Source of the DNA: Methanoculleus sediminis
GTDB lineage: Archaea > Halobacteriota > Methanomicrobia > Methanomicrobiales > Methanoculleaceae
NCBI RefSeq assembly: GCF_001017125.1
Contig: NZ_JXOJ01000006.1
Span: forward strand, 1-64,000
Direction: 5' to 3'
DNA: 64,000 nt
Shown: positions 1 through 64,000 of the stretch, one piece after another
How positions within the stretch are numbered: the first letter of the stretch is position 1
Layout of the letters: every line of letters starts with the position of its first letter
Program-made: the position numbers and the translations under genes
The notes under the pieces: generated by a model
Told to the model about the DNA's origin: nothing
The model's database searches: none
What the model saw: the letters and a program-made list of their open reading frames with translations, nothing else

Positions 1-45
1 CCACCCCCCTGCGTGGCGATACCAACTGGAAAGCCGTACATGGGA
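1..45 (-). repeat. Edge of a convergent-gap repeat element
   Basis: The first 45 bases carry TGGCGATA followed by a flank close to CTGGAAAGCCGTAC. This matches, in reverse orientation, the end of the repeat elements near 14.3, 25.7, 46.2, 52.5 and 60.5 kb. The element continues beyond the left edge. It lies just past the 3' end of the glucanotransferase gene, so its placement fits the rest of the family, although the gene on the far side cannot be seen. Confidence 0.6.
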
Positions 46-100
46 ATCACAAGAACAACGTTTCATGCCGCAATACTCACCGCCGATTCCCCGCCTTCCT

Positions 101-1597
101 TCACCCCCTCCCGTAGATCCCCGTCACCTCGGCGAACTCCCGCATGCTCTCTTCCCCTGCCTGGTCGGGCCGGAGCCGCCACTCCCAGTTCCCCTCCGTC
201 GTGCCCGGGCGGTTCATCCGCGCCTCCTCCCCGAGACCGAGGATGTCCTGCATCGGGACGATGACGGTATCGGCGGGGGAGAGCATCGCGAGACGGATGA
301 GGATCCGGTGTATCTCATCGCCGCTCACCGGTCCCCCGATGTAGCGGAACAGGAGGTTTTTCTGGTCGTCGGGGACCTCGCGCCCGAACCACCCCCGGAC
401 GGTGTTGTTGTCGTGCGTCCCCGTGTAGGCGACGGAACCTTCCGTGATGTTGTGGGGCGCATGGGGGTTCTGCGCGACGTCGCCGGAGAAGCCGAAGGTC
501 AGGATCTTCATCCCCGGGAACCCGAAATACGCCATCATCTCGTGGACGTCGGGAGTGATGTGGCCGAGGTCTTCGGCGATGATGGGAAGGCACGACCTGC
601 TCCGTGCAAGCAGGGTGAAGAGTTCCCTGCCGGGCGCGTCGACCCAGCGCCCGTTCCGTGCGGTCTCTTCACCGGCAGGCACCTCCCAGAACTGCACGAA
701 CCCCCGGAAGTGGTCGAGACGCAGCCGGTCGACGAGAGTGAGGGTGCGATCGATCCGGCTCTCCCACCACCCGAATCCCCGCTCCCGGTGCGCGTCCCAG
801 TTGTAGACCGGGTTCCCCCAGAGCTGCCCGTCATCGCTGAACATATCCGGAGGCACGCCCGCGACGGCGGTCGGTTTCTTCTGCTCGTCGAGTTTGAAGA
901 GCCCCGGGTTTGCCCAGAGGTCGACGCTGTCGTAGGTGAGGTAAAACGGGATGTCCCCGACGATCTGGAGATGGCGCATGCGGCAATGGTTCTTGAGCGT
1001 CTTCCACTGGCGGTCGAAGACGTACTGGAGGAACTTTTCCCGAAAGATCCGGTCGGCAAGTTCCGTGCCGTGCTTGTGCAGCGCCTCATCGTGCCGGTCC
1101 CGGATCCCTGCCGGCCAGTCTCCCCAGACCCTCCCGGAGAAACGCTCCCTGAGGGCCATGAAGATGGCATAGTCGTTGAGCCACGACGTGTTGTCGGCCG
1201 CGAAATCCTCGTAGCGAAAATCGGAGCCGCGTTCCTTGAACCGTTCGAACGCCGTATCGAAGAGGCCGTTCTTGTAGTCGAGAACCGCCCGGTAGTCGAC
1301 CCGATCCGCAGGAAAGTCGGGCGGGTTTGCGATATCCTCCGGGGCGAGGAGACCGTCCGCGACCATCTGCTCGGGGCTGATGAGCCAGGTGTTTCCGGCG
1401 AACGCCGAGGTGCTCTGGTAGGGTGAGTTGGCGAACACCGGGCACGTCGGGTTGAGGGGGAGGATCTGCCAGTAGCGCTGCCCGGCACGGCTGATAAGAT
1501 CCACGAACCGGTACGCCGCGGGCCCGAGATCGCCGATGCCGTACGGCGACGGAAGGGACGTGACATGCAGGAGAACCCCGCTGCTCCGCCGGTTCAT
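101..1597 (-). CDS. malQ: 4-alpha-glucanotransferase (amylomaltase, GH77)
   Basis: This 498-residue protein is a GH77 disproportionating enzyme that moves alpha-1,4-glucan segments between maltodextrins in the cytoplasm. The N-terminus (RRSSGVLLHVTSLPSPYGIG) is typical of the family. The three catalytic regions are visible: RLDHFRG near residue 295 (nucleophile Asp), IIAEDLG near 342 (acid Glu) and GTHDNNT near 396 (Asp). Length matches bacterial MalQ. It is the last gene of a five-gene minus-strand cluster and starts 13 nt after the preceding GH57 gene, so it probably recycles short glucans made by glycogen turnover. The ATG start gives the conserved N-terminus. Identification is firm; the preferred substrate is inferred. 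Confidence 0.95.
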   Translation of the reverse strand: MNRRSSGVLLHVTSLPSPYGIGDLGPAAYRFVDLISRAGQRYWQILPLNPTCPVFANSPYQSTSAFAGNTWLISPEQMVADGLLAPEDIANPPDFPADRVDYRAVLDYKNGLFDTAFERFKERGSDFRYEDFAADNTSWLNDYAIFMALRERFSGRVWGDWPAGIRDRHDEALHKHGTELADRIFREKFLQYVFDRQWKTLKNHCRMRHLQIVGDIPFYLTYDSVDLWANPGLFKLDEQKKPTAVAGVPPDMFSDDGQLWGNPVYNWDAHRERGFGWWESRIDRTLTLVDRLRLDHFRGFVQFWEVPAGEETARNGRWVDAPGRELFTLLARSRSCLPIIAEDLGHITPDVHEMMAYFGFPGMKILTFGFSGDVAQNPHAPHNITEGSVAYTGTHDNNTVRGWFGREVPDDQKNLLFRYIGGPVSGDEIHRILIRLAMLSPADTVIVPMQDILGLGEEARMNRPGTTEGNWEWRLRPDQAGEESMREFAEVTGIYGRG

Positions 1598-1610
1598 GCC
1601 GGCCTCCTCC

Positions 1611-3989
1611 CTACGTCACCCGCACGCCGAGGCATGCCGCCGCCCTCCCGAAGGCTTCTGTCCATCGTTTTGCACCCCTGTCACCCCGGCCGGCACGCTC
1701 CCGCATCTCCGCATAATGCCCGCGCATCCCGACGCAGATGTTCTGGCTCTCCCACAGAGCGAGCGGTAAAGGAAATACCTTTGCACACCCGACGATGCGG
1801 GAGACCTCTTCGAGCGGAGCGGGATCATCCGGTCGGGCCGCTGCCGCCCGGAGAGCACGCGTAATCCGCCTGCTCGCCGCCTCCACGAGGGCCGCGAGCT
1901 CGGGCTCGATGCTCCCCGCCTGCATCTCCCCCGCGAGCGCGAAAAACCGTCCGGAGTCGGGGCACCCTTCGTTGATCATCGCGAGCAGCCGCTCGGCGCG
2001 GGCGTGCGCCAGAAGGCGGGCGGCAGCTCCCGGCACGGGGATCCCGAGGTCGTCGAGCACCCCGATCAGCGCCGCCGCTTCAAGGTAGACCCGAGAGACG
2101 GCGTCCCCGATCCCGGGCGCGATCTCGCGGGCGATCGCCCACCGCTCCTCTTCGGAGAGATCGGGCGCGGTGTAGACCCGGGAGAAGGTTCCGGATACCG
2201 CCCCGGCCGGATCGGTGCTCTCCCGGACCGCCTCGAGCGCCTCGCCGCTCCCGGGCTCGCGCACACCGAGGACGACCCGGTCAAGCCCGTCAAAGACCGC
2301 GGCCGCATCGAATAACGCCTCTTCCCCCGTCGCCCGCGACCGCACCCTGACGGTCCCGAGGATACGGCGTTCTTTCGCGTTCAAGCGGTACGGCCAGTCT
2401 CCGGCGACGTCGTACAAACCCGACGCAGCCGCGGGGTGCTCGAGGCCGAAGAGCGCGTAGAGAGCGATCCCGCCTGCAATCCGGGGGAGGTCGACCGCCG
2501 CCGGCAGGACAAGGGCATCGTAGACATCCGCGCCGGTCGCGTACCCCGGCTCGTTCACCGGCGCACGGCGGAGGATCTCGATGAACGCCGGTTCGAGATC
2601 GATCCCGAGAACCTGCCGGGCAAGATCCATCGCCCGCTTCGCGTGCCGCATCACCTGGACGCTCCCGGGCTCCGTGATGTCGTCGAAGAACCAGCCGCAG
2701 CTCGCCTGCATCAGCATCGCCTGCCGCTCAATCTCAAGGAGGGAGAGCGCCCGCCACCGGCCTTCGGCATCGATGCCGCCGGGTGCGTGCCGGGAGAAGA
2801 ACGCCGCCACGCTCTCGTCCGACCACCGGCCGAGGACGAGACCGGCGGCGGCGTCGCGGGCCTCCGCGGGATCGCGGACGAGAGCCGCGATCGCCTCCTC
2901 CGACCGGGGGGCGAGAGCATCCCTGACCATGGCGATCGCCTCCCGGAGCGGGCACCGCCATGCCTGCGACCACCCCGGATGCGTCCCGCTGTGGCACCCG
3001 CACTCCCCGCGCCATCGCTCGATGCCGTGGGCGCAGCTCCACGACGTCTCCTCGCGGACGAGCGCCTCGTGCGTGGGCGGGTGAGCGGCGAGGTACTCGC
3101 CGTAGACCGTGAGGCGGATGTCGCGGCGCGCCTCGATTGCACGGAGACAGTAGGCGAGCGCCATCTCCCCGAACTCGCGGTGGTGGCCGTAAGTTTCCCC
3201 ATCCGTCGCGATATGCACGAGTTCGGGACGGTCTCTTCCCCGGGAGAACGCGCCTATCAGCCGCCCGGCAAACCGCCGCCCGTCGAAGAGCAGGTCGCCG
3301 AACGCGACGTCGCGGGCGATTGCCCCGTCGTAGAAGAAGACCGCGATGCTCCGGCCGGAGGGGAGGCGGCAGAGGTAGGGCATCTTCGTCTCGACCCTGC
3401 CGCCGGAGACGTCCGTCCAGCCCTCTTCCCCGATCGCCCGCACGCCTGCGGCCTGGTGGGGGGCGAGGATGGTGTACCGGATGCCTGCTGCCGCCATCAG
3501 ATCCAGCGACTCGAGATCGACCGCCGTCTCCGAAAGCCACATCCCTTCGGGCTCCCGGCCGAATCGTGACACAAAGTCGCGGATTCCCCAGGCAATCTGG
3601 GCCCGTTTGTCCCGCGGGGTTGCAAGCGGCATGATGACGTGGTTGTAGCAGCAGGCGATCGCGGACCCGTAGCCGCCGTAACGATCCCGGCTCTCGCGAT
3701 CCGCATCAAGAATCGCACCGTAGACCTCCGGGCGATGCCGCGCGAGCCAGGCAAAGAGCGTCGGGGCGGCCGTGAAACTGATCCTTGAATAGGTGTTCAC
3801 GATATCTTCGATCAGCCCGTCGGGATCGAGAATGCGTGCGGCGGTGTTCGGTGCGTAACACTCCGCGGTCACCCGCTCGTTCCAGTCGTGGTACGGCGCG
3901 GCGGAGCGCTGCACCCCGACCTCCCCGAGCCAGGGGTTCTCGCGCGGGGGCTGGTAGAAGTGACCGTGGATGCAGACGGCACGCTTCAC
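1611..3989 (-). CDS. GH57 family glycoside hydrolase (DUF3536 type)
   Basis: This 792-residue protein has the GH57 opening CIHGHFYQPPRENPW, a candidate nucleophile Glu in MWLSETAVD (near residue 155) and a second acidic motif in IATDGETYGHH (near 265). The long C-terminal half fits the DUF3536-type GH57 proteins, annotated as alpha-amylase or alpha-mannosidase relatives. No signal peptide is visible, so it should act in the cytoplasm. It sits 3 nt after glgB and 13 nt before malQ, which points to glycogen debranching or hydrolysis. The exact bond cleaved cannot be read from sequence. It is the second GH57 protein in the cluster and is much longer than the other. Confidence 0.85.
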   Translation of the reverse strand: MKRAVCIHGHFYQPPRENPWLGEVGVQRSAAPYHDWNERVTAECYAPNTAARILDPDGLIEDIVNTYSRISFTAAPTLFAWLARHRPEVYGAILDADRESRDRYGGYGSAIACCYNHVIMPLATPRDKRAQIAWGIRDFVSRFGREPEGMWLSETAVDLESLDLMAAAGIRYTILAPHQAAGVRAIGEEGWTDVSGGRVETKMPYLCRLPSGRSIAVFFYDGAIARDVAFGDLLFDGRRFAGRLIGAFSRGRDRPELVHIATDGETYGHHREFGEMALAYCLRAIEARRDIRLTVYGEYLAAHPPTHEALVREETSWSCAHGIERWRGECGCHSGTHPGWSQAWRCPLREAIAMVRDALAPRSEEAIAALVRDPAEARDAAAGLVLGRWSDESVAAFFSRHAPGGIDAEGRWRALSLLEIERQAMLMQASCGWFFDDITEPGSVQVMRHAKRAMDLARQVLGIDLEPAFIEILRRAPVNEPGYATGADVYDALVLPAAVDLPRIAGGIALYALFGLEHPAAASGLYDVAGDWPYRLNAKERRILGTVRVRSRATGEEALFDAAAVFDGLDRVVLGVREPGSGEALEAVRESTDPAGAVSGTFSRVYTAPDLSEEERWAIAREIAPGIGDAVSRVYLEAAALIGVLDDLGIPVPGAAARLLAHARAERLLAMINEGCPDSGRFFALAGEMQAGSIEPELAALVEAASRRITRALRAAAARPDDPAPLEEVSRIVGCAKVFPLPLALWESQNICVGMRGHYAEMRERAGRGDRGAKRWTEAFGRAAACLGVRVT

Positions 3990-3992
3990 TGG

Positions 3993-5948
3993 TCACGCCC
4001 CCTCGGGAAGAAAGACGACCACCCCGAGCGGGGGCAGGGTGAGCGGGAGCGAGCACGACCGGCCGTGTGCTGCAACCCGCTCCGCCTCCACACCGCCGAG
4101 GTTCCCGACACCGCTCCCGCCGTATTCTACCGCATCGCTGTTGAGCACCTCTTTCCAGAACCCGCCGAACGGGACGCCGACCCGGTAGTTGTAACGCGGC
4201 ACCGGGGTGAAGTTGCAGACGACCAGGACGACGTCGTCGGCCGACCGCCCCCGCCGCAGGTAGCTGACAACGCTCTTCTCGACGTCCGAGAAGTCGACCC
4301 ACTCGAACCCTGCCGGCTCGGCGTCCCGCTCGTGGAGGGCGGGCTCCCGCCGGTAGAGGCGGTTCAAGTCGGTAACCCACCGGAGGATCCCCTGGTGGGG
4401 GGCATACTGCAGGAGGTGCCACTCAAGCCCGGTCTCGTGGTTCCACTCCGACCACTGCCCGAACTCCCCGCCCATGAAGAGGAGTTTCTTGCCCGGGTGC
4501 GTGAACATATACCCATATAGGAGACGGAGGTTCGCCCGTTTCCGCCACTCGTCGCCGGGCATCTTCCCGACGAGCGCGCTCTTCTCGTGGACGACCTCGT
4601 CGTGCGAGAGGGGGAGGACATAACGCTCGGAGAACGCGTACCATATGCTGAACGTCAGGAGATCGGGCCGGTACTTCCGGAAGACCGGGTCGAGCGCGAA
4701 GTAGTCCAGCGCATCGTGCATCCAGCCCATGTTCCACTTCAGGTCGAACCCGAGCCCCCCGGTCGCGGTCGGGGCGGTCACCCCCGGCCATGCGGTCGCC
4801 TCTTCGGCGACGACGAGGACGTCCGGGAAGTTCGCGTGGACGGTGTCGTTCATCTTCCGCAGAAACGTCATCGCCTCGAGGTTCTCCCGCCCGCCGTAGA
4901 CGTTCGGCGTCCACTCCCCGGCGCTCCGGGCATAGTCGAGGTAGAGCATCGAGGAGACCGCGTCGACCCGGAGACCGTCCGCGTGGTAGCGCTCGAGCCA
5001 GAAGACGGCGCTGCTGATGAGAAACGACCTGACCTCGTTCCTCGCGAGGTTGAAGACGTAACTCTTCCACTCCGGGTGGTAGCGCCGGCCCGGAAGAGCG
5101 TGCTCGTAGAGGTAGGTGCCGTCGAAGTAAGAGAGGCCGTAACCGTCGGAAGGGAAGTGGGACGGCACCCAGTCGAGGATCACCCCGATCCCGCGCAGGT
5201 GGAGGTGCTCGACGAGGTGCATGAAGTCCTGCGGGGTGCCGTACCTGCTCGTGGGGGCGAAGTAGCCGAGCGTCTGGTAGCCCCAGGAGGCGTAGAGGGG
5301 GTGCTCCATGACCGGGAGGAACTCGACGTGCGTGAAACCGGCCTCGAGCAGGTGGTCGGCGAGTTCGGTTGCAAGCTCCCGGTAGCTCGTGCACCGTCTC
5401 TCCCCCTCCGGCATCCGCCACGAACCGAGATGAACCTCGTAGACGGATATGGGGGCGTCCGGGGTGTTCGCCTCCTCCCGGCAGCGCATCCACGACCGGT
5501 CGCGCCAGGCATAGGAAAGATCCCAGACGACGGACGCGGTCTTCGGCGGAACCTCCCAGAAGCGGGCGAACGGGTCGCCCTTCTCCACGCAGTAATCGCG
5601 GTACCTGCTCCTGATCTGATACTTGTAGAGCGCCCCCTGGCCGAGTTCCGGGACGAAACCTTCCCAGATGCCGGAGTTGTCGCCCCGCGCCGCGAGCGGG
5701 TGTTCGCCCGCCTTCCACCCGTTGAAGTCCCCGATGACCGAGACCTCCGCGGCGTTCGGCGCCCAGACGGAAAAGAACGTCCCCTGCACGCCGTCGGCGA
5801 CGGCGGGATGCGCTCCCAGCCTCTCGTAGAGGCGGGTGTGGTTCCCCTGCCGGAAGAGGTAGACGTCGTAGTCGGTGACGAGAGTCCCGGTCTTCGTGAT
5901 ATCGGGCAACGCCTGCTGCACGCTCTCACCCATCCCAGTCTTCATCAC
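3993..5948 (-). CDS. glgB: 1,4-alpha-glucan branching enzyme
   Basis: This 651-residue GH13 enzyme makes alpha-1,6 branches in glycogen. The N-terminal part (about residues 20-130) is a CBM48-like beta domain ([21 protein letters not shown]). The catalytic barrel follows, with [10 protein letters not shown] (nucleophile Asp), [12 protein letters not shown] (acid Glu) and [12 protein letters not shown] (third carboxylate). Length is typical for a GlgB with a short N-terminus. The start overlaps the 3' end of the upstream glycosyltransferase gene by about 20 nt. Further in-frame ATGs lie at codons 2 and 6, so the exact start is uncertain. Overlap with the synthase gene implies coordinated synthesis and branching. 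Confidence 0.95.
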
Positions 5949-7095
5949 GGCCCGCCAGGGGGATGTCCCTGTAGACGCCGAGCATTCGTTCCGTGACGAC
6001 GCTCCACCGGAACCTGTCCATCACCTTTCTGCGCCCGGCTTTCCCGAGCCTCTGCATGTAGGCCGGATCGTCGATGAGGTGGCAGACTCCCCAGGCGATC
6101 GAGTCCGACCGGACGGGAACCTTGATCCCGTTTTTGAAGTTATCGATATTCTCGGCGAGCCCCCCGACGTCGGTCGCGACGACGCAACGCTCCGCGCTCC
6201 AGGCCTCCGTGAGGACGAGCCCGAACGGCTCGTTCCTGCTCGGGATGGCGACGAGGTCGCAGGCATTCAGGAGCCGGACATGCTCCTCGTCGGAGACGTA
6301 GCCGAGGAACTGCACGGGAAGACCGTTCGCCGCCCCTTCCAGGTAACTGCGCATATCCCCGGTGCCGGCGAAGAGAAACTGCACGTCCCAGCGTTTGGCC
6401 AGGATCTCGGGTATGGCCTGCAGCAGGAGGTCGGGCCCCTTCTGGTAGGTGAGGCGCCCGACGAAGAGGACGACGGGCGCGAGCGGGTGGATGCCGTAGT
6501 GTTTCTTCACCTCGCCCGGATCGACCCGGGCGCGGTAGGCATCGGGATCGATTCCGTTCGGGATGACGGCGATCTTCCACTCGGGGATGTTGTAGAGCCA
6601 CATCACCTCGGTCTTCGTCGAGTTGGAGACGGTCGTGACAGCCTTTGCGATGTAGCCCCCGTACCACTCCTTGCCCGATATCTCCTGGAACTCCCACCAG
6701 CCCCCGAAATTCCCCCCGTGCCGTCCGTACTCGGTGGAGTGGAATGAGAGAACGGTGTTCCTGTCGCGGAGAACGTGCATCGCCTCCACGAGATGCCAGT
6801 CGTGGAAATGGAGGATATCGAACGGCGGCGCGTCGTGAGCACGGAATGTGTCCACGAGCATGTTGCTCATCGTCCTGCAGTACTCGATGACGTTGTCGCC
6901 GTACGGCAGGCAGTAGTGGTAGTGCACGCCGTTGATCGTCGTATCGTCCCGTTCCCCCCGCGTGAAGAAGTGGACCTCGTGCCCCTTCAGGGCGAGACGC
7001 TCGGCGAGGTGGGTCGTCGCCGGCGCAAGGCCGCCCACCTTGAACGTGGAATGAAGCGATTCCCAGCAGAAGAACGCTATCTTAAGCGTTTCCAT
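5926..7095 (-). CDS. GT4 glycosyltransferase, probable glycogen synthase
   Basis: This 389-residue GT-B fold glycosyltransferase has an N-terminal glycine-rich acceptor loop ([20 protein letters not shown]) and a C-terminal nucleotide-sugar domain. The GT4 motif is clear: [19 protein letters not shown], with two Glu eight residues apart, followed by [11 protein letters not shown]. The opening resembles starch/glycogen synthases. Placement between a GH57 gene and glgB makes glucan synthesis the best reading. The donor (UDP- or ADP-glucose) cannot be determined. The gene overlaps the upstream GH57 gene by 19 nt and glgB by about 20 nt. Confidence 0.85.
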
Positions 7096-8522
7096 AGCCT
7101 TTCAATCCTCTTCTGTATCATCGATCGAAGTTCTGCACGGTCGGAGACGCCCGAAACCTTCTTCGCCAGATTTTCGTCGCCGATGACGAGGTCGATCCAC
7201 CGGGAGAAATCTTCGCGCTCTACATGGTAGCGGATGACGTCGTCGGGGGCAAATTCGAGCATGTTCAGGAGTTCCTGCAGGCTGTGGGCGGCATAGCCGG
7301 CCGGCCGTTCGTGCGACGAGAAGTAGAACGCCTTCTCCGGCGGGACGCACCGGAGCGAGAGGACGGATTTCCGCGAGCGTGCGCCGGCTGCCGACCGTTC
7401 CTCGAGGTCGGAGAGAACCCGCATGAAGGAGGCGAAGTGGTCGTGGGTCGCCTGGTGGCTGACGGCGTGGAGCGGTTTCCCGCACGAAGCCGAGCGCATG
7501 GCCATTCTGCGGATATGGTCGGTATCGAGAAGGCACCGCCAGATGCCCCTGTCCGCGACCAGATCGCGGGCTTCCTCGAGCGCCTGAAGGGCGGACTGCT
7601 GCAGGATGGTTCTCTGCAGGCTCTCCGGTTTGGCCGTCTCCCCGATCTCCCCGTGCGCAGGGAAGTTTGCGGCATCCGATGGGCGCACGGTCTCTATCCC
7701 CTCCCCTGCGAGGGCGGCCGGGAGCGCCCGCAGGAACTCGAGGATGCCCGTCTCGGCCCCGATAGCGCCCCCGAAGACCCGGTAGTCGAGGAAGAGCGTG
7801 ACGCAGTCGCCGGGGGATACGGAGAGCCACTCCGCATACCGGTCGGCCATGAGCGGCCATTTGTCCCATCCCCGCCAGGGAAACCGGACGGCGATATCGT
7901 CGGCGAGATCGCAGTGGGTAACGATGACGGGAAGATCGCGGTAGGTGTATGTGTAGTTCGGGTCTCTCTCGAGAGCCGGCCCCTCGCCCCCCTCGATGAC
8001 GGCCGCCCTGATTCCGGCGTCATCGAGCACCTCCGCGGTGGCGGGGGTGATGGGATAATCGGTATGCGCAAACGTGGTCGGCACGACGGAGAAGTGTTCC
8101 TTCATCAGGTCGCGGTGCATGTGGAGTTCGGCCTCGAACTCCGCCATATCGGCAAACTGTCCGGCGACGCTGTGATAATAGGTCTGGGCGAGGACTTCGA
8201 CGCTGGAATGGGTGGCCGCGACGGTGAGATGGTCGAGCATCTCCGGGTACCACTCTTCGAGGTGCTCCACGATCGCCCCGGAGATGCTGATGGCGCAGGT
8301 AAACCCGCTATCAAGCAGATCGAGGAGGATCTCCGTTGCCGGCCGAAAAGAACGCTCGATGACATCTCCCAGGCTTTCCTTCATATCCGGATTAAAGTAC
8401 CTGTCTTTCGCGTCTTTCGTTCTCTTGACCGTACCTGGCCGAAATCCGGGATTGAGGTAACAGGGATAGTGGATATCGAATCCCAGACAGACCTTTGGTG
8501 GATTTGAGCCCTCGCCTGTCAT
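7077..8522 (-). CDS. GH57 alpha-amylase family protein
   Basis: This is the first gene of the glucan cluster. I start it at the ATG giving MTGEGSNPPKVCLGFDIHYP (481 residues), because GH57 homology begins there and a TATA box lies 23-30 bp upstream; the open frame extends 72 codons further without recognisable sequence. Visible GH57 features include FDIHYPCYLNPGF, AVIEGGEGPALERDPNYTY and LFLDYRVFGGAIGAETGI. It resembles the archaeal GH57 amylases (MJ1611 group). With GlgB, a GT4 synthase and MalQ downstream, a role in glycogen shortening or transfer is likely. There is no signal peptide. Whether it hydrolyses or transfers is unresolved. Confidence 0.85.
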   Translation of the reverse strand: MTGEGSNPPKVCLGFDIHYPCYLNPGFRPGTVKRTKDAKDRYFNPDMKESLGDVIERSFRPATEILLDLLDSGFTCAISISGAIVEHLEEWYPEMLDHLTVAATHSSVEVLAQTYYHSVAGQFADMAEFEAELHMHRDLMKEHFSVVPTTFAHTDYPITPATAEVLDDAGIRAAVIEGGEGPALERDPNYTYTYRDLPVIVTHCDLADDIAVRFPWRGWDKWPLMADRYAEWLSVSPGDCVTLFLDYRVFGGAIGAETGILEFLRALPAALAGEGIETVRPSDAANFPAHGEIGETAKPESLQRTILQQSALQALEEARDLVADRGIWRCLLDTDHIRRMAMRSASCGKPLHAVSHQATHDHFASFMRVLSDLEERSAAGARSRKSVLSLRCVPPEKAFYFSSHERPAGYAAHSLQELLNMLEFAPDDVIRYHVEREDFSRWIDLVIGDENLAKKVSGVSDRAELRSMIQKRIERLWKRLR

Positions 8523-8544
8523 CGGGGGTAGATGGCCGTTTCCG

Positions 8545-8552
8545 TATATAAA
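8545..8552 (-). promoter_or_regulatory. TATA box of the glucan cluster
   Basis: The minus strand reads TTTATATA 23-30 bp before the ATG at 8522, and no Shine-Dalgarno sequence precedes that ATG. At archaeal TATA-to-start spacing the mRNA would begin at or within a few bases of the ATG, so it is probably leaderless. Confidence 0.55.
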
Positions 8553-8787
8553 TGTCGTCGGCTCCGGGGCACCATCGATCCTCTCCGTCTCTCCCGGCTC
8601 CGATGCACCGACGGCGTGCGGGCGCCGTTCCGGCAGCCCATCAGAGCGGCACCCTGCCCGGGACGGCGTGGAAATGGCTGGATCTCCCGTGATGACGATG
8701 GTTCGGCGGGAGGTCGGGATTGCCGTCGTCCGGGCCAAAAGGTTCTAAAGCGACCTCTCCCGATCACCCTCCGGGAAGTGTGACTGC

Positions 8788-11088
8788 ATGGACTACCTGG
8801 AGGAGTTTCCCGTTATCGTCATCGACGACGAACTGCACTCGGATACCGCGGAAGGCCGGGCGTCGCGGGAGATCGTGAAAGAACTGAAAGAAGAGAACTT
8901 CCCCGTCATCGAGGCGCTGACCGCCCGGGACGGGGTTCACGCATTCCTCTCGCACCCCCACGCGAGTTGCATCGTCATCGACTGGGAACTCTCCCCCGAG
9001 GCCGCGGACGGCACGCTCACCGCCGCGGACCTCATCACTCTCATCCGGGAGAGGAACCCGAAGATCCCGATATTCTTGAACACCGAGAAACTGGCGATCT
9101 CCGCCATACCCCTCTCCGTCATATCCCGGATCGACGGCTACATCTGGAAACTCGAGGACACCCCCGGCTTCATCGCCGGCCACATCAAGCGGGCGGCAAC
9201 GAACTACCTCGCCGACGTCCTCCCGCCCTTCTTCCGGGGGCTGATGGACTACGTCGAGGAATACCGCTACTCCTGGCACACGCCGGGGCACATGGGCGGC
9301 GTCGCGTTCCTCAAGAGCGCCGCAGGCCGGATCTTCTACAACTTCTTCGGGGAGAACGCTCTGCGGGCCGATCTCTCGGCCTCGGTGCAGGAACTCGGTT
9401 CGCTCCTGGAACATTCCGGCGTCGTCGGGGAGGCGGAGCGGAAGGCCGCGGAGGTCTTCGGGGCCGACCGCACCTACTTCGTCACCGGCGGCACGTCGGC
9501 CGCGAACAAGATCGTCTGGCTTTCGACCGTCACCGCCGGCGACGTCGTCCTGGTGGACCGGAACTGTCATGCGTCGGTGATGCACGCGATCGTCATGACC
9601 GGCGCCGTCCCGATCTACCTCATCCCGGCACGGAACGAGTACGGGATCATCGGGCCTGTCCGGAACAGCGAGTTCCATCCCGAGGTCGTCGCGGAGAAAG
9701 TCAGAAACTGCCCTCTCATCGACGATCCAGCGTCGCGGACGGTCAGGATGGCCGCGGTCACGAACTCTACCTATGACGGGATCTGCTACAGTGCGGAGAG
9801 GATCGAGGAGAACCTGCGGGAGACGGTTCCGTATATCCACTTCGACGAGGCGTGGTCGGGCTACGCCCGGTTCCACCCCCTCTACGCCGGAAGGTTCGGG
9901 ATGCACGAGACGGATGCGGTCGGCCCGACGGTCTTTGCCACCCAGTCGACCCATAAGGTTCTCGCGGCATTCTCGCAGGGCTCGATGCTCCACGTCAGGC
10001 AGGGCCGGGGAGTTGTCGATCACCCGCGGTTCAACGAGGCGTTCATGATGCTCACCTCGACCTCCCCCCAGTACACCATCATTGCGTCGCTCGACGTCGC
10101 CGCTAGGATGATGGCCGGGCACTCGGGGCGGTTCCTCGTCGAGGAGGCGATCGAGGAGGCGATCGTCTTTCGAAAGAAGATGGTGACGGTGGCCGAAGAG
10201 ATCCGGGCAGGCTCTTCCCCGCGGGAGGATTACTGGTGGTTCACCGTCTGGCAGCCCGACTGTATCATGGACGAGAAGACGGAGAGGGCGCTTCCGGAGG
10301 CGGACGATGCTCTCCTCCGGAACCATGCCGGCTGCTGGCTCCTGGAGCCCCACGATGCCTGGCACGGCTTTCCCGGCCTCGAGGAAGGCTACGCCATGCT
10401 CGACCCCATCAAGGTGACGATCCTCACCCCGGGGATTGGGCCGGGCGGGGAGATGGAGGAGCGGGGGATACCGGCGGCCGTCGTCACGAAGTACCTGCGG
10501 GAGAACGGGATCGTCGTCGAGAAGACTGGGTACTACTCGTTCCTGGTCCTCTTCACGCTCGGGATCACCAAGGGCAAGTCCGGGACGCTGCTCGCGGAAC
10601 TCTTCCGGTTCAAGGCGCTCTACGACGGCAACAGCCCGCTCGAGGAGGTCTTCCCCGACCTGGTGCGCCAGCACCCCGCCCGGTTTTCCGGGCGGGGGCT
10701 CGCCGACCTCTGCCGGGAGATGCACGGCTACCTGCGGGACGAGTCGATCGCCGGGACGCTCAGAAACGTCTACGCGACGCTGCCGGAACCGGTGATGACG
10801 CCTGCGGAGGCCTACCGCCGCCTGGTGCGCGGCGAGGTGACGCCGGTGCCCGCGAGCGACATCGAGGGGAAGACGGTCGCGGTGATGGTCGTCCCCTACC
10901 CGCCCGGTATTCCCGTCATCATGCCGGGGGAGCGGTGCGGCCCGGCCACGCGGGCGATCGTCGGTTACCTCGTCTCGTCGCAGGAGTTCGACACCCTCTT
11001 CCCCGGATTCGAGAACGAGGTGCACGGGGTGGACGTCGTGGCAGAAGACGGGCAACGGGTCTACTACGTCTACTGCGTTACGGAGTGA
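8788..11088 (+). CDS. Orn/Lys/Arg decarboxylase family protein (PLP)
   Basis: This 766-residue enzyme is a fold-type I PLP decarboxylase of the bacterial inducible arginine/lysine/ornithine group. Residues 1 to about 140 form a response-regulator-like wing domain (FPVIVIDDELHSD). The major domain shows SWHTPGHMGGVAF, TGGTSAANKIV and the PLP lysine in TQSTHKVLAAFSQGSML (near residue 390). The C-terminal domain continues to the end, and length matches the family. It probably makes a polyamine precursor such as agmatine, cadaverine or putrescine; the substrate cannot be assigned. It stands alone, divergent from the glucan cluster and convergent with the flavoprotein pair. The 142-bp gap after it holds short hairpins but no copy of the long repeat. 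Confidence 0.9.
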   Translation: MDYLEEFPVIVIDDELHSDTAEGRASREIVKELKEENFPVIEALTARDGVHAFLSHPHASCIVIDWELSPEAADGTLTAADLITLIRERNPKIPIFLNTEKLAISAIPLSVISRIDGYIWKLEDTPGFIAGHIKRAATNYLADVLPPFFRGLMDYVEEYRYSWHTPGHMGGVAFLKSAAGRIFYNFFGENALRADLSASVQELGSLLEHSGVVGEAERKAAEVFGADRTYFVTGGTSAANKIVWLSTVTAGDVVLVDRNCHASVMHAIVMTGAVPIYLIPARNEYGIIGPVRNSEFHPEVVAEKVRNCPLIDDPASRTVRMAAVTNSTYDGICYSAERIEENLRETVPYIHFDEAWSGYARFHPLYAGRFGMHETDAVGPTVFATQSTHKVLAAFSQGSMLHVRQGRGVVDHPRFNEAFMMLTSTSPQYTIIASLDVAARMMAGHSGRFLVEEAIEEAIVFRKKMVTVAEEIRAGSSPREDYWWFTVWQPDCIMDEKTERALPEADDALLRNHAGCWLLEPHDAWHGFPGLEEGYAMLDPIKVTILTPGIGPGGEMEERGIPAAVVTKYLRENGIVVEKTGYYSFLVLFTLGITKGKSGTLLAELFRFKALYDGNSPLEEVFPDLVRQHPARFSGRGLADLCREMHGYLRDESIAGTLRNVYATLPEPVMTPAEAYRRLVRGEVTPVPASDIEGKTVAVMVVPYPPGIPVIMPGERCGPATRAIVGYLVSSQEFDTLFPGFENEVHGVDVVAEDGQRVYYVYCVTE

Positions 11089-11230
11089 GGGGGCCGGATG
11101 CTGGAGGGTTAGCAACGAGTCTCGCGTGGGTTAATGGTGCTCTCAAAAGAGTGTCTGCAGGGCGGGGTACGCCCTGATTGATCTCCGGCCGGTGAATCGG
11201 GACACCTGACGCCGGAGCCGTGGGAGAGTC

Positions 11231-12574
11231 TTACTCACCCTTCAGCATCGCGTCGATCGCCGCGGCCGCCTTCTTCGCCGAGCCCATCGCCTCGATCACC
11301 GTCGCGGCGCCGGTGGCGATGTCCCCGCCGGCGTAGACGTGGGGGATCGAGGTCCGGCCGTTCTCGTCGACGGCGACGTTGCCCTTCCGGCCGCGCTCGA
11401 GCCCCGGGATCAGGGAGACGAGGAGCGGGTTCGGGCTCGTGCCGATCGCCTGGATCACCATGTCCACGTCGAGGGTGAACTCGCTCCCCTCGATCGGTTC
11501 AGGCGACCGGCGGCCGCTTGCGTCGAGGCCGCAGAGGGACATCTTCACGCACTCGATCCCGGTGACGCACTGCTCTCCGATGATCCGGGTCGGGTTCGTG
11601 CAGGTGTAAAACTCGATCCCCTCCTCCTTCGCGTGCAGGACCTCGGCCCTCCGTGCCGGCATCTCCTCCTCGCCCCGCCGGTAGACGAGCGAGACCTTCG
11701 CACCCAGGCGGCGCGCCACCCGTGCGGAGTCCATCGCGACGTTGCCGCCGCCGATCACCGCCACCCGGGCGCCGTGTATGACCGGGGTGTCGTACTCCGG
11801 GAACGCCTCGGCGTGCATCAGGTTCACTCTCGTCAGGAACTCGTTTGCCGAGTAGACGCCGTTCAGGTTCTCCCCGGGGATGCCCATGAACGCGGGGAGC
11901 CCCGCGCCGGTCGCGAGGAAGATCGCGTCGTAAGCGAGGAGTTCGTCCACGCTGACGCTCCGGCCCACGAGGTGGTTCTTCTTTAAGCGAGCGCCGAGAG
12001 CGAGCACCTGGTCGATCTCCGCTCTGACGACGTCCTTCGGGAGCCGGAACGCGGGGATGCCGTAGGTCAGGACGCCGCCGGCCTCGTGGAGCGATTCATA
12101 GATCGTGACGGCGTGGCCGGCGCGGGCGAGCTCGGCCGCAGCCGTCAGCCCCGCCGGGCCGGAGCCCACGACCGCCACGCGCTTCCCGGTCGGCTTCGCC
12201 ACGTCGGGGAGGGTGGGGTCGTTCGCCCGCTCCCAGTCGGCCACGAACCGCTCAAGCGCGCCGATCCGGATCGGGGTCTCCTTGTTGCCGAGGATGCAGA
12301 CGCCCTCGCACTGGGTCTCCTGCGGGCAGACACGCCCGCAGATGGCGGGGAGCATGTTCTGCTCCTTGAGCGCCCGCGCGGCCGCGGGGAAGTCCCCCTC
12401 CGCGACGTGCCCGATGAACGCGGGGATGTCGATGCAGACAGGGCAGCCCTTCACGCAGAGCGGCTTCTTGCACTGGAGGCAGCGCTCCGCCTCGGCGACG
12501 GCCTCGGCAGGGGTGAGACCGCCGTCGACTTCCTTGAAGTCCTTAACCCGGACGTCGGCCGGCCGATCACTCAT
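11231..12574 (-). CDS. NADPH-binding flavoprotein, GltA/NfnB-like
   Basis: This 447-residue protein is annotated in relatives as homotetrameric NADPH-dependent glutamate synthase (GltA), and also matches the large subunit of NfnAB transhydrogenase. The N-terminal part binds Fe-S clusters (CLQCKKPLCVKGCPVCID; CGRVCPQETQCEGVC). An FAD Rossmann motif (VVGSGPAGLTAA) and an NADPH motif (VIGGGNVAMDSARVARRLGA) follow. The ATG at 12574 overlaps the upstream FAD/NAD-binding subunit gene by 8 nt, so the two are made together. That pairing favours an Nfn-type or sulfide-dehydrogenase-like complex over true glutamate synthase. An in-frame extension of 14 codons upstream looks non-native. Confidence 0.9.
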   Translation of the reverse strand: MSDRPADVRVKDFKEVDGGLTPAEAVAEAERCLQCKKPLCVKGCPVCIDIPAFIGHVAEGDFPAAARALKEQNMLPAICGRVCPQETQCEGVCILGNKETPIRIGALERFVADWERANDPTLPDVAKPTGKRVAVVGSGPAGLTAAAELARAGHAVTIYESLHEAGGVLTYGIPAFRLPKDVVRAEIDQVLALGARLKKNHLVGRSVSVDELLAYDAIFLATGAGLPAFMGIPGENLNGVYSANEFLTRVNLMHAEAFPEYDTPVIHGARVAVIGGGNVAMDSARVARRLGAKVSLVYRRGEEEMPARRAEVLHAKEEGIEFYTCTNPTRIIGEQCVTGIECVKMSLCGLDASGRRSPEPIEGSEFTLDVDMVIQAIGTSPNPLLVSLIPGLERGRKGNVAVDENGRTSIPHVYAGGDIATGAATVIEAMGSAKKAAAAIDAMLKGE

Positions 12575-13427
12575 GGTGGTGGCCTCCTTCGCCGCACCGG
12601 CACCGGTGCTCCGCAAACCGCTCGAGCGAGGCCTTCTCCTGCCCGGTGTAGATCCGCTGCCGCTGCATCAGTTCGGCGAAGTCGACCTGGTGGGCGTCGA
12701 ACTCGGGGCCGTCGACGCAGGCGAACTTCGTCTCTCCCCCGACGGTCACCCGGCAGGAGCCGCACATCCCCGTCCCGTCGACCATGATCGGGTTGAGGCT
12801 CACGTAGGTCTTCACGCCGTAGGGCACCGTCGCGCCGGAGGTGACCTTCATCATGATGGCGGGGCCGATGATCCAGACCCGGTCGATCTTCCTCTCTTCA
12901 AGCAGTTTCTTCAGGACGTCGGCCGCAAACCCGTGGACGCCCTTGCTCCCGTCGTCGGTCGTGATGTAGAGCTCGTCGCAGATCTCCTCCATCTCGTCCT
13001 CCAGGATGAGGAGATCGGCGTTCCGCGCACCGATGATCCCGATGACGTAGTTGCCCGCACTTTTCAGCTCCTTTGCGATGAGGGGGGTGCTCGCGATCCC
13101 CACCCCGCCGCCGATGACGCAGCAGGTGCCGTAGTTCTCGATCTCGCTCGGCTTGCCGAGCGGCCCCACGACGTCGCTGATGCTGTCGCCCGCGCCGAGC
13201 GTCGCAAGTTCCTCGGTCGTCTTGCCGACGGTCATGAAGATCACCCGGACGGTGTCTCCCCTGACCGCGGAGATGGTGAGCGGTATCCGCTCGCCTGCCT
13301 CGTGCAGGCGCAGGATAACAAACTGGCCCGCCCGTGCGTGCTGCGCCACCTGCGGCGCACGTATCCAGTATTCGTAAACCCGGTCGGCGAGTTTCGTCGC
13401 CAATTCTATCTTATACAACCGCTTCAC
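12567..13427 (-). CDS. Ferredoxin-NADP reductase-like subunit (NfnA/SudB type)
   Basis: This 286-residue protein belongs to the dihydroorotate dehydrogenase electron-transfer/NfnA family. It has an N-terminal FAD-binding barrel, an NAD-binding domain (CCVIGGGVGIASTPLIAKEL) and a C-terminal 2Fe-2S site (GTGMCGSCRV plus ACVDGPEFDAHQVDF). It is co-translated with the GltA/NfnB-like gene through an 8-nt overlap. Together they probably couple ferredoxin, NADH and NADPH. The start is a GTG with AGGAG only about 2 nt upstream, so the exact initiation site is uncertain; an AT-rich stretch 20-30 bp upstream may be the promoter. The C-terminus is rich in Cys and His (CRCGEGGHHHE). Confidence 0.9.
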   Translation of the reverse strand: MKRLYKIELATKLADRVYEYWIRAPQVAQHARAGQFVILRLHEAGERIPLTISAVRGDTVRVIFMTVGKTTEELATLGAGDSISDVVGPLGKPSEIENYGTCCVIGGGVGIASTPLIAKELKSAGNYVIGIIGARNADLLILEDEMEEICDELYITTDDGSKGVHGFAADVLKKLLEERKIDRVWIIGPAIMMKVTSGATVPYGVKTYVSLNPIMVDGTGMCGSCRVTVGGETKFACVDGPEFDAHQVDFAELMQRQRIYTGQEKASLERFAEHRCRCGEGGHHHE

Positions 13428-13607
13428 TCCTGATGATGTTAATTTTCATGACGTCAAAACGCATCTAACGCTTCGTACATATTGTGGCTCCAGCCTCTTT
13501 ACTGCAGCTCCTCTACCTTGAACCGTACCCCATGATCGACCGGAGCGAAGATGGGTGCGGAGTAAAAAACACGAACGGTTATCCGTTGATCCGTCACAGG
13601 AATAGGT

Positions 13608-13784
13608 ATGCGGAGCCAGGTACTCTGGGGTATTGTCCTGACCGCCATCGGTGCGGCGATCACGATCATCGCGGTCCTGGGGCTCCCGTTCCTCCTCCTC
13701 TACAGTATCCCGCTCATCGCGATCGGCGTTGCGCTGATCATCTGGCGGGGGCGCGAGGAGAGCATCGAAGCAATCAGGGAGTGA
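13608..13784 (+). CDS. Small two-helix membrane protein
   Basis: A 58-residue frame begins MRSQVLWGIVLTAIGAA and ends RGREESIEAIRE. It contains two hydrophobic segments (about residues 6-25 and 29-46) separated by a short polar turn, with a charged C-terminal tail. It ends 7 nt before the YbjQ-family gene, so the two probably form an operon. I do not recognise a family. Similar short two-helix proteins are widespread in archaea with unknown roles. The clean hydrophobic pattern and tight spacing support it as real. Confidence 0.6.
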   Translation: MRSQVLWGIVLTAIGAAITIIAVLGLPFLLLYSIPLIAIGVALIIWRGREESIEAIRE

Positions 13785-13791
13785 ACCGAAT

Positions 13792-14115
13792 ATGATACTG
13801 ACGACGACTGAAGAAGTGCCGGGCTACGCCGTGGGAGAGGTTCTCGGCGTGGTCTTTGGAAACACGGTAAGGACGAAGAACGTAGGAAAAGACGTCATGG
13901 CCGGGCTCAAGAGCCTGGTCGGCGGAGAACTCGAGGAATATACCGCCATGCTCGCCGATGCCCGGACCGAGGCGTACAACCGGATGGTCAATTCCGCGCG
14001 CGACCTCGGGGCCGATGCGGTGGTGAACGTCCGGTTCACGACGTCCCAGACGATGGCGACGGCGGCGGAACTTCTTGCCTACGGGACGGCGGTGAAGCTC
14101 GTCCCGAGGAAGTAG
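13792..14115 (+). CDS. YbjQ/UPF0145 family protein
   Basis: This 107-residue protein matches the YbjQ (UPF0145) family: it opens MILTTTEEVPGYAVGEVLG and contains GNTVRTKNVGKDVMAGLKSL and RDLGADAVVNVRF. Members form ring-like pentamers and are often labelled putative heavy-metal-binding, without a proven function. Full length for the family. It follows a 58-residue membrane protein by 7 nt and is followed by T-rich terminator sequence and a repeat-filled convergent gap. Confidence 0.85.
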   Translation: MILTTTEEVPGYAVGEVLGVVFGNTVRTKNVGKDVMAGLKSLVGGELEEYTAMLADARTEAYNRMVNSARDLGADAVVNVRFTTSQTMATAAELLAYGTAVKLVPRK

Positions 14116-14156
14116 GGGTTTTTCGGGGTTTTTGGCGGCGGGGGAGACTGTCGTTC

Positions 14157-14163
14157 TTTTTTT
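14157..14163 (+). terminator. T-run terminator of the YbjQ operon
   Basis: T-rich tracts follow the stop codon at 14115: two T5 runs near 14120 and 14130, then a T7 run at 14157-14163. Oligo-T runs are sufficient signals for archaeal RNA polymerase termination. Confidence 0.45.
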
Positions 14164-14253
14164 GTTTGGGATTTGCAATACAGATTTGAGGCCGCGGGTT
14201 TCGAAAACGTGTTTGCCCTCTTGATGGGAATTAGAATTCTTGCTACTCCCGTG

Positions 14254-14530
14254 TGTCTGTAACACGGATTTCCATCGGCTATCGCCATGACTGCCCCCGC
14301 CCCCCGGGGCGGGGGAGGAGGCCGAAGGCCGGGTGGGGTGGGGGCACAGGTGTAGTCTTCTGGGGTAGAGACAGGGGAGGGGGGATGCTCCCCCCTCCCC
14401 GTCAGCCCCACAGCGAAACCCTTCAGGTTTCTCGAACTCCGCTCCTCGAAGCCTGATGGCTTCTCAAACTCCCGTCCTGCGGACGGTCGTTCTCCGGAGC
14501 GTCGTTCCCCCAATGGCGATATGCGACTGG
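14254..14530 (+). repeat. Convergent-gap repeat element, copy A
   Basis: The gap 14116-14710 contains no gene. Its core runs from TATCGCCA (14280) to TGGCGATA (14521). Inside are a CCCCCGCCCC/GGGGCGGGGG hairpin, a GGCC-GAA-GGCC hairpin, a GGGGAGGGGGG/CCCCCCTCCCC hairpin and two small variable-stem hairpins (14415-14431 and 14448-14463). The left flank carries ACACGGATTTCCATCGGC, which forms an extended inverted repeat in other copies. The gene ends point toward each other across it. Confidence 0.8.
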
Positions 14531-14671
14531 CCGAAGGGCAGGAGCACGAGCACCGAAGGTGCGCAGGCCACCACGGTCCACTGTACCGGGCTCTATACTC
14601 GCTTGACAGTGTTACCTGATGTCACAGACACGAAAGGCGACGCCCTTGACGATTCCAAATTTGAGCGCCAC

Positions 14672-14702
14672 AAAAAATAAGCCCAGGGGGAACCGAACCC
14701 CC
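14672..14702 (-). terminator. Hairpin plus T-run terminator of arcS
   Basis: On the minus strand, just after the arcS stop codon, GGGGG and CCCCC enclose a 7-nt loop (14686-14702) and are followed by a T6 run (14672-14677). This fits the end of the arcS transcript. Confidence 0.6.
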
Positions 14703-14710
14703 GGTCCCCC

Positions 14711-16345
14711 TCACTCCCCGAGCTTCTTCACCTTCCGCACCCTGATCGCGACCCCGCGCTTCGACCGGAGCATCTCGTCCGCGCCCATCGTTGCCCGGCC
14801 GGTCGCGATCGCGAGCGGGCCTTCGACCAGCACCTCGTCGCCTTCCCGAATCCGGGGGTCGCATGCCGTGATCCCCGGGGCGAGGACGTCGCCCTGCGGC
14901 ACGAACGAATCTATCCTGACCCGGTAGCCCTCCGGGATCAGGTCCCAGCCCTCGAACGTCGGGCGGAAGAGCCCGGTCCCCGCGTCGATGCTGAAGAGCT
15001 GCTGTTTCCCGCGGAGGACCGCCATCTGCATGCTCCTCCCCCGGAGCTGGAGGCCCTTTGTGTTGATATCGGTCGCGAACTGCCAGGAGACCGTGCCGCG
15101 GATGGTGTCGGTCTGCATCCGCCGCTCGCCTTCGAGGGCGGCATCCAGGGCATGCAGTGACCCCGGCGCCGTCGGGTGCCCCTTGCAGGTCACCTCGAGG
15201 TCGATCCCGCAGGCTTCCGCCGCCATCTCCGCAACCGTGAGCGCCCCGCCTTCGAGGTGCGCGATCACCCGCCGGTAGGGGTGGGCGGCGAAGTAACGGG
15301 TAAGGATATCGGCGATGAAGGCGCACTCCTCGCGGTCCCAGTAGCCGGTCACCGGCACGTCGTAATGGCCCGCCGGGTAGACCCGCTCGAGTTCTCTCGG
15401 CACGAGGCCGAGGGGCGAGGTGACGATCAGTTCGTGCGCCCGCCGGTTCACGGTGTTCACGAAGAGCCGATGGCTCCGGGAGAGCGAGTAGGGCTTCCGC
15501 GCCGAGCAGGGAAGGAGGACCGCGACGTCCGTCCGGGTCGGGACGAACCGCTCGATCACCCGGTCGGCGAACCGCCGGACTTCCGCCCGGTTCTGCGACT
15601 CGGCCGTGTTTGCCCGCATCGGCACTGCCCGCGCCACCGGGAGGGAGCGCTCCATAAATGCGTAGTTGCGGTCGAGGAACCGGAGGATGCCGACCTGCGC
15701 GGCGTCCGTGCGGCACCGGGCCTCCATCAGCTCCCGGAGCCTCCCCGCCTCGACGTAGTGCCGCACGAGGGCAATCTCGCGGTCGAGCGCGAGACGGTTG
15801 TGCCGCGCGAGGTCGCCCTCCCGGCAGCCCTCGCACCCGCAGACCCCGGTCTCCATCATCGACGCGGGGAACTCGCCTTCGGAGAGGCAGAACTTCTTCT
15901 GCGCGGAGGCGAGGTCGACCCCCCGGTAGTCGAAGAGGTCGAAGCCCGAGTAGACGAGGAGGCAGGCGGTCGAGGGGAGCGCCGCGGCCGGGGCGTACCA
16001 CGCGGTGTCCGGAGGGAGTTTCTCTTTCAAAGCGGCAAGCCATCCCGCGTAGTTCCGGGGGTTCTTCTCCGCCGTGTGCCAGTTCGCGACCATGACGCAG
16101 TCGCCGGACTCCGCCGAGGCGGCGAGCGGGTGGACGGCCACCGGCTGCCCCTCGCCGGGACTGAAGTAGTTCTGCACGAACGCCGGGTCGATGGCGAGCG
16201 GGACGTTCGAGAGTGCCCGTTCGCGGAGCGTGGGGAAGAGGGCGTCCGTATCGAGGGCGGCGGGGAGGGATACGCTCGCCTCTTCGTACTCGTAGGTTCC
16301 TATCCGGGCGAGGCCGTCGCGCTTCTGCGCCTCATACCTGCTCAT
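14711..16345 (-). CDS. arcS: Archaeosine synthase
   Basis: ArcS takes part in converting preQ0 in archaeal tRNA (position 15) to archaeosine. This 544-residue protein starts at the ATG giving [20 protein letters not shown]; upstream in-frame sequence has no homology. It has an N-terminal TGT-like domain without the usual catalytic motifs, a Cys-rich site (CGCEGC near residue 170), the ArcS core motif [17 protein letters not shown] in the middle, and a C-terminal PUA RNA-binding domain ([20 protein letters not shown]). The start overlaps the 3' end of tgtA by 14 nt, so the two enzymes acting in sequence on the same base are co-translated. A second ArcS-core protein lies at 59.5 kb. Confidence 0.92.
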
Positions 16346-17783
16346 GGAGCACCTCCGCATCCGGAACCTCTTCAAGCACGAGGCGTGCCCACTCCTCGCC
16401 GCACCGGACGGCAAACCGGCTCTCCGGGTGCGCCTCCATCAGCGCCCGGATGCCCGCGCACCCCGACCGGACCATATCGTCGTCCCACTCCGGGACCTCG
16501 CTCTGGCCTACCGGGAAGGTCTCCGCGAGTTCCACGGGGTAGGGGCCGAAGGGCGGCTTGAAGTTCAGGACGGTGTCGAACCCGGGCGCTCCCTGCCCGT
16601 CGAACGAGACGAGCACCCGCTCGCCGACGGGGATGCGGGGGATGACCTCGTGGAACCGGAGCACCTCCGTTCGCCGGCAGGTCTCCGAGCCCCGGTAGAA
16701 GAACCGGCGTTTGGAGACGGGATCGTCGCGTTCGAGTTCTGCAGCATGAGCGAGGAGTTCCCGGTAGCCGTCAAGCAGGCGCGGGTGGCTCCGGCACCGC
16801 TCGTCGACGAGTTCCCAGAGTGTTCCGTCCTGGATCGCCTGCCGGATGCGGGCGATCTCCGCAAGAGTGACATGCAGGTTGTGGAGGGCGAGCAGCCGCT
16901 CCCGGTCGTCGGATTTCCGGAGTTCGTCGGCGGTCATCGAGCGGCAGACCCGGCAGGCGCAGGGGAGTTCCGCGAGTTCGTCGATCTTGAGGCTCCCATG
17001 CGGGGTGATGTAGCGCCCTTCCCGGGCGAAGAGGGCGTATGCGGCCGAGTCGAAGAGGTCGCAGCCCATTGCGACGGCGAGGGCGAACATCGACGGGTGG
17101 CCTGCACCGAAGAGGTGGACGGCGGTCGCCGGGGAGAGGCCGCGTTTCGCCGCAAGGACGACCTGCACGAGTTCTTTGTAGCGGTAACTTTCCATCAGGG
17201 GCACCACGGCTCCGATGGGAGCGAAAGTGAAGTCGAGGTCCCGGACGGCCCGGCCCGCCTCCTCGCGGAGGTCGGTGAAGATGCCGCCCTGTACCGGCGC
17301 TGCCAGGTTCGCGTCGGGGAAGAGAGCCTGTGCCTCGCGGATCCGCTCCATCGTGACCGCGAGTTCCCGTGCCGCCCTCTCCCGGCCCGCATCGGGCGGG
17401 GTGGGAATGTCCAGGGGGACGACGATGTCGCTTCCTATCGCCTGCTGGAACTCGAGCGTGTCCCGGTTGCTCACCTCGACCTCCCCGTAGACGGAGAGCT
17501 GGAACGATCCCGAGTCGGTCATGATGACGCCGTCGAAGTCGAGGACGCCATGAAGCCCTTCCGCGAGCGCCCGGTCGTGGAACTCGGTGCTCCGCCTGAA
17601 TATGTAGGCGTTCGTGATCAGCGCCTCGACGCCCATCTCCCGCATCTCGCGGGGAGTTATCAGGGGGAGATGGGGGTTGACGACGGGGAGGAGTGCGGGC
17701 GTCCGGACCGTTTTATCGTTCACCCGGAGTTTGCCGACCCTGCCCGCGATATCTTTGTGTATGACTTCAAAAGTAATTGCCAT
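16332..17783 (-). CDS. tgtA: Archaeosine tRNA-guanine transglycosylase
   Basis: TgtA exchanges guanine-15 for preQ0 in archaeal tRNAs. The 483-residue protein (ATG at 17783) shows [34 protein letters not shown] and [11 protein letters not shown], all family signatures. Zinc-ligand Cys/His residues appear in [14 protein letters not shown] and the following LLALHNLH. The C-terminus ends soon after the TGT barrel and a short C1-type extension, consistent with lineages where the PUA domain is on the ArcS partner instead. It lies 5 nt after the AMMECR1 gene and overlaps arcS by 14 nt. Confidence 0.95.
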
Positions 17784-17788
17784 TCGGA

Positions 17789-18355
17789 TTAAACCGCCTT
17801 TTCTTCGAATATCTGCCCCTCGAACGTTTGCACGGCGACGTCGCCGCGTTTCCAGCATCCGGGCGAAAGCCCGGCCTTGATGCAGGTCTGGTCGAGGAAC
17901 TCCCTGCTGCCCCAGCCATACTCGGTCGGGACCTGCGGGAGGAGGAGACCCCCGGTCCCGAGGCCGCTGACGATCAGGCCGTGCTTCCCGACCTCGACGT
18001 GGTCGGGGCGCTCCTGTGGCGGGCAGTCGAGTTGCCGGGGAAGCGTGAGCACCGTCACCTCGAGGTCGAGGTCGCAGAGTTCCGACCGCGATACCGGGGG
18101 AAAACGGGGGTCCTCGAGAGCCGCCGATGCTGCCGCTTCAAGGATCGCGTCGCCGAGCGGCCTTATCGGGTACGGGAGGCCGATGCATCCTCGGAGATGC
18201 CCCTGCCGCTTGATCGTGACGAAGACGCCGCGTTTCTCCCCAAAAACCTCTGGGAGATCGGGCAGCACCATCCGTTCGCCGTCGACGGCTTTCTCGATGG
18301 CTTTGCGTGCCAGACGAACTGCCGTTCTGCCTTCTTCCGGGGTCAGCATTTCCAT
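17789..18355 (-). CDS. AMMECR1 domain protein
   Basis: This 188-residue protein (start [20 protein letters not shown]) is a full-length AMMECR1-domain protein (TIGR00296). The family signature is visible in [16 protein letters not shown], and [20 protein letters not shown] is the conserved C-terminal block. The function of the family is unsettled; the conserved LRGCIG stretch suggests an enzyme or RNA-linked role. It is 5 nt upstream of tgtA in the same direction, so it is probably part of the archaeosine operon. A second ATG two codons downstream is possible. Confidence 0.9.
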
Positions 18356-18384
18356 CAAAATGGGTTGTATGATATTGAATACTT

Positions 18385-18945
18385 TTAGTCTTTCTCGGGA
18401 GAAGAGGGAGCGTGAGCAACGGCCGGCCCGGTGATGGAGCAGGGTGCATTGCCCTCGGGGCGCACCAGAACGGTCAGGGACTCGCCCGCGGGGATCGGCC
18501 GGTCGAGACGGAGCCGGATCGTGCACTCTTCCCCGGCACCGAGGAGGTTATCGCCCCGGGGCGTTGCCGCCGACCACGTCCCCGGTTCCGGAAGGGTGTC
18601 TCCGGACGGGGCGAGTATCTCAAGATACGTCCCTGCCATGACCGTCACCGTGGCCCGGGCAAGGTCGACCGGATCGCCTTCCCCGGTGTGGGCGACGCGG
18701 ACGGCGACGATATCGACGAAGGTGCCGGAGAGCCCCGGAACCGACGAGGAGCCGGTGACCTCCCCGACCGGTTCAAGATACGGTTCGCCTGCGGCAAAGA
18801 CAGGGTATCCATCCGAATCGCGCGAGAAACTGCCGTCCATACCGCTCGCCCCGTACGAGATGAGCGAGAAGAGTGTCGTGACGGCGACGAACGCCGCAAA
18901 GATTGCCGCAAGCTCCAGGTGTGTGTGAACTTCGCTTCCCCCCAT
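18385..18945 (-). CDS. Archaellin/pilin-like secreted protein
   Basis: This 186-residue protein has a polar N-terminus (MGGSEVHTHLE), one hydrophobic segment at about residues 11-32 and then an extracellular beta-rich domain. Phrases such as DPVDLARATVTVMAG, W-x3-TPRGDNLLGAGE and IPAGESLTVLVRPEGNAPCS resemble the body of archaeal archaellins and archaellin-like proteins. A classic class III signal-peptide cleavage site is not clear. No other archaellum genes are nearby, so it may be an orphan archaellin-like or pilin-like subunit, or a FlaF/FlaG-type anchor. It ends 29 nt before the AMMECR1 gene start and has a TATA-like TTTATATG about 35-40 bp upstream. Confidence 0.55.
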   Translation of the reverse strand: MGGSEVHTHLELAAIFAAFVAVTTLFSLISYGASGMDGSFSRDSDGYPVFAAGEPYLEPVGEVTGSSSVPGLSGTFVDIVAVRVAHTGEGDPVDLARATVTVMAGTYLEILAPSGDTLPEPGTWSAATPRGDNLLGAGEECTIRLRLDRPIPAGESLTVLVRPEGNAPCSITGPAVAHAPSSPEKD

Positions 18946-19085
18946 GGTAACGCCAATGGTAAGACCCCGGAACCGGCATATAAATCTATCTGTGTTTCCG
19001 GTATGCGCGGCCGATCCGGAAACGCCCGTAGAATGGTTCTGATTCCGGCGGCTCCGGATGAACCCGGGCGAAGCACCCGTACGGG

Positions 19086-19091
19086 TATATA
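19086..19091 (+). promoter_or_regulatory. TATA box of RNase P RNA gene
   Basis: TATATA lies about 25-30 bp before the predicted 5' end of the RNase P RNA (about 19114), the spacing expected for archaeal TBP/TFB promoters. Confidence 0.5.
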
Positions 19092-19113
19092 CTCCCGTGG
19101 TGAAGTATTATAT

Positions 19114-19460
19114 GGGAGAGGGAGAGTGCGGCCGACGGTGGCACACCCTGTGCTGCTGAGGAAAGTCCTCCCACCGGCCAGACACGCAGCCGCATGCAAG
19201 TGCGGGTGGCGAGAGTCACGGCAATGACACAGAAACGACACGGCCCGCCGTCAGTGATGAAACGATCGAGCCCCCGTCCGGGGGCGAGCGGCGCGGGTTT
19301 CCGCGCAACTCGTTGAACGCAGCGGCGGGAAACGATGAAACGGTGAATCCCTGCGGGTGCAAGCCAGAATCGGGCGTATGGATCGTCTGGTATCCGCCCA
19401 GGTATGGCGCGTAGCTGAATGCCGCACCGAACAGAAGGAGGCTTACTCCTCCCACTCTTC
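19114..19460 (+). ncRNA. rnpB: RNase P RNA, archaeal type A
   Basis: This RNA is the catalytic subunit of RNase P, which trims tRNA 5' ends. The conserved region CR-I is seen as GAGGAAAGTCC at 19158-19168. Downstream are the conserved tracts ACAGAAACGACA, GTGAATCCCTGCGGGTGCAAGCC and, near the 3' end, AGGCTTACTCC. The ends pair: GGAGAGTG near 19121 with CACTCTTC at 19453-19460 forms helix P1 with one G-U pair. Length (about 347 nt) suits a euryarchaeal RNA. End coordinates are estimated to within a few bases from P1. Confidence 0.9.
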
Positions 19461-19501
19461 ACAACATGCTGAGCTCTTTTGAATGAAACCGTTATAGAAC
19501 C

Positions 19502-19762
19502 TCATCCACTCCGTGGTTTCAGTTCAATCTCTTCAAACGTCACGACGTGCGAATCGAAGACATCGCCCCGTTCGTTTGTGTATAACTGGACGAAGATCTC
19601 GGCGGGTGTGTTCTCCATGGATACGACGTCGGCGTGTTCCGCCCGGATTTCGAACCCGAGGGACTCCAGTTCGCTCCGGACGGCGTCCCGGGTGTGGTAG
19701 GTCGAGAGGATATCCCTGATCTTCGCAAGGACGGTCTGCTGTTCTTCCTCCGTTACGGCCAT
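19502..19762 (-). CDS. Small acidic protein, unknown
   Basis: This 86-residue protein begins MAVTEEEQQTVLAKIRDIL and ends FEEIELKPRSG. It looks like an alpha/beta fold: an N-terminal helix, then strands (FEIRAEHADVVSM, EIFVQLYTN, SHVVTFEEIEL). I do not recognise the family. It is convergent with the RNase P RNA gene (about 40 bp away). On its upstream side a TTAATATA sequence about 25-33 bp before the ATG looks like its own TATA box, which supports it as a real gene. Confidence 0.65.
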   Translation of the reverse strand: MAVTEEEQQTVLAKIRDILSTYHTRDAVRSELESLGFEIRAEHADVVSMENTPAEIFVQLYTNERGDVFDSHVVTFEEIELKPRSG

Positions 19763-19811
19763 ACCCTCTCATGCGCCCGGGGGTATATTAACCTCTCCAG
19801 TGCCTACAGGC

Positions 19812-19819
19812 AAATATAT
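19812..19819 (+). promoter_or_regulatory. TATA box of the HTH-CBS gene
   Basis: AATATATA at this site lies about 30-35 bp before the ATG at 19848. The intervening sequence is AT-rich without a strong Shine-Dalgarno, so a short-leader transcript is likely. Confidence 0.5.
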
Positions 19820-19847
19820 ATGTAAAAAAATTACCTATAGTAATAAG

Positions 19848-20402
19848 ATGGAGATACCCACCCCGGCGGAACTGCGGGAAAAACGGCTTCGAATGGGCTT
19901 AAAGCAGGCCGATGTGGCCCGTATGGCCGGAATCAGCCAGTCCATGGTCGCGCGGATCGAGGCGGGCAGCGTGGACCCGAGGGTGAGCACGCTCGCCAAG
20001 ATCGTGGACGTCCTGCGGGCGGCGGAGCACTCGGCAGTCACGGCGGCCGACGTGATGCACACCCCCGTGCTCTCCGTCGCCCCGGACGATCCCGTCGGCC
20101 GTGCCGTCGAGATCATGGGTAAAAACGGTATCTCCCAGCTGCCGGTGCTCGAGAAGGAGGTGCCCGTCGGGTGCATCTCCGAGTCGGCGATCATGAACGC
20201 CATGGAGGAGGGAGGACTCCACCAGACGCACCGGAAACTGGTGCGGGACTACCTGGAACCCGGGTTCCCGACGGTTCCCCCGACGGCGCCGATCGACACG
20301 GTCGTCCACCTCCTGCACCACAGCCACGCGGTCGTCGTCATCGAGAAGGGGAAGGTGCAGGGCGTGATCACCAAGCACGACCTGATATCGTTGATCACCT
20401 GA
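19848..20402 (+). CDS. XRE-type HTH regulator with two CBS domains
   Basis: This 184-residue protein starts at MEIPTPAELREKRLRMGLKQ. Residues 5-60 form a lambda-repressor-like helix-turn-helix (QADVARMAGISQSMVARIEA). Two CBS repeats follow (VMHTPVLSVAPDDPVGRAVE and a second containing FPTVPPTAPIDTVVHLLHH). CBS pairs bind adenine nucleotides or SAM, so this is probably a ligand-sensing DNA-binding protein, a common archaeal arrangement. Its targets are unknown. Its stop codon is 2 nt from the stop of tpiA on the other strand. Confidence 0.9.
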   Translation: MEIPTPAELREKRLRMGLKQADVARMAGISQSMVARIEAGSVDPRVSTLAKIVDVLRAAEHSAVTAADVMHTPVLSVAPDDPVGRAVEIMGKNGISQLPVLEKEVPVGCISESAIMNAMEEGGLHQTHRKLVRDYLEPGFPTVPPTAPIDTVVHLLHHSHAVVVIEKGKVQGVITKHDLISLIT

Positions 20403-20404
20403 TT

Positions 20405-21079
20405 TTAGAGCAGCGAGACCAGGTCCCGGAGGACCGCTTCGGGATCGTCGGCCTTGACCACGCTTGAGGCGAGGAGAACACCGCATGTCCCGAGGTCGAC
20501 GGCGATCTTCACGCACTCGCCCGACTGGATGCCCGCCCCGGTCAGGACGTTCACGTCCGGGTTCACCGCCCGGACGGCGTTGACCGACCGCTCGATGATC
20601 CCCGGGTCGGCCTTCGAGACCGAGACCCCGCTCCCGATCAGCTCCGGGGGCTCGATTGCCACGTAGTCGGGCCGGAGCGCTGCGGCGGCGGCGCTCGTCG
20701 CGTCGTTGTTCGTGCAGACGACCGTCTCGAGGTGGAGCCTCCGGGCGCTCTCGACGCAGGCGCCGATATCGGCCAGGGTGAGGCGGCGCTCGGAGTGGTT
20801 GATCAGGGTGCCGCGTGCGCCCGCCGACCGGACGGCTTCGGGGAGAATATGGCCGGTATGGGCGCCTGGGGTAATCGCGTCGATATGCTGGGCGTAGACC
20901 GGTATCGCGTAGTGGTGGCTCATCGGGTGGAGCTCGGTGAAGGCCGGCGCGATGCCGATGACGGCTCCGCTCTCTTTTGCCACGATCTCGGCCGCAGCGG
21001 CGATCCGGTGAGCGTTGCTGCCCATACCCTCCTGATAGGTCTTGAGATTGACCAGAACGAACGGGGAATCCATATTCAT
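20405..21079 (-). CDS. tpiA: Triosephosphate isomerase (archaeal)
   Basis: TpiA interconverts dihydroxyacetone phosphate and glyceraldehyde 3-phosphate. At 224 residues it is the short archaeal form. Visible are the substrate-loop Lys in FVLVNLKTY, the catalytic His in VYAQHID, the catalytic Glu in AIEPPELIG, and the phosphate-binding GAGI and [11 protein letters not shown] near the C-terminus. Two start codons lie two codons apart (21079 and 21073). I take the first because a TTAATATC TATA-like box about 33 bp upstream would place the transcript start just before it. The 354-bp gap upstream contains only this promoter and a CGCGAAG palindrome. Confidence 0.93.
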
Positions 21080-21217
21080 CACGTCTGCCTGATAGGTTGC
21101 TCCTCTTGATATTAACTCTGATGCTGGTGGCGTTCCAGGTAAGGAAACGCACGGCCCGGCGTTCAAGGAGCGTGAAGATAGAATCTATGCATCGCCCGTG
21201 GTAAGTATCACGCCCAT

Positions 21218-21293
21218 CTTCGCGTCTTTTCGCGGCTTCGCGTGAGCAATGTGAGATGAAAGAGTTTCGCGCGAAGCCGCGAAGAACGCGAAG
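21218..21293 (+). repeat. CGCGAAG palindromic repeat, copy 1
   Basis: A left arm starting CTTCGCGTCTTTTCGCGGC (21218-21244) and a right arm CGCGAAGCCGCGAAGAACGC (to 21293) form an imperfect inverted repeat around a 23-nt loop. It lies between tpiA and the U32 gene, both on the minus strand. Apart from the tpiA promoter, nothing else is seen in the gap 21080-21433. Confidence 0.75.
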
Positions 21294-21433
21294 AGAAATG
21301 CGGAATAATGATGGGTGAGCACGCCTGAATCAATGCTTGAGGGGATCGGGGCTGTTCCACCTCGGCACTGACGGTTACCGGGTTCCGACCCGTCGATCCG
21401 GAATCTCCGGGGCTGATAGCGCCGTGCAGAGCA

Positions 21434-23953
21434 TCACTCCAGAAGCCCCCGGACGAAGTGCCCGCCGGTGATGCCGCCGAGCGCCCGCCGTTTCACCTCG
21501 TCCTTGAGCGCGGGAAGGGCGCCGTGGTCTCCCCGGGCCGCGGCGTCGATCGCCGTCCGGTAGAGTTGGGCCATCTCCGCTGCGTAGCGGGCCCCCCGTT
21601 CCCGTGCGTCGATGACGACGGCGTCGATGCCCATCCCGGCGATCCGGGGCAGGCGGTCGATGAGAGAGGTCTCGACGGCGTTCGCGATGTAGGTCCGCCC
21701 CTCGCCGTCGCACCGGAGCGGGAAGACGCGGTTTCGTCCGTCCTGGAGACCCAGGAACCGGCCGTCCCCGATCCCCGCCGCGAGCCTGTCCTCGGTCACC
21801 ATCGCCTCGACGTTGCCCTGCACGAGCACCTCGAGTCCGGGGGTATCCCCGGCCAGGGCCGCAAGCCCGGCAAGATCGTCGGCCGGGAGTTCGGGGGAGG
21901 CCGTGCACCGCAGGAAGAGCGGCGCGAGTTCCGCGGCGGTGCGGTGGTTCCAGAGGTTCAGTCCGGCAGCCCCGTAGAGCGCCATCCGGGGTTCGGCCCG
22001 CCGCACCGCGTCGGCAGCCCCGAGCCCGCTCACCATCACCCCGCGGACGCCCGCATCGTAAAGCGACGGGAGGAGGGGAACCGCAACGTCGAGGAAGGTG
22101 CGCCGGGCGATCGACGGCCATTTCCAGACGAGGTCCGCACCCCCCTCCCGGCAGACGGCGGCGGCCTCTTCGAGGATACCGGGAGCGGACACCTCCAGGT
22201 AGACGGTGCGGGCGCCGCCCCTGACGGCGGCCTCTGCCTCTTCGAGGGTACTGGTGTAGACCGAGACCGACGGAAGCCGGGGGTTCCGGGGAGCGCCCGC
22301 CGGCCGCTCCAGCCCGGCAATAGCCGCCTCGACCCTCTCCCGGGCCGCACGCACCGCATCCTCCCCGGGGCGGCGTCCGGCGAGCACCGCATCCTCGACT
22401 CTCTCCAGGAATGTCCGCCGGATCCGGTTCAACTCCCCGAGCGGGGCAAAGAGCCCGCCGGGGTAGCGGAGCTCCAGGCTCCGTATCGTAAACGGCGTCC
22501 CCCCGGTCTTTGTCAGCTGCTCCGCGATCTGCTCTTCGGTGAGCGGCCGGCTCCGTGCCGGCTCCATTGAGAGGTCGGAGCGGTAGCGCACCCGGAGCGG
22601 CTCGCTCCCCTGCAGATCGACGACCGCCTCGAGGTCGGGCGTCCCGTCCTCCCAGACGGCCGTCACGTCGAGCGGCAGCAGCCGCAGGGGCCTTTCCATG
22701 ATCCGCTTCGCCCGCTCCTCGAGATCCGTGCTCTTCGTCAGGAAGACCCGGGCGCCGGCATCGACGGGTGCGGGGACGGAAAGCCGCACCGTGCCGGAGC
22801 GGACGGCGGGCGTGCCGCGGACGACCGCTCCTGCGTCGCGGTCGGGGTCGTCGGTGCAGAAGGCGAGCCCATCCCCGGAACGCAACGCGAGATCGGCGGC
22901 GAGACGCACGGTCGCCTCCCGCCGCTGCGGGTCGTAGCCAATGACCGTGCCGAGCGGGAGACCACGGTTTCCGGGCCGGTCGCGGGCCATGATATCGCGG
23001 GCGCCGAGGATGTAGCCTTCCGTGAACTCCCGGTTGAACGCAAGCGCAAGGTCGCGCATATCCTCCCGCGAGGGCGACCAGTCTTCCCCGGCGGCTATCG
23101 CGTCGAGAGCATGCCGGTAGATGGCCGTCACCGTGGCGACGTACTCCACCGAGCGCATCCTCCCCTCGATCTTGAGCGAGGCCACCGGCGAACGCGCGAG
23201 GAGGTCGAGGCGCGGGTACACCGAGAGGTCCCGGGTCGAGAGCAGGTAACGGTCCGATCCGGGCCTTGCCCGCAGGTCTTTCGGGCGCCCGTACTCGTCC
23301 GTCCCGGCGGTCACGAGCCGGTAAGGCTTCCGGCACGGCTGGGCGCACATCCCGCGGTTCCCGCTCCGTCCCCCGATGACCGAGGAGAGGAGGCACTGGC
23401 CCGAGTAGCAGTAGCAGAGCGCCCCGTGGGCGAAGACCTCGATGCCGATCCCCCGTGCCTCCGCATCCTCTGCGATACCCTTGATCTCGGACAGCGTGAG
23501 TTCCCGGGCGAGCACCACGCGGGAGAACCCCTCCCGTGCCGTCCGCGCCACGCCTTCCCGGTTGTGGATCGCCATCTGGGTCGAGGCGTGGAGAGGGAGG
23601 TCCGGGACGACCTCCCGGGCAAGCGCCGCCACCCCGATGTCCTGCACCAGGACGGCGTCGACCCCGATCTCGTAGAGCCGGAGGAGGTAGCGGGCGACGT
23701 CGGGGAGTTCGGCGTCCCGGACGAGGACGTTTACGGTGACGTAGACCCTGACTCCCCGGAGGTGCGCGTAACCGACGGCGTATTCGAGTTCCTCGTCGGA
23801 GAAGTTCGCCGCGTAGTGCCTGGCCCCGAACCGTCGCCCGGCAAGGTAGACGGCATCGGCACCGGCGGCAACCGCTGCGGCCAGCGCCTCCGGCGACCCG
23901 GCCGGCGCAAGCAGTTCCGGTGGCCCGGACGTCTGATGGTGATCGTGCGGCAT
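21434..23953 (-). CDS. Peptidase U32 family protein with C-terminal extension
   Basis: This 839-residue protein starts MPHDHHQTSGPPELLAPAGS. Residues 10 to about 330 form the U32 domain, with the signature VFAHGALCYCYSGQCLLSSV and MCAQPCRKPY, whose Cys residues probably bind an Fe-S cluster. The rest matches the DUF3656/collagenase-like extension seen in long U32 proteins. Relatives such as RlhA are now linked to RNA (23S rRNA C2501) hydroxylation rather than proteolysis, so an RNA-modifying role is possible; this is inference. A TATA box about 30 bp upstream suggests a near-leaderless message. Confidence 0.88.
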   Translation of the reverse strand: MPHDHHQTSGPPELLAPAGSPEALAAAVAAGADAVYLAGRRFGARHYAANFSDEELEYAVGYAHLRGVRVYVTVNVLVRDAELPDVARYLLRLYEIGVDAVLVQDIGVAALAREVVPDLPLHASTQMAIHNREGVARTAREGFSRVVLARELTLSEIKGIAEDAEARGIGIEVFAHGALCYCYSGQCLLSSVIGGRSGNRGMCAQPCRKPYRLVTAGTDEYGRPKDLRARPGSDRYLLSTRDLSVYPRLDLLARSPVASLKIEGRMRSVEYVATVTAIYRHALDAIAAGEDWSPSREDMRDLALAFNREFTEGYILGARDIMARDRPGNRGLPLGTVIGYDPQRREATVRLAADLALRSGDGLAFCTDDPDRDAGAVVRGTPAVRSGTVRLSVPAPVDAGARVFLTKSTDLEERAKRIMERPLRLLPLDVTAVWEDGTPDLEAVVDLQGSEPLRVRYRSDLSMEPARSRPLTEEQIAEQLTKTGGTPFTIRSLELRYPGGLFAPLGELNRIRRTFLERVEDAVLAGRRPGEDAVRAARERVEAAIAGLERPAGAPRNPRLPSVSVYTSTLEEAEAAVRGGARTVYLEVSAPGILEEAAAVCREGGADLVWKWPSIARRTFLDVAVPLLPSLYDAGVRGVMVSGLGAADAVRRAEPRMALYGAAGLNLWNHRTAAELAPLFLRCTASPELPADDLAGLAALAGDTPGLEVLVQGNVEAMVTEDRLAAGIGDGRFLGLQDGRNRVFPLRCDGEGRTYIANAVETSLIDRLPRIAGMGIDAVVIDARERGARYAAEMAQLYRTAIDAAARGDHGALPALKDEVKRRALGGITGGHFVRGLLE

Positions 23954-23980
23954 CTGCTCCGTACCGTTTGCCCCGACGGC

Positions 23981-23988
23981 CTATATAC
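23981..23988 (-). promoter_or_regulatory. TATA box of the U32 gene
   Basis: GTATATAG on the minus strand lies about 28-35 bp before the ATG at 23953. Spacing predicts a leader of only a few bases. Confidence 0.5.
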
Positions 23989-24053
23989 CCACCCCGGGTG
24001 AGGCGGGTATCCTTTTTCGGGCAGGAGAGCGATGTGGAGAAGGGATCTGGAGT

Positions 24054-24854
24054 ATGGATTGCATAGGAGTTATCGGCTACGGGCACATGGGCGGCATGCT
24101 GGTGAACGGGTTTCTCTCGTCCGGCGTGCTCGGCATCGATGAGGTCGTGGTCACGTCGAAGAGCCGGGAGAGCCGGGATGCATGCGCCGCGGCATGGCCG
24201 GGTATCGGCATCGCCAGAGCGAACGGGGAACTCGCCCGGCGGTGCCGCACGATCATTCTCGCCGTCAGGCCGCAGGAGGTGACAGAAGTCCTCCGCGAGA
24301 TCGTCCCCCTGATGGACGGCGACGAGCATATCGTCTCGCTCGCCGCAGGCATCGGCCTCGCGGAGCTTGAGGGGCTGTTTTCGGGTTCGGTCACCCGGGT
24401 CGTTCCCACAATCTCCTCCACGGTCGGGCAGGGGACGACGCTTATCTGCCATGGGCGGCAGGTGGGCATGCACGACGCTCTCCGGGTGGAGGGGCTCTTC
24501 TCGTCCATCGGGAACGTGATGCTCGTCGAGGAGGAAGAACTCCCGGCGGCCACCATACTCTCGAGCTGCGGGCCGGGGCTGCTCGCTGCCGTCATCGAGG
24601 AACTGGCGGACGCTGCTGCCCGTGCGAGCGGTCTTTCGGCGGATCGGGCGCTTCAACTCGCAACGGAGACGGCCGCGGCTACGGCCGCCTATCTCCGGGA
24701 GACCGGCGAGACCCCCGGTGACCTGATCGGGCGGGTCGCGACCGGCGGCGGCGTCACGGAGGTCGGGGTGAAGGGGATCCGGGAACGGCTGCCGGAAGTC
24801 TTCGACGAGGCGGTCGCCGCCATGCTGGAGCGCTACGGTGCGGTGGGGAAGTGA
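24054..24854 (+). CDS. proC: Pyrroline-5-carboxylate reductase-like protein
   Basis: This 266-residue protein is a ProC-family oxidoreductase that reduces pyrroline-5-carboxylate to proline with NAD(P)H, or a close relative. The dinucleotide motif is GVIGYGHMGGMLVNG at the N-terminus, followed by ILAVRPQEV and the mid-domain phrases RVVPTISSTVGQGTT and SSCGPGLLAAVIEEL. The C-terminal ATGGGVTEVGV block corresponds to the conserved GGT-x-G region but deviates slightly from typical ProC, so substrate specificity is not certain. It stands alone, divergent from the U32 gene. Confidence 0.85.
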   Translation: MDCIGVIGYGHMGGMLVNGFLSSGVLGIDEVVVTSKSRESRDACAAAWPGIGIARANGELARRCRTIILAVRPQEVTEVLREIVPLMDGDEHIVSLAAGIGLAELEGLFSGSVTRVVPTISSTVGQGTTLICHGRQVGMHDALRVEGLFSSIGNVMLVEEEELPAATILSSCGPGLLAAVIEELADAAARASGLSADRALQLATETAAATAAYLRETGETPGDLIGRVATGGGVTEVGVKGIRERLPEVFDEAVAAMLERYGAVGK

Positions 24855-24900
24855 CGGCCGGCCGGGACCCCTCACGATCTCCGGGAGACTGCAGGCAGAC

Positions 24901-24908
24901 TTTTAAGT
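24901..24908 (+). promoter_or_regulatory. TATA box of aroD
   Basis: TTTTAAGT lies about 28-35 bp before the aroD ATG at 24936, giving a predicted very short leader. Confidence 0.45.
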
Positions 24909-24935
24909 GATAGGGCGGGAATACATCCGGTAAGT

Positions 24936-25565
24936 ATGAAGATCGTCGTCTCTGTGGAGAATGCCGCCGCTATCGACGAGGTGGCGGAGTACAACCCGAC
25001 GTTCATCGAGATCAGGCTTGACAGGATGGAGGGAGACCTGCTGGATCAGGTTCGTACGATTCGGGAGAAGACCGTCATCCCGCTGATTGCCACGCTCAGG
25101 AGCAGGGACGAAGGGGGCCGGTTTGTCGGCGATGCGGATCTCTGGGCCCGGATCGTCGGGCCGATAGCGCGATACGTCGATATCGTGGACGTGGAAGCAC
25201 GTTACCGGGATCACGCGCCGTTCATCAAGAGCCAGGGAGTCCAGATCCTCGCGTCGCTGCACACGAACGAGATGCCCACCGTGCCGGAGCTCGGGCGGAT
25301 CGACGAGATGCTCCGGTCATACGGCGACATCCCGAAGATCGTCGTGCGCCCTAAAACCCGGGAAGACCTCTTCGAACTCGTCCTCTTTACCCACCAGGCC
25401 CAGAAACCCATCTGCACGAGCATCATGGGCGCCGAGTTCCGCTACGCCCGCGCAATCCTGCCCCTCTTCGGGTCGGAGTTCACGTTCAGCCATGCCGGAA
25501 CCCCGACGGCCGAAGGACAATACCATGTGCGGGAGATGCGGCAGATTGCGGATCTGCTGAAGTGA
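24936..25565 (+). CDS. aroD: 3-dehydroquinate dehydratase, type I
   Basis: AroD dehydrates 3-dehydroquinate to 3-dehydroshikimate. The 209-residue protein shows the type I pattern: [24 protein letters not shown], the probable Schiff-base Lys in [10 protein letters not shown], and the C-terminal [19 protein letters not shown] and TPTAEGQ. It has its own promoter and converges on the aromatic operon that carries every other shikimate step. It supplies the one step missing from that operon. Confidence 0.95.
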
Positions 25566-25653
25566 GGGGGGTTGGGGCTCGGGCCGACTACGCACCTGTG
25601 GTGCCTGAACTCTGTTCCTACCGGAACTCACACCTTCAGCCAGTCGCTAGTCC

Positions 25654-25950
25654 AAGACCTTCGGTCTTCTCCAGCGATGTCCCCATGGGACATCGCCTAT
25701 CGCCATGCACTGCCTCCGCCCCTGTGGGGCGGAGGAGGAGGCCGGAGGCCGGGTGAGGTGGGGTTTACAGATGTCTGCGTACAAGGTAGAGACAGGGGAG
25801 GGGGCATGCCCCCCTCGCACCTGTCGGTGCTCAAGCTCGCTACGCTCGCACTTCCCACCTGACGGTGGTCGAGCTCCGGGCGTTCCGCCCATCGCACTCC
25901 CCGTCAGCCCCTCCCCCAATGGCGATACTTATTGGGAAGCCGTGGATGAG
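25654..25950 (+). repeat. Convergent-gap repeat element, copy B
   Basis: The 520-bp gap 25566-26085 between aroD and aroC, whose 3' ends face each other, holds no gene. The core runs from TATCGCCA (25698) to TGGCGATA (25927) with the same GC hairpins as copy A. Small variable-stem hairpins include AAGACC-TTC-GGTCTT (25654-25668), then GCACC/GGTGC and CCACC/GGTGG pairs inside the core. The right flank (GGGAAGCCGTGG) matches the flank of other copies. Confidence 0.8.
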
Positions 25951-26085
25951 TGCGCAGGATACGAAGTAGTTAGACCCCCCATTTGTCTGGTGGATGGGAG
26001 CGTCGGATAGTATACAGGTTTACGCGGCCGACAGGTGCCTGAATTTAAGAGGACTGCAGGCCGCGGAGCCTGGATCCTGCTCTCC

Positions 26086-27084
26086 TTATTTCCCAAATCC
26101 CCGGTACTTCGCCTGCTCGAGCATCGCATCCAGGAGAACCATCGCGAGCATGCACTCCGCGACCGGAACGACCCGCGGCGCGATGCAGGGGTCGTGCCGC
26201 CCTTCGATTGATATCTCCCGCTCCTTCCCGGCGATGTCGACGGTCTGCTGTGCCCTGCGTATCGAGGGCGTTGGCTTGACGGCAAGCCGGACGACAATAT
26301 CCTGCCCGGTGCTGATCCCGCCGAGGACGCCGCCCGCATGGTTGCTTGCAAACCCGGTTTCGGTGATCGGATCGTTCATCTCGCTCCCGAGGAGCCGGGC
26401 GGCGCCGAACCCCTCGCCGAGTTCGACGCCCTTCACCGCACCGATCCCCATCATCGCCCCGGCGATGGCGGCGTCGAGTTTCCCGAATACCGGGTCGCCG
26501 AGTCCCGCCGGGCACCCCGAGGCCGTCACCTCGACGATGCCGCCCACGGAGTCGCCGGCATCACGGGCGGCACGGATCTCCGCTTCCATCGCTTCCGGAT
26601 CCGTCGCGGCGTGCACTTCGATAACCCGCCCCCTGATCACGATGCCGCAGGGTTCGAGGCAGCGGACCGCCACCGCTCCGGCCGCAACCCGGGCAAGGGT
26701 CTCCCGGCCCGAACTCCTCCCGCCGCCGCGGTGATCGCGCAGCCCGTACTTCTCCTGCCAGGTGTAGTCCGCGTGCCCCGGCCGGAATACGTCCCGGAGC
26801 GCGTCGTAGTCCTCCGACCGGACATCCCGGTTCCTGACGAGAAGCGCGATCGGGGCGCCGGTCGTCTTTCCTTCAAAAATCCCCGAGAGGATCTCCACCC
26901 GGTCGGTCTCCTGCCGGCCGGACTCGAGCGGGCCCTTCCCCGGCCGCCTGCGGTCGAGGTAGGGCTGGATATCCGCCTCCGTGATGGGGATGCCGGGCGG
27001 GCAGCCGTCGACGACCGCGCCCACCGCCAACCCATGGCTCTCGCCGAACGTCGTGCACCTGAAGTTTCTTCCGAATGTGTTCAT
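26086..27084 (-). CDS. aroC: Chorismate synthase
   Basis: AroC converts EPSP to chorismate with reduced FMN. The 332-residue protein starts [18 protein letters not shown], the family signature, and contains [20 protein letters not shown] and [19 protein letters not shown]. Length is slightly short of bacterial forms but typical for archaea. It is the last gene of the aromatic operon, overlapping the fusion gene upstream by 4 nt (ATGA). Confidence 0.96.
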
Positions 27085-28565
27085 GCAAGCATCTCCCGAA
27101 CCAGTTCAGGCGTGACGCGAATCCCGGTGATCAGCCGGAACTGCTCCGCCGCCTGGTGGACGAACATCTCCGTGCCGGGTATCGTCTCGCACCCGGCTTC
27201 TCTCGCCGCCCTGATGAGAGGCGTCTCCGGCGGCGTGTAGACGAGGTCGAAGACCGCCGTCCCCCGCTCGAGGTCGTTCGCGGCAAGCAGGCTCCGGGTG
27301 TCGGGCTCCATCCCGACCGGGGTCGTGTGCACCACAACATCGGCGTCGCTCCCCTTGAACTCTTCGAGGCTGCCCCACCGGCACCTGAACCGTTCGGCGA
27401 GCGTCCTCGCCGCCTCCGGCCGCCGGGCAAGCACCGTCACGTCCATATCGAGCGAGCGAAGGGCGTAGACCGCCGCGGCCGCCGCGCCCCCGGCGCCGAG
27501 CACAACCGCCCGGGCGCCCCGCCGGTGGGCGAGCGGGATCTGTACCCCCAGCCAGTCGGTGTTATGGCCGTACATCCTCCCGCCGCACCGCACAACGGTG
27601 TTCGCCGCACCGATCGCCGCGGCGTGCTCGTCGACCTCATCAAGATAATGCATCACATCGGCCTTGAACGGGATGGTGACGGATAAGCCCTTCAGGGGGA
27701 GGAGGTTTGCGAGGCGGACGATGATTCCCGCGTCCGGCCACTCGAAGCGGGTGTAGTGATAGTTCATCCCGAAGTGTTCAAAGAGCCGGTTGTAGAGGAG
27801 CGGGCTCCTGCTGTGGGCGCAGGGGTTCCCGGCGATGCCGCACACCATGAGACCCGGATCCCGGTCGACCATCTCCCGGACGGCGGAAAGCCCGAACTGC
27901 TCAAGGAGGACATCGCGTTCATGACTTCGCGTCTTCACGTCTTCGCGTGAAACAAGAATGTGGGGATGGGGATCCGGCCGCACGCGAAGCCGTGAAGTTC
28001 GCGAAGGGAGTGTCAGGCTGCGGGAAAACTTCGCATCTTCGTGTTTCTCGTCCGGGGAGATGTCGGCTTCCCCACCGATCTCCCGGACGATCAGATCCGC
28101 GACCTCTCCCGGAGCATGCCTCCCGGTATCGATGCAGATGTCGGCCGCACCGAGGTAGGCCTCCTTTCTCCGGAGAAGGAGCGTGCGCACCTCTTCTTCC
28201 GGGGGGAGAGCGGTCAGCCCCGGCCGGTCGCTCCCGGCGATCCGCTCATGGATGACCCCGGGCGGGGCGGTGAGGAGGAAGACCCTGCCGTGCCGCCGGA
28301 GATCCGCGACGTTTGCCGGGTCGCATACCGCCCCGCCGCCGGTTCCGATCACGCCCTCCGCATCCCGGAGCGACGCGACGACCTCCCGCTCCAGGGCGCG
28401 GAAGTGCGGTTCACCATACTGCCGAAAGAGCTCCGGGATCGGCATCCCGGCCCGCTGCTCGATGAGCGCATCGGTGTCGTAGAACGGCAGCCCGAGGCGA
28501 GCCGCGAGGATCCGCCCGACCGAGGTCTTCCCGGTCCCCCGGAATCCGACAAGGACGACCCTCAC
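27081..28565 (-). CDS. Shikimate kinase-shikimate dehydrogenase fusion
   Basis: This 494-residue protein joins two steps of the shikimate pathway. Residues 1 to about 165 are a bacterial-type P-loop shikimate kinase ([11 protein letters not shown] at 7-17; [25 protein letters not shown]); most archaea use an unrelated GHMP-type kinase. Residues 236-494 are shikimate dehydrogenase ([35 protein letters not shown](P) motif [16 protein letters not shown]). The linker at about 173-215 is encoded by a CGCGAAG palindromic repeat and is basic and low-complexity. The GTG start at 28565 gives a 4-nt GTGA overlap with aroA and has GGGGAGGGG upstream. Domain order puts the later reaction (kinase) first. 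Confidence 0.9.
27925..28006 (+). repeat. CGCGAAG palindromic repeat, copy 2 (inside a gene)
   Basis: Arms beginning CTTCGCGTCTTCACGTCTTC and CACGCGAAGCCGTGAAGTTC form an imperfect inverted repeat like copies 1, 3 and 4. A partial further arm (CTTCGCATCTTCG) lies at about 28030-28042. It is read through in frame, without a stop, as the linker of the shikimate kinase-dehydrogenase fusion. Confidence 0.8.
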
Positions 28566-29830
28566 AGCAGCCCCTCCCCATAGAGCGCCTCCCAGAACCC
28601 GGGAAAGGACTTCTCCACGCATTCGGGGTCACGGATCGCCATCCCCCCGACCGCGAGGCCGAGCACGGCAAACGCCATCGCCGTCCGGTGATCGTCGTGC
28701 GGGTCGACGGCCACGCCGTGGAGGGGGGCGGGCGTGACCGTGAGGGAGTCCTCCGTCACCTCGACCCCCGCCCCCATCCGCCGGAGGGTATCCGCCGTCA
28801 CCCCGACGCGGTCGCTCTCCTTGTACTGCAGGTGCGCCGTGCCGGTGATCGTCGTCGGCGACCCTGCCGTCGCCGCAACCGCCGCGAGCGTCTGGACGGT
28901 GTCGGGGGACGAGGACATATCGATCTCGATACCCTCGAGATCGCCCGTCCGCTCCACCGTCACCGCATCGGCGCCGGCGGTCACCCGGCACCCCATCGCC
29001 TCGAGGGCGTCGAGGAACCGGCGGTCGCCCTGGACAGAGGTTGGGTTCAGGCCCGTGACCGTGACCCTCCCGCCGCAGACGGCCGCGACCGCGAAGAGGT
29101 AGGAGGCCGAGGAGTAGTCTCCCTCGACCCGGTAATCTCTTCCCCGGTAGGCTCTACCGCTCTCCACCCGGAACCATTCGTAACCCCGCCGCTCGATCTG
29201 CGCCCCGAACCCGAGCATCACGTCCGCGGTCACGTCGAGGTAGGACCGGGATGCCGGGGTTGCCGGGAGCGTGAGTTCCACGTCCTCCTCCGCGTAGGGC
29301 GCCGCCATCAGGATGGACGAGACGAACTGGCTGCTGATGCTTCCGTCGATCGCCGTCCTCCCGCCCCGGAGCCTGCCGGAGATGCGGATGGGGGGGAACC
29401 CCGGCTCGCCGACAAACGCGACGTCGCCGCCGAGGGCCCGGAGCGCCCCGGCAAGGGGGCCGACCGGCCGCTCGAGCATCCGGGAACTCCCCGTCAGCAC
29501 CACCGGGTGCTGCGAGAGGAGCGCCGACGAGGTGAGGAGCCGGAGCGTCGTCCCGGAGTTCCCGCAGTCGATGGTCACCTCTCCCGGTGCGGGGAAGGTG
29601 CCGCCGCAGCCGGCGACGGCGATCTCCCCCGGCAGCCACTCGAGTTGCACCCCGAGGGCTTCAAGCCCCCGGGCGGTCAGTTCCGTATCGGCCGCCCGGA
29701 GCGGGCCTTCGATCCGCGTTCTCCCTGTCGCAAGCGCTCCCGCGATCAGCGCCCGGTGGGTATAACTCTTGGAAGGCGGCGCCGGAAACGCCGCGTCGAC
29801 CGGGCCGGTCTGCGACACGCGGACGATCAT
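28562..29830 (-). CDS. aroA: 3-phosphoshikimate 1-carboxyvinyltransferase (EPSP synthase)
   Basis: This 422-residue enzyme transfers enolpyruvyl from PEP to shikimate 3-phosphate. The start is the ATG at 29830 (MIVRVSQTGPVDAAFPAPPS), overlapping pheA by 4 nt; upstream in-frame sequence is not homologous. Family motifs: PPSKSYTHRALIAGALATG, DCGNSGTTLRLLTS and EGDYSSASYLFAVAA, then the C-terminal LQYKESDRV and DHRTAMAFAV. It overlaps the downstream fusion gene by GTGA. Confidence 0.96.
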   Translation of the reverse strand: MIVRVSQTGPVDAAFPAPPSKSYTHRALIAGALATGRTRIEGPLRAADTELTARGLEALGVQLEWLPGEIAVAGCGGTFPAPGEVTIDCGNSGTTLRLLTSSALLSQHPVVLTGSSRMLERPVGPLAGALRALGGDVAFVGEPGFPPIRISGRLRGGRTAIDGSISSQFVSSILMAAPYAEEDVELTLPATPASRSYLDVTADVMLGFGAQIERRGYEWFRVESGRAYRGRDYRVEGDYSSASYLFAVAAVCGGRVTVTGLNPTSVQGDRRFLDALEAMGCRVTAGADAVTVERTGDLEGIEIDMSSSPDTVQTLAAVAATAGSPTTITGTAHLQYKESDRVGVTADTLRRMGAGVEVTEDSLTVTPAPLHGVAVDPHDDHRTAMAFAVLGLAVGGMAIRDPECVEKSFPGFWEALYGEGLL

Positions 29831-30618
29831 ATCGGCACCTCCATGCGGGCGTAGCACCCGAGTTCCCTGACGGTGGTCATGCTCTTGAGTTCCTCCTTTG
29901 CTTCCCGCCATCCTTCGGCGGTCTCCATGTCGATGAAGAACAGGTACTTCCCCATACCCCGGCGGGACGGCCGCGACTCGATCCGGGTCAGGTTGATCCC
30001 GCGCCGGGCGAAGACCGCGAGGATGTCGGCAAGGAGCCCGACCCGGTCGAGTTCGGGGTCGACGAGGAGGCTGCACTTCGTGCACCCCGCGATTCCGCGG
30101 GGGACGGCGGATATCTCGACGAACCGGGTGGTGTTGTCCCTGCTGTTCTGGACGTCACGGACGGCAATCGGAAGGCCGTAGATCCGCGCCGCCGTCTCCG
30201 AGACGATGGCGCCGGCGTGCTCGTCCCTCTGCATCGCCATCGCGCTCGCCGCATTGCTGCTCGTGTGCACGACCTCCACCCCGAGGCTGTCGAGGAGGAC
30301 GGAGCACTGCTCGTGCGTCTGCGGGTGGGCGTAGACGACCGGGAGGCTTGCGGGGTCTCCCCGGGCCGCGAGGTGGTGCCGGACGGGCATGTAGGCCTCT
30401 CCGGTGATCGAGACCGCGAACTCCATCAGCCCCTGGAGCGTCTCCCCGACGCCCCCCGCCTCCGAGTTCTCGATCGGCACGAGCCCTTTCGCTCCACCGG
30501 CCGCCACGCGTTTGATGATGGCGCGGATCGTCGGCAGGAGTTCGACATCGTCGCCGTAGAGCCTGGCCGCGAGTTCGTGGCTGACCGTCCCGGCAGGTCC
30601 GAGCGTTGCGACGGTCAT
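29827..30618 (-). CDS. pheA: Prephenate dehydratase
   Basis: PheA converts prephenate to phenylpyruvate for phenylalanine. At 263 residues it has the catalytic domain (ATLGPAGTVSHELA, LVPIENSEAGGVGETL, VRDVQNSRDNTTRFV) and a C-terminal ACT regulatory domain (DRVGLLADILAVFARRGINLTRIESRPSRRGMGKYL is split across strands and helices of that fold). The ACT domain suggests feedback inhibition by phenylalanine. There is no chorismate mutase domain. It overlaps tyrA upstream and aroA downstream by 4 nt each. Confidence 0.95.
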   Translation of the reverse strand: MTVATLGPAGTVSHELAARLYGDDVELLPTIRAIIKRVAAGGAKGLVPIENSEAGGVGETLQGLMEFAVSITGEAYMPVRHHLAARGDPASLPVVYAHPQTHEQCSVLLDSLGVEVVHTSSNAASAMAMQRDEHAGAIVSETAARIYGLPIAVRDVQNSRDNTTRFVEISAVPRGIAGCTKCSLLVDPELDRVGLLADILAVFARRGINLTRIESRPSRRGMGKYLFFIDMETAEGWREAKEELKSMTTVRELGCYARMEVPI

Positions 30619-31448
30619 CGGCTCACCACGTGGCTGATGAGGTCGTCGGTCTCTTCCGTCGCGGCCCGGAGATACGAGGCATAGTGATCGGCGTTCCGGG
30701 CAAAGAAGTCCCGGAACCGTTCGTCGTCCCCGGACTCGACGATCTCGCGGAGCGTCCGGACAGCCTCCTCGAACCCGGCGAGCACCTCCGGGACGGCCGG
30801 GTTCATCTGCAGCATGTCGCCGTAGAGCCCCGCATCCTGGGCGAGGAGCCGTCCGACGAGCCCCATCTCGATCCGGTAGATCGGGCTCGTGAACCGGAGG
30901 GTCTCCGCGGCGTCGGCGCCGGTCCGGCGGATGGCTTCCGCCTTTGCGAGCGTTCCGAAGTGGGTGAGCCCCTGGATCACCGCCATCATCCGGTCGTGGT
31001 CTTCGGGTGTCGAGAGGGTGATCGCCGCCCCCTGGTCGCGGAAGACCGATAAGAGTCCTTCAAGGGTCTCGGGACTGCACCTGGCCGGGGTTGCGACGAT
31101 CGTCTGGCCCTGGAGCGACGCAGCGCCGGGCCCGAACATCGGGTGGAGCCCGATCACCTCCGCACGGGAGGCGAGCATCGCCCGGACGGGTTCGGCCTTG
31201 AGGGAGGTGAGGTCGCAGAAGACCTGCTCATCCGAGAGGAGCGGCGCGACTTCCCGGATCACCCCGACGGTGGCGCGGATGGGGACCGATACCATGACGA
31301 GGTCCGCCGTCTCCGCGATGGCGCGGGCGGTGAGCGAGGTCTTTCTCCCCGAGACGATCGTCTCCCAGCCGGCGGCCTGAAAGACCCCGGCAAAGAACCG
31401 TCCCATCTGTCCCGTGCCGCCGATGATGCCTGCAAGCATTCCCGTCAC
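30615..31448 (-). CDS. tyrA: Prephenate dehydrogenase
   Basis: TyrA oxidatively decarboxylates prephenate to 4-hydroxyphenylpyruvate for tyrosine. The 277-residue protein has the NAD(P) motif AGIIGGTGQMGRFFAGVF and phrases DLVMVSVPIRAT, VIGLHPMFGPGA and TPEDHDRMMAVIQGLTHF typical of the family. There is no chorismate mutase or ACT domain. I use the GTG at 31448 because it overlaps the upstream stop codon by GTGA, as at most junctions in this operon. The ATG three codons later (31439) is an alternative with GGAG 11 nt upstream. Confidence 0.92.
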   Translation of the reverse strand: MTGMLAGIIGGTGQMGRFFAGVFQAAGWETIVSGRKTSLTARAIAETADLVMVSVPIRATVGVIREVAPLLSDEQVFCDLTSLKAEPVRAMLASRAEVIGLHPMFGPGAASLQGQTIVATPARCSPETLEGLLSVFRDQGAAITLSTPEDHDRMMAVIQGLTHFGTLAKAEAIRRTGADAAETLRFTSPIYRIEMGLVGRLLAQDAGLYGDMLQMNPAVPEVLAGFEEAVRTLREIVESGDDERFRDFFARNADHYASYLRAATEETDDLISHVVSR

Positions 31449-32431
31449 TTCTCCAGGATCGTCTCTTTGACGGCGACGCCGAAGTGCCGCCCGCCCTCCG
31501 CGACGCTGCCGAGCACCCTGTCGCCGACCGCGAGGGCGGCGACCGATACGGCTGTCCCGTCCTCCCGGACGAGCCGGATCGTCTCGGCGTTCTGGAGAAC
31601 CAGGCTCACCGTCGCGTCGCCGGCCTTCGCCTCGACGAGGAGGAGCGGGCGGCGCTCGATCTTCACCCTTCCGACGACCGCGTCGTGGGTCGGGCCGGTA
31701 TGCTCCGCGACGAGCACCCTGTCGCCCACCGCGAGGTCGGCGAGGTACGCGGTCTTCCCGCCGGGGAGGAGGATGTAGGCGTGCACCGCCCCGGCGTTCA
31801 CCCGGAACGGTCGCGGCGCCACGTAGGGATTCTCCAGGGTCTCGGGGTGCACCATCAGGAACGCCGAGGAGGTGTTGCCGACGAGCATCCCTTCCCCGTC
31901 GGCGAGGATCGAGCAGGTGTCGACGCAGACCCTATCCCCCATCCCGACGGGGACGATCCGGGTCACCTCGAACGGGACGAGAGGAACCTCTTCGCCGGCG
32001 CCGGCGACCGTCTTCGCGACCCGCCGGATCTCCGCCGGATCGTCGGTCGCAAGGAGGATGCCCGCCGCCCCGCGTTCGAGGACGGTCAGGGCGACCTTCG
32101 CCTCTTCGGCGCTTCCGACCGCGGCGACGATCCGGTCGGACTGCGCGACGAGGTTCTCGAGCGGGATGACCGTCCAGTCTCCTGTCCGGACGATGACAAG
32201 ACCCTCGCGGGAGAGCCGGAGCGCCTCCTCCTCGGTCTCTTTATCGACGATCTCGATCTCGAAGACGTCTTTTCCGGGGACGAGGTCGCCGTTCTCTGCG
32301 ACGGTCGTCACCCGGCCGAGTTCCCGGACGCGTTCCGCATTCTCGACGAACAGGGCGTCGGCACCGCTCTCGAGCGCGGTCGTCGCGAGATCCTTCCTCC
32401 ACGGCCGGAGATCGACCCAGAAGAGTTTCAT
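31445..32431 (-). CDS. aroB': 3-dehydroquinate synthase II
   Basis: This archaeal enzyme performs the NAD-dependent oxidative deamination and cyclisation of 2-amino-3,7-dideoxy-D-threo-hept-6-ulosonate to dehydroquinate, replacing AroB. The 328-residue protein starts MKLFWVDLRPWRKDLATTAL. It contains GMGDRVCVDTCSIL, MLVGNTSSAFLMVHPET and RPFRVNAGAVHAY, all conserved in the family. It overlaps the aldolase-type gene upstream by ATGA and is followed by tyrA. Confidence 0.95.
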   Translation of the reverse strand: MKLFWVDLRPWRKDLATTALESGADALFVENAERVRELGRVTTVAENGDLVPGKDVFEIEIVDKETEEEALRLSREGLVIVRTGDWTVIPLENLVAQSDRIVAAVGSAEEAKVALTVLERGAAGILLATDDPAEIRRVAKTVAGAGEEVPLVPFEVTRIVPVGMGDRVCVDTCSILADGEGMLVGNTSSAFLMVHPETLENPYVAPRPFRVNAGAVHAYILLPGGKTAYLADLAVGDRVLVAEHTGPTHDAVVGRVKIERRPLLLVEAKAGDATVSLVLQNAETIRLVREDGTAVSVAALAVGDRVLGSVAEGGRHFGVAVKETILEK

Positions 32432-33213
32432 CGCTCCTTCCCCAGGGCGTCGGCCGGACTTATCCCCTGGTGAACCACCCGGGATATCGCGGCGATGAAC
32501 CGGGCGGGATCGTCGCGCTGGAAGGCGTTCCTTCCCATACAGACGCCCGCCGCGCCCGCGTCGATCGCGTCGCGGATGGTCGCGAGCGTCTCCATATCCC
32601 CGCCCTTCTCGCCGCCGGCGATCATCACCGGCACCGAGCAGGCGGCGGTGATCCGGCGGAACGTCTCCGGATCCCCGGTGTAGTTCGTCTTGATGAGGTC
32701 GGCCCCGAGTTCTTCCGCCACCCGGACGCAGTGCCCGATCGACTCCGGTGAGGTGGGATCGATCCCCTTGCCGCGGGGGTAGATCATGATCAGGAGCGGT
32801 ATCCCCCAGCGGTTGCACTCCCGCACCACCTCGCCCGCCGACTCGATCATCCTCGACTCGTTGGGCGCGCCGAGGTTGATGTGGATCGAGACCGCGTCGG
32901 CGCCGAGCGCGACCGCCTCCTCCACGGTGCAGACGAGCACCTTGTCGTTCGGATCGGGGTTCATCGACGTGCTCGCGGAGAGGTGCACGATGAGCCCGAT
33001 ATCCTTTCCGTGCTTCCGGTGCCCCCCCTTCACCATGCCCTTGTGGAGCACGATGGCGTTCGCCCCGCCTTCGCTCACCGCATTGACCGTCTCTGTCATG
33101 TTGCAGAGCCCTTCGATCTGGCCCATCGTGAACCCGTGATCCATGGGGATGACCACGGCGCGGCCGGTGTTCCTGTCCATTATCCGCTCAAGGCGGATCT
33201 CTTTTCCAATCAT
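32428..33213 (-). CDS. aroA': ADH synthase/class I aldolase family, paralogue 2
   Basis: This 261-residue protein belongs to the family that includes 2-amino-3,7-dideoxy-D-threo-hept-6-ulosonate synthase (MJ0400) and archaeal class I fructose-bisphosphate aldolase (MJ1585). The start [17 protein letters not shown] is shared with the tandem paralogue. Motifs are [39 protein letters not shown], the probable Schiff-base Lys in ADLIKTNYTGD, and GAAGVCMGRNAFQ. The 4-nt overlap with dehydroquinate synthase II makes this copy the better candidate for the first aromatic-pathway enzyme; that is inference from position. Confidence 0.88.
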   Translation of the reverse strand: MIGKEIRLERIMDRNTGRAVVIPMDHGFTMGQIEGLCNMTETVNAVSEGGANAIVLHKGMVKGGHRKHGKDIGLIVHLSASTSMNPDPNDKVLVCTVEEAVALGADAVSIHINLGAPNESRMIESAGEVVRECNRWGIPLLIMIYPRGKGIDPTSPESIGHCVRVAEELGADLIKTNYTGDPETFRRITAACSVPVMIAGGEKGGDMETLATIRDAIDAGAAGVCMGRNAFQRDDPARFIAAISRVVHQGISPADALGKER

Positions 33214-33217
33214 GTTA

Positions 33218-34009
33218 TCACGTCCTCAAGATCTCGACCGCTTCCTCTGCCGACCGCCCTTCATGAATGATCAGTGCGGCGGCACGGATAAGGCGATCGG
33301 GCGCCGGGTGCTGGAAGGCGTTCCTCCCGATCGATATCCCGGCGGCACCGCCCTCCATCGCGCCCTCGACCAGGTCGAGGATCGCCCGATCGTCGGTCTT
33401 CGAACCGCCCGCGACCACGACCGGCACCGGGCATCCTCTCGTCACCTCCCGGAACGAGTCCGCATCCCCGGTGTAGACGGTCTTCACGATATCGGCGCCG
33501 AGCTCCGCCGCCACCCGTGCGGAGAGTTTGACGCTCTCGAGGTCGTGCTCGTCGCTGACCTTCCTGCCCCGCGGGTACATCATCGCGAGGAGCGGCATCC
33601 CCCACTCCATGCAGGCGACCGCGACTCTGCCCAGGTCTTCAAGCATCCGTGCCTCGGAGTCGGCGCCGACGTTGATGTGCACCGATACGCCGTCGGCGCC
33701 CATCTTCAGGGCGTTCGTGACGGTGTTGACGAGCACTTTGTCGTTCGGGTCGGGTCCGATGCTGGTGCTCGCCGAGAGATGCATGATGAGGCCGACGTCC
33801 CGCCCGTGCCCCCTATGGCCGTGCAGCGCAAGCCCCACGTGGCCGATGACCGCGTTCGCTCCCCCCTCGGCGACGAGGTCGATGGTTCTCCCTACGTCGA
33901 CCAGCCCCGGGATGGGGCCGAGCGTCACCCCGTGGTCGAGCGGCACGATGATGGTCCTGCCGGTGTTCCGATCCATGATACGTTCCAGACGAATCTCTTT
34001 TCCTCTCAT
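33218..34009 (-). CDS. ADH synthase/class I aldolase family, paralogue 1
   Basis: This is the first gene of the operon, a 263-residue protein clearly homologous to its downstream neighbour ([68 protein letters not shown]). I choose the ATG at 34009 because GGAGG lies 9 nt upstream and because it aligns with the paralogue's start; an ATG two codons earlier is too close to the GGAGG. One paralogue probably makes the 6-deoxy-5-ketofructose precursor or acts as fructose-bisphosphate aldolase, and the other makes the heptulosonate. Sequence alone does not say which. Confidence 0.85.
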
Positions 34010-34329
34010 AACCATAGTCCTCCCCGGATTTTGATGATGCAATCTTTCCGGGAGTAGTTAAAACTGGATAAACCAGGTAAAATAGCGATAGAACGCTGCC
34101 GCTCCAACATTACGGATATCGGCTGTAGAAAACTTGCAGATCGCTTCTGCGCACGCGGCGGCTACTCCGTTAACCGAGATAAAAGCGGTCACCGGCGAAA
34201 AAACATCCACCACGCATTGGCTATACCGTTATGTGTCCATGTATAAAAATATGCCGGATTTGCACGCGGGAGGAGAATCCGGGGCGGGAGATGGCCCGGC
34301 GGAAAAAAGTATGCGGTTTGTCTTATTTC

Positions 34330-34539
34330 GGCTTTGTTGAAACCCTCTCCCGGAGGATGAATTATCTCCGGATAATCCATGTCTCACCGACGCACGCGAA
34401 GGCGCGAAGAACGCGAAGTCTGGATGGGTATTGACTGTCTCCCTTCGCGACTTCGCGGCTTCGCGTGAGACCCACATCACCCGCCTCTATCGGCAACCGA
34501 ATGTTATCCAGGGGTTGTGGAAAGCATTTCAACAGGGCC
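34330..34539 (-). mobile_element. IS6-like MITE with 8-bp target duplication
   Basis: This 210-bp non-coding element begins GGCTTTGTTGAAA and ends TTTCAACAGGGCC, 13-bp terminal inverted repeats matching at 11 positions. It is flanked by the exact direct repeat CTTATTTC (34322-34329 and 34540-34547). The ends resemble those of IS6-family elements (such as GGCACTGTTGCAAA), and an 8-bp duplication is usual in that family. It carries a CGCGAAG palindrome. The right duplication overlaps the last codons and stop of the aMBF1 gene, keeping its stop codon intact. The rest of the gap 34010-34540 holds only the operon promoter region and a T-rich former terminator near 34305. Confidence 0.75.
34393..34467 (+). 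repeat. CGCGAAG palindromic repeat, copy 3
   Basis: Arms CACGCGAAGGCGCGAAGAAC (from 34393) and CTTCGCGACTTCGCGGCTTC (to about 34467) pair across a loop of about 25 nt. This copy lies entirely inside the 210-bp mobile element. Confidence 0.75.
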
Positions 34540-34540
34540 C

Positions 34541-35032
34541 TTATTTCCGGCTCTTTTTGAACGATATGACATCGCCGACGGTCATGGTCACCCGGCCGGG
34601 CCCGCCCGTGGAGATGCTGTCTTCAGCCGAGTCGATCAGCCTGATATTGAGTGCTTTCTCGAGTTTCTTCCGGACATCGTCTTCAGGGATGAGGTCGCCC
34701 TTCTCGATCTTCTTGACCAGGATCTCACGCTCCTTGATCGCCCGTGCAAGGTCGAGCGTGGACCACTCCTTCTCTTCCCGTGCCGCCCGGATACGGTCGG
34801 CGTAATCGTCGACGAGTTCTCCTTCCATCAGGTCAAAGACGTCCCGTGGCCTCCTCCTGGGAGCCTGCGGGCCGGCGAGTCCCGGCTTCGTCTGCGGGGC
34901 ACCTTTTCGTCGCGGTTGCTGGACTTCTGTACCGTGTTTCGCACATCGAGCGCAGACGCAGAGCTCTGCACCCTCGATCTGGATGGTTTTCGACGGTCCC
35001 ACTATAGGAGCGCCGCATAGTTCGCACTGCAT
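34541..35032 (-). CDS. Multiprotein bridging factor aMBF1
   Basis: This 163-residue protein (TIGR00270) starts MQCELCGAPIVGPSKTIQIE with an N-terminal zinc ribbon (CELC ... CVCARC). It has a Pro/Lys-rich linker at about 45-75 and a C-terminal Cro-type helix-turn-helix (IRAAREEKEWSTLDLARAIK, KIEKGDLIPEDDVRKKLEKA). aMBF1 associates with the archaeal small ribosomal subunit and has been linked to translation. It is divergent from PAN-A with overlapping promoters. The stop codon lies within the target duplication of the adjacent mobile element. Confidence 0.93.
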   Translation of the reverse strand: MQCELCGAPIVGPSKTIQIEGAELCVCARCAKHGTEVQQPRRKGAPQTKPGLAGPQAPRRRPRDVFDLMEGELVDDYADRIRAAREEKEWSTLDLARAIKEREILVKKIEKGDLIPEDDVRKKLEKALNIRLIDSAEDSISTGGPGRVTMTVGDVISFKKSRK

Positions 35033-35048
35033 AAGTCTCGCAAACAAC

Positions 35049-35075
35049 TTTATATTCATTTTAACCTATATAATT
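35049..35075. promoter_or_regulatory. Overlapping divergent TATA boxes, aMBF1 and PAN-A
   Basis: The 57-bp space between the two start codons is AT-rich. TTTATATT at 35049-35056 suits PAN-A (leader of about 10 nt with GAGGAG). TTATATAGG on the minus strand at about 35067-35075 suits aMBF1. Each box lies on the far side of the gap from its gene, so the two promoters are interleaved. Confidence 0.5.
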
Positions 35076-35089
35076 AATCGAGGAGACCT

Positions 35090-36328
35090 ATGGGAGATAT
35101 CGCTCGGCAGGCACCAGAGAAGGATACCGGTGAAGACATCTACCAGTATCTCCTGGAACGGATTACGAACCTCGAAAACCGAAACCTGGAGCTACGCGAG
35201 CAGTTCCGCCAGATGGAGTCCGAGAAACGATACGTTGAAACCCAGAAGATCCGCTACGAGCGGGAACTCCGAAAACTCAAAAGCGAGATCGAGCAGCTCA
35301 GAAGCCCTCCTCTCGTGATCGGAACAGTTACCGACGTTATCGACAACAGCCGCGTGATCGTGCGGAGCAGTGCAGGGCCGCGATTCCTGGTCCGTACGTC
35401 CCAGCTCATCGACCCCGATCTCCTCAAACCGGGTGTGCGGTGTACGCTCAACCAGCAGTCCCTCGCGATCGTGGACGTGCTCCCCACGAGCTACGACGCG
35501 CAGATCTACGGCATGGAGCTGGTGGAGTCACCGGAGGAGACCTACGAGAACATCGGCGGCCTTGAACCGCAGATCGAGGAGATCCGCGAAGCCGTCGAAC
35601 TCCCCCTGACGAAACCGCAGCTCTTCGAGAAGGTCGGCATCTCCCCGCCGAAGGGTGTTCTCCTCTACGGCCCGCCCGGCACGGGGAAGACCCTCCTCGC
35701 ACGGGCGGTGGCCCACCAGACGAACGCACACTTCCTCCGCGTGGTCGGTTCGGAACTGGTGCAGAAGTACATCGGCGAAGGCGCCCGCCTGGTCCGGGAG
35801 CTCTTCGACCTCGCGAAGCAGAAGGCGCCGTCGATCATCTTCATCGACGAGATCGACGCAATCGGTGCGCACCGGAACGACTCGACCACCTCCGGCGACC
35901 GCGAAGTCCAGCGGACGCTGATGCAGCTCCTGGCGGAGATGGACGGGTTCGACAACCGGGGCGACGTCAAGATCGTCGCTGCGACGAACCGGATCGATAT
36001 CCTCGACCGCGCCCTCCTCCGCCCGGGCCGGTTCGACCGGATGATCGAGATCCCGCTCCCCGACCACCAGGGGAGGCTTGCGATCTTAAAGATCCACACC
36101 CAGCACATGAACATCGGCGAGGACGTCAACCTCTCGGAAGTCTCGCGGCTGACGGAGGGCAAGAACGGCGCCGACCTCCGGGCGATATGCATGGAGGCGG
36201 GCATGTTCGCCATCAGGATGGAGCGCGACGCCGTCAACAGCGACGATTTCATGAAGGCGATCGACAAACTCTCGGTGGACTTCGACCGCCACCACTTCCA
36301 CACCACCTTCGGCGAGATGTTCGCCTGA
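35090..36328 (+). CDS. pan: Proteasome-activating nucleotidase, first copy
   Basis: PAN is the hexameric AAA ATPase that unfolds substrates for the archaeal 20S proteasome. This 412-residue copy has an N-terminal coiled coil (about 15-72), an OB domain (about 75-140) and an AAA module with Walker A GPPGTGKT (194-201), Walker B IIFIDEID, the pore-loop-region phrase VQKYIGEG and arginine fingers in LRPGRFDR. The C-terminus is EMFA, so the proteasome-docking HbYX position has Phe instead of Tyr. GAGGAG precedes the ATG. A second PAN lies 3 kb away. Confidence 0.95.
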
Positions 36329-36335
36329 AGGATAT

Positions 36336-36343
36336 CTTTTTTT
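36336..36343 (+). terminator. T-run terminator of PAN-A
   Basis: CTTTTTTT begins 8 nt after the PAN-A stop codon, a simple archaeal oligo-T terminator. It also abuts an IS-end-like sequence at 36344. Confidence 0.55.
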
Positions 36344-36435
36344 GGCTCCGTTGAACCCCTTTTCTGGTCTTCATTCCTTACCTTGATGAGGTTGGTGCTG
36401 GGCCCGGCTTGTCCCCATGCAGTGGACCGTGGGAC

Positions 36436-36702
36436 TATCGCCTCGGGGGTGTGCGACTGTCGGGACGACAGGAGCACGAGAAACTCGAAGAGTTTCGAGG
36501 GGACAAAGGGGAGTGCGAGCGCAGCGAGCATGAGAAGACCGAAGGTCTTCGAGGAGGCCATGCCCCCCTTCGCACCTATCGGTGCTCAAGCTCGCTTCGC
36601 TCGCACTCCGCACCCTTCGGGTGCTCATGCTCCGGCCGTCCCGCCCGTCGCACTCCCCGTCAGCCCCTCCCCCAAGGGCGATACTCCCTTGAAATCCGTG
36701 CT
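36436..36702 (-). repeat. Convergent-gap repeat element, copy C
   Basis: The gap 36329-36860 between PAN-A and the GNAT gene, which converge, has no gene. The core runs from TATCGCC (36436) to GGGCGATA (36683). It lacks the large GC hairpins but has many small variable-stem ones: GAAACTC-GAA-GAGTTTC (36480-36496), AAGACC-GAA-GGTCTT (36535-36549), GCACC-TATC-GGTGC and GCACCC-TTC-GGGTGC. The right flank (TTGAAATCCGTGC) matches the outer inverted repeat of other copies. Confidence 0.7.
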
Positions 36703-36860
36703 AGGATGACTGCAGAAACATACCAGATACGAGGGAATGTGAACACCGTCAGGTGCGTTTCACTGCGATCGTGACTGTGCCTGTTCTGCAGAGCAAGCCC
36801 GGTTCCAGGAACAACTGTCCGAAGAGACCTTCAACAAGGCCCTTTTTGAATATCGGGTTG

Positions 36861-37445
36861 TTAAACCGCAACCGAATGCTCTGCCGTGAACGTCTCCCCC
36901 AGTCTCGAAAGACGCTCCAGGGCAAGATCGCTCTTTAGAAGGCCGAAGATCAGGCGATCGTGATATCCGCCCCCGGCATGCCAGTACCGTCTCTGGGTAC
37001 CCTCCAGGACAAAGCCGCACCTCTCCATCACCCGCCGTGATGCCGTATTGCCGGCAACGGTGTCGCCGTTCAGCCGGTAGCCCTCGAGCACGATGAACGC
37101 GAAGTAGACCAGGAAGGTGCAGGCCAGGGTGCCGTAGCCTCTTTTCCAGTATATATCGTCGAGCTGGTAGCCGATCAGAAACGATCCGGGGTTGAAATCG
37201 ACCGGCAAGAGAGCACACTGCCCGACGAAATCCCCGGCATCTTCCAGTCTTGCCGTGAAGACGTGGTGATCCGGCATCCTCCCCTCCGCGAGCGCCGCCC
37301 ACATCTCCCCGATCAGGGGAAGAAAATAGGATCGCGTGGCCTCATCCGTATTTGGCTCGAAAAACAGCCACCTGCAAACCGACTCCTTCGAGAGCATCCG
37401 GGATATATCGGGGAGGTCGTGCTCGGTGCAGTAGGAGAACCTCAT
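36861..37445 (-). CDS. GNAT family N-acetyltransferase
   Basis: This 194-residue protein is of the RimJ/RimL type. It opens MRFSYCTEHDLPDISRML and has the acetyl-CoA-binding region in YWKRGYGTLACTFLVYFAF, then LNGDTVAGNTASRRVMERCG and GTQRRYWHAGGGYHDRLIFGLLK, which match the conserved end of these transferases. The acceptor is unknown. Start choice is uncertain: an ATG nine codons upstream (37472) is also possible. Confidence 0.85.
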   Translation of the reverse strand: MRFSYCTEHDLPDISRMLSKESVCRWLFFEPNTDEATRSYFLPLIGEMWAALAEGRMPDHHVFTARLEDAGDFVGQCALLPVDFNPGSFLIGYQLDDIYWKRGYGTLACTFLVYFAFIVLEGYRLNGDTVAGNTASRRVMERCGFVLEGTQRRYWHAGGGYHDRLIFGLLKSDLALERLSRLGETFTAEHSVAV

Positions 37446-37560
37446 ACCGCCGCCGATCCAGCTCTGCTGCATGCCGTAGTGTTCGATCTCTCCGCATATA
37501 AGAAGAGGGCCCCGGGCACCGATATCTGTGCAGGCCGGCATTCAGCCGGCAACCGGGAGT

Positions 37561-38766
37561 TCACGCTCCGGACAGCATGACGATCACGCCTTCGGGACAG
37601 ACATGGGAGCAGAGGCTGCACCCGTCGCACCGGTCTCTATCGATCGCGACCTCTCCGCCCACCATCGAGATGGCATGGTATCCGCCGTCGCGGCAGGCCG
37701 TCACGCAGCGGCCGCAGGATCTGCACCGTTCGGGAAAAACCCTCGCCGCGAAACGGTGAACGCTTCGGGAGAGGGCCGCGTGCGTTCCGATGAGGGGAAG
37801 GGCGCGGCCCCTGAGTGCCCCGACGCCCGCAAACTGCTTGCGTAAAAGGTATCCCGAGAGACCCGCGTTCATCCCGCGGATGATTCCCGCCCCCTCCCAC
37901 ATCACGGCCGTGCAGACCTGGACCGCCGACGCCCCGGCCGCTATGTACTCGGCGGCGTCCTGCCAGCGGGAGATGCCGCCGATACCCATGAGGGGCACCG
38001 GGAGTTCCCGGGCAATCTGCGAGATCATCTTCAGGCCGATGGGTTTCACCGCGGGCCCCGAGTATCCCCCGTAGGTGCTGAAGCCGGCAACCGGGGGGTT
38101 GGGTTCGAGCGTCTCGAGGTCGATGCCCATCAGGCACTGGACGGTGTTGATAGCAGCGAGGATATCGGCGCCGGCGTCCACCGCAGCCCCTGCAACCGGC
38201 ACGATATCCGTCACGTTGGGGGTGAGTTTGACGATCAGGGGGACCGTGGCGACCTGCCGCACCGCCCGGGTCGCCTCGCGGACGAGATCGGGGTGCTGGC
38301 CGATGGCCGCACCGACTCCCCGTTCCGGCATCCCGTGGGGGCAGGAGACGTTCAGCTCGATCGCGTCCGCACCCGCATCCTGAACGGTGCAGGCGAGTTC
38401 CTGCCATTCCCCCGGGTCGGGAGAAGCCATGATGCTCGCGACCAGGACACGGTCGGGGAACTCCTTCTTCGTCGCGGCAACCTCTCCGGTCCAGTAGGAT
38501 ACGCTCTTCCTGCTCAGGAGTTCGATGTTCTCAAAGCCGAGGAGGCCCGAGTTCCCGTCTTTCCAGGCCGCAAACCGGGGCGAGACGTCCCGGATCTCCA
38601 TCGCGTCCGGAACGATGGTCTTCGTGACCGCACCCGCCCAGCCGAGCCGGAACGCATGCCGGATCTGTTCGCCGGAAGCGGTCGGCGGACCCGAGGCGAG
38701 CAGGAACGGGTTCCCGAGCGCGAGCGGACCGACAGTTGTCTCGAGGGAGGGATCAGTTGCGGGCAT
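37561..38766 (-). CDS. PreA-like dihydroorotate/dihydropyrimidine dehydrogenase with ferredoxin domain
   Basis: This 401-residue protein has an N-terminal FMN barrel of the class 1 dihydroorotate dehydrogenase family (NPFLLASGPPTASGEQI, ELNVSCPHGM, PLIVKLTPNVTDI, PLMGIGGISRWQDAAEYI). The C-terminal ferredoxin domain has two 4Fe-4S motifs: CRSCGRCVTAC and CDGCSLCSHVCPEG. This arrangement matches PreA, the catalytic subunit of NAD-dependent dihydropyrimidine dehydrogenase. No PreT-like partner is adjacent, so the electron donor or acceptor may be free ferredoxin. Role: pyrimidine metabolism or an unknown flavin reaction. Confidence 0.88.
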   Translation of the reverse strand: MPATDPSLETTVGPLALGNPFLLASGPPTASGEQIRHAFRLGWAGAVTKTIVPDAMEIRDVSPRFAAWKDGNSGLLGFENIELLSRKSVSYWTGEVAATKKEFPDRVLVASIMASPDPGEWQELACTVQDAGADAIELNVSCPHGMPERGVGAAIGQHPDLVREATRAVRQVATVPLIVKLTPNVTDIVPVAGAAVDAGADILAAINTVQCLMGIDLETLEPNPPVAGFSTYGGYSGPAVKPIGLKMISQIARELPVPLMGIGGISRWQDAAEYIAAGASAVQVCTAVMWEGAGIIRGMNAGLSGYLLRKQFAGVGALRGRALPLIGTHAALSRSVHRFAARVFPERCRSCGRCVTACRDGGYHAISMVGGEVAIDRDRCDGCSLCSHVCPEGVIVMLSGA

Positions 38767-38893
38767 ACGGTTCTTCCTTATCCGGATTGCGCTGGAATAC
38801 CATATGATTCTTGCTATCGGTCAGGGCTGCTTACGGCAATCCCCATTCAGAGCCACATAGGGCACAAGATCTCAAAAATAATAACTGTCCGCC

Positions 38894-39337
38894 CTACTCT
38901 GCCGGGTACTCTTCTTCGGCGCACCAGACCTCGAGCAGCGTATCCTCCGGCTCCGTCCGGTCGGCATACGTCTCCGGCGTCGTGCCCTCTTCCATCCATA
39001 TGGTGTCGACCATATGATCCCCCACGATCCGGTAGAGGCAGCGGTACCTCCACGGTTCTGCGGGCATCACGTCCCGCTCGTAGATCTGCCGGGCAAGGCC
39101 TGAAGAGCAGAAGAGACCTTCTCCGGGCTCGAATAGGGCCTCGTCGACGTAGCGCTGGATGTACCACCGGAGCTCGGAGGCGAGGGCGAGCGCACTCCCG
39201 AGCGACGCCGTTCTGATCCGTATGCCGTACGCGAGCCGGTCAGGCTGATAAAAACGGAGAACGCCCCTGCTGGTCTCGGACTTGAGCAGGGTGGCGTAGA
39301 GGTCAACCCCCTCCAGCTGAATGAGGAGGACGTTCAT
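38894..39337 (-). CDS. Conserved archaeal protein, probably DUF5804
   Basis: This 147-residue protein begins MNVLLIQLEGVDLYATLLKS and contains TSRGVLRFYQPDRLAYG, SLGSALALASELRWYIQRYV and PWRYRCLYRIVGDHMV. It matches my recollection of the euryarchaeal DUF5804 family, which has no known function. It is highly acidic at the C-terminus. On the minus strand a T5 run about 20 bp after the stop may end its transcript. It is followed by the PreA-like gene. Confidence 0.75.
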   Translation of the reverse strand: MNVLLIQLEGVDLYATLLKSETSRGVLRFYQPDRLAYGIRIRTASLGSALALASELRWYIQRYVDEALFEPGEGLFCSSGLARQIYERDVMPAEPWRYRCLYRIVGDHMVDTIWMEEGTTPETYADRTEPEDTLLEVWCAEEEYPAE

Positions 39338-39401
39338 TGCATATTGGTGAGCCGGAGGAATCGATAAGGTTTCCTCTAAAAAAGGGGGACGGGTGAGACC
39401 A

Positions 39402-40574
39402 TCAGAGATACATGCGGCTGTCCGGCGCCGCTACCTCGCGCTTCACCTTCTTTATCGCTGCGAGGAAGTCTTCCCGGTCGACGGCATCGGCGTCCCGCCG
39501 GATCGCCATCATCCCGGCCTCGCGGCAGATCGCCTGCAGCTCGGCGCCGGTGGTGTTCTCCGTGAGTTCCGCAAGCCCGGAGAGCTCCACGTCATCGGAG
39601 AGCGACATCTTCGCGGTGTGGATCTTCAAGATCTCGAGGCGCGCTCCGGCGTCGGGCAGCGGGACCTGGATGATCCGGTCGAACCGGCCGGGCCGGAGGA
39701 GGGCCGGGTCAAGCATATCGATCCGGTTGGTCGCCGCCATGATCCGGACGTTGCCGCGGTTCCCGAATCCGTCCATCTCGGCCAGGAGCTGCATCAGCGT
39801 CCGCTGGACCTCGGCACTGCCGGAGGTTCCGTCGTTCGTTCGCATGCTCCCGATCGCATCGATCTCGTCGATGAAGACGATCGCCGGAGCGCGCTCCCGT
39901 GCAAGGATGAAGAGCTCGCGCACGAGCTGCGCGCCCTCCCCGATGTACTTGTGGACGAGTTCGCTCCCGGACATCCTGATGAACCGGGCCTGGGACTGGC
40001 GGGCAACCGCCTTTGCAATCAGGGTCTTACCCGTGCCGGGCGGGCCGTAGAGGAGGATGCCTTTCGGGGGCTCGACGCCCACGCGCTCGTAGATCTCGGG
40101 CTTCGTGAGCGGGTACTCGACCGCTTCCCGGACCTCCTCGATCTCTTCCTTCAGGCCACCGACCTGCTCGAACGTCACGCTCGGCTGCTCGTCGAGTTCC
40201 ATGACCCTGACTCTCGCGTCGAAGATGTTGCCGATCGTCTTGACGATGGAGAGGGTGTTGTTCACCGCCACCTTCATCCCGGGTTTCAGGGTTCGGTGGA
40301 GTTTTTCGCTGACCGCGGTGACGTATTCCTGGTTGTTGCCCTGCTGCCGGAGATACACTTCGCCGTTCTCAAGTACATCGACCACAGCGGCAACAAACAG
40401 CGGCACCCGCTTTAACTGGGCGTTCTCTTTCCGGAGCTGCAGAAGCTCCTTTTCCAGCAACTCGTTCTTGAGTTTGTAATCCAGGATCTGTGCCTTCAGG
40501 TCCTGGATCTGGAGAGTGAGCATGTCGTGCTCGCTGCCGGGAGTGTTGCCAATGGTTTCGTCCATGTCACTCAT
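39402..40574 (-). CDS. pan: Proteasome-activating nucleotidase, second copy
   Basis: This 390-residue PAN paralogue has a shorter N-terminus with a coiled coil (about 18-56), an OB domain (about 57-125) and an AAA module with GPPGTGKT (176-183), IVFIDEID and LRPGRFDR. The C-terminus is RMYL, a proper HbYX proteasome-docking motif, unlike the first copy (MFA). Haloarchaea also carry two PANs. I place the start at the ATG at 40574, with GGAG 10 nt upstream inside a 28-bp palindrome; an ATG three codons later is possible. It is divergent from the phosphomevalonate dehydratase gene. Confidence 0.95.
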   Translation of the reverse strand: MSDMDETIGNTPGSEHDMLTLQIQDLKAQILDYKLKNELLEKELLQLRKENAQLKRVPLFVAAVVDVLENGEVYLRQQGNNQEYVTAVSEKLHRTLKPGMKVAVNNTLSIVKTIGNIFDARVRVMELDEQPSVTFEQVGGLKEEIEEVREAVEYPLTKPEIYERVGVEPPKGILLYGPPGTGKTLIAKAVARQSQARFIRMSGSELVHKYIGEGAQLVRELFILARERAPAIVFIDEIDAIGSMRTNDGTSGSAEVQRTLMQLLAEMDGFGNRGNVRIMAATNRIDMLDPALLRPGRFDRIIQVPLPDAGARLEILKIHTAKMSLSDDVELSGLAELTENTTGAELQAICREAGMMAIRRDADAVDREDFLAAIKKVKREVAAPDSRMYL

Positions 40575-40584
40575 ATAGTTGGTT

Positions 40585-40612
40585 CTCCAACCACATTATA
40601 ATGTGGTTGGAG
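40585..40612. promoter_or_regulatory. Perfect 28-bp palindrome between divergent genes
   Basis: Half-site CTCCAACCACATTA is followed directly by its exact complement, with no spacer. It fills most of the 43-bp gap between PAN-B and the phosphomevalonate dehydratase gene. The outer GGAG on each strand serves as the apparent Shine-Dalgarno of the gene on that side (10 nt and 5 nt spacing). The centre ATTATAAT resembles a TATA box. It may be an operator controlling both genes; this is inferred. Confidence 0.6.
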
Positions 40613-40617
40613 TGATC

Positions 40618-41016
40618 ATGCAAGGCAGAAGCATATCCAGGGGTATCGGAACCGGAGAACTCCTCGTCTCGTCCGAACCCATATCGTTCCTCTCGGGCGT
40701 CGACCCCGAGACCGGGATCGTCGTCGAGCACGGGCATCCGCTCGAAGGCCAATCCGTCGCCGGACGGGTGCTGGCCTTCCCGTACGGTAAGGGATCGACG
40801 GTCGGATCCTACGTGATCTACGCGCTGAAACAGAACGGGCTCGCTCCTGCGGCGATCATCAATACGGAGACCGAAGCGATCATCGCGGTCGGAGCGATCA
40901 TCGCCGGGATCCCCATGGTCGACCGCCTCCCGCCGGAATTCTCCGATCTCTCGTCCGGCACCACCGTGACGGTGAACGGAGATTCGGGCGAGGTCTCCTG
41001 CGACGGAGCTTCGTGA
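40618..41016 (+). CDS. Phosphomevalonate dehydratase small subunit (DUF126)
   Basis: This 132-residue protein is a DUF126/aconitase-X swivel domain, now recognised as the small subunit of phosphomevalonate dehydratase in the archaeal mevalonate pathway to isoprenoid lipids. It opens MQGRSISRGIGTGELLVSSE, with FLSGVDPETGIVVEHGHPLE and the conserved GKGSTVGSYVIY and the C-terminal GIPMVDRL. The large subunit is not in this window. The ATG at 40618 has GGAGTG just upstream. The J-domain gene follows by 6 nt. Confidence 0.9.
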   Translation: MQGRSISRGIGTGELLVSSEPISFLSGVDPETGIVVEHGHPLEGQSVAGRVLAFPYGKGSTVGSYVIYALKQNGLAPAAIINTETEAIIAVGAIIAGIPMVDRLPPEFSDLSSGTTVTVNGDSGEVSCDGAS

Positions 41017-41022
41017 GGCGCC

Positions 41023-41454
41023 GTGGAGACTCATTACGAGATCCTGGGCGTCTCCATTGACGCCACGCCCGACGAGATCCGGGCGGCCTACCGGAGCCTC
41101 GCCAAACAGTATCACCCGGACGTAAACCGCGACCCGGATGCAGGCGAGCGGTTCATCGCGGTCCAGCAGGCGTACGAGACGCTGATCGACCCCGATGCCC
41201 GGGCGCGCTACGACCTCGCTCTCCGGGGCGGCTGCACGACAGGGCCGCACGACCCGTTCCAGCAGTACCGTCCCGGCGGGCAGACGGTCTGGACGCGAGG
41301 GTTCTCGTGGAACGGGCAGGCACCGGCTTCCTGGGCCGGCAGGCTCGGCGTCATGCTCCTCCTCTTCCTCGGAGGAGTCCTGATCGTCTTCATGCTCGTC
41401 CTGTCGCTCCTCGCTCGTGTCATCTCGGGCGGCAGACGGCAGCAGGACTCCTGA
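41023..41454 (+). CDS. J-domain protein with C-terminal membrane anchor
   Basis: This 143-residue protein has an N-terminal J domain (residues 1-67) with the HPD motif in [17 protein letters not shown], then a Gly/Trp-rich linker and one strongly hydrophobic segment (about 108-134, [20 protein letters not shown]). It therefore looks like a membrane-tethered Hsp70 co-chaperone that presents substrates at the membrane. The start is a GTG 6 nt after the phosphomevalonate dehydratase gene, so the two are probably co-transcribed. It lacks the Gly/Phe, zinc and C-terminal domains of DnaJ. Confidence 0.88.
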
Positions 41455-41459
41455 ACACC

Positions 41460-41465
41460 TTTTTT
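41460..41465 (+). terminator. T-run after the J-domain gene
   Basis: A T6 run begins 5 nt after the J-domain stop codon and could end this two-gene transcript. Confidence 0.4.
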
Positions 41466-41608
41466 ACCGGGCGACTCTCCCCTCCCCGGGGCAATCGGCA
41501 CCGCGATACGGAGAAGAGGAGGAGAACCGCGCCGGTCCGGTCGGATCACGGGAAACCTTATCAGGTGAGACCGCCTTCGTGCCGGGTGATTATCGCGAGG
41601 TGAACGTG

Positions 41609-42001
41609 ATGCCCATGGAGAAAGTGAAGCGATACCGGTGCAAGTACTGCAACTACATCTACTCCCCGATGCGGGGCGAGCCGCACCGCGGCATCCCGGC
41701 GGGTACCGCATTTGAAGACCTGCCGGAGGACTACGTATGCCCGGTCTGCGGTGCGACCGGAAAAGGGCAGATCGGGAAGTGGGGGTTCGAGCTCTGGGAA
41801 CCGACCAAGTACGTCTGCAAGATCTGCGGCTACGTCTACGACAAAAAGCGCGGCGAACCCCTCCGCGGCTATCCGAAGGGCACTGCATTCGAGGATTTGC
41901 CGGAGGACTACGTATGCCCGGTCTGCGGAATGGATCCGCAGATCTCGAAGTTCCACGGCCCGGTCGGCAAAGCGCAGTTCGAACCTATCCTGGACGCCTG
42001 A
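41609..42001 (+). CDS. Two-domain rubredoxin
   Basis: This 130-residue protein contains two rubredoxin domains, each with a pair of CxxC motifs binding one iron: [10 protein letters not shown] ... VCPVCG (about residues 7-48) and [10 protein letters not shown] ... VCPVCG (about 68-108). Between and after them are short linkers. Tandem rubredoxins act as soluble electron carriers, often in oxygen and peroxide detoxification. GAGGTGA lies 5 nt before the ATG. A 31-nt stretch is identical in both domains, indicating recent duplication or gene conversion. A hairpin terminator follows. Confidence 0.93.
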
Positions 42002-42086
42002 AAGGAGAGCGGGGGGCCGTCCGCCTCTCTCCCGGAACCGTGCCGTGCCGGCCGCCATCCCACAGGCTGCAGGGGGATCCGGCGCT

Positions 42087-42107
42087 CCGGCACGATGCCG
42101 GATTTTT
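42087..42107 (+). terminator. Hairpin plus T-run after rubredoxin
   Basis: CCGGCA-CGA-TGCCGG is followed by ATTTTT, an intrinsic-terminator shape 86 nt after the rubredoxin stop. In the remainder of the 303-bp gap (42002-42304) I see only AT-rich, promoter-like sequence near 42140-42200. Confidence 0.6.
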
Positions 42108-42304
42108 GCGGCAGCACTCCTTTATGAATCCCTAACACCCATCATAATGTGAATCAGTCCGTTCATTCAAAATCGGTCCTTTCAAATACTGGCCGGCGCA
42201 TCAATGTTAGAAAAACACCGGCCGCCTTCTTTACGGGCAGCCGCCCACAGAGAATGCGGCGTTGAAGAGTCACGTATCAGACGAGCAGCGGCAGATGATG
42301 TCGG

Positions 42305-45300
42305 ATGGATTTCTTCGGTAATATTCTGGGTCAGGGGAAGAACGCAAACCCCTCGATACAGCAGGGAACCTCTCAGTTCGAGGCCGGAAACTACGGCGAG
42401 GCGGTGAAGAGTTTCGAGAAGGCGCTCAAGATAGAGCCTGAAAACGGCTTTGCCCGGCTGTATATGGGTCGAGCGCTCGCCTGTCTCGGCAAGGACGGCG
42501 AAGCCGCGGAGTGGCTGAAGAAGGCCCTCGAGTCGGCTCCCGGCGATGCCGGGACGTTGCGGGTGCTGGGGCATGTCCTCGCTCGCTCCGGTGAGTACGA
42601 GGAGGCGGCCGGGTGTTTCGCCCGGATCGTCGAAGAAAAGCCCATGGACACGAACGCCTCCTACTGGCACGGGGAGATGCTTGAACGGCTCGGCCGGTAT
42701 GCCGACGCGGCATCGGCCTATGCACGGGCACTGGCAGGAGACCCGGAAAATACCGTTCTGCGGGAGAGATGCGGGAGAATGCTCGAGCGAATCGGTGACT
42801 ACCGGGAAGCGGCGGCATGCTTTGAGAAGATTCTCAGGACGAATCCCGGCAGCACCGATCTGCTCGCTCGAATCGGGGCCGCATACCTCAACCAGGGCGA
42901 TTACTCGAAAGCCGTCGGTGTCTTCGACCGGGTGCTCGATACGGATCCGCAGAACATCGACGCGCTTTACGGAAAAGTCCGGGCTCTCGAGCACCTCGGC
43001 CGGTTCGAGGAGGCTGCCGGCTGCTGCGGCGAGATCGTTGCCGTCGAGCCAGAGAACATCACCGCCTGGTACCACCGCGGCTCGATGCTTCTCCGTGCAG
43101 GAAAGCACGAAGAAGCACTGGAGTGCTTCGAGAAGGTCGCTCTCGCCGACCCGGATCACGTCCCGGTGCGCTACGCCATGGGAATGGTCTACGACGCCCT
43201 CGGCCGCTACGAACGGGCGGTCAAGAGTTTCGATCATATCCTGAAGCACGACCAGGGTCAGGTCCAGGTATGGTACGCCCGCGGCATGGCGCTCTTCCGT
43301 CTCGGCCAGTACGCCGAGGCGATCCGGTCGTTCGACCGCGTGCTCGAGAGCCGGGCGACGACCGGGATGAAATGGATCGGAGACGGCACCGACCTTGCGC
43401 TCTTCGAGCGTGACGAAGGGGGAGCGCCCCGGAGACAGAAGCCGCTGAAGTTCGATGCGTTGAACGAGATCGTCCACAACTGCCGGGGAGCCGCGCTGCT
43501 CCACCTGGGGCGGTATGCCGAGGCGCAGAAGGAGTTCGAGCAGGTCCTCGAGGCCGACGCCGGAAACGTCTCCGCCCTGCAGCAGAGCGGCACCGCGCTC
43601 CTCCATCTCGGCAGATACGAGGAGGCCGCACGCTGCCTGGATGCGGTCCTTGAGAAAGAGCCGCACAACGCCGTCGCCGGGTCGATGAAAGCGGACGCGC
43701 TCATGAACCTCGGCAGGCACGACGATGCGCTGGCCTGCCTTGATCCGGTGCAGGGAGCCGGCGGCGACGAACCCCATCTCCTGTACCGGAAGGGAGAGGT
43801 CCTCCTGCATCTCGGGCGGTATACGGAGGCGGCAGAGGTATTCGAAACCCTCCTCAACGTCAATCCCGCCGATGCGGCGGCGGAGAGCGGCAGGGGAGAA
43901 GCGCTCGTGCACCTCGGACGGTACGAGGAGGCGCTCGCCTGCTATGACCGGGCACTCTCGGCCGCCCCGGCCGACCGTGCCGCTCTGCTCGGCCGGAGCA
44001 CGGCGCTCGAGCGTCTCGGACGGTACGAAGAGGCGCTCGAATCCATCGGCCGGTTGACGCAGGCCGGTCCCGGAGACACCGGGACGCTTCTTCGGAAGGC
44101 GTGGATCCTCGAAGCTCTCGGCCGCTACGATGCAGCCGTCGCGTGTTACGAAACCCTCCTTGCAGCCGATCCGAAGGCCGGATACCCGGTGAATCTCGGG
44201 TTTGTTCTCGCCATGCTCGGGCGGTACGAGGAGGCCGCCGGACGATTCGAGGAAGCCACGCGTGCCGACCCGGACAACTTCTTTGCGTGGTTCAACCGGG
44301 GCCGGGCGCTGGAGAGGATGGGGCAGTACGCGGATGCGGCCGAGTGCTATGCAAGAGTGGCCGAAGGCCGGCCGGAGGATACCGGCGCCTGCTTTGCGCT
44401 CGCCGTCACCTTCGCACGGCTCGGCAGACACCAGAAGGCCATCGAGTGCTGCGACCGGGTGCTCGCCGCCGACGCCTCGAACGCCGCGGTTGCACGAATC
44501 CGGGCGGATATGCTCGAAGCCGTCGGCAAGCACGAAGAGGCGGCGGAAGCGTACGAGCAGTACCTGAAGAGTTCTCCCGACGACCGCGACGCCAGGATGG
44601 CGTTCGGCATGGCGCTCGAGCGGGACGGGAAGTTCGGCGACGCGATCAAGCAGTATGCGCTGGTGCTCGAGGGCGACGAACGCGACACCGAAGCGTGGTA
44701 CACCCTCGAGAGCGCTCTCGTGCACATGGGCCGCTACGAAGAGGCGCTCGAGTGTTCCGACAGCATCGTCGAGGCGAGCCCGGAGAACTGGGCTGCCTGG
44801 CAGCGGCGCGGAGAGATCTTCATGTGGCTCGGCCGCTACGCCGACGCGGTGGAGTGTTTCGAGAAGGTGATCGCGGCCGATCCGGCCGACGTTCTCACCC
44901 TGCGAAGACTCGGCGAGGCCCACGAGAAGGCCGGCAGGTACGAGGATGCCCTCGCCGCCTATACGCAGGTGCTCGACCGGGAACCGACCAGCATCGAGAC
45001 CCTCCATGCCCGCTCGTCGGCCCTCATCCACCTCGGGCGATACGGGGAAGCGGTCAAGTCGATCGACAAGATCATCGTTCTCCAGGATGAGAACCCCGCC
45101 ACGCTCTTCATGCGGGGGACGGTGCTCGAGAAGGCGGGCAGGTACGACGACGCCCTCGCAAGCTACGAGAAAGCGCTCTCGATCGACCCGAAGAACGCGG
45201 CCGTCTGGAACGCGGCCGGGAGGCTCAAGGATGCGCTGGGACGGCACGAAGAGGCCGTCAAAGCGTTCGACAAGGCCATCGAGCTGGGCGGGGGAGACGC

Positions 45301-45514
45301 TCACGCCTGGCTCGCGAAGGGGCTCGCTCTCGGCCACCTGGGCAAACCCGACCGGGCAGCCGCCTGCTTTGAGAAGGTCCTGGAGGCTGACTCCCGCCAT
45401 GCCCGGGCATGGTACCTGAAAGGGAGAGCGCTCGATAAGCAGGGCAGATTTGCCGACGCGGTGGAGTGCTTCAAAGAGGCGCTCGAGAACGGGGGCGGAG
45501 GCGAAGAGGAATGA
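42305..45514 (+). CDS. Giant TPR-repeat protein
   Basis: This 1069-residue protein is almost entirely tetratricopeptide repeats, about 30 copies of the 34-residue unit, with recurring cores such as LGRYEEALECYDRAL and GRYADAVECFEKV. The N-terminus MDFFGNILGQGKNANPSIQQ is the only non-repeat part. No signal peptide or membrane segment is seen, so it is probably a cytoplasmic scaffold for protein complexes. One repeat near residues 355-390 is interrupted by an insert (WIGDGTDLALFERDEGG). Its stop overlaps the start of the FKBP lipoprotein gene by 4 nt, which ties the two. The partner is unknown. Confidence 0.92.
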   Translation: MDFFGNILGQGKNANPSIQQGTSQFEAGNYGEAVKSFEKALKIEPENGFARLYMGRALACLGKDGEAAEWLKKALESAPGDAGTLRVLGHVLARSGEYEEAAGCFARIVEEKPMDTNASYWHGEMLERLGRYADAASAYARALAGDPENTVLRERCGRMLERIGDYREAAACFEKILRTNPGSTDLLARIGAAYLNQGDYSKAVGVFDRVLDTDPQNIDALYGKVRALEHLGRFEEAAGCCGEIVAVEPENITAWYHRGSMLLRAGKHEEALECFEKVALADPDHVPVRYAMGMVYDALGRYERAVKSFDHILKHDQGQVQVWYARGMALFRLGQYAEAIRSFDRVLESRATTGMKWIGDGTDLALFERDEGGAPRRQKPLKFDALNEIVHNCRGAALLHLGRYAEAQKEFEQVLEADAGNVSALQQSGTALLHLGRYEEAARCLDAVLEKEPHNAVAGSMKADALMNLGRHDDALACLDPVQGAGGDEPHLLYRKGEVLLHLGRYTEAAEVFETLLNVNPADAAAESGRGEALVHLGRYEEALACYDRALSAAPADRAALLGRSTALERLGRYEEALESIGRLTQAGPGDTGTLLRKAWILEALGRYDAAVACYETLLAADPKAGYPVNLGFVLAMLGRYEEAAGRFEEATRADPDNFFAWFNRGRALERMGQYADAAECYARVAEGRPEDTGACFALAVTFARLGRHQKAIECCDRVLAADASNAAVARIRADMLEAVGKHEEAAEAYEQYLKSSPDDRDARMAFGMALERDGKFGDAIKQYALVLEGDERDTEAWYTLESALVHMGRYEEALECSDSIVEASPENWAAWQRRGEIFMWLGRYADAVECFEKVIAADPADVLTLRRLGEAHEKAGRYEDALAAYTQVLDREPTSIETLHARSSALIHLGRYGEAVKSIDKIIVLQDENPATLFMRGTVLEKAGRYDDALASYEKALSIDPKNAAVWNAAGRLKDALGRHEEAVKAFDKAIELGGGDAHAWLAKGLALGHLGKPDRAAACFEKVLEADSRHARAWYLKGRALDKQGRFADAVECFKEALENGGGGEEE

Positions 45515-46020
45515 AGGGGAGGCAGGCATACGGCATCCTGCTGCTGATCGCGTGCGTCCTGACCGTCTGCTCGGGCTGCATCGCGGGCGAAGAGGTGCGG
45601 GTGAAGTCCGGGGATACGGTGCTGGTCCACTACACCGGCACCCTCGAGAACGGGACGGTCTTCGACAGTTCCGCCGGGCGCGAACCGCTCCGGTTTACCG
45701 TCGGCAAGGGCGAGGTGATCACGGGGTTCGACGAAGGTGTCGTCGGGATGCGGGTAGGGGAGGAAAAAACCCTTCGCATCCCGGCCGACCGGGCATACGG
45801 GCCGTACCGCGAGGATCTCGTCATTATCCTCGACCCTGCCGAAATTGCCGGCAAAGAGAACCTGACGGTCGGCGATCAGGTGGGGATACCCCTGCAGAAC
45901 GGACAGGTGCTGCCCGCAAGGGTCGTCGCGGTATCGGCCGATGCCGTCACCATCGATGCGAACCACCGCCTCGCGGGCGAGGATCTTACGTTCCATATCA
46001 GCCTCGTCGAGATTGTGTAG
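45511..46020 (+). CDS. FKBP-type peptidyl-prolyl isomerase, lipoprotein
   Basis: This 169-residue protein starts at the ATG at 45511, overlapping the TPR gene by ATGA. The N-terminus is a lipoprotein-type signal (ILLLIACVLTVCSGC, lipobox Cys near residue 24), so it is probably anchored outside the cell membrane. An FKBP domain follows (VLVHYTGTLENGTVFDSS, GEVITGFDEGVVGMRVGEE, IPADRAYGPYRE), then a shortened insert-in-flap region and C-terminal beta strands. It belongs to the SlyD-like archaeal FKBPs and should assist folding of exported proteins. Confidence 0.93.
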   Translation: MKGRQAYGILLLIACVLTVCSGCIAGEEVRVKSGDTVLVHYTGTLENGTVFDSSAGREPLRFTVGKGEVITGFDEGVVGMRVGEEKTLRIPADRAYGPYREDLVIILDPAEIAGKENLTVGDQVGIPLQNGQVLPARVVAVSADAVTIDANHRLAGEDLTFHISLVEIV

Positions 46021-46031
46021 GATTACTCAAC

Positions 46032-46039
46032 TTTTTTTT
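46032..46039 (+). terminator. T8 terminator of the TPR-FKBP operon
   Basis: An uninterrupted T8 run begins 12 nt after the FKBP stop codon. Confidence 0.6.
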
Positions 46040-46143
46040 GGAGTTCCCTCTGGAGTGTCATTCCTGGAACAAGCTCGACCATGCAGATCGGTCTCGATCA
46101 CGGTTGCAAAGAACCCATAAACTACTTTTCTGCGGTCACACTG

Positions 46144-46416
46144 GCACGGCTTCTGTGGGAGTATCGCCATAGGGGAGGGGCTGACGGGGAGGGGGGAGCA
46201 TCCCCCCTCCCCTGTCTCCAGATCATTATCTGACACCTACTACCCCCACCCCGCCCGGCCTCCGGCCTCCTCCCCCGCCCCCAAGGGGGCGGGGGCAGTG
46301 CGTGGCGATATCTCCATGAAATCCGTGCATCGGGGTAAGCGATGTCCCAGGAATGATATGTGAGTACGACTGGCCAAAGGTGCGAAGAACCGGAGCACGA
46401 GAAGCCATCAGGCTTC
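46144..46416 (-). repeat. Convergent-gap repeat element, copy D
   Basis: The gap 46021-46496 between FKBP and the CNNM gene (convergent) has no gene. The core TATCGCCA (46162) to TGGCGATA (46310) is 149 bp and inverted relative to copies A, B and E. It keeps both large GC hairpins and loses the middle. The outer flanks GGCACGGCTTCTG and GAAATCCGTGC form an imperfect extended inverted repeat. A variable-stem module GAAGCC-ATCA-GGCTTC lies at 46401-46416. Confidence 0.8.
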
Positions 46417-46496
46417 GAGTCGTGCAGTCCCCCCGACCCATGCCCGCGACGCAATCGATGACTCTCCCCAGAGAGAAAAGTCAGCGAGGCCAATAG

Positions 46497-47813
46497 TCAC
46501 CCTTTCTCCTCTTCCCCGCCCCCCACCGGGGTGACGAGCACCTTGTCGACCCGGTGGCCGTCCATATCGAGCACCTCGAACCGGAGTCCGTTCCAGACGA
46601 ACCGGTCGCCGGCCTCCGGAGTCCGTTCGAGGTACATCATCACGAACCCGCCGAGCGTCTGGTAGTAGCCGCGCCCCTCTCCGGGCAGGGTGCCCGCGTC
46701 GAGGAGGTCGTGGAACTCGTCGACCGGGAGCATCCCGTCGAGGAGCCACGATCCGTCCGGACGAAGGACCGCCGGACCCTCGGGCGGGTGCTCGGGCGAC
46801 GGGATGCCGCCGACGATCGACTCCATGATATCGTGGATGGTGACCAGACCCTGGATACTCCCGTACTCGTCGGTGACGAGGGCGATCCGCGCCCCGGAGG
46901 TCTTGAACTCGTCGAGGACCGAGAGTGCCGGGACGCTCTCGGGCACGAAGAAGGCAGGCTCGATTGCCGCCTGGAGGTCGGGAGGTTCGCCCGCGATCAT
47001 CCGCGCCCAGAGGCTGCGGACCGAGACGGTGCCGAGCAGGTTGTCGAGATGGTCGCGGTAGACCGGGAAATAGACATGCCCGGAATCCACCATCTGCTGC
47101 CAGTTCTCTTCGACGGGATCCTCGACGTCCACGGCCACGATGTCGGGCCGCGGGGTCATCAGCACGCTGACCCGCCGGTCGGCGAGGCGGAAGACGCTCT
47201 CCACCATATCCTGTTCCGCCTCCTCGAAGACGCCGGCCCGGGTGGCCTGCCCGATGAGAACCCTGACGTCCTCCTCCGTAACCTCGGGCCCCGAAGGTTC
47301 CCGAACCCGAAGCAGCATGAGAACCCCCTCGGTCGAGGCGCCCAGCAGCCGGACGAGGGGTGCGGCGACCAGAGAGAGGAGCCGTATCGGGCGCGAGACC
47401 AGCGATGCAATCCGGTCGGCGTTGTTCATGGCCACCCGCTTCGGCACCAGTTCCCCGACGACGAGCGTCAGGTAAGTGATGGCGGCGACGACGGTTACGA
47501 CCGCGAGCGGGCCGCTGTAAGGCGCGATCAGGGGAGATCCGGCAAACACTTCCGCAAGAGGCCCCGCAAGCGTCGCCCCGCCGAAGGCTCCGGCCAGGAT
47601 CCCGACGAGGGTGATGCCGATCTGGATCGTGGAGAGAAAGAGTGTCGGATCCCGTGCAAGTTCGAGGGCGGCCGCCGCCCCGGCGTCGCCGCCCGCTGCT
47701 CTCTTCTGCAGGCGTGCCGTTCTCGCAGAGACGAGCGCGAACTCCGCCATCGAAAAGAAGCCGTTTGCGAGTATCAGGAGGACGATGATCGCGATATCGG
47801 TGGCAGGTGGCAT
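46497..47813 (-). CDS. CNNM/CorC-type membrane protein with CBS domains
   Basis: This 438-residue protein (ATG at 47813, MPPATDIAIIVLLILANGFF) has a DUF21/CNNM membrane domain (residues 1 to about 190; NGFFSMAEFALVSARTARLQ, STIQIGITLVGILAGAFGG), two CBS domains (about 210-330; VFRLADRRVSVLMTPRPDIV) and a C-terminal CorC_HlyC domain. Relatives are magnesium exporters or hemolysin-like proteins; magnesium or cobalt efflux is the most likely role. Upstream in-frame sequence (44 codons) lacks homology. Confidence 0.92.
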   Translation of the reverse strand: MPPATDIAIIVLLILANGFFSMAEFALVSARTARLQKRAAGGDAGAAAALELARDPTLFLSTIQIGITLVGILAGAFGGATLAGPLAEVFAGSPLIAPYSGPLAVVTVVAAITYLTLVVGELVPKRVAMNNADRIASLVSRPIRLLSLVAAPLVRLLGASTEGVLMLLRVREPSGPEVTEEDVRVLIGQATRAGVFEEAEQDMVESVFRLADRRVSVLMTPRPDIVAVDVEDPVEENWQQMVDSGHVYFPVYRDHLDNLLGTVSVRSLWARMIAGEPPDLQAAIEPAFFVPESVPALSVLDEFKTSGARIALVTDEYGSIQGLVTIHDIMESIVGGIPSPEHPPEGPAVLRPDGSWLLDGMLPVDEFHDLLDAGTLPGEGRGYYQTLGGFVMMYLERTPEAGDRFVWNGLRFEVLDMDGHRVDKVLVTPVGGGEEEKG

Positions 47814-47943
47814 TGCAGTGTTCTTGCCGGCAGGAGCCTTAAACCTGCGGGGCTCCCGGGAAGAGGCACGAACTCCGGGCGGGAGAGGAGCGTCCGTGAG
47901 AAAATATTTATCGTCGCCGGGAGAGAGTCCCGTCAGGTGATAC

Positions 47944-48432
47944 ATGATGGTCGAGGTCGGCGATCAGGCCAGGGATTTCTCGATACCGGACCATAACGGG
48001 AACACGGTCCGGTTATCGGCGTTCCCGGGGAAGCGGGTAGTCCTCTCGTTCCACCCGCTGGCATGGACCCGCATCTGTGCCGGGCAGATGAAGGCGCTCG
48101 AGGCGAACAGGGAGGCGTTCGATGCCCTCGGTGCCGTTGCCCTCGGCATCAGCGTGGATTCCGTCCCGTGCAAACATGCGTGGGCAGAGAGCCTCGGGAT
48201 CGGTAAAACCCGGCTCCTTGCGGATTTCTGGCCGCACGGTGCCGTGGCGCAGATATACGGCGTCTTCGACCGCACAAAGGGCTACTCCCGGCGGGCGAAC
48301 ATCGTCGTCGACGAGGTCGGGCGCATCATATTCGTCGCGGAATACCCGGCGACGACGGTGCCCGACATGCAGGACGTCCTCGACGCTCTCCGGGCACAGG
48401 AGAGGCATGCGGAGGAGGTGCCGGGGGCGTAG
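47944..48432 (+). CDS. Peroxiredoxin (AhpC/TSA type)
   Basis: This 162-residue thiol peroxidase has a redoxin fold: VEVGDQARDFSIPDHNGNTV, then the peroxidatic Cys in HPLAWTRICAGQMKAL (near residue 45), where most families have a Thr-x-Val-Cys motif. A second Cys in SVDSVPCKHAW may resolve the disulfide. Substrates should be hydrogen peroxide or organic peroxides. The start is ATG-ATG; either could be used. It converges on the NSS transporter gene with an 11-bp gap. Confidence 0.88.
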   Translation: MMVEVGDQARDFSIPDHNGNTVRLSAFPGKRVVLSFHPLAWTRICAGQMKALEANREAFDALGAVALGISVDSVPCKHAWAESLGIGKTRLLADFWPHGAVAQIYGVFDRTKGYSRRANIVVDEVGRIIFVAEYPATTVPDMQDVLDALRAQERHAEEVPGA

Positions 48433-48443
48433 CCCGGCCCCGC

Positions 48444-49748
48444 TCACCCCGTGCCCCGGAAAAAACTGCCGACGAGCGTGATCAGGAGAACGGCCGGAAC
48501 GCCGTAGCGGATGAGCGCCATATAGACCTTCTGCTGCCACCCGCAGCCGCCGATCTCCGCACAGATCCGGGTGCGGATCATGAACCACCCGCCGACGACG
48601 CTCACGAGCAGCCCGGCGACGATGAGGCCGATTGTCCCGAATGCGTAGTCGGCGAAGTCGAGGAAGGGCATTCCGAAGGCTTCGAGGTTCAGGGCAGTGT
48701 AACTGAGAGCGGACGGAAGCCCGAGAACCATGACCGCGGCGAAGACGAGGAGCGTGGCACGCTTCCGGGGGTAGCCGTAGGAGTCCATCAGCGCCGCCGT
48801 CGGAACTTCGAGCATGGAGACCGCCGAAGTGAGCGCCGCTGCAAAGAGCATCAGGAAGAAGAGCGCTCCGAGCACCGTGCCGTACTGGATCTCCGTGAAG
48901 GCCGTGGGCAGGGTGATGAACGCGAGGTTCACCCCGGCCGCGGGGTCGAGGCCCGCGGTGAAGACCAGGGGGAAGATCACGAGACCGGCAAGGACTGCGA
49001 TCAGCATATCGGCGACGGCGATGATCGCGGCGTTCCGGAAGAGAGCCTCTCTCCCCAGGTAACTTCCGAAGGTGAGCAGGATGCCCATACCCACGGAGAG
49101 CGAGAAGAAAGCCTGCCCGAAGGCCGCGATCCAGACGGCGGGGTCGGTCAGCCTCGAGAAATCAGGGGAGAGGTAGAACCCGATTCCCTCGGCCGCTCCG
49201 GGCTCCGTGAGCGAGAAGATCACGAGGAAGGTGAGGATCACGAGGAGAAACGGGATGAGGTACCGGGAGGCCCGCTCGATCCCTCCCCGGACCCCGGACC
49301 GCACCGTCACATAGACCGCGAGTCCCGAGAGGAGGAAGAAGACGAGCGGGAGATAAGAGCCCGTAAACGCATCGAAATCCATCGGCCGGTTGAAGGCGAA
49401 GAAGAGCGCGTATGCGAGAACCCAGCTCGTGATCACGAGATAGTAGCCGAGGATCAGGCTGACGACGGCGACGATGACGAGACCGGCGGCGGCGAACCGC
49501 TGCCGTATCGAGCGGAAGGCGGAGACGACCGACGTCCCCGTCGAGCGGCCGATGGCGAGTTCCAGCACCATCAGCGGGAGGCCGAAGAGGAGGACGGCGA
49601 TCAGGAACGGGATCAGAAACGCGCCGCCCCCGTTCGCGCCCACGATGTAGGGGAACCGCCAGATGTTCCCGATACCCACGGCTGATCCGATGCTTGCAAG
49701 GATGAAGCCCAGCGTTGACGACCACTGTTCTCTTTCCACATCACTCAC
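48444..49748 (-). CDS. Sodium-dependent NSS/SNF family transporter
   Basis: This 434-residue membrane protein has about 11 hydrophobic helices and the neurotransmitter:sodium symporter hallmark SAVGIGNIWRFPYIVGANGGGAFLIPF near the N-terminus (broken unwound helix 1 region). It probably imports an amino acid with sodium. The C-terminus ends after the last helix and a short tail (RYGVPAVLLITLVGSFFRGTG is the final helix region). It starts at a GTG with no clear Shine-Dalgarno; a TATA-like AATATAAAG is about 40-50 bp upstream. Confidence 0.93.
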   Translation of the reverse strand: MSDVEREQWSSTLGFILASIGSAVGIGNIWRFPYIVGANGGGAFLIPFLIAVLLFGLPLMVLELAIGRSTGTSVVSAFRSIRQRFAAAGLVIVAVVSLILGYYLVITSWVLAYALFFAFNRPMDFDAFTGSYLPLVFFLLSGLAVYVTVRSGVRGGIERASRYLIPFLLVILTFLVIFSLTEPGAAEGIGFYLSPDFSRLTDPAVWIAAFGQAFFSLSVGMGILLTFGSYLGREALFRNAAIIAVADMLIAVLAGLVIFPLVFTAGLDPAAGVNLAFITLPTAFTEIQYGTVLGALFFLMLFAAALTSAVSMLEVPTAALMDSYGYPRKRATLLVFAAVMVLGLPSALSYTALNLEAFGMPFLDFADYAFGTIGLIVAGLLVSVVGGWFMIRTRICAEIGGCGWQQKVYMALIRYGVPAVLLITLVGSFFRGTG

Positions 49749-49913
49749 CGCTTGAGGACGGTTCCCCCAGGGTATGGAGGGGTTCCGCCTTTATATTCAT
49801 GCCCGCCGGGTACCTCGACCACTGCACTTTTGTAGCGGGTGACCCCATACGACTGCGGTTAGAAGCAGCATGAGCGTCGGTTCCCGGAAATGTCCCTGTA
49901 GGAGGGAAAGAGC

Positions 49914-50705
49914 GTGAACGGCAGGTATCCGTTCCTCGTCTCGATCCCCCACGGCGGCACCGCCGTTCCGCCCGAACTCCGCGGTCTCGTCAACCTCACG
50001 CATAAGGAGATTGTCTTCAATAGCGACCCCTATACCCGCCGCCTCTACGGGTTCGACGATGCGGTGGAGGCGATGGTCGACTTCGACGTCTCGAGGGTCT
50101 TCGTCGACACCAACCGGGCGCCTTACGACTACCCGCCGCGGACGCAGGACGGCGTGGTCAAGGCCGTCACGCAGGACGGAACCCCGGTGTTCCGGAAGGG
50201 GCAGACACCCGGCAGAGAACTGATAGGAACTCTCCTGCAGAACTATTATCACCCCTTCCATAAACGGCTGGCCGGGGCGCTCGACACCCGGCCGATCGAG
50301 ATCGCCTTCGACTGCCACAGCATGCTGCCCAAGTCCCCGCCGGTCCGGATGGACGCCGGACGCCCCCGCCCGCTCTTCTGCCTGAGCAACCGGGGTGACC
50401 GGAACGGCAGACCGACACGGGCGGGCGGTCTCGTGACCTGCCCGCCGGGGTGGCTCCAGGCGCTCGCGCGGTCGTTTCAGGCGGAGTTTGAGGGGGAGGG
50501 GCAGGTTGCAATGAACGATCCCTTCCGGGGCGGGTTCATCTCGGTGGCGCACTACCGGCGGCGGCGGATCCCCTGGGTCCAGGTCGAGATCAACCGCGGC
50601 CTCTACGAGACCGAGGACCGCGAGGCCGGGGAGGCACGGCTCACCGAACTCCGGGGGAGGATCTTCGCGGCCATCACCGGGTTCTGGGACGAGGTTTCGG
50701 GGTGA
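49914..50705 (+). CDS. N-formylglutamate amidohydrolase family protein
   Basis: This 263-residue protein begins MNGRYPFLVSIPHGGTAVPP, the family opening, with metal-binding residues in VSIPHGG and FVDTNRAPYDYPPR, then AFDCHSML and FRGGFISVAHYRRRRIPWVQVEINRGLY. The family hydrolyses N-formylglutamate or related N-acyl groups; the true substrate here is unknown because no histidine-degradation genes are nearby. It starts at a GTG preceded by GGAGG. Confidence 0.85.
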   Translation: MNGRYPFLVSIPHGGTAVPPELRGLVNLTHKEIVFNSDPYTRRLYGFDDAVEAMVDFDVSRVFVDTNRAPYDYPPRTQDGVVKAVTQDGTPVFRKGQTPGRELIGTLLQNYYHPFHKRLAGALDTRPIEIAFDCHSMLPKSPPVRMDAGRPRPLFCLSNRGDRNGRPTRAGGLVTCPPGWLQALARSFQAEFEGEGQVAMNDPFRGGFISVAHYRRRRIPWVQVEINRGLYETEDREAGEARLTELRGRIFAAITGFWDEVSG

Positions 50706-50786
50706 GGAACCCGCTCAATCGGGCCATATCCGCCGGAATTTCCGGCCGAAGATACTATGCCGGTAGAGCCCCCACTTATATTAGTG

Positions 50787-52070
50787 ATGGATCGTCTGCA
50801 CCTGATCCTCCAGCGTTACTTCGGCCATTCTGCGTTCAATCCCTACCAGCGGGAGATCATAGGGGACCTTCTCGCCGGGCGCGACGTCCTTGCGGTGCTC
50901 GCGACCGGAGGGGGGAAGTCGCTCTGCTACCAGGTCCCCGCGCTCGTCGGCGACGGTGTCACGCTGGTGATATCGCCTCTCATCGCCCTGATGAAGGACC
51001 AGGTCGACGACCTGCAGGCCCGCGGGATCGGCGCGGAAGCGCTGAACTCCTCCTGCTCCTACGCCACGACGCGGCGAATCCTCTCGGATCTCAACGAAGG
51101 CCTCATCCAGATCCTCTACGTCTCGCCGGAGAAGGCGGTCGGCGACGACTTCCTCGGCCTTATGGCGTCCCTTCCGGTCAGCCTGATCGCGGTCGACGAG
51201 GCGCACTGCATATCGATGTGGGGGCACCAGTTCCGCCCGGAGTACCGGTCGCTGGCGGTGCTCAAGGACAGGTTCCCCGGGGTGCCGATGGTTGCCCTGA
51301 CGGCGACCGCGACCCCGGACGTCCGTGACGACATCGCGCGGCAGCTCAATCTCTCGGAGCCTTCGGTCTACGTCGGGAGTTTCAACCGGGATAACCTCCG
51401 CTACGCCGTCGTCAGGAAGGAGGAAGACGCCTACGAGCGGCTCCGCGCCTACCTCCGGGGCAGGAGAGGGGATGCCGGGATCGTCTACGTCGCAACGAGG
51501 GAGGGGGCCGAGACGCTCGCGGCACGGCTCCGCGCCGGCGGCATCCCGGCACTCCCCTACCATGCGGGCATGACGGCGACCGCCCGGGGGGAGACGCAGG
51601 ATCGCTTCATCGGCGGGAAGGTTCCGGTCGTCTGCGCGACGAGCGCGTTCGGCATGGGGATTGATAAGCCGGATGTCCGGTTCGTCGTCCACTACGATAT
51701 GCCCAAGACACTCGAGGCCTACTACCAGGAGAGCGGCCGGGCCGGACGGGACGGGAAGGAGAGCGACTGCATCCTCTTCTACAGTGACGACGATGCACGG
51801 CGCCTCAGATCGTTCATCGACCGCGATCTTGCATCCGAATTCCAGCGCGAGGTCGCGCGCTCGAAACTCCAGAACATGGTCGACTACTGCACCGTTACAG
51901 GGTGCCGGAGAAAGATGCTCCTCGAATACTTCGGGGAGCGAATCGAGGAGCCCTGCAACGGCTGCGATGCCTGTGCTCCGGCAGGAGCCCCCGCCGCGAA
52001 GGCCCGCACCCGGTCAGGGCGCAGGAAACGCGGTGCCGCCCGATCCGCGTCCGGTCGAGCCGGGGGATGA
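50787..52070 (+). CDS. recQ: RecQ-like DNA helicase, short form
   Basis: This 427-residue superfamily 2 helicase (start MDRLHLILQRYFGHSAFNPY) has Walker A ATGGGKSLCYQVPAL, the DEAH-box VDEAHCISMWGHQFRPEY, SAT-type TATATPD, and motif VI QESGRAGRDGKES. A zinc site follows (C-x(17)-CNGCDAC) at about residues 385-400. It ends shortly after in a basic tail (RSGRRKRGAARS), so the winged-helix and HRDC domains of bacterial RecQ are absent. An ATG 10 codons upstream is also possible. Role: replication-fork and recombination repair. Confidence 0.93.
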   Translation: MDRLHLILQRYFGHSAFNPYQREIIGDLLAGRDVLAVLATGGGKSLCYQVPALVGDGVTLVISPLIALMKDQVDDLQARGIGAEALNSSCSYATTRRILSDLNEGLIQILYVSPEKAVGDDFLGLMASLPVSLIAVDEAHCISMWGHQFRPEYRSLAVLKDRFPGVPMVALTATATPDVRDDIARQLNLSEPSVYVGSFNRDNLRYAVVRKEEDAYERLRAYLRGRRGDAGIVYVATREGAETLAARLRAGGIPALPYHAGMTATARGETQDRFIGGKVPVVCATSAFGMGIDKPDVRFVVHYDMPKTLEAYYQESGRAGRDGKESDCILFYSDDDARRLRSFIDRDLASEFQREVARSKLQNMVDYCTVTGCRRKMLLEYFGERIEEPCNGCDACAPAGAPAAKARTRSGRRKRGAARSASGRAGG

Positions 52071-52142
52071 CGGCACTCCTCTCCCACCCTCGGGGGGAAA
52101 CACCTATTAGGCATACGGCAAAGAGGTTCTCCAGGATTTACC

Positions 52143-52364
52143 ATGAAGAGGTTAACTCGTTCAACGTCCGATCGGTGGATTGCCGGGATATGCGGCGGTA
52201 TTGGAGAGTACCTTGAGATCGATCCGAACGTCATCCGGGTGATCTGGGTCGTCCTCAGCGTGCTCACGACGGTCTTCCCGGGGGTAATCATTTATATCCT
52301 GCTCTGGATCATCCTGCCGGAGGAGGGGCAGGCGCGCCCGGTCGAGGCGACGGCCGAGGTATAA
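52143..52364 (+). CDS. PspC domain protein
   Basis: This 73-residue protein starts MKRLTRSTSDRWIAGICGGI and matches the PspC domain: RWIAGICGGIGEYLEIDPNVIR then a hydrophobic segment (about 31-58, IRVIWVVLSVLTTVFPGVII) ending in LLWIILPEE. It should be a small membrane protein; PspC proteins in bacteria sense membrane stress. No other psp genes are seen nearby. Confidence 0.9.
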   Translation: MKRLTRSTSDRWIAGICGGIGEYLEIDPNVIRVIWVVLSVLTTVFPGVIIYILLWIILPEEGQARPVEATAEV

Positions 52365-52386
52365 GCAGCGAAGGGCCGGAGCTTGA

Positions 52387-52660
52387 GAAAACGCGAAGCG
52401 TTTTCGAGTGGCGACGCTTCGCAAGAACGGAGCAGGAGCACCGTTAGGTGCGAAAAGGTGCCCGGAGAGGTGGCTACACCCGTGCACGGCTTTCCACCGG
52501 CTATCGCCACGCACTGCCCCCGCCCCTCGGGGCGGGGGAGGAGGCCGGGCGGGGTGGGGGTTGCAGGTGTAGCCTTATAAGTTGGAGACAGGGGAGGGGG
52601 GATGCTCCCCCCTCCCCGTCAGCCCCTCCCCCAATGGCGATACTCCCACGGTCCACTGCA
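52387..52660 (+). repeat. Convergent-gap repeat element, copy E
   Basis: The gap 52365-52789 between pspC and uvrB (convergent) has no gene. The core TATCGCCA (52502) to TGGCGATA (52642) is 141 bp with both large GC hairpins, plus a left flank GTGCACGGCTTTCCACCGGC. Upstream sit small hairpins GAAAACGC-GAA-GCGTTTTC (52387-52405) and GCACC/GGTGC-like pairs. The right flank contains CACGGTCCACTGCACCGGGC, also found in copies A and C. Confidence 0.8.
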
Positions 52661-52789
52661 CCGGGCTTTCCATCACCTCAACAGATTTACTGCCAAAACA
52701 ACGGAGGTTGCCACCTTTGCCGTCCCGGTCCCTCCCAGGCCCATACACTTGCGACAATCTAGAGCCCTGCCCCATCACCGCCGGCCTTC

Positions 52790-54718
52790 CTACCGTCCTT
52801 TCCCTTCCTGCAGTTTCTTGATCATATCCCGCAGCGCTATCGCCCGCTCGAACTCCAGGCGCTCCGCCGCCTCCCGCATATCGGCCTCGAGCTCGATGAT
52901 CAGGTTCGGGACTTCGGACTTCGGGACGTGTTTGATATCGGTGATATCGACCTCTTTCTCGCGGATCGGTTTTACGATCGTCTGCGGCGTGATGCCGTGC
53001 CGGGCGTTGTACTCGAGCTGCATCGCCCGCCGCCGCCCGGTCTCGGCCATCGCTTTCTTGATCGAGTCGGTCATGGTGTCGGCGTAGAGCACGACCTTCG
53101 CGTTGACGTTCCGTGCGGCCCGCCCGATGGTCTGGACCAGGCTTCTCGCGTCGCGGAGGAACCCTTCCTTGTCGGCGTCGAGGATGCCGACCAGTCCTAC
53201 CTCGGGGATGTCGAGCCCCTCCCGCAGGAGGTTGATCCCGACAAGGATGTCGTACTTCCCGAGACGGAGCTGCCGGATGATCTCGGTCCGCTCGATGGTC
53301 TCGATCTCCGAGTGGAGGTAGCGGGTCTTGATTCCCTGCTCGGCGAGATACTCCGAGAGTTCCTCGGCGAGCCGCTTCGTGAGCGTCGTCAGCAGTATGC
53401 GATCGCCGCGTTCGATGGTGGCCCGGATCTCCGCCATCACGTCGGGGATCTGCCCCTCGATCGGCCGGATCTCGACCGCCGGATCCACAAGCCCCGTCGG
53501 CCGGATGATCTGCTCCGCGACGCTCGACCGTTTCAGTTCGTAGTCTCCCGGGGTCGCCGAGACGAAGATGACGTTTCGCATGTAGCCCGAGAACTCGTCG
53601 AACTTCAGCGGCCGGTTGTCGAACGCCGACGGGAGCCTGAAGCCGTAGTCCACGAGGGATTTCTTCCGCGAGTAGTCGCCGTTGTACATCCCCCTGACCT
53701 GGGGCAGGGTCTGGTGGCTCTCGTCGATCACCATCAGGAAGTCCTCGGGGAAGTAGTCAAGCAGGCAGTAAGGCTGCTCCCCGGCCTTCCGCCCGTCGAA
53801 GTGGCGGGAGTAGTTCTCGATCCCCTTGCAGGTCCCGGTCTCGCGGAGCATATCGATGTCGTAGAGTGTCCGCTGGCGGAGGCGATGCGCCTCGAGCATA
53901 TCGAGGTTCGGGAGCCACTCCTCGAGTTCCTGCTCGATCGAGGCTATCGCCCGCTCCTTCTCCTCCTCGGGGGCGACGAAGTGCCTGGCCGGGTAGACGA
54001 AGAAGTAGTCCATCGCCTCCAGCCGCTCTCCCGAGGTCTTGTCGATCTCGCTGATCCGGTCGATCTCGTCCCCGAAGAGTTCGATACGGATGATGTTGTT
54101 GAAGTAGCCGGGGACGATATCGATGGTGTCGCCCTTCACGCGGAACCGGCCCGGCATGAGTTCGATGTCGTTTCGTTCGAACTGGATGTCGACGAGTCTC
54201 CTGATGATATCATCCCGCCGCATCCTGTCGCGGACCTTCACCTCAAAGCCCATCCCCTGGAAGTTCGCGGGGTTCCCGAGACCGTAGATGCAGGAGACCG
54301 AGGCGACGATGATGGTGTCCGGGCGGGAGAGAAGCGATGCTGTGGCCGCAAGCCGCATCTGCTCGATCTTGGGGTTGATCTGGGCGTCTTTCTCGATGTA
54401 GAGGTCGCGTTTCGCGATGTAGGACTCGGGCTGGTAGTAGTCATAGTAGGAGACGAAGTACTCCACCCGGTTATCGGGGAAGAACGACCTGAACTCGTTG
54501 TAGAGCTGGGCGGCAAGCGTCTTGTTGTGCGCGATGACGAGGGTGGGTTTCCGGACCTCCTCGACGACGTTTGCTATCGTGAACGTCTTCCCCGATCCCG
54601 TGACCCCGAGGAGGGTCTGGTACCGCTCGCCGCGGGAAAGGCCGCCGGTGAGTTTCCGGATCGCGTCGGGCTGCGAGCCAGTTGGCTTGAAATCCGCTTT
54701 AAGGTGAAATTCCGTCAT
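52790..54718 (-). CDS. uvrB: Excinuclease ABC subunit B
   Basis: UvrB is the damage-verifying helicase of nucleotide excision repair. The 642-residue protein has Walker A GVTGSGKTFT, the beta-hairpin region YFVSYYDYYQPESYI, DEAD-like VIDESHQTLPQ, helicase motifs through IGRAARNV, and a C-terminal UVR domain (ADMREAAERLEFERAIALRD) that binds UvrC. Length is slightly shorter than E. coli UvrB. It overlaps uvrC by 4 nt. This bacterial-type gene was probably acquired by transfer, as known for other mesophilic methanogens. Confidence 0.97.
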   Translation of the reverse strand: MTEFHLKADFKPTGSQPDAIRKLTGGLSRGERYQTLLGVTGSGKTFTIANVVEEVRKPTLVIAHNKTLAAQLYNEFRSFFPDNRVEYFVSYYDYYQPESYIAKRDLYIEKDAQINPKIEQMRLAATASLLSRPDTIIVASVSCIYGLGNPANFQGMGFEVKVRDRMRRDDIIRRLVDIQFERNDIELMPGRFRVKGDTIDIVPGYFNNIIRIELFGDEIDRISEIDKTSGERLEAMDYFFVYPARHFVAPEEEKERAIASIEQELEEWLPNLDMLEAHRLRQRTLYDIDMLRETGTCKGIENYSRHFDGRKAGEQPYCLLDYFPEDFLMVIDESHQTLPQVRGMYNGDYSRKKSLVDYGFRLPSAFDNRPLKFDEFSGYMRNVIFVSATPGDYELKRSSVAEQIIRPTGLVDPAVEIRPIEGQIPDVMAEIRATIERGDRILLTTLTKRLAEELSEYLAEQGIKTRYLHSEIETIERTEIIRQLRLGKYDILVGINLLREGLDIPEVGLVGILDADKEGFLRDARSLVQTIGRAARNVNAKVVLYADTMTDSIKKAMAETGRRRAMQLEYNARHGITPQTIVKPIREKEVDITDIKHVPKSEVPNLIIELEADMREAAERLEFERAIALRDMIKKLQEGKGR

Positions 54719-56265
54719 GGTGCCACCGTCTTCTTCCTGAGCGTTCTGTGATACGTGATCGCGAACCGGTGCGCCTCGTCGCGGATCTCCTGGAGGAAGA
54801 GCGACGCCTTCTCGTGCCGCTCAAGCGGCAGGGGGTGGGAGAAGCCCGGCACGAAGACTTCCTCCTCGCGCTTCGCGATCGCCGCGATCGGGACCTTGAT
54901 CCCGAGTTCCCGAAGCACCGCCACGGCCGCCGCAAGCTGCCCTTTCCCACCGTCGATGAGGATCAGGTCGGGGAACTCGCCGCCCTCCTTCTGGAGGCGC
55001 GAGTAGCGCCGGCGGACCACCTCGGCGATGGCCGCGAAGTCGTCGATTCCCTCGACCGTCCGGATCCGGAAGCGCCGGTAGTTCCGCCGATCAGGCTTCC
55101 CCCAGAGGAACCTGACCATCGAGCCCACCATCGCCGTTCCGGAGAGATGGGAGATGTCGAAGCACTCGATCGCGACCGGGAGGTCGGGGAGGTGCAGCCG
55201 GCGTTTGAGTTCGTCCAGTTTGATCCGGTCGCCGAAGAACCCGATCTCGACGTTTTTCCGGACAAGGTCGAGCAGGTTCTTCTTCTCGCCCCGCTGCGGC
55301 ACGACCACCCTGACCTTGCCGCCCCGGAGGTGGGAGAGGTAGCCGGCGACGGCATCGTCGATGGGCACGGGCAGGATCACCTCCTGCGGCGGTTCGTGGT
55401 CCGCGTAGTAGCGGACGAGGAACTCCTCCAGGAACCCCTCCGTCTCGTCGAAGGTGTACTCGCGCTTCCCGGCAAGCGTTCCCCGGTCGACGTTGAAGAG
55501 CATCAGAAAGACGGTTCCTTCGCTCACGATATAGTTGACGATATCCTCGTTGTAGGTCTTCTGCCGGTCGACGTGCTGGCGTTCGCGCAGCCCCTCGAGG
55601 GCCGCGATCTGGTCGCGGAGTTCCATCGCCCGCTCGAACTCCTGGCGCTCTGCCGATGCCGCCATCTCCTCGCGGAGCGTCCGGATGAGCCCGGCGATAT
55701 CCCCTTTCAGGACGGCCTCCGCCCTTCTGACCCGCTCCCGGTAGTCGTCCTCGGTTATTCTCCCCGTACAGGGCGCGCTGCACGAACCGATGTGCGCCCG
55801 GAGACACGGGCGGCGGGGGAGGCGCCGGCATGTTCGGAGCCCAAAGAGGGATTTCAGGAGCCGGAGAAGGTCTTCGCGCTCCCGGCCGGAGACGAACGGG
55901 CCGTAGTAACGGCCGTTCCCGTCGGGCTGGCGGGCGGTGTGGATCCGGGGATAGGGCTCGTCGGTGACGTGGATGTAGGCGTACCGTTTCGAGTCCTTGA
56001 GGTCGATGTTGTACTTCGGCTGGTGCTTCTTGATCAGGGTGTTCTCGAGGATGAAGGCCTCGACCTCGGTATCGGTGACGATGAAGTCGAGGCCGGCGAT
56101 CGCGGCGACGAGCCTGCTGGTCTTCGGATCGAGGTCGTGCCGGGAGAAGTAACTCGATACCCGGCGTCGGAGGTTCTTCGCCTTCCCGACATAGATGATG
56201 GTCCCCTCACTGTCGGAGAAGAGGTAGCATCCGGGTTCGGTCGGAAGGGTTGTGGGGTCGATCAT
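54715..56265 (-). CDS. uvrC: Excinuclease ABC subunit C, lacking the HhH domain
   Basis: UvrC cuts DNA on both sides of a lesion. The 516-residue protein has the N-terminal GIY-YIG nuclease (PGCYLFSDSEGTIIYVGKAK), a Cys-rich region, a UVR motif (about 195-230, SAERQEFERAMELRDQIAAL) and the RNase H-like endonuclease (ECFDISHLSGTAMVGSMV; LILIDGGKGQL). It ends at RDEAHRFAITYHRTLRKKTV, where bacterial UvrC continues into a tandem helix-hairpin-helix domain, absent here. The stop overlaps the uvrB ATG. Confidence 0.95.
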   Translation of the reverse strand: MIDPTTLPTEPGCYLFSDSEGTIIYVGKAKNLRRRVSSYFSRHDLDPKTSRLVAAIAGLDFIVTDTEVEAFILENTLIKKHQPKYNIDLKDSKRYAYIHVTDEPYPRIHTARQPDGNGRYYGPFVSGREREDLLRLLKSLFGLRTCRRLPRRPCLRAHIGSCSAPCTGRITEDDYRERVRRAEAVLKGDIAGLIRTLREEMAASAERQEFERAMELRDQIAALEGLRERQHVDRQKTYNEDIVNYIVSEGTVFLMLFNVDRGTLAGKREYTFDETEGFLEEFLVRYYADHEPPQEVILPVPIDDAVAGYLSHLRGGKVRVVVPQRGEKKNLLDLVRKNVEIGFFGDRIKLDELKRRLHLPDLPVAIECFDISHLSGTAMVGSMVRFLWGKPDRRNYRRFRIRTVEGIDDFAAIAEVVRRRYSRLQKEGGEFPDLILIDGGKGQLAAAVAVLRELGIKVPIAAIAKREEEVFVPGFSHPLPLERHEKASLFLQEIRDEAHRFAITYHRTLRKKTVAP

Positions 56266-56287
56266 GCGCGTGAGACAGGGTGGTGGA

Positions 56288-56358
56288 TCGCACGCGAAGA
56301 CGCGAAGACGCGAAGGGTACTGTTAACACTGTTCCCAGCTTCGCGGCTTCGCGGCTCG
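56288..56358 (+). repeat. CGCGAAG palindromic repeat, copy 4
   Basis: Arms CACGCGAAGACGCGAAGACG (from 56288) and GCTTCGCGGCTTCGCGGC (to about 56357) form an imperfect inverted repeat between uvrC and uvrA, which run in the same direction. Just beyond, at 56416-56429, TTTTCAACAAGGCC matches the terminal repeat of the mobile element at 34.3 kb; no left-end mate is clear. Confidence 0.7.
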
Positions 56359-56511
56359 CACCTAACGGTGCTCAAACTCCGCTTGCGCTCGCACTTCACG
56401 TGAGTCAATTCTGGAGTTTTCAACAAGGCCAATATCTTGCAGCTTCGCGTAAGTAAACTGCTGTAGTGATGTGATTTCGCGCGAGGTAGCAGGCCGCGGT
56501 TTGCGAGGAGA

Positions 56512-59322
56512 TCACGTCTCATGCTTTACCAGGATCTCCTTTAAGAACGCGCCCGTGTGGCTCCCTTCGACCAGAGCGACCTCCTCGGGGGTTCCCGTCG
56601 CGACGACCTCGCCGCCGGCGTCCCCGCCCTCGGGCCCGAGGTCGATGACGTAGTCGGCGGACTTGATCACGTCCAGGTTGTGCTCGATCACCACCATCGT
56701 GTTCCCCCGGGCCACCAGATCGTCGAGGACGGCGATCAGGTTCTTCACGTCGTGGAAGTGCAGGCCGGTCGTCGGCTCGTCGAGGAGGTAGATCGTCTTC
56801 CCCGTGGCCCGCTTCGCGAGCTCGCGGGTCAGCTTGATCCGCTGCGCCTCGCCGCCCGAGAGGGTGGTGGAACTCTGGCCGAGTTTGATGTAGCCGAGCC
56901 CGACCCTCGAGAGGGTGTCGAGCCTGTTCCTGATCGAGGGGACGTTCTCGAAGAGGCCGATCGCCTCCTCGACGCTCATGTCGAGAACCTCGGCGATGGA
57001 CTTGCCCCGGTACTTCACCTCGAGGGTCTCGCGGTTGTAGCGCGCCCCTTTGCACTCCTCGCACTCGACGTAGACGTCGGGGAGGAAGTTCATCTCGATC
57101 TTGATGAGACCGTCACCCTGGCAGGCCTCGCACCGCCCGCCTTTGACGTTGAACGAGAATCGGCCGGGCTTGTAACCCCGAACCTTCGCCTCCTTCGTCT
57201 CGGCAAAGACCTTTCGGATCTCGTCGAATACCTTGGTGTAGGTCGCCGGGTTCGAGCGCGGCGTCCGCCCGATGGGGCTCTGGTCGATGACGATCACCTT
57301 GTCGATCTCGTCGTCGAAGACAAGGTTGTCGTGCTTCCCCGGGGGCTCCCGTGAATTGTGGAGTTTCTGCATCAGCGCCCGGTAAAGCGTCTCATAGATG
57401 AGCGTGGACTTCCCCGACCCCGAGACCCCGGTGATGACCGTCAGGACGCCGATGGGGATATTCGTGTCGATGCCCTTGAGGTTGTTCTCCCGGCAGCCCG
57501 AAAGCCTGATGAACCGGTCGCTCCTCCGGCGGGTCGTGGGGACATCTATCCTGAGACCGCCGGAGAGGTAACGGCCCGTGAGCGAGGCAGGGGCTGCCGC
57601 GATGGCATCGGGAGGACCTTCCGCGACGATCTCGCCGCCGTGGAGCCCGGCCCCGGGTCCCATGTCCACGACCCAGTCGGCGCTCCGGATCGTCTCCTCG
57701 TCGTGCTCCACCACGACGAGGGTGTTGCCGAGGTCGCGGAGGTGCTGCAGGGTCTCGAGAAGTTTCCGGTTGTCCCGCTGGTGCAGCCCGATGGAAGGTT
57801 CGTCGAGAACGTAGAGAACCCCCGTGAGATTCGACCCGATCTGCGTCGCGAGGCGTATCCTCTGCGCTTCCCCGCCCGAAAGGCTCCCGGCGCTTCGCGA
57901 GAGGGTCAGGTAGCCGACGCCGACCTGGTTGAGGAACTCGAGCCGGGCGATGATCTCTTTTAAGACCTGCTTTGCAATCTCACGCTCGGTCTCGGTGAGG
58001 TCCAGCGTCCGGAAGAACGAAAGCGCTCCCGTAACCGAAAGGTCGGTGGCCTCGACGATGGACTTCCCGGCGACCTTCACGGCAAGCACCTTGTCTTTGA
58101 GCCTCCTGCCCCCGCACTTCGGGCAGGGGAGGACCCGCATGAACTTCTCGAGTTCGCGGCGACGGTACTCCGACTGGGTCTGGTGGTAGAGCCGCTCGGC
58201 CTGCGGGGCGAGCCCTTCCCACGTCCCGGAGTGCGACCACGAGTCCCCGTTCCTCGTCCGCATCGAGAGGCGGAGTTGCTCCGGCGAGCCGAACATCAGG
58301 GCATTGTACTGCCGCTCGGTGAGGTCCTTGATCGGGGTTAAGACCGAGAACCCGAAGTGTTTCGCGACGGCGCCGAGGTACTGGCTCCGGTAACCGTCGA
58401 GGAAGTTCCGGTAGAGCATGACGGCGCCGTCGGCGATGGATTTGCTCTTGTCCGGGATGATCAGGTCCGGGTCGAACTCCATCTTGATTCCGAGCCCGTT
58501 GCACTCCTCGCACGCGCCGAACGGGCTGTTGAAGGAGAACATCCGGGGCTGGAGTTCCTCGAACGCAATCCCGCAGACCGGGCAGGCCATGAGCGCCGAG
58601 CAGGTCTCTTCCCGGCCGCCCTCGTCGACGGCGATGACGAGCCCTTCGGACTTTGCAAGGGCGTTCTCGATCGCTTCGACGAGCCTCGAGCGCTCGTCGA
58701 CGGAGAGCCGGTCGACGACCACGTCGATGTCGTGCTTGCGGTAGCGCTCGAGGGTGATCTCCTCGTCGGTCCGGTGGATCTCGCCGTTGACCCGGACCCG
58801 GGCGTAACCTTCCCGGTCGAGGTCCTTGAAGACCTGCTGGTAGGTTCCCTTCTTCTGCCGCACGACCGGGGCGAGGATGGTGACCGTCCCGGCCATCGTG
58901 GAGGCGATGTGGTCGGCGATCTTCTCCGGCGACTGGGCCTCGATGGGGATCTGGTGCTCCGGACAGAACGGCGTCCCTACCCGGGCGAAGAGGAGCCGCA
59001 GGTAGTCGTAGATCTCGGTGACGGTGCCGACGGTGCTCCGGGGATTTTTCGACGTCGTCTTCTGCTCGATGGAGATGGCGGGCGAGAGCCCGTCGATGCT
59101 GTCGACGTCGGGCTTCTGCATCAGACCGAGGAACTGCCGCGCGTAGGCGGAGAGCGACTCCACGTAGCGCCGCTGCCCTTCGGCATAGATGGTATCGAAG
59201 GCAAGCGTGGATTTTCCCGATCCGGATACGCCGGTGAGGACGATAAGCCGGTCGCGCGGGAGTTCGACGGTGATATTGTTGAGGTTGTGCTCCCGCGCCC
59301 CCTTGATGACGATCTTCTTCAT
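56512..59322 (-). CDS. uvrA: Excinuclease ABC subunit A
   Basis: UvrA is the DNA-damage-binding ABC ATPase of excision repair. The 936-residue protein (ATG at 59322, [20 protein letters not shown]) has two ABC domains with Walker [21 protein letters not shown] and [20 protein letters not shown]. Zinc-binding CxxC pairs are in [11 protein letters not shown] ... CEECNGLG and CEACQGDG ... CEECKGAR. Signature motifs are [20 protein letters not shown] and the equivalent in the C-terminal half. The gene lies upstream of uvrC with a 246-bp repeat-containing gap, so it may have its own promoter. Confidence 0.97.
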
Positions 59323-59508
59323 TGGTACGTGCAGATATGTTTGTCTTCTTACCTCATAGCCGTTTGCCGATATCAAAATTTAAATAGAATAGGTTAACGG
59401 AGCCCGGAATGGCGCCGTTTTGGAGGGGTCCCGGGAACTCTCCCATAGGGTCACCCTTTTTGCTTTTTTCGGTCAAACCCGTATACACCAGGAAAGAGAA
59501 TCATTTTC

Positions 59509-60234
59509 ATGCAGAAGGATCGGATAGTGCCGGGTGCGGGGGCCCCGCGGCGGGTTGTCAGGATCGTGCAGGACAGGCACGGGGACCGGATCGAGATATT
59601 CGACCCGCCGTTCTACCGGAAGGAGTTTGAGGACGCCTACCGGTTCATCATCGACAGTTACACGGTACCGCCGAGGGAGATCGCCCTCTTCCTCCCCTGC
59701 GCCGTCCGGAAACCCTACAGCCAGAGCCCGAGCCACAGACTCTTCCGGCGGATCATCGACGGCGTCCTTGCTCCGGAGGACTACCATATCGTCGTGTTCG
59801 GCACCTGCGGGACCGTTCCCGCGGAGCTCGAGGGCATGTATCCCTACCGGAACTACCACTACATGCTCGGCAAGACCACGGACGAACGGGTCCGGCGGGA
59901 CTTCCACCGGATCGAGGTCTACCGGCTGAAGGGCTACCTCGAGAAGACCCGCGACACCTACCGGCACCGGCTCGCCTACTGCATCGGGCCGTTTCGGAAG
60001 GCCATGGTCGAGGCGGCGGAGGAGACCGGGATCGCCGTCGACCTCCTCCCCTCCGATCCGATGATCGAGCGGCTCTACGACATTGACTGTCCGTTCCCGG
60101 AGGGCAGCCTCTCGATGCAGGGTTACATCGACGAGTTCCGCGAGGGGCTCGAGCGGCTGGCGGGCAGGATATACGCCGGAGAGACGACGGCTCTGGAGGG
60201 GTGCCCGGAGCGGCGGGGGCCGGTGAGGGCGTGA
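59509..60234 (+). CDS. ArcS-core domain protein (DUF5591)
   Basis: This 241-residue protein contains ALFLPCAVRKPYSQSPSHRL near residues 63-82, closely matching [17 protein letters not shown] in ArcS of this window. The next block (DYHIVVFGTCGTVPAELEGMYPYRNYHYML) parallels Arc[21 protein letters not shown]. It therefore corresponds to the ArcS catalytic core alone, without TGT-like or PUA domains. Possible roles are tRNA modification with a different partner or an amidotransferase-type reaction on another base. It stands alone, divergent from uvrA. Confidence 0.82.
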   Translation: MQKDRIVPGAGAPRRVVRIVQDRHGDRIEIFDPPFYRKEFEDAYRFIIDSYTVPPREIALFLPCAVRKPYSQSPSHRLFRRIIDGVLAPEDYHIVVFGTCGTVPAELEGMYPYRNYHYMLGKTTDERVRRDFHRIEVYRLKGYLEKTRDTYRHRLAYCIGPFRKAMVEAAEETGIAVDLLPSDPMIERLYDIDCPFPEGSLSMQGYIDEFREGLERLAGRIYAGETTALEGCPERRGPVRA

Positions 60235-60313
60235 TGGGGTGGTGGGGTGCAATAGGAAAACCGTAGGTCTTCGCTGCATGAGCAAAGTGAGCACGAGGAA
60301 CCCAAAACGTTTT

Positions 60314-60394
60314 GCTGTGGAGACAGGGGAGGGGGGCACGCCCCCCTCCCCGTCAGCCCCTCCCCAATGGCGATAGCCAGTGGAAATCCGTGTC
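60314..60394 (+). repeat. Convergent-gap repeat, copy F right half
   Basis: This half carries GGAGACAGGGGAGGGG and its complement, CCCCTCCCCAATGGCGATA, and the outer flank CCAGTGGAAATCCGTGT. The matching left half is not to its left but at 60497-60600, so the two ends are in the reverse order with 100 bp of AT-richer sequence between them. Confidence 0.7.
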
Positions 60395-60496
60395 TAGAAT
60401 CGCGGATGAACAGGACACACAGTTTCCTGCTTAACTATAGTTCGCATATAAGAGCGATCCCAATCATATGGAGTCCTACCACAACTGCGTTGCCCA

Positions 60497-60600
60497 TCAA
60501 CCGATTTCCCCGGATATCGCCACGCACTGCCCCCGCCCCTCAGGGGCGGGGGAGGAGGCCGAAGGCCGGGAGGGGTGGGGGCAACGTTTTAGATCTCAAA
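60497..60600 (+). repeat. Convergent-gap repeat, copy F left half
   Basis: This half carries CCGATTTCCCCGGA, TATCGCCA (60515-60522), the CCCCCGCCCC/GGGGCGGGGG hairpin and GGAGGCCGAAGGCC. The gap 60235-60725 between the DUF5591 gene and RuBisCO (convergent) holds these two half-elements and the RuBisCO terminator and nothing else I can support. Confidence 0.7.
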
Positions 60601-60672
60601 CTGTAGTCTACGATGTAGAGTGGGCGCGGCAATTAGGACGGCAGTTATTTATCTCCAGTGCGAATACCAACC

Positions 60673-60700
60673 AAAAATTTGAGGGGTTCACAGCCACCCC
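60673..60700 (-). terminator. Hairpin plus T-run terminator of rbcL
   Basis: On the minus strand after the RuBisCO stop, GGGGT and ACCCC enclose an 8-nt loop and are followed by TCAAATTTTT. Confidence 0.55.
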
Positions 60701-60725
60701 AACCGAAACAGGACTCAAAACACCC

Positions 60726-62018
60726 TCACTTCGGCTTATACCGCCCCCACTTCTCGAGCGCCTCCGAAAGCGCCGTGGCCTTCTTCGCCTTCTCCTCGAG
60801 CGTCTCCCCGTCCTTCCAGGCCTCGATCGCCTGCATGGTGGCCTCGGCGCCCGCCCGTGTGCCCTTCGGGTGACCGTGGATGCCGCCGCTGACGAGGAGG
60901 ACGAGTTCGGTGCCGTAGATATCGAGGACGTCCGGCACGAGCCCGGGGTGGAGACCGCCCGACGAGACGGGGAAAGCGCTCTTGATGTTACCCCAGTCCT
61001 GGTCGAGGGCCATGCGGTCGACGGCGTTCGTATGCTTCTCCCGGAGCACGTCCGCAAGCACCGCGGCCTCCGCCCGGGTGCCGACCAGCTTCCCCACAGC
61101 GGTCCCGGTGTGGATCTGCGAAACGCCGACAAGTCGCATCATCTTCGCCAGGAACTGCATCGTGATCCCGTGCCTCTCGTCCCGGTCGAAGGCCGCGTGC
61201 ATCGCCCGGTGGGCGTGGATGGCAAGTCCGAGGTCGGAGCAGTAGTCCCGGAGGGTCGCGACGGCTGCCGTCCCGGCGACCACGACGTCGATCATGGCGT
61301 AGTTCCAGCCGTAATCAGCAAGCATCTTCGCCCGCTTCTCCATCGTCTCCGTATCGGCCGTGATGTTGATGAACGCGGACTTCGTCTCGCCGGTCTCCTG
61401 CTCGGCCTTATCCCGCATCTTCGCCATCGCCCGGACGCGGTCTTCGAACCGGTTGAACGACTGGGACGTCAGGTTCTCGTCGTCTTTGACGAAGTCGAAC
61501 CCGCCCATCCAGGTCTCGTAGCCGACCTCGGCGTGCTCTTCCGCCGTGAACCCCACCTTCGGCTTCGGAACCGCGCCCGTCAGCGGCCGCCCCCGGACCT
61601 TCATCATATCCCGGATTCCTTCCATGCCGAAGTGCGGCCCCTTGAAGTGCCGGAGGTATTCGGCCGGGAGCGAGGCGTCGACCAGCCGGAGGCGGTCGAG
61701 CGCCTTCATCCCGAAGACGTTCCCGGCGATCCCGCTCAGGAGCTGGGCCGCGTTCCCCTCCTCCCAGAGGGCGAGCGGGTAGGCGATCTTCACGTAGTTT
61801 CCCTCGATCTCGAACGCCTTCGCCTGGAGATCCCGCATCCGGGGCGGCAGGGTGAAGAGCGTCGTCCAGGTTCCGGTCGAACTCTCCGACGCGATCCTCC
61901 CGACCGCCTCTTCCTTGCTGATCCCCGCCGCAGGCTCGAAGTAGTAGAGGGCTACGAGCTCGTCCGGGCCCGGGGTGTGGTTTAAATCAACAAACTCTTC
62001 GTACCAGTCAATCGCCAT
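60726..62018 (-). CDS. rbcL: Form III ribulose-bisphosphate carboxylase
   Basis: Archaeal form III RuBisCO fixes CO2 onto ribulose bisphosphate, usually in the AMP salvage pathway. The 430-residue protein (ATG at 62018, AGGTGA upstream) has the active-site Lys region LTGAVPKPKVGFTAEEHAEV (K152, K154), the carbamylated Lys in GGFDFVKDDENLTSQSF (K178), HAHRAMHAAFDRD and SGGIHGHPKGTRAGAEA. The partners AMP phosphorylase and ribose-1,5-bisphosphate isomerase are not in this window, nor is phosphoribulokinase. Which pathway it feeds is therefore unresolved. It is divergent from an alpha/beta hydrolase. Confidence 0.96.
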   Translation of the reverse strand: MAIDWYEEFVDLNHTPGPDELVALYYFEPAAGISKEEAVGRIASESSTGTWTTLFTLPPRMRDLQAKAFEIEGNYVKIAYPLALWEEGNAAQLLSGIAGNVFGMKALDRLRLVDASLPAEYLRHFKGPHFGMEGIRDMMKVRGRPLTGAVPKPKVGFTAEEHAEVGYETWMGGFDFVKDDENLTSQSFNRFEDRVRAMAKMRDKAEQETGETKSAFINITADTETMEKRAKMLADYGWNYAMIDVVVAGTAAVATLRDYCSDLGLAIHAHRAMHAAFDRDERHGITMQFLAKMMRLVGVSQIHTGTAVGKLVGTRAEAAVLADVLREKHTNAVDRMALDQDWGNIKSAFPVSSGGLHPGLVPDVLDIYGTELVLLVSGGIHGHPKGTRAGAEATMQAIEAWKDGETLEEKAKKATALSEALEKWGRYKPK

Positions 62019-62158
62019 AGAATCACCTCTTGAAGGAAGGGGTGCCCGGGTAGAAAAACCTTCCATTCGGAGCAGGGTAAAGAACGCTGCAATCACTTTC
62101 TCTCCGCAGGCGCCGGGTTTATCTGCCGGCGGGTCGAGAGGAAAGCAGAAGGAGTCTT

Positions 62159-62995
62159 ATGGAACGAAAAGCCGATAATTTGCGCCCGCTCTTTGATTAC
62201 GATGCAGAGAGACCGCCCGCGATCGAGATTGCCGGCACCGGCGTCTCGGTCAGCGACCTGACCTACCAGACTGCCCCGGATCGGGGGGTTCGGGCCTACC
62301 TGGTGGCCCCGGCAGAAGTTGACCGGTCGAAACGCTCCGCTGCCATTCTCTTCCTCCACCCGGGACTTGGTTCCCGCGCCACGTTCCTCGCCGAGGCCGT
62401 GGCCCTTGCCGGGATGGGTGCGGCCTCCCTGCTCGTCGACGCTCCCTGGGCCGCCGATACGGCAGCAGCCTGGGGTCAGGCAGTCACGGATCCCGGGGAG
62501 GCCGTGCGGGAGCATAACCGGACGGTGATCGACCTTCGCCGGGGGATAGATCTCCTCGTAGCGCAGCCGGGCGTCGACCCGGACCGGATCGGGTTCGTGG
62601 GCCACAGTGTCGGGGCGCTTTTCGGGGCGGTGCTCGCCGGCGTCGATCGGCGTCTTCGAGCCGCCGTCCTGATGACGGGCACCGGAAGGTTTGTCGACGT
62701 CGCCGCCGTGAACCTGCCCGACCTGCAGGGCGAGAAATTCGAGCATTACCGCCGGACGCTCGCGGAACTCGACCCTGCCGTCTGGGTCGGCCGTGCCGCA
62801 CCCACCCCGCTCTTCTTCCAGGCCGCTCTTCGCGACGAGTTCTTCACGGAGGAGCAGGCCCGGGAGTTCTTCGAGCAGGCGAGCGAACCGAAGTCGCTCG
62901 AGTGGTACGACGCAGGCCATTTCCTTGACGAAGCGGCCCGCCGCGACCGTGTCGCGTGGCTTGCCGGGGTGCTCTCGCTGGAGCGTTCCCGGTAA
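62159..62995 (+). CDS. Alpha/beta hydrolase
   Basis: This 278-residue protein has the oxyanion region AAILFLHPGLGSRATFLAEA, the nucleophile elbow GFVGHSVGALFG (Ser near residue 147), an Asp in the PLFFQAALRDEFFTEEQ block and a candidate His in WYDAGHFLDEAARRD near the end. It resembles dienelactone-hydrolase-type or acyl-peptide-hydrolase-type enzymes. Substrate unknown. No signal peptide is seen. Confidence 0.87.
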   Translation: MERKADNLRPLFDYDAERPPAIEIAGTGVSVSDLTYQTAPDRGVRAYLVAPAEVDRSKRSAAILFLHPGLGSRATFLAEAVALAGMGAASLLVDAPWAADTAAAWGQAVTDPGEAVREHNRTVIDLRRGIDLLVAQPGVDPDRIGFVGHSVGALFGAVLAGVDRRLRAAVLMTGTGRFVDVAAVNLPDLQGEKFEHYRRTLAELDPAVWVGRAAPTPLFFQAALRDEFFTEEQAREFFEQASEPKSLEWYDAGHFLDEAARRDRVAWLAGVLSLERSR

Positions 62996-63178
62996 CGGGA
63001 AAGAAGGGGCAATTGTTACGAATACAACTTTTTGTTATAAAAGGTAAACATTATTATGTAAGGGATTCTTACCAATACGTGGCCAGGCGACGATGGAACC
63101 TGCCTGCGCCTCGTCCGTCATACCCTGCAGCGCGCTACTGCACGTCCGTCATACACCCACCCAATCATTTTTTAGCGT

Positions 63179-63514
63179 TCACTCGGAGACCCCGTCGAGA
63201 ACCTTCTCGATCCTGTCCACCTTCGCCTCGATCCGCTCCAGCGACTGCCGCAGCATCTGGAGTTCCGCGCCGGCCGCACCGCTCTTCTGTCCCGCCGCAC
63301 TCGCAATCTGGTCTTCGATCCACTCCTTGAGCCTTACGACGATGATGAAGAGCAGCGTAAGGACGACGAGCATCTCGACGATCCAGACGGATCCACCGAT
63401 CATGGTACGCCAGAATTCAAAGCCGGCTGCGGCACCGGCCAGACTGATCACGAGCAATGCAATGACGGCGCCCCACAGCGCCTTCAGGTAGAGTTTCCAC
63501 CTATCCTGCTTCAT
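63179..63514 (-). CDS. Small membrane protein with C-terminal coiled coil
   Basis: This 111-residue protein has two hydrophobic segments (about 11-32 and 42-61) and a C-terminal amphipathic helix (LQMLRQSLERIEAKVDRIEKVL). I do not recognise a family. It overlaps the ArsR-type regulator gene by 14 nt, so it is co-translated and probably regulated by it. The 183-bp gap beyond its 3' end, toward the hydrolase gene, is AT-rich and contains two CGTCCGTCATAC direct repeats (63113 and 63146) of no clear role. Confidence 0.75.
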   Translation of the reverse strand: MKQDRWKLYLKALWGAVIALLVISLAGAAAGFEFWRTMIGGSVWIVEMLVVLTLLFIIVVRLKEWIEDQIASAAGQKSGAAGAELQMLRQSLERIEAKVDRIEKVLDGVSE

Positions 63515-63824
63515 CCTTCGACCTCTCTAACGACACAATCAAATCCAGGTTCAGCATCAGCTCGAACGGCACCGCCCGGTAGCACCTCCGGAGATACGGG
63601 GGTTCGTCCGACGTCCTGCTGATCCCCTCCGCGAGACCGAGCTTCTCGAGCTGCCGGAGATAAATGGCGGCCAGCGGGCGCGATATGCCGAGCTCTTCGG
63701 CGACCTCGCGGGCATACTTCTCTTCGGCCGCGATTGCCCCGAGTACGGCGAGCCGCTGCTCGTTCCCGAGCAGGGAGAGCAGCCGCGCCAGTTCGGGAAG
63801 GGTGCTGAAAGACAATGTCAACAT
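63501..63824 (-). CDS. ArsR-type winged-helix regulator
   Basis: This 107-residue protein starts MLTLSFSTLPELARLLSLLG. The winged helix covers residues 10-75 (LGNEQRLAVLGAIAAEEKYA; REVAEELGISRPLAAIYLRQ; LEKLGLAEGI), typical of ArsR/HTH_20 regulators. No metal-binding Cys is present, so it is not a classic arsenic sensor. It controls or senses with the membrane protein encoded by the overlapping downstream gene. The start codon lies inside a short palindrome, which suggests autoregulation. Confidence 0.88.
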   Translation of the reverse strand: MLTLSFSTLPELARLLSLLGNEQRLAVLGAIAAEEKYAREVAEELGISRPLAAIYLRQLEKLGLAEGISRTSDEPPYLRRCYRAVPFELMLNLDLIVSLERSKDEAG

Positions 63825-63831
63825 GTGTTGA
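63818..63831. promoter_or_regulatory. Palindrome over the ArsR start codon
   Basis: TCAACA and TGTTGA arms (63818-63831) flank a 2-nt centre and include the start codon at 63822-63824. A TCATATGT box about 22-26 bp upstream on the minus strand suggests a leaderless mRNA, so a repressor bound here would sit on the transcription start. Confidence 0.45.
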
Positions 63832-63951
63832 TGGTTTTTTACACATATGAGTGTTGCGATACCCCATCCTGTACGCCGCCGGGGGTCTCTATCGTCTCGC
63901 CACGCAGAGCGAAGGTAGTATGACCGGACGTATCGGGGAACCAGACGTTAC

Positions 63952-64000
63952 GTGGAAGTCGGGTTCGGGGAGAACTTCCGGGAGGCATATGCCGCCCCGG
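63952..64000 (+). CDS. Possible partial gene, UPF0146-like
   Basis: At the right edge a plus-strand frame reads VEVGFGENFREAYAAP from a GTG at 63952 and is open to the window end. Upstream in frame are YDRTYRGTRRY and then a stop codon at 63916, so a start at or after that point is needed. The VEVGFG pattern resembles UPF0146 and other SAM-binding Rossmann starts. The evidence is short; it could also be a non-coding coincidence. Confidence 0.3.
   Translation, partial: MEVGFGENFREAYAAP

Follow-up and report, generated by a model that had tools for sequence, protein, structure and literature searches.

Archaeal bidirectional promoters have reportedly been described by Warman et al. in 2021 (as cited in PMC10268837). 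In Pyrococcus furiosus the TATA box lies at −30 to −23, with its last A 23 nt before the start and a pyrimidine-purine initiator (PMC6640164). A bidirectional P. furiosus promoter has the arrangement BRE-TATA-BRE, and a symmetric TATA box bound by TBP permits starts about 49–50 bp apart (PMC6640164).

The divergent gap analyzed here contains a perfect palindrome of 28 bp (14 + 14, spacer 0, no strand assigned) at positions 40585–40612 of the window, i.e. the whole 64-kb stretch of DNA. The right half TAATGTGGTTGGAG is the exact complement of the left half CTCCAACCACATTA and is directly joined to it, which confirms the spacerless palindrome that had been read from the sequence. Perfect 28-bp palindromes are expected by chance 0.0008 times per 64 kb at the window GC content of 65%, and with 0.03 expected in the whole 2.49-Mb genome the symmetry is indeed far beyond chance. 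No other spacerless perfect 14-nt inverted repeat is present within the window and no second copy was found in the genome, even when 3 mismatches in 24 were allowed. Because the sequence is single-copy, a mobile element or terminator was rejected. When at most 3 mismatches are allowed, 29 of the 35 Methanoculleus genomes contain its 18-bp core, ACCACATTATAATGTGGT (40590–40607, no strand assigned), nearly always once; the source genome is itself of the Methanoculleus type, and its close relatives include M. chikugoensis and Methanoculleus sp. MH98A.

The minus-strand neighbor is PAN-B, a proteasome-activating AAA ATPase (39402–40574, conserved start 40565; Pfam AAA, AAA_lid_3 and a weak proteasomal OB domain). 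On the plus strand lies an AcnX swivel-domain protein (DUF126, 40618–41016; Pfam PF01989, E 9.5e-37) of the phosphomevalonate dehydratase small-subunit type, followed after 6 nt by a gene for a J-domain (DnaJ) protein (41023–41454, plus strand), with which it probably forms one operon. This gene pair is present in most Methanoculleus; the linkage is seen only in and near the genus, and the pair was not found in other families. Some Methanoculleus without the pair (L009, L021) have a weak dyad. The gap had been given as 43 bp, which assumes that PAN-B starts at 40574. The start kept in relatives is, however, the next in-frame ATG at 40565, and other families have the upstream ATG absent or replaced, so 52 bp is the better value for the gap. 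The GGAG at each end of the palindrome had been taken as a likely Shine-Dalgarno sequence. The one on the PAN-B side probably is not, since it lies 19 nt from ATG 40565 and is not conserved in the order. On the DUF126 side it lies 5 nt from the ATG, but this GGAG is confined to one subclade and most of Methanoculleus has GGCAG in its place.

The window encodes two PAN paralogues separated by a few genes (35090–36328 and 39402–40574). PAN-B ends in MYL, which we take to resemble the HbYX proteasome-docking motif, and PAN-A ends in MFA. The window also holds four near-identical G-rich hairpins of the GGGGAGGGGGGATGCTCCCCCCTCCCC type (14374–14400, 46186–46212, 52591–52617 and 60326–60351), with similar flanks of GGAGACA and GTCAGCCCC sequence. 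Exact matches to the pattern number 6 in the genome, 3 of them in the window, and these hairpins are a small dispersed repeat.

DUF126 was detected in 147 of the 159 genomes of Methanomicrobiales, and the DNA upstream of it was compared across six families. PAN-B was the divergent neighbor in nearly all upstream regions compared. The distance from the conserved PAN-B ATG to DUF126 was 45–56 nt among 86 distinct gaps, and in these gaps two AT-rich boxes were observed at fixed places, the first about 8–12 nt from the PAN-B ATG and the second mostly about 29–33 nt from the conserved ATG across the order. In Methanocorpusculum, where PAN-B is unlinked from DUF126, a plain TATA box, AATATAAA, lies as far from PAN-B as the second box does. 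Within Methanoculleus the mean pairwise identity was 90% for the gap vs. 76% for the third codon positions of PAN-B. This difference supports that the gap between PAN-B and DUF126 is under constraint. Sequence comparison is enough to show both AT boxes with their spacing, the constraint, and the history of the symmetry given below.

We consider it probable that the palindrome is the core promoter of PAN-B, with the TATA box at the dyad centre, interlocked with the promoter of DUF126; TATA function, the start sites and mutual exclusion of the promoters are what we infer. The centre had been called TATA-like, which was borne out: ATTATAAT at 40595–40602 is the predicted PAN-B TATA box (minus strand) and corresponds to the order-wide AT-rich box and to AATATAAA of Methanocorpusculum. 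The predicted DUF126 TATA box, ATATA at 40573–40577 (plus strand), is likewise an order-wide AT-rich box and overlaps the upstream PAN-B ATG; positions 40569–40577 showed no change in a parsimony count over the 52-nt gaps. According to the P. furiosus rule (PMC6640164), DUF126 transcription would start at 40600 (plus strand), where TA is found at −1/+1, 23 nt past the last A of the TATA box, giving a predicted leader of 18 nt that contains GGAG. By the same rule PAN-B transcription would start around 40574 (minus strand; PMC6640164), at or next to the upstream ATG, and the predicted transcript is leaderless or has a 9-nt leader. The BRE/TATA/Inr geometry published for archaea fits both predicted starts (PMC6640164). 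A literature search for mapped transcript starts in Methanoculleus found no relevant paper.

With this arrangement the PAN-B and DUF126 promoters would be packed into about 50 bp, each TATA box on or beside the transcription start of the other gene. The divergent core promoters would share DNA, so that a complex of TBP, TFB and polymerase forming on one should hinder the other. The mirror symmetry would be a Methanoculleus elaboration of the PAN-B promoter, commonly with 12 of 14 pairs. One subclade completed it through two changes that turned the right arm into the complement of the left, either by a template-switch (quasipalindrome) mutation or by selected substitutions. Some observations count against the core-promoter view. 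The ACCAC before the PAN-B TATA box is unlike the RRAAA BRE of P. furiosus, and the 52-nt gap is identical in six species that are 9–21% apart at PAN-B third positions. Core-promoter function alone leaves the 18–28 bp extent of the dyad and the invariant TGTGGT unexplained.

A natural comparison is offered by two Methanoculleus genomes (G014 and G023) that have PAN-B without DUF126 beside it. DUF126 is at another location in G023, with a different upstream region, and was not found in the 80%-complete genome G014. A metallophosphoesterase gene, by sight Mre11-like (DNA-repair nuclease-like), lies about 300 bp away in both. The palindrome block stayed with PAN-B in the two species: about 56 nt beside PAN-B, both arms included, are identical between them, whereas the DNA farther out differs clearly and their PAN-B third positions match at 82%. 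Since the block is kept beside PAN-B without DUF126, it appears to serve PAN-B, with no need for DUF126. A regulator coupling proteolysis to isoprenoid synthesis had been suggested. We found no positive evidence for such coupling, with DUF126 off-site in these two Methanoculleus and in Methanocorpusculum, and because DUF126 is off-site in some lineages and its J-domain partner is found only in or near Methanoculleus, the idea gains no support.

The symmetry itself has a narrower distribution than the boxes. In Methanoculleus gaps as many as 9 of 9 core pairs match, the shuffle p being at most about 0.01 in most of them, and no significant dyad at the palindrome axis was found in the gaps of other genera. 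Arm complementarity was 5.9 in Methanoculleus; outside the genus it was 3.70 for arms from the same genome vs. 3.66 for arms swapped between families. An order-wide ACCAC...GTGGT dyad with 6–8 bp spacers (observed in L091 and L150, which belong to other families) was also considered and rejected, as it was not above cross-family pairing. The perfect palindrome was present in 6 among the species examined and many other Methanoculleus have 11–12 of 14 pairs, the commonest older form having 12. Perfect forms map to a single subclade of the tree. Of the genomes with a 52-nt gap, 10 carry a linked set of three changes, at 40583, 40608 and 40610, and the other 18 lack it. Two of them, 40608 G to T and 40610 C to G, complete the dyad; both are in the right arm and always occur together, and the outer right arm in the preceding form was GGTGGCAG. 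Six species carry the perfect form with an identical 52-nt gap and four carry mismatches. All 28 genomes with a 52-nt gap share TGTGGT in the right arm. Core pairs 4, 6 and 8 vary on the left only, pair 3 varies on either side, and no both-sided change was found in the core pairs; the right arm is under more constraint than the left. One species has a CG pair at position 13, which may be an alignment shift. In G004 (upstream gap L005) the 52-nt gap is that of G047 and has the older form, though the PAN-B/DUF126 tree places G004 inside the perfect subclade, which suggests recombination of the promoter or a wrong placement.

Taken together, the symmetry is a genus-level property that was perfected recently, and the pattern of right-arm changes would fit a quasipalindrome template-switch mutation as well as selection. 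Absence of the palindrome from relatives in which both genes remain adjacent had been named as half of a refuting test; it is absent in such relatives outside the genus. From the sequence-only reading the symmetry and the TATA-like centre are supported, whereas a conserved dimer operator, the hairpin and the coupling are not.

It is conceivable, although rather unlikely, that the palindrome in Methanoculleus is an operator for a dimeric regulator that covers the PAN-B TATA box and the DUF126 start and switches both genes together. The dyad lies far beyond chance and is significant in most gaps of the genus, both completing changes are symmetric, and the two species without DUF126 at the site keep both arms beside PAN-B. 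Archaeal repressors typically sit over the TATA box and start site, which we counted in favor of an operator. However, there is one site per genome: the proposed genome search for the half-site gave matches at background level and no second site, and half-site and dyad searches for a regulon found no further sites, though a regulator may act at a single site. No regulator gene was seen adjacent among the open reading frames inspected (the library search covered only some neighbors), and a search with the Archaeoglobus heat-shock regulator HSR1 as candidate gave no usable result. Core pairs show one-sided changes, the right arm is the more constrained one, and sister genera have no dyad. A conserved dimer operator is not supported, given this combination of Methanoculleus-only symmetry, single site, one-sided changes and unequally constrained arms. 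We also regard as unlikely the composite scenario of an interlocked pair, kept over most of the order, that serves either PAN-B or the AcnX operon (with the J-domain gene in Methanoculleus), never both at once, and to which Methanoculleus has added a dedicated dimeric regulator.

That a single symmetric TATA box works in both directions, as in the shared-TATA bidirectional promoters known from Pyrococcus and other prokaryotes, is very unlikely. ATTATAAT is perfectly symmetric and lies between divergent genes, but by the published spacing the rightward start is predicted to fall around 40623, inside DUF126 and past its ATG. A shared TATA box would start DUF126 transcripts within the gene, and therefore two boxes are needed; the separate box at 40573–40577, unchanged in the genus, suits DUF126 better. 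A BRE-like RRAAA is found on neither side, with ACCAC on both, although this consensus was derived in Pyrococcus and another may apply here. An RNA hairpin masking both ribosome-binding sites, as had been proposed, is also very unlikely: if both arms were transcribed together the RNA would fold at −20.1 kcal/mol (z −5.2), but neither predicted transcript contains more than one arm, the starts themselves being predicted, substituting the commoner right arm gives −11.6 (z −0.93), little better than shuffles, the core pairs lack the both-sided changes by which compensation would conserve a stem, and PAN-B has no conserved Shine-Dalgarno sequence.

The 28-base palindrome is thus a modest curiosity rather than an established master switch. 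The locus is a compact divergent promoter with a layout that most of Methanomicrobiales retain and a symmetry that can be traced on the tree. This makes it well suited to the question of whether archaeal core promoters that overlap are mutually exclusive, and it illustrates how a couple of linked mutations can turn an imperfect palindrome into a perfect and striking one. With the palindromic operators of archaeal dimeric repressors the locus shares a perfect dyad over the TATA box and start site; it differs in having no regulon and no neighboring regulator, in its restriction to one genus and in the asymmetric constraint. The locus resembles quasipalindrome template-switch mutations (PMC7202029, PMC8794818) in that one arm came to complement its partner exactly through two linked changes, but here the event is inferred from the tree only and the third change, at 40583 outside the palindrome, is left unexplained. 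Archaeal bidirectional promoters (PMC6640164) likewise have a symmetric TATA box and drive divergent transcription from very little DNA. In contrast to these, the palindrome lacks BRE-like flanks, a shared TATA box would give no full-length DUF126 transcript, and each gene seems to have a TATA box of its own, about 20–26 bp from the other box.
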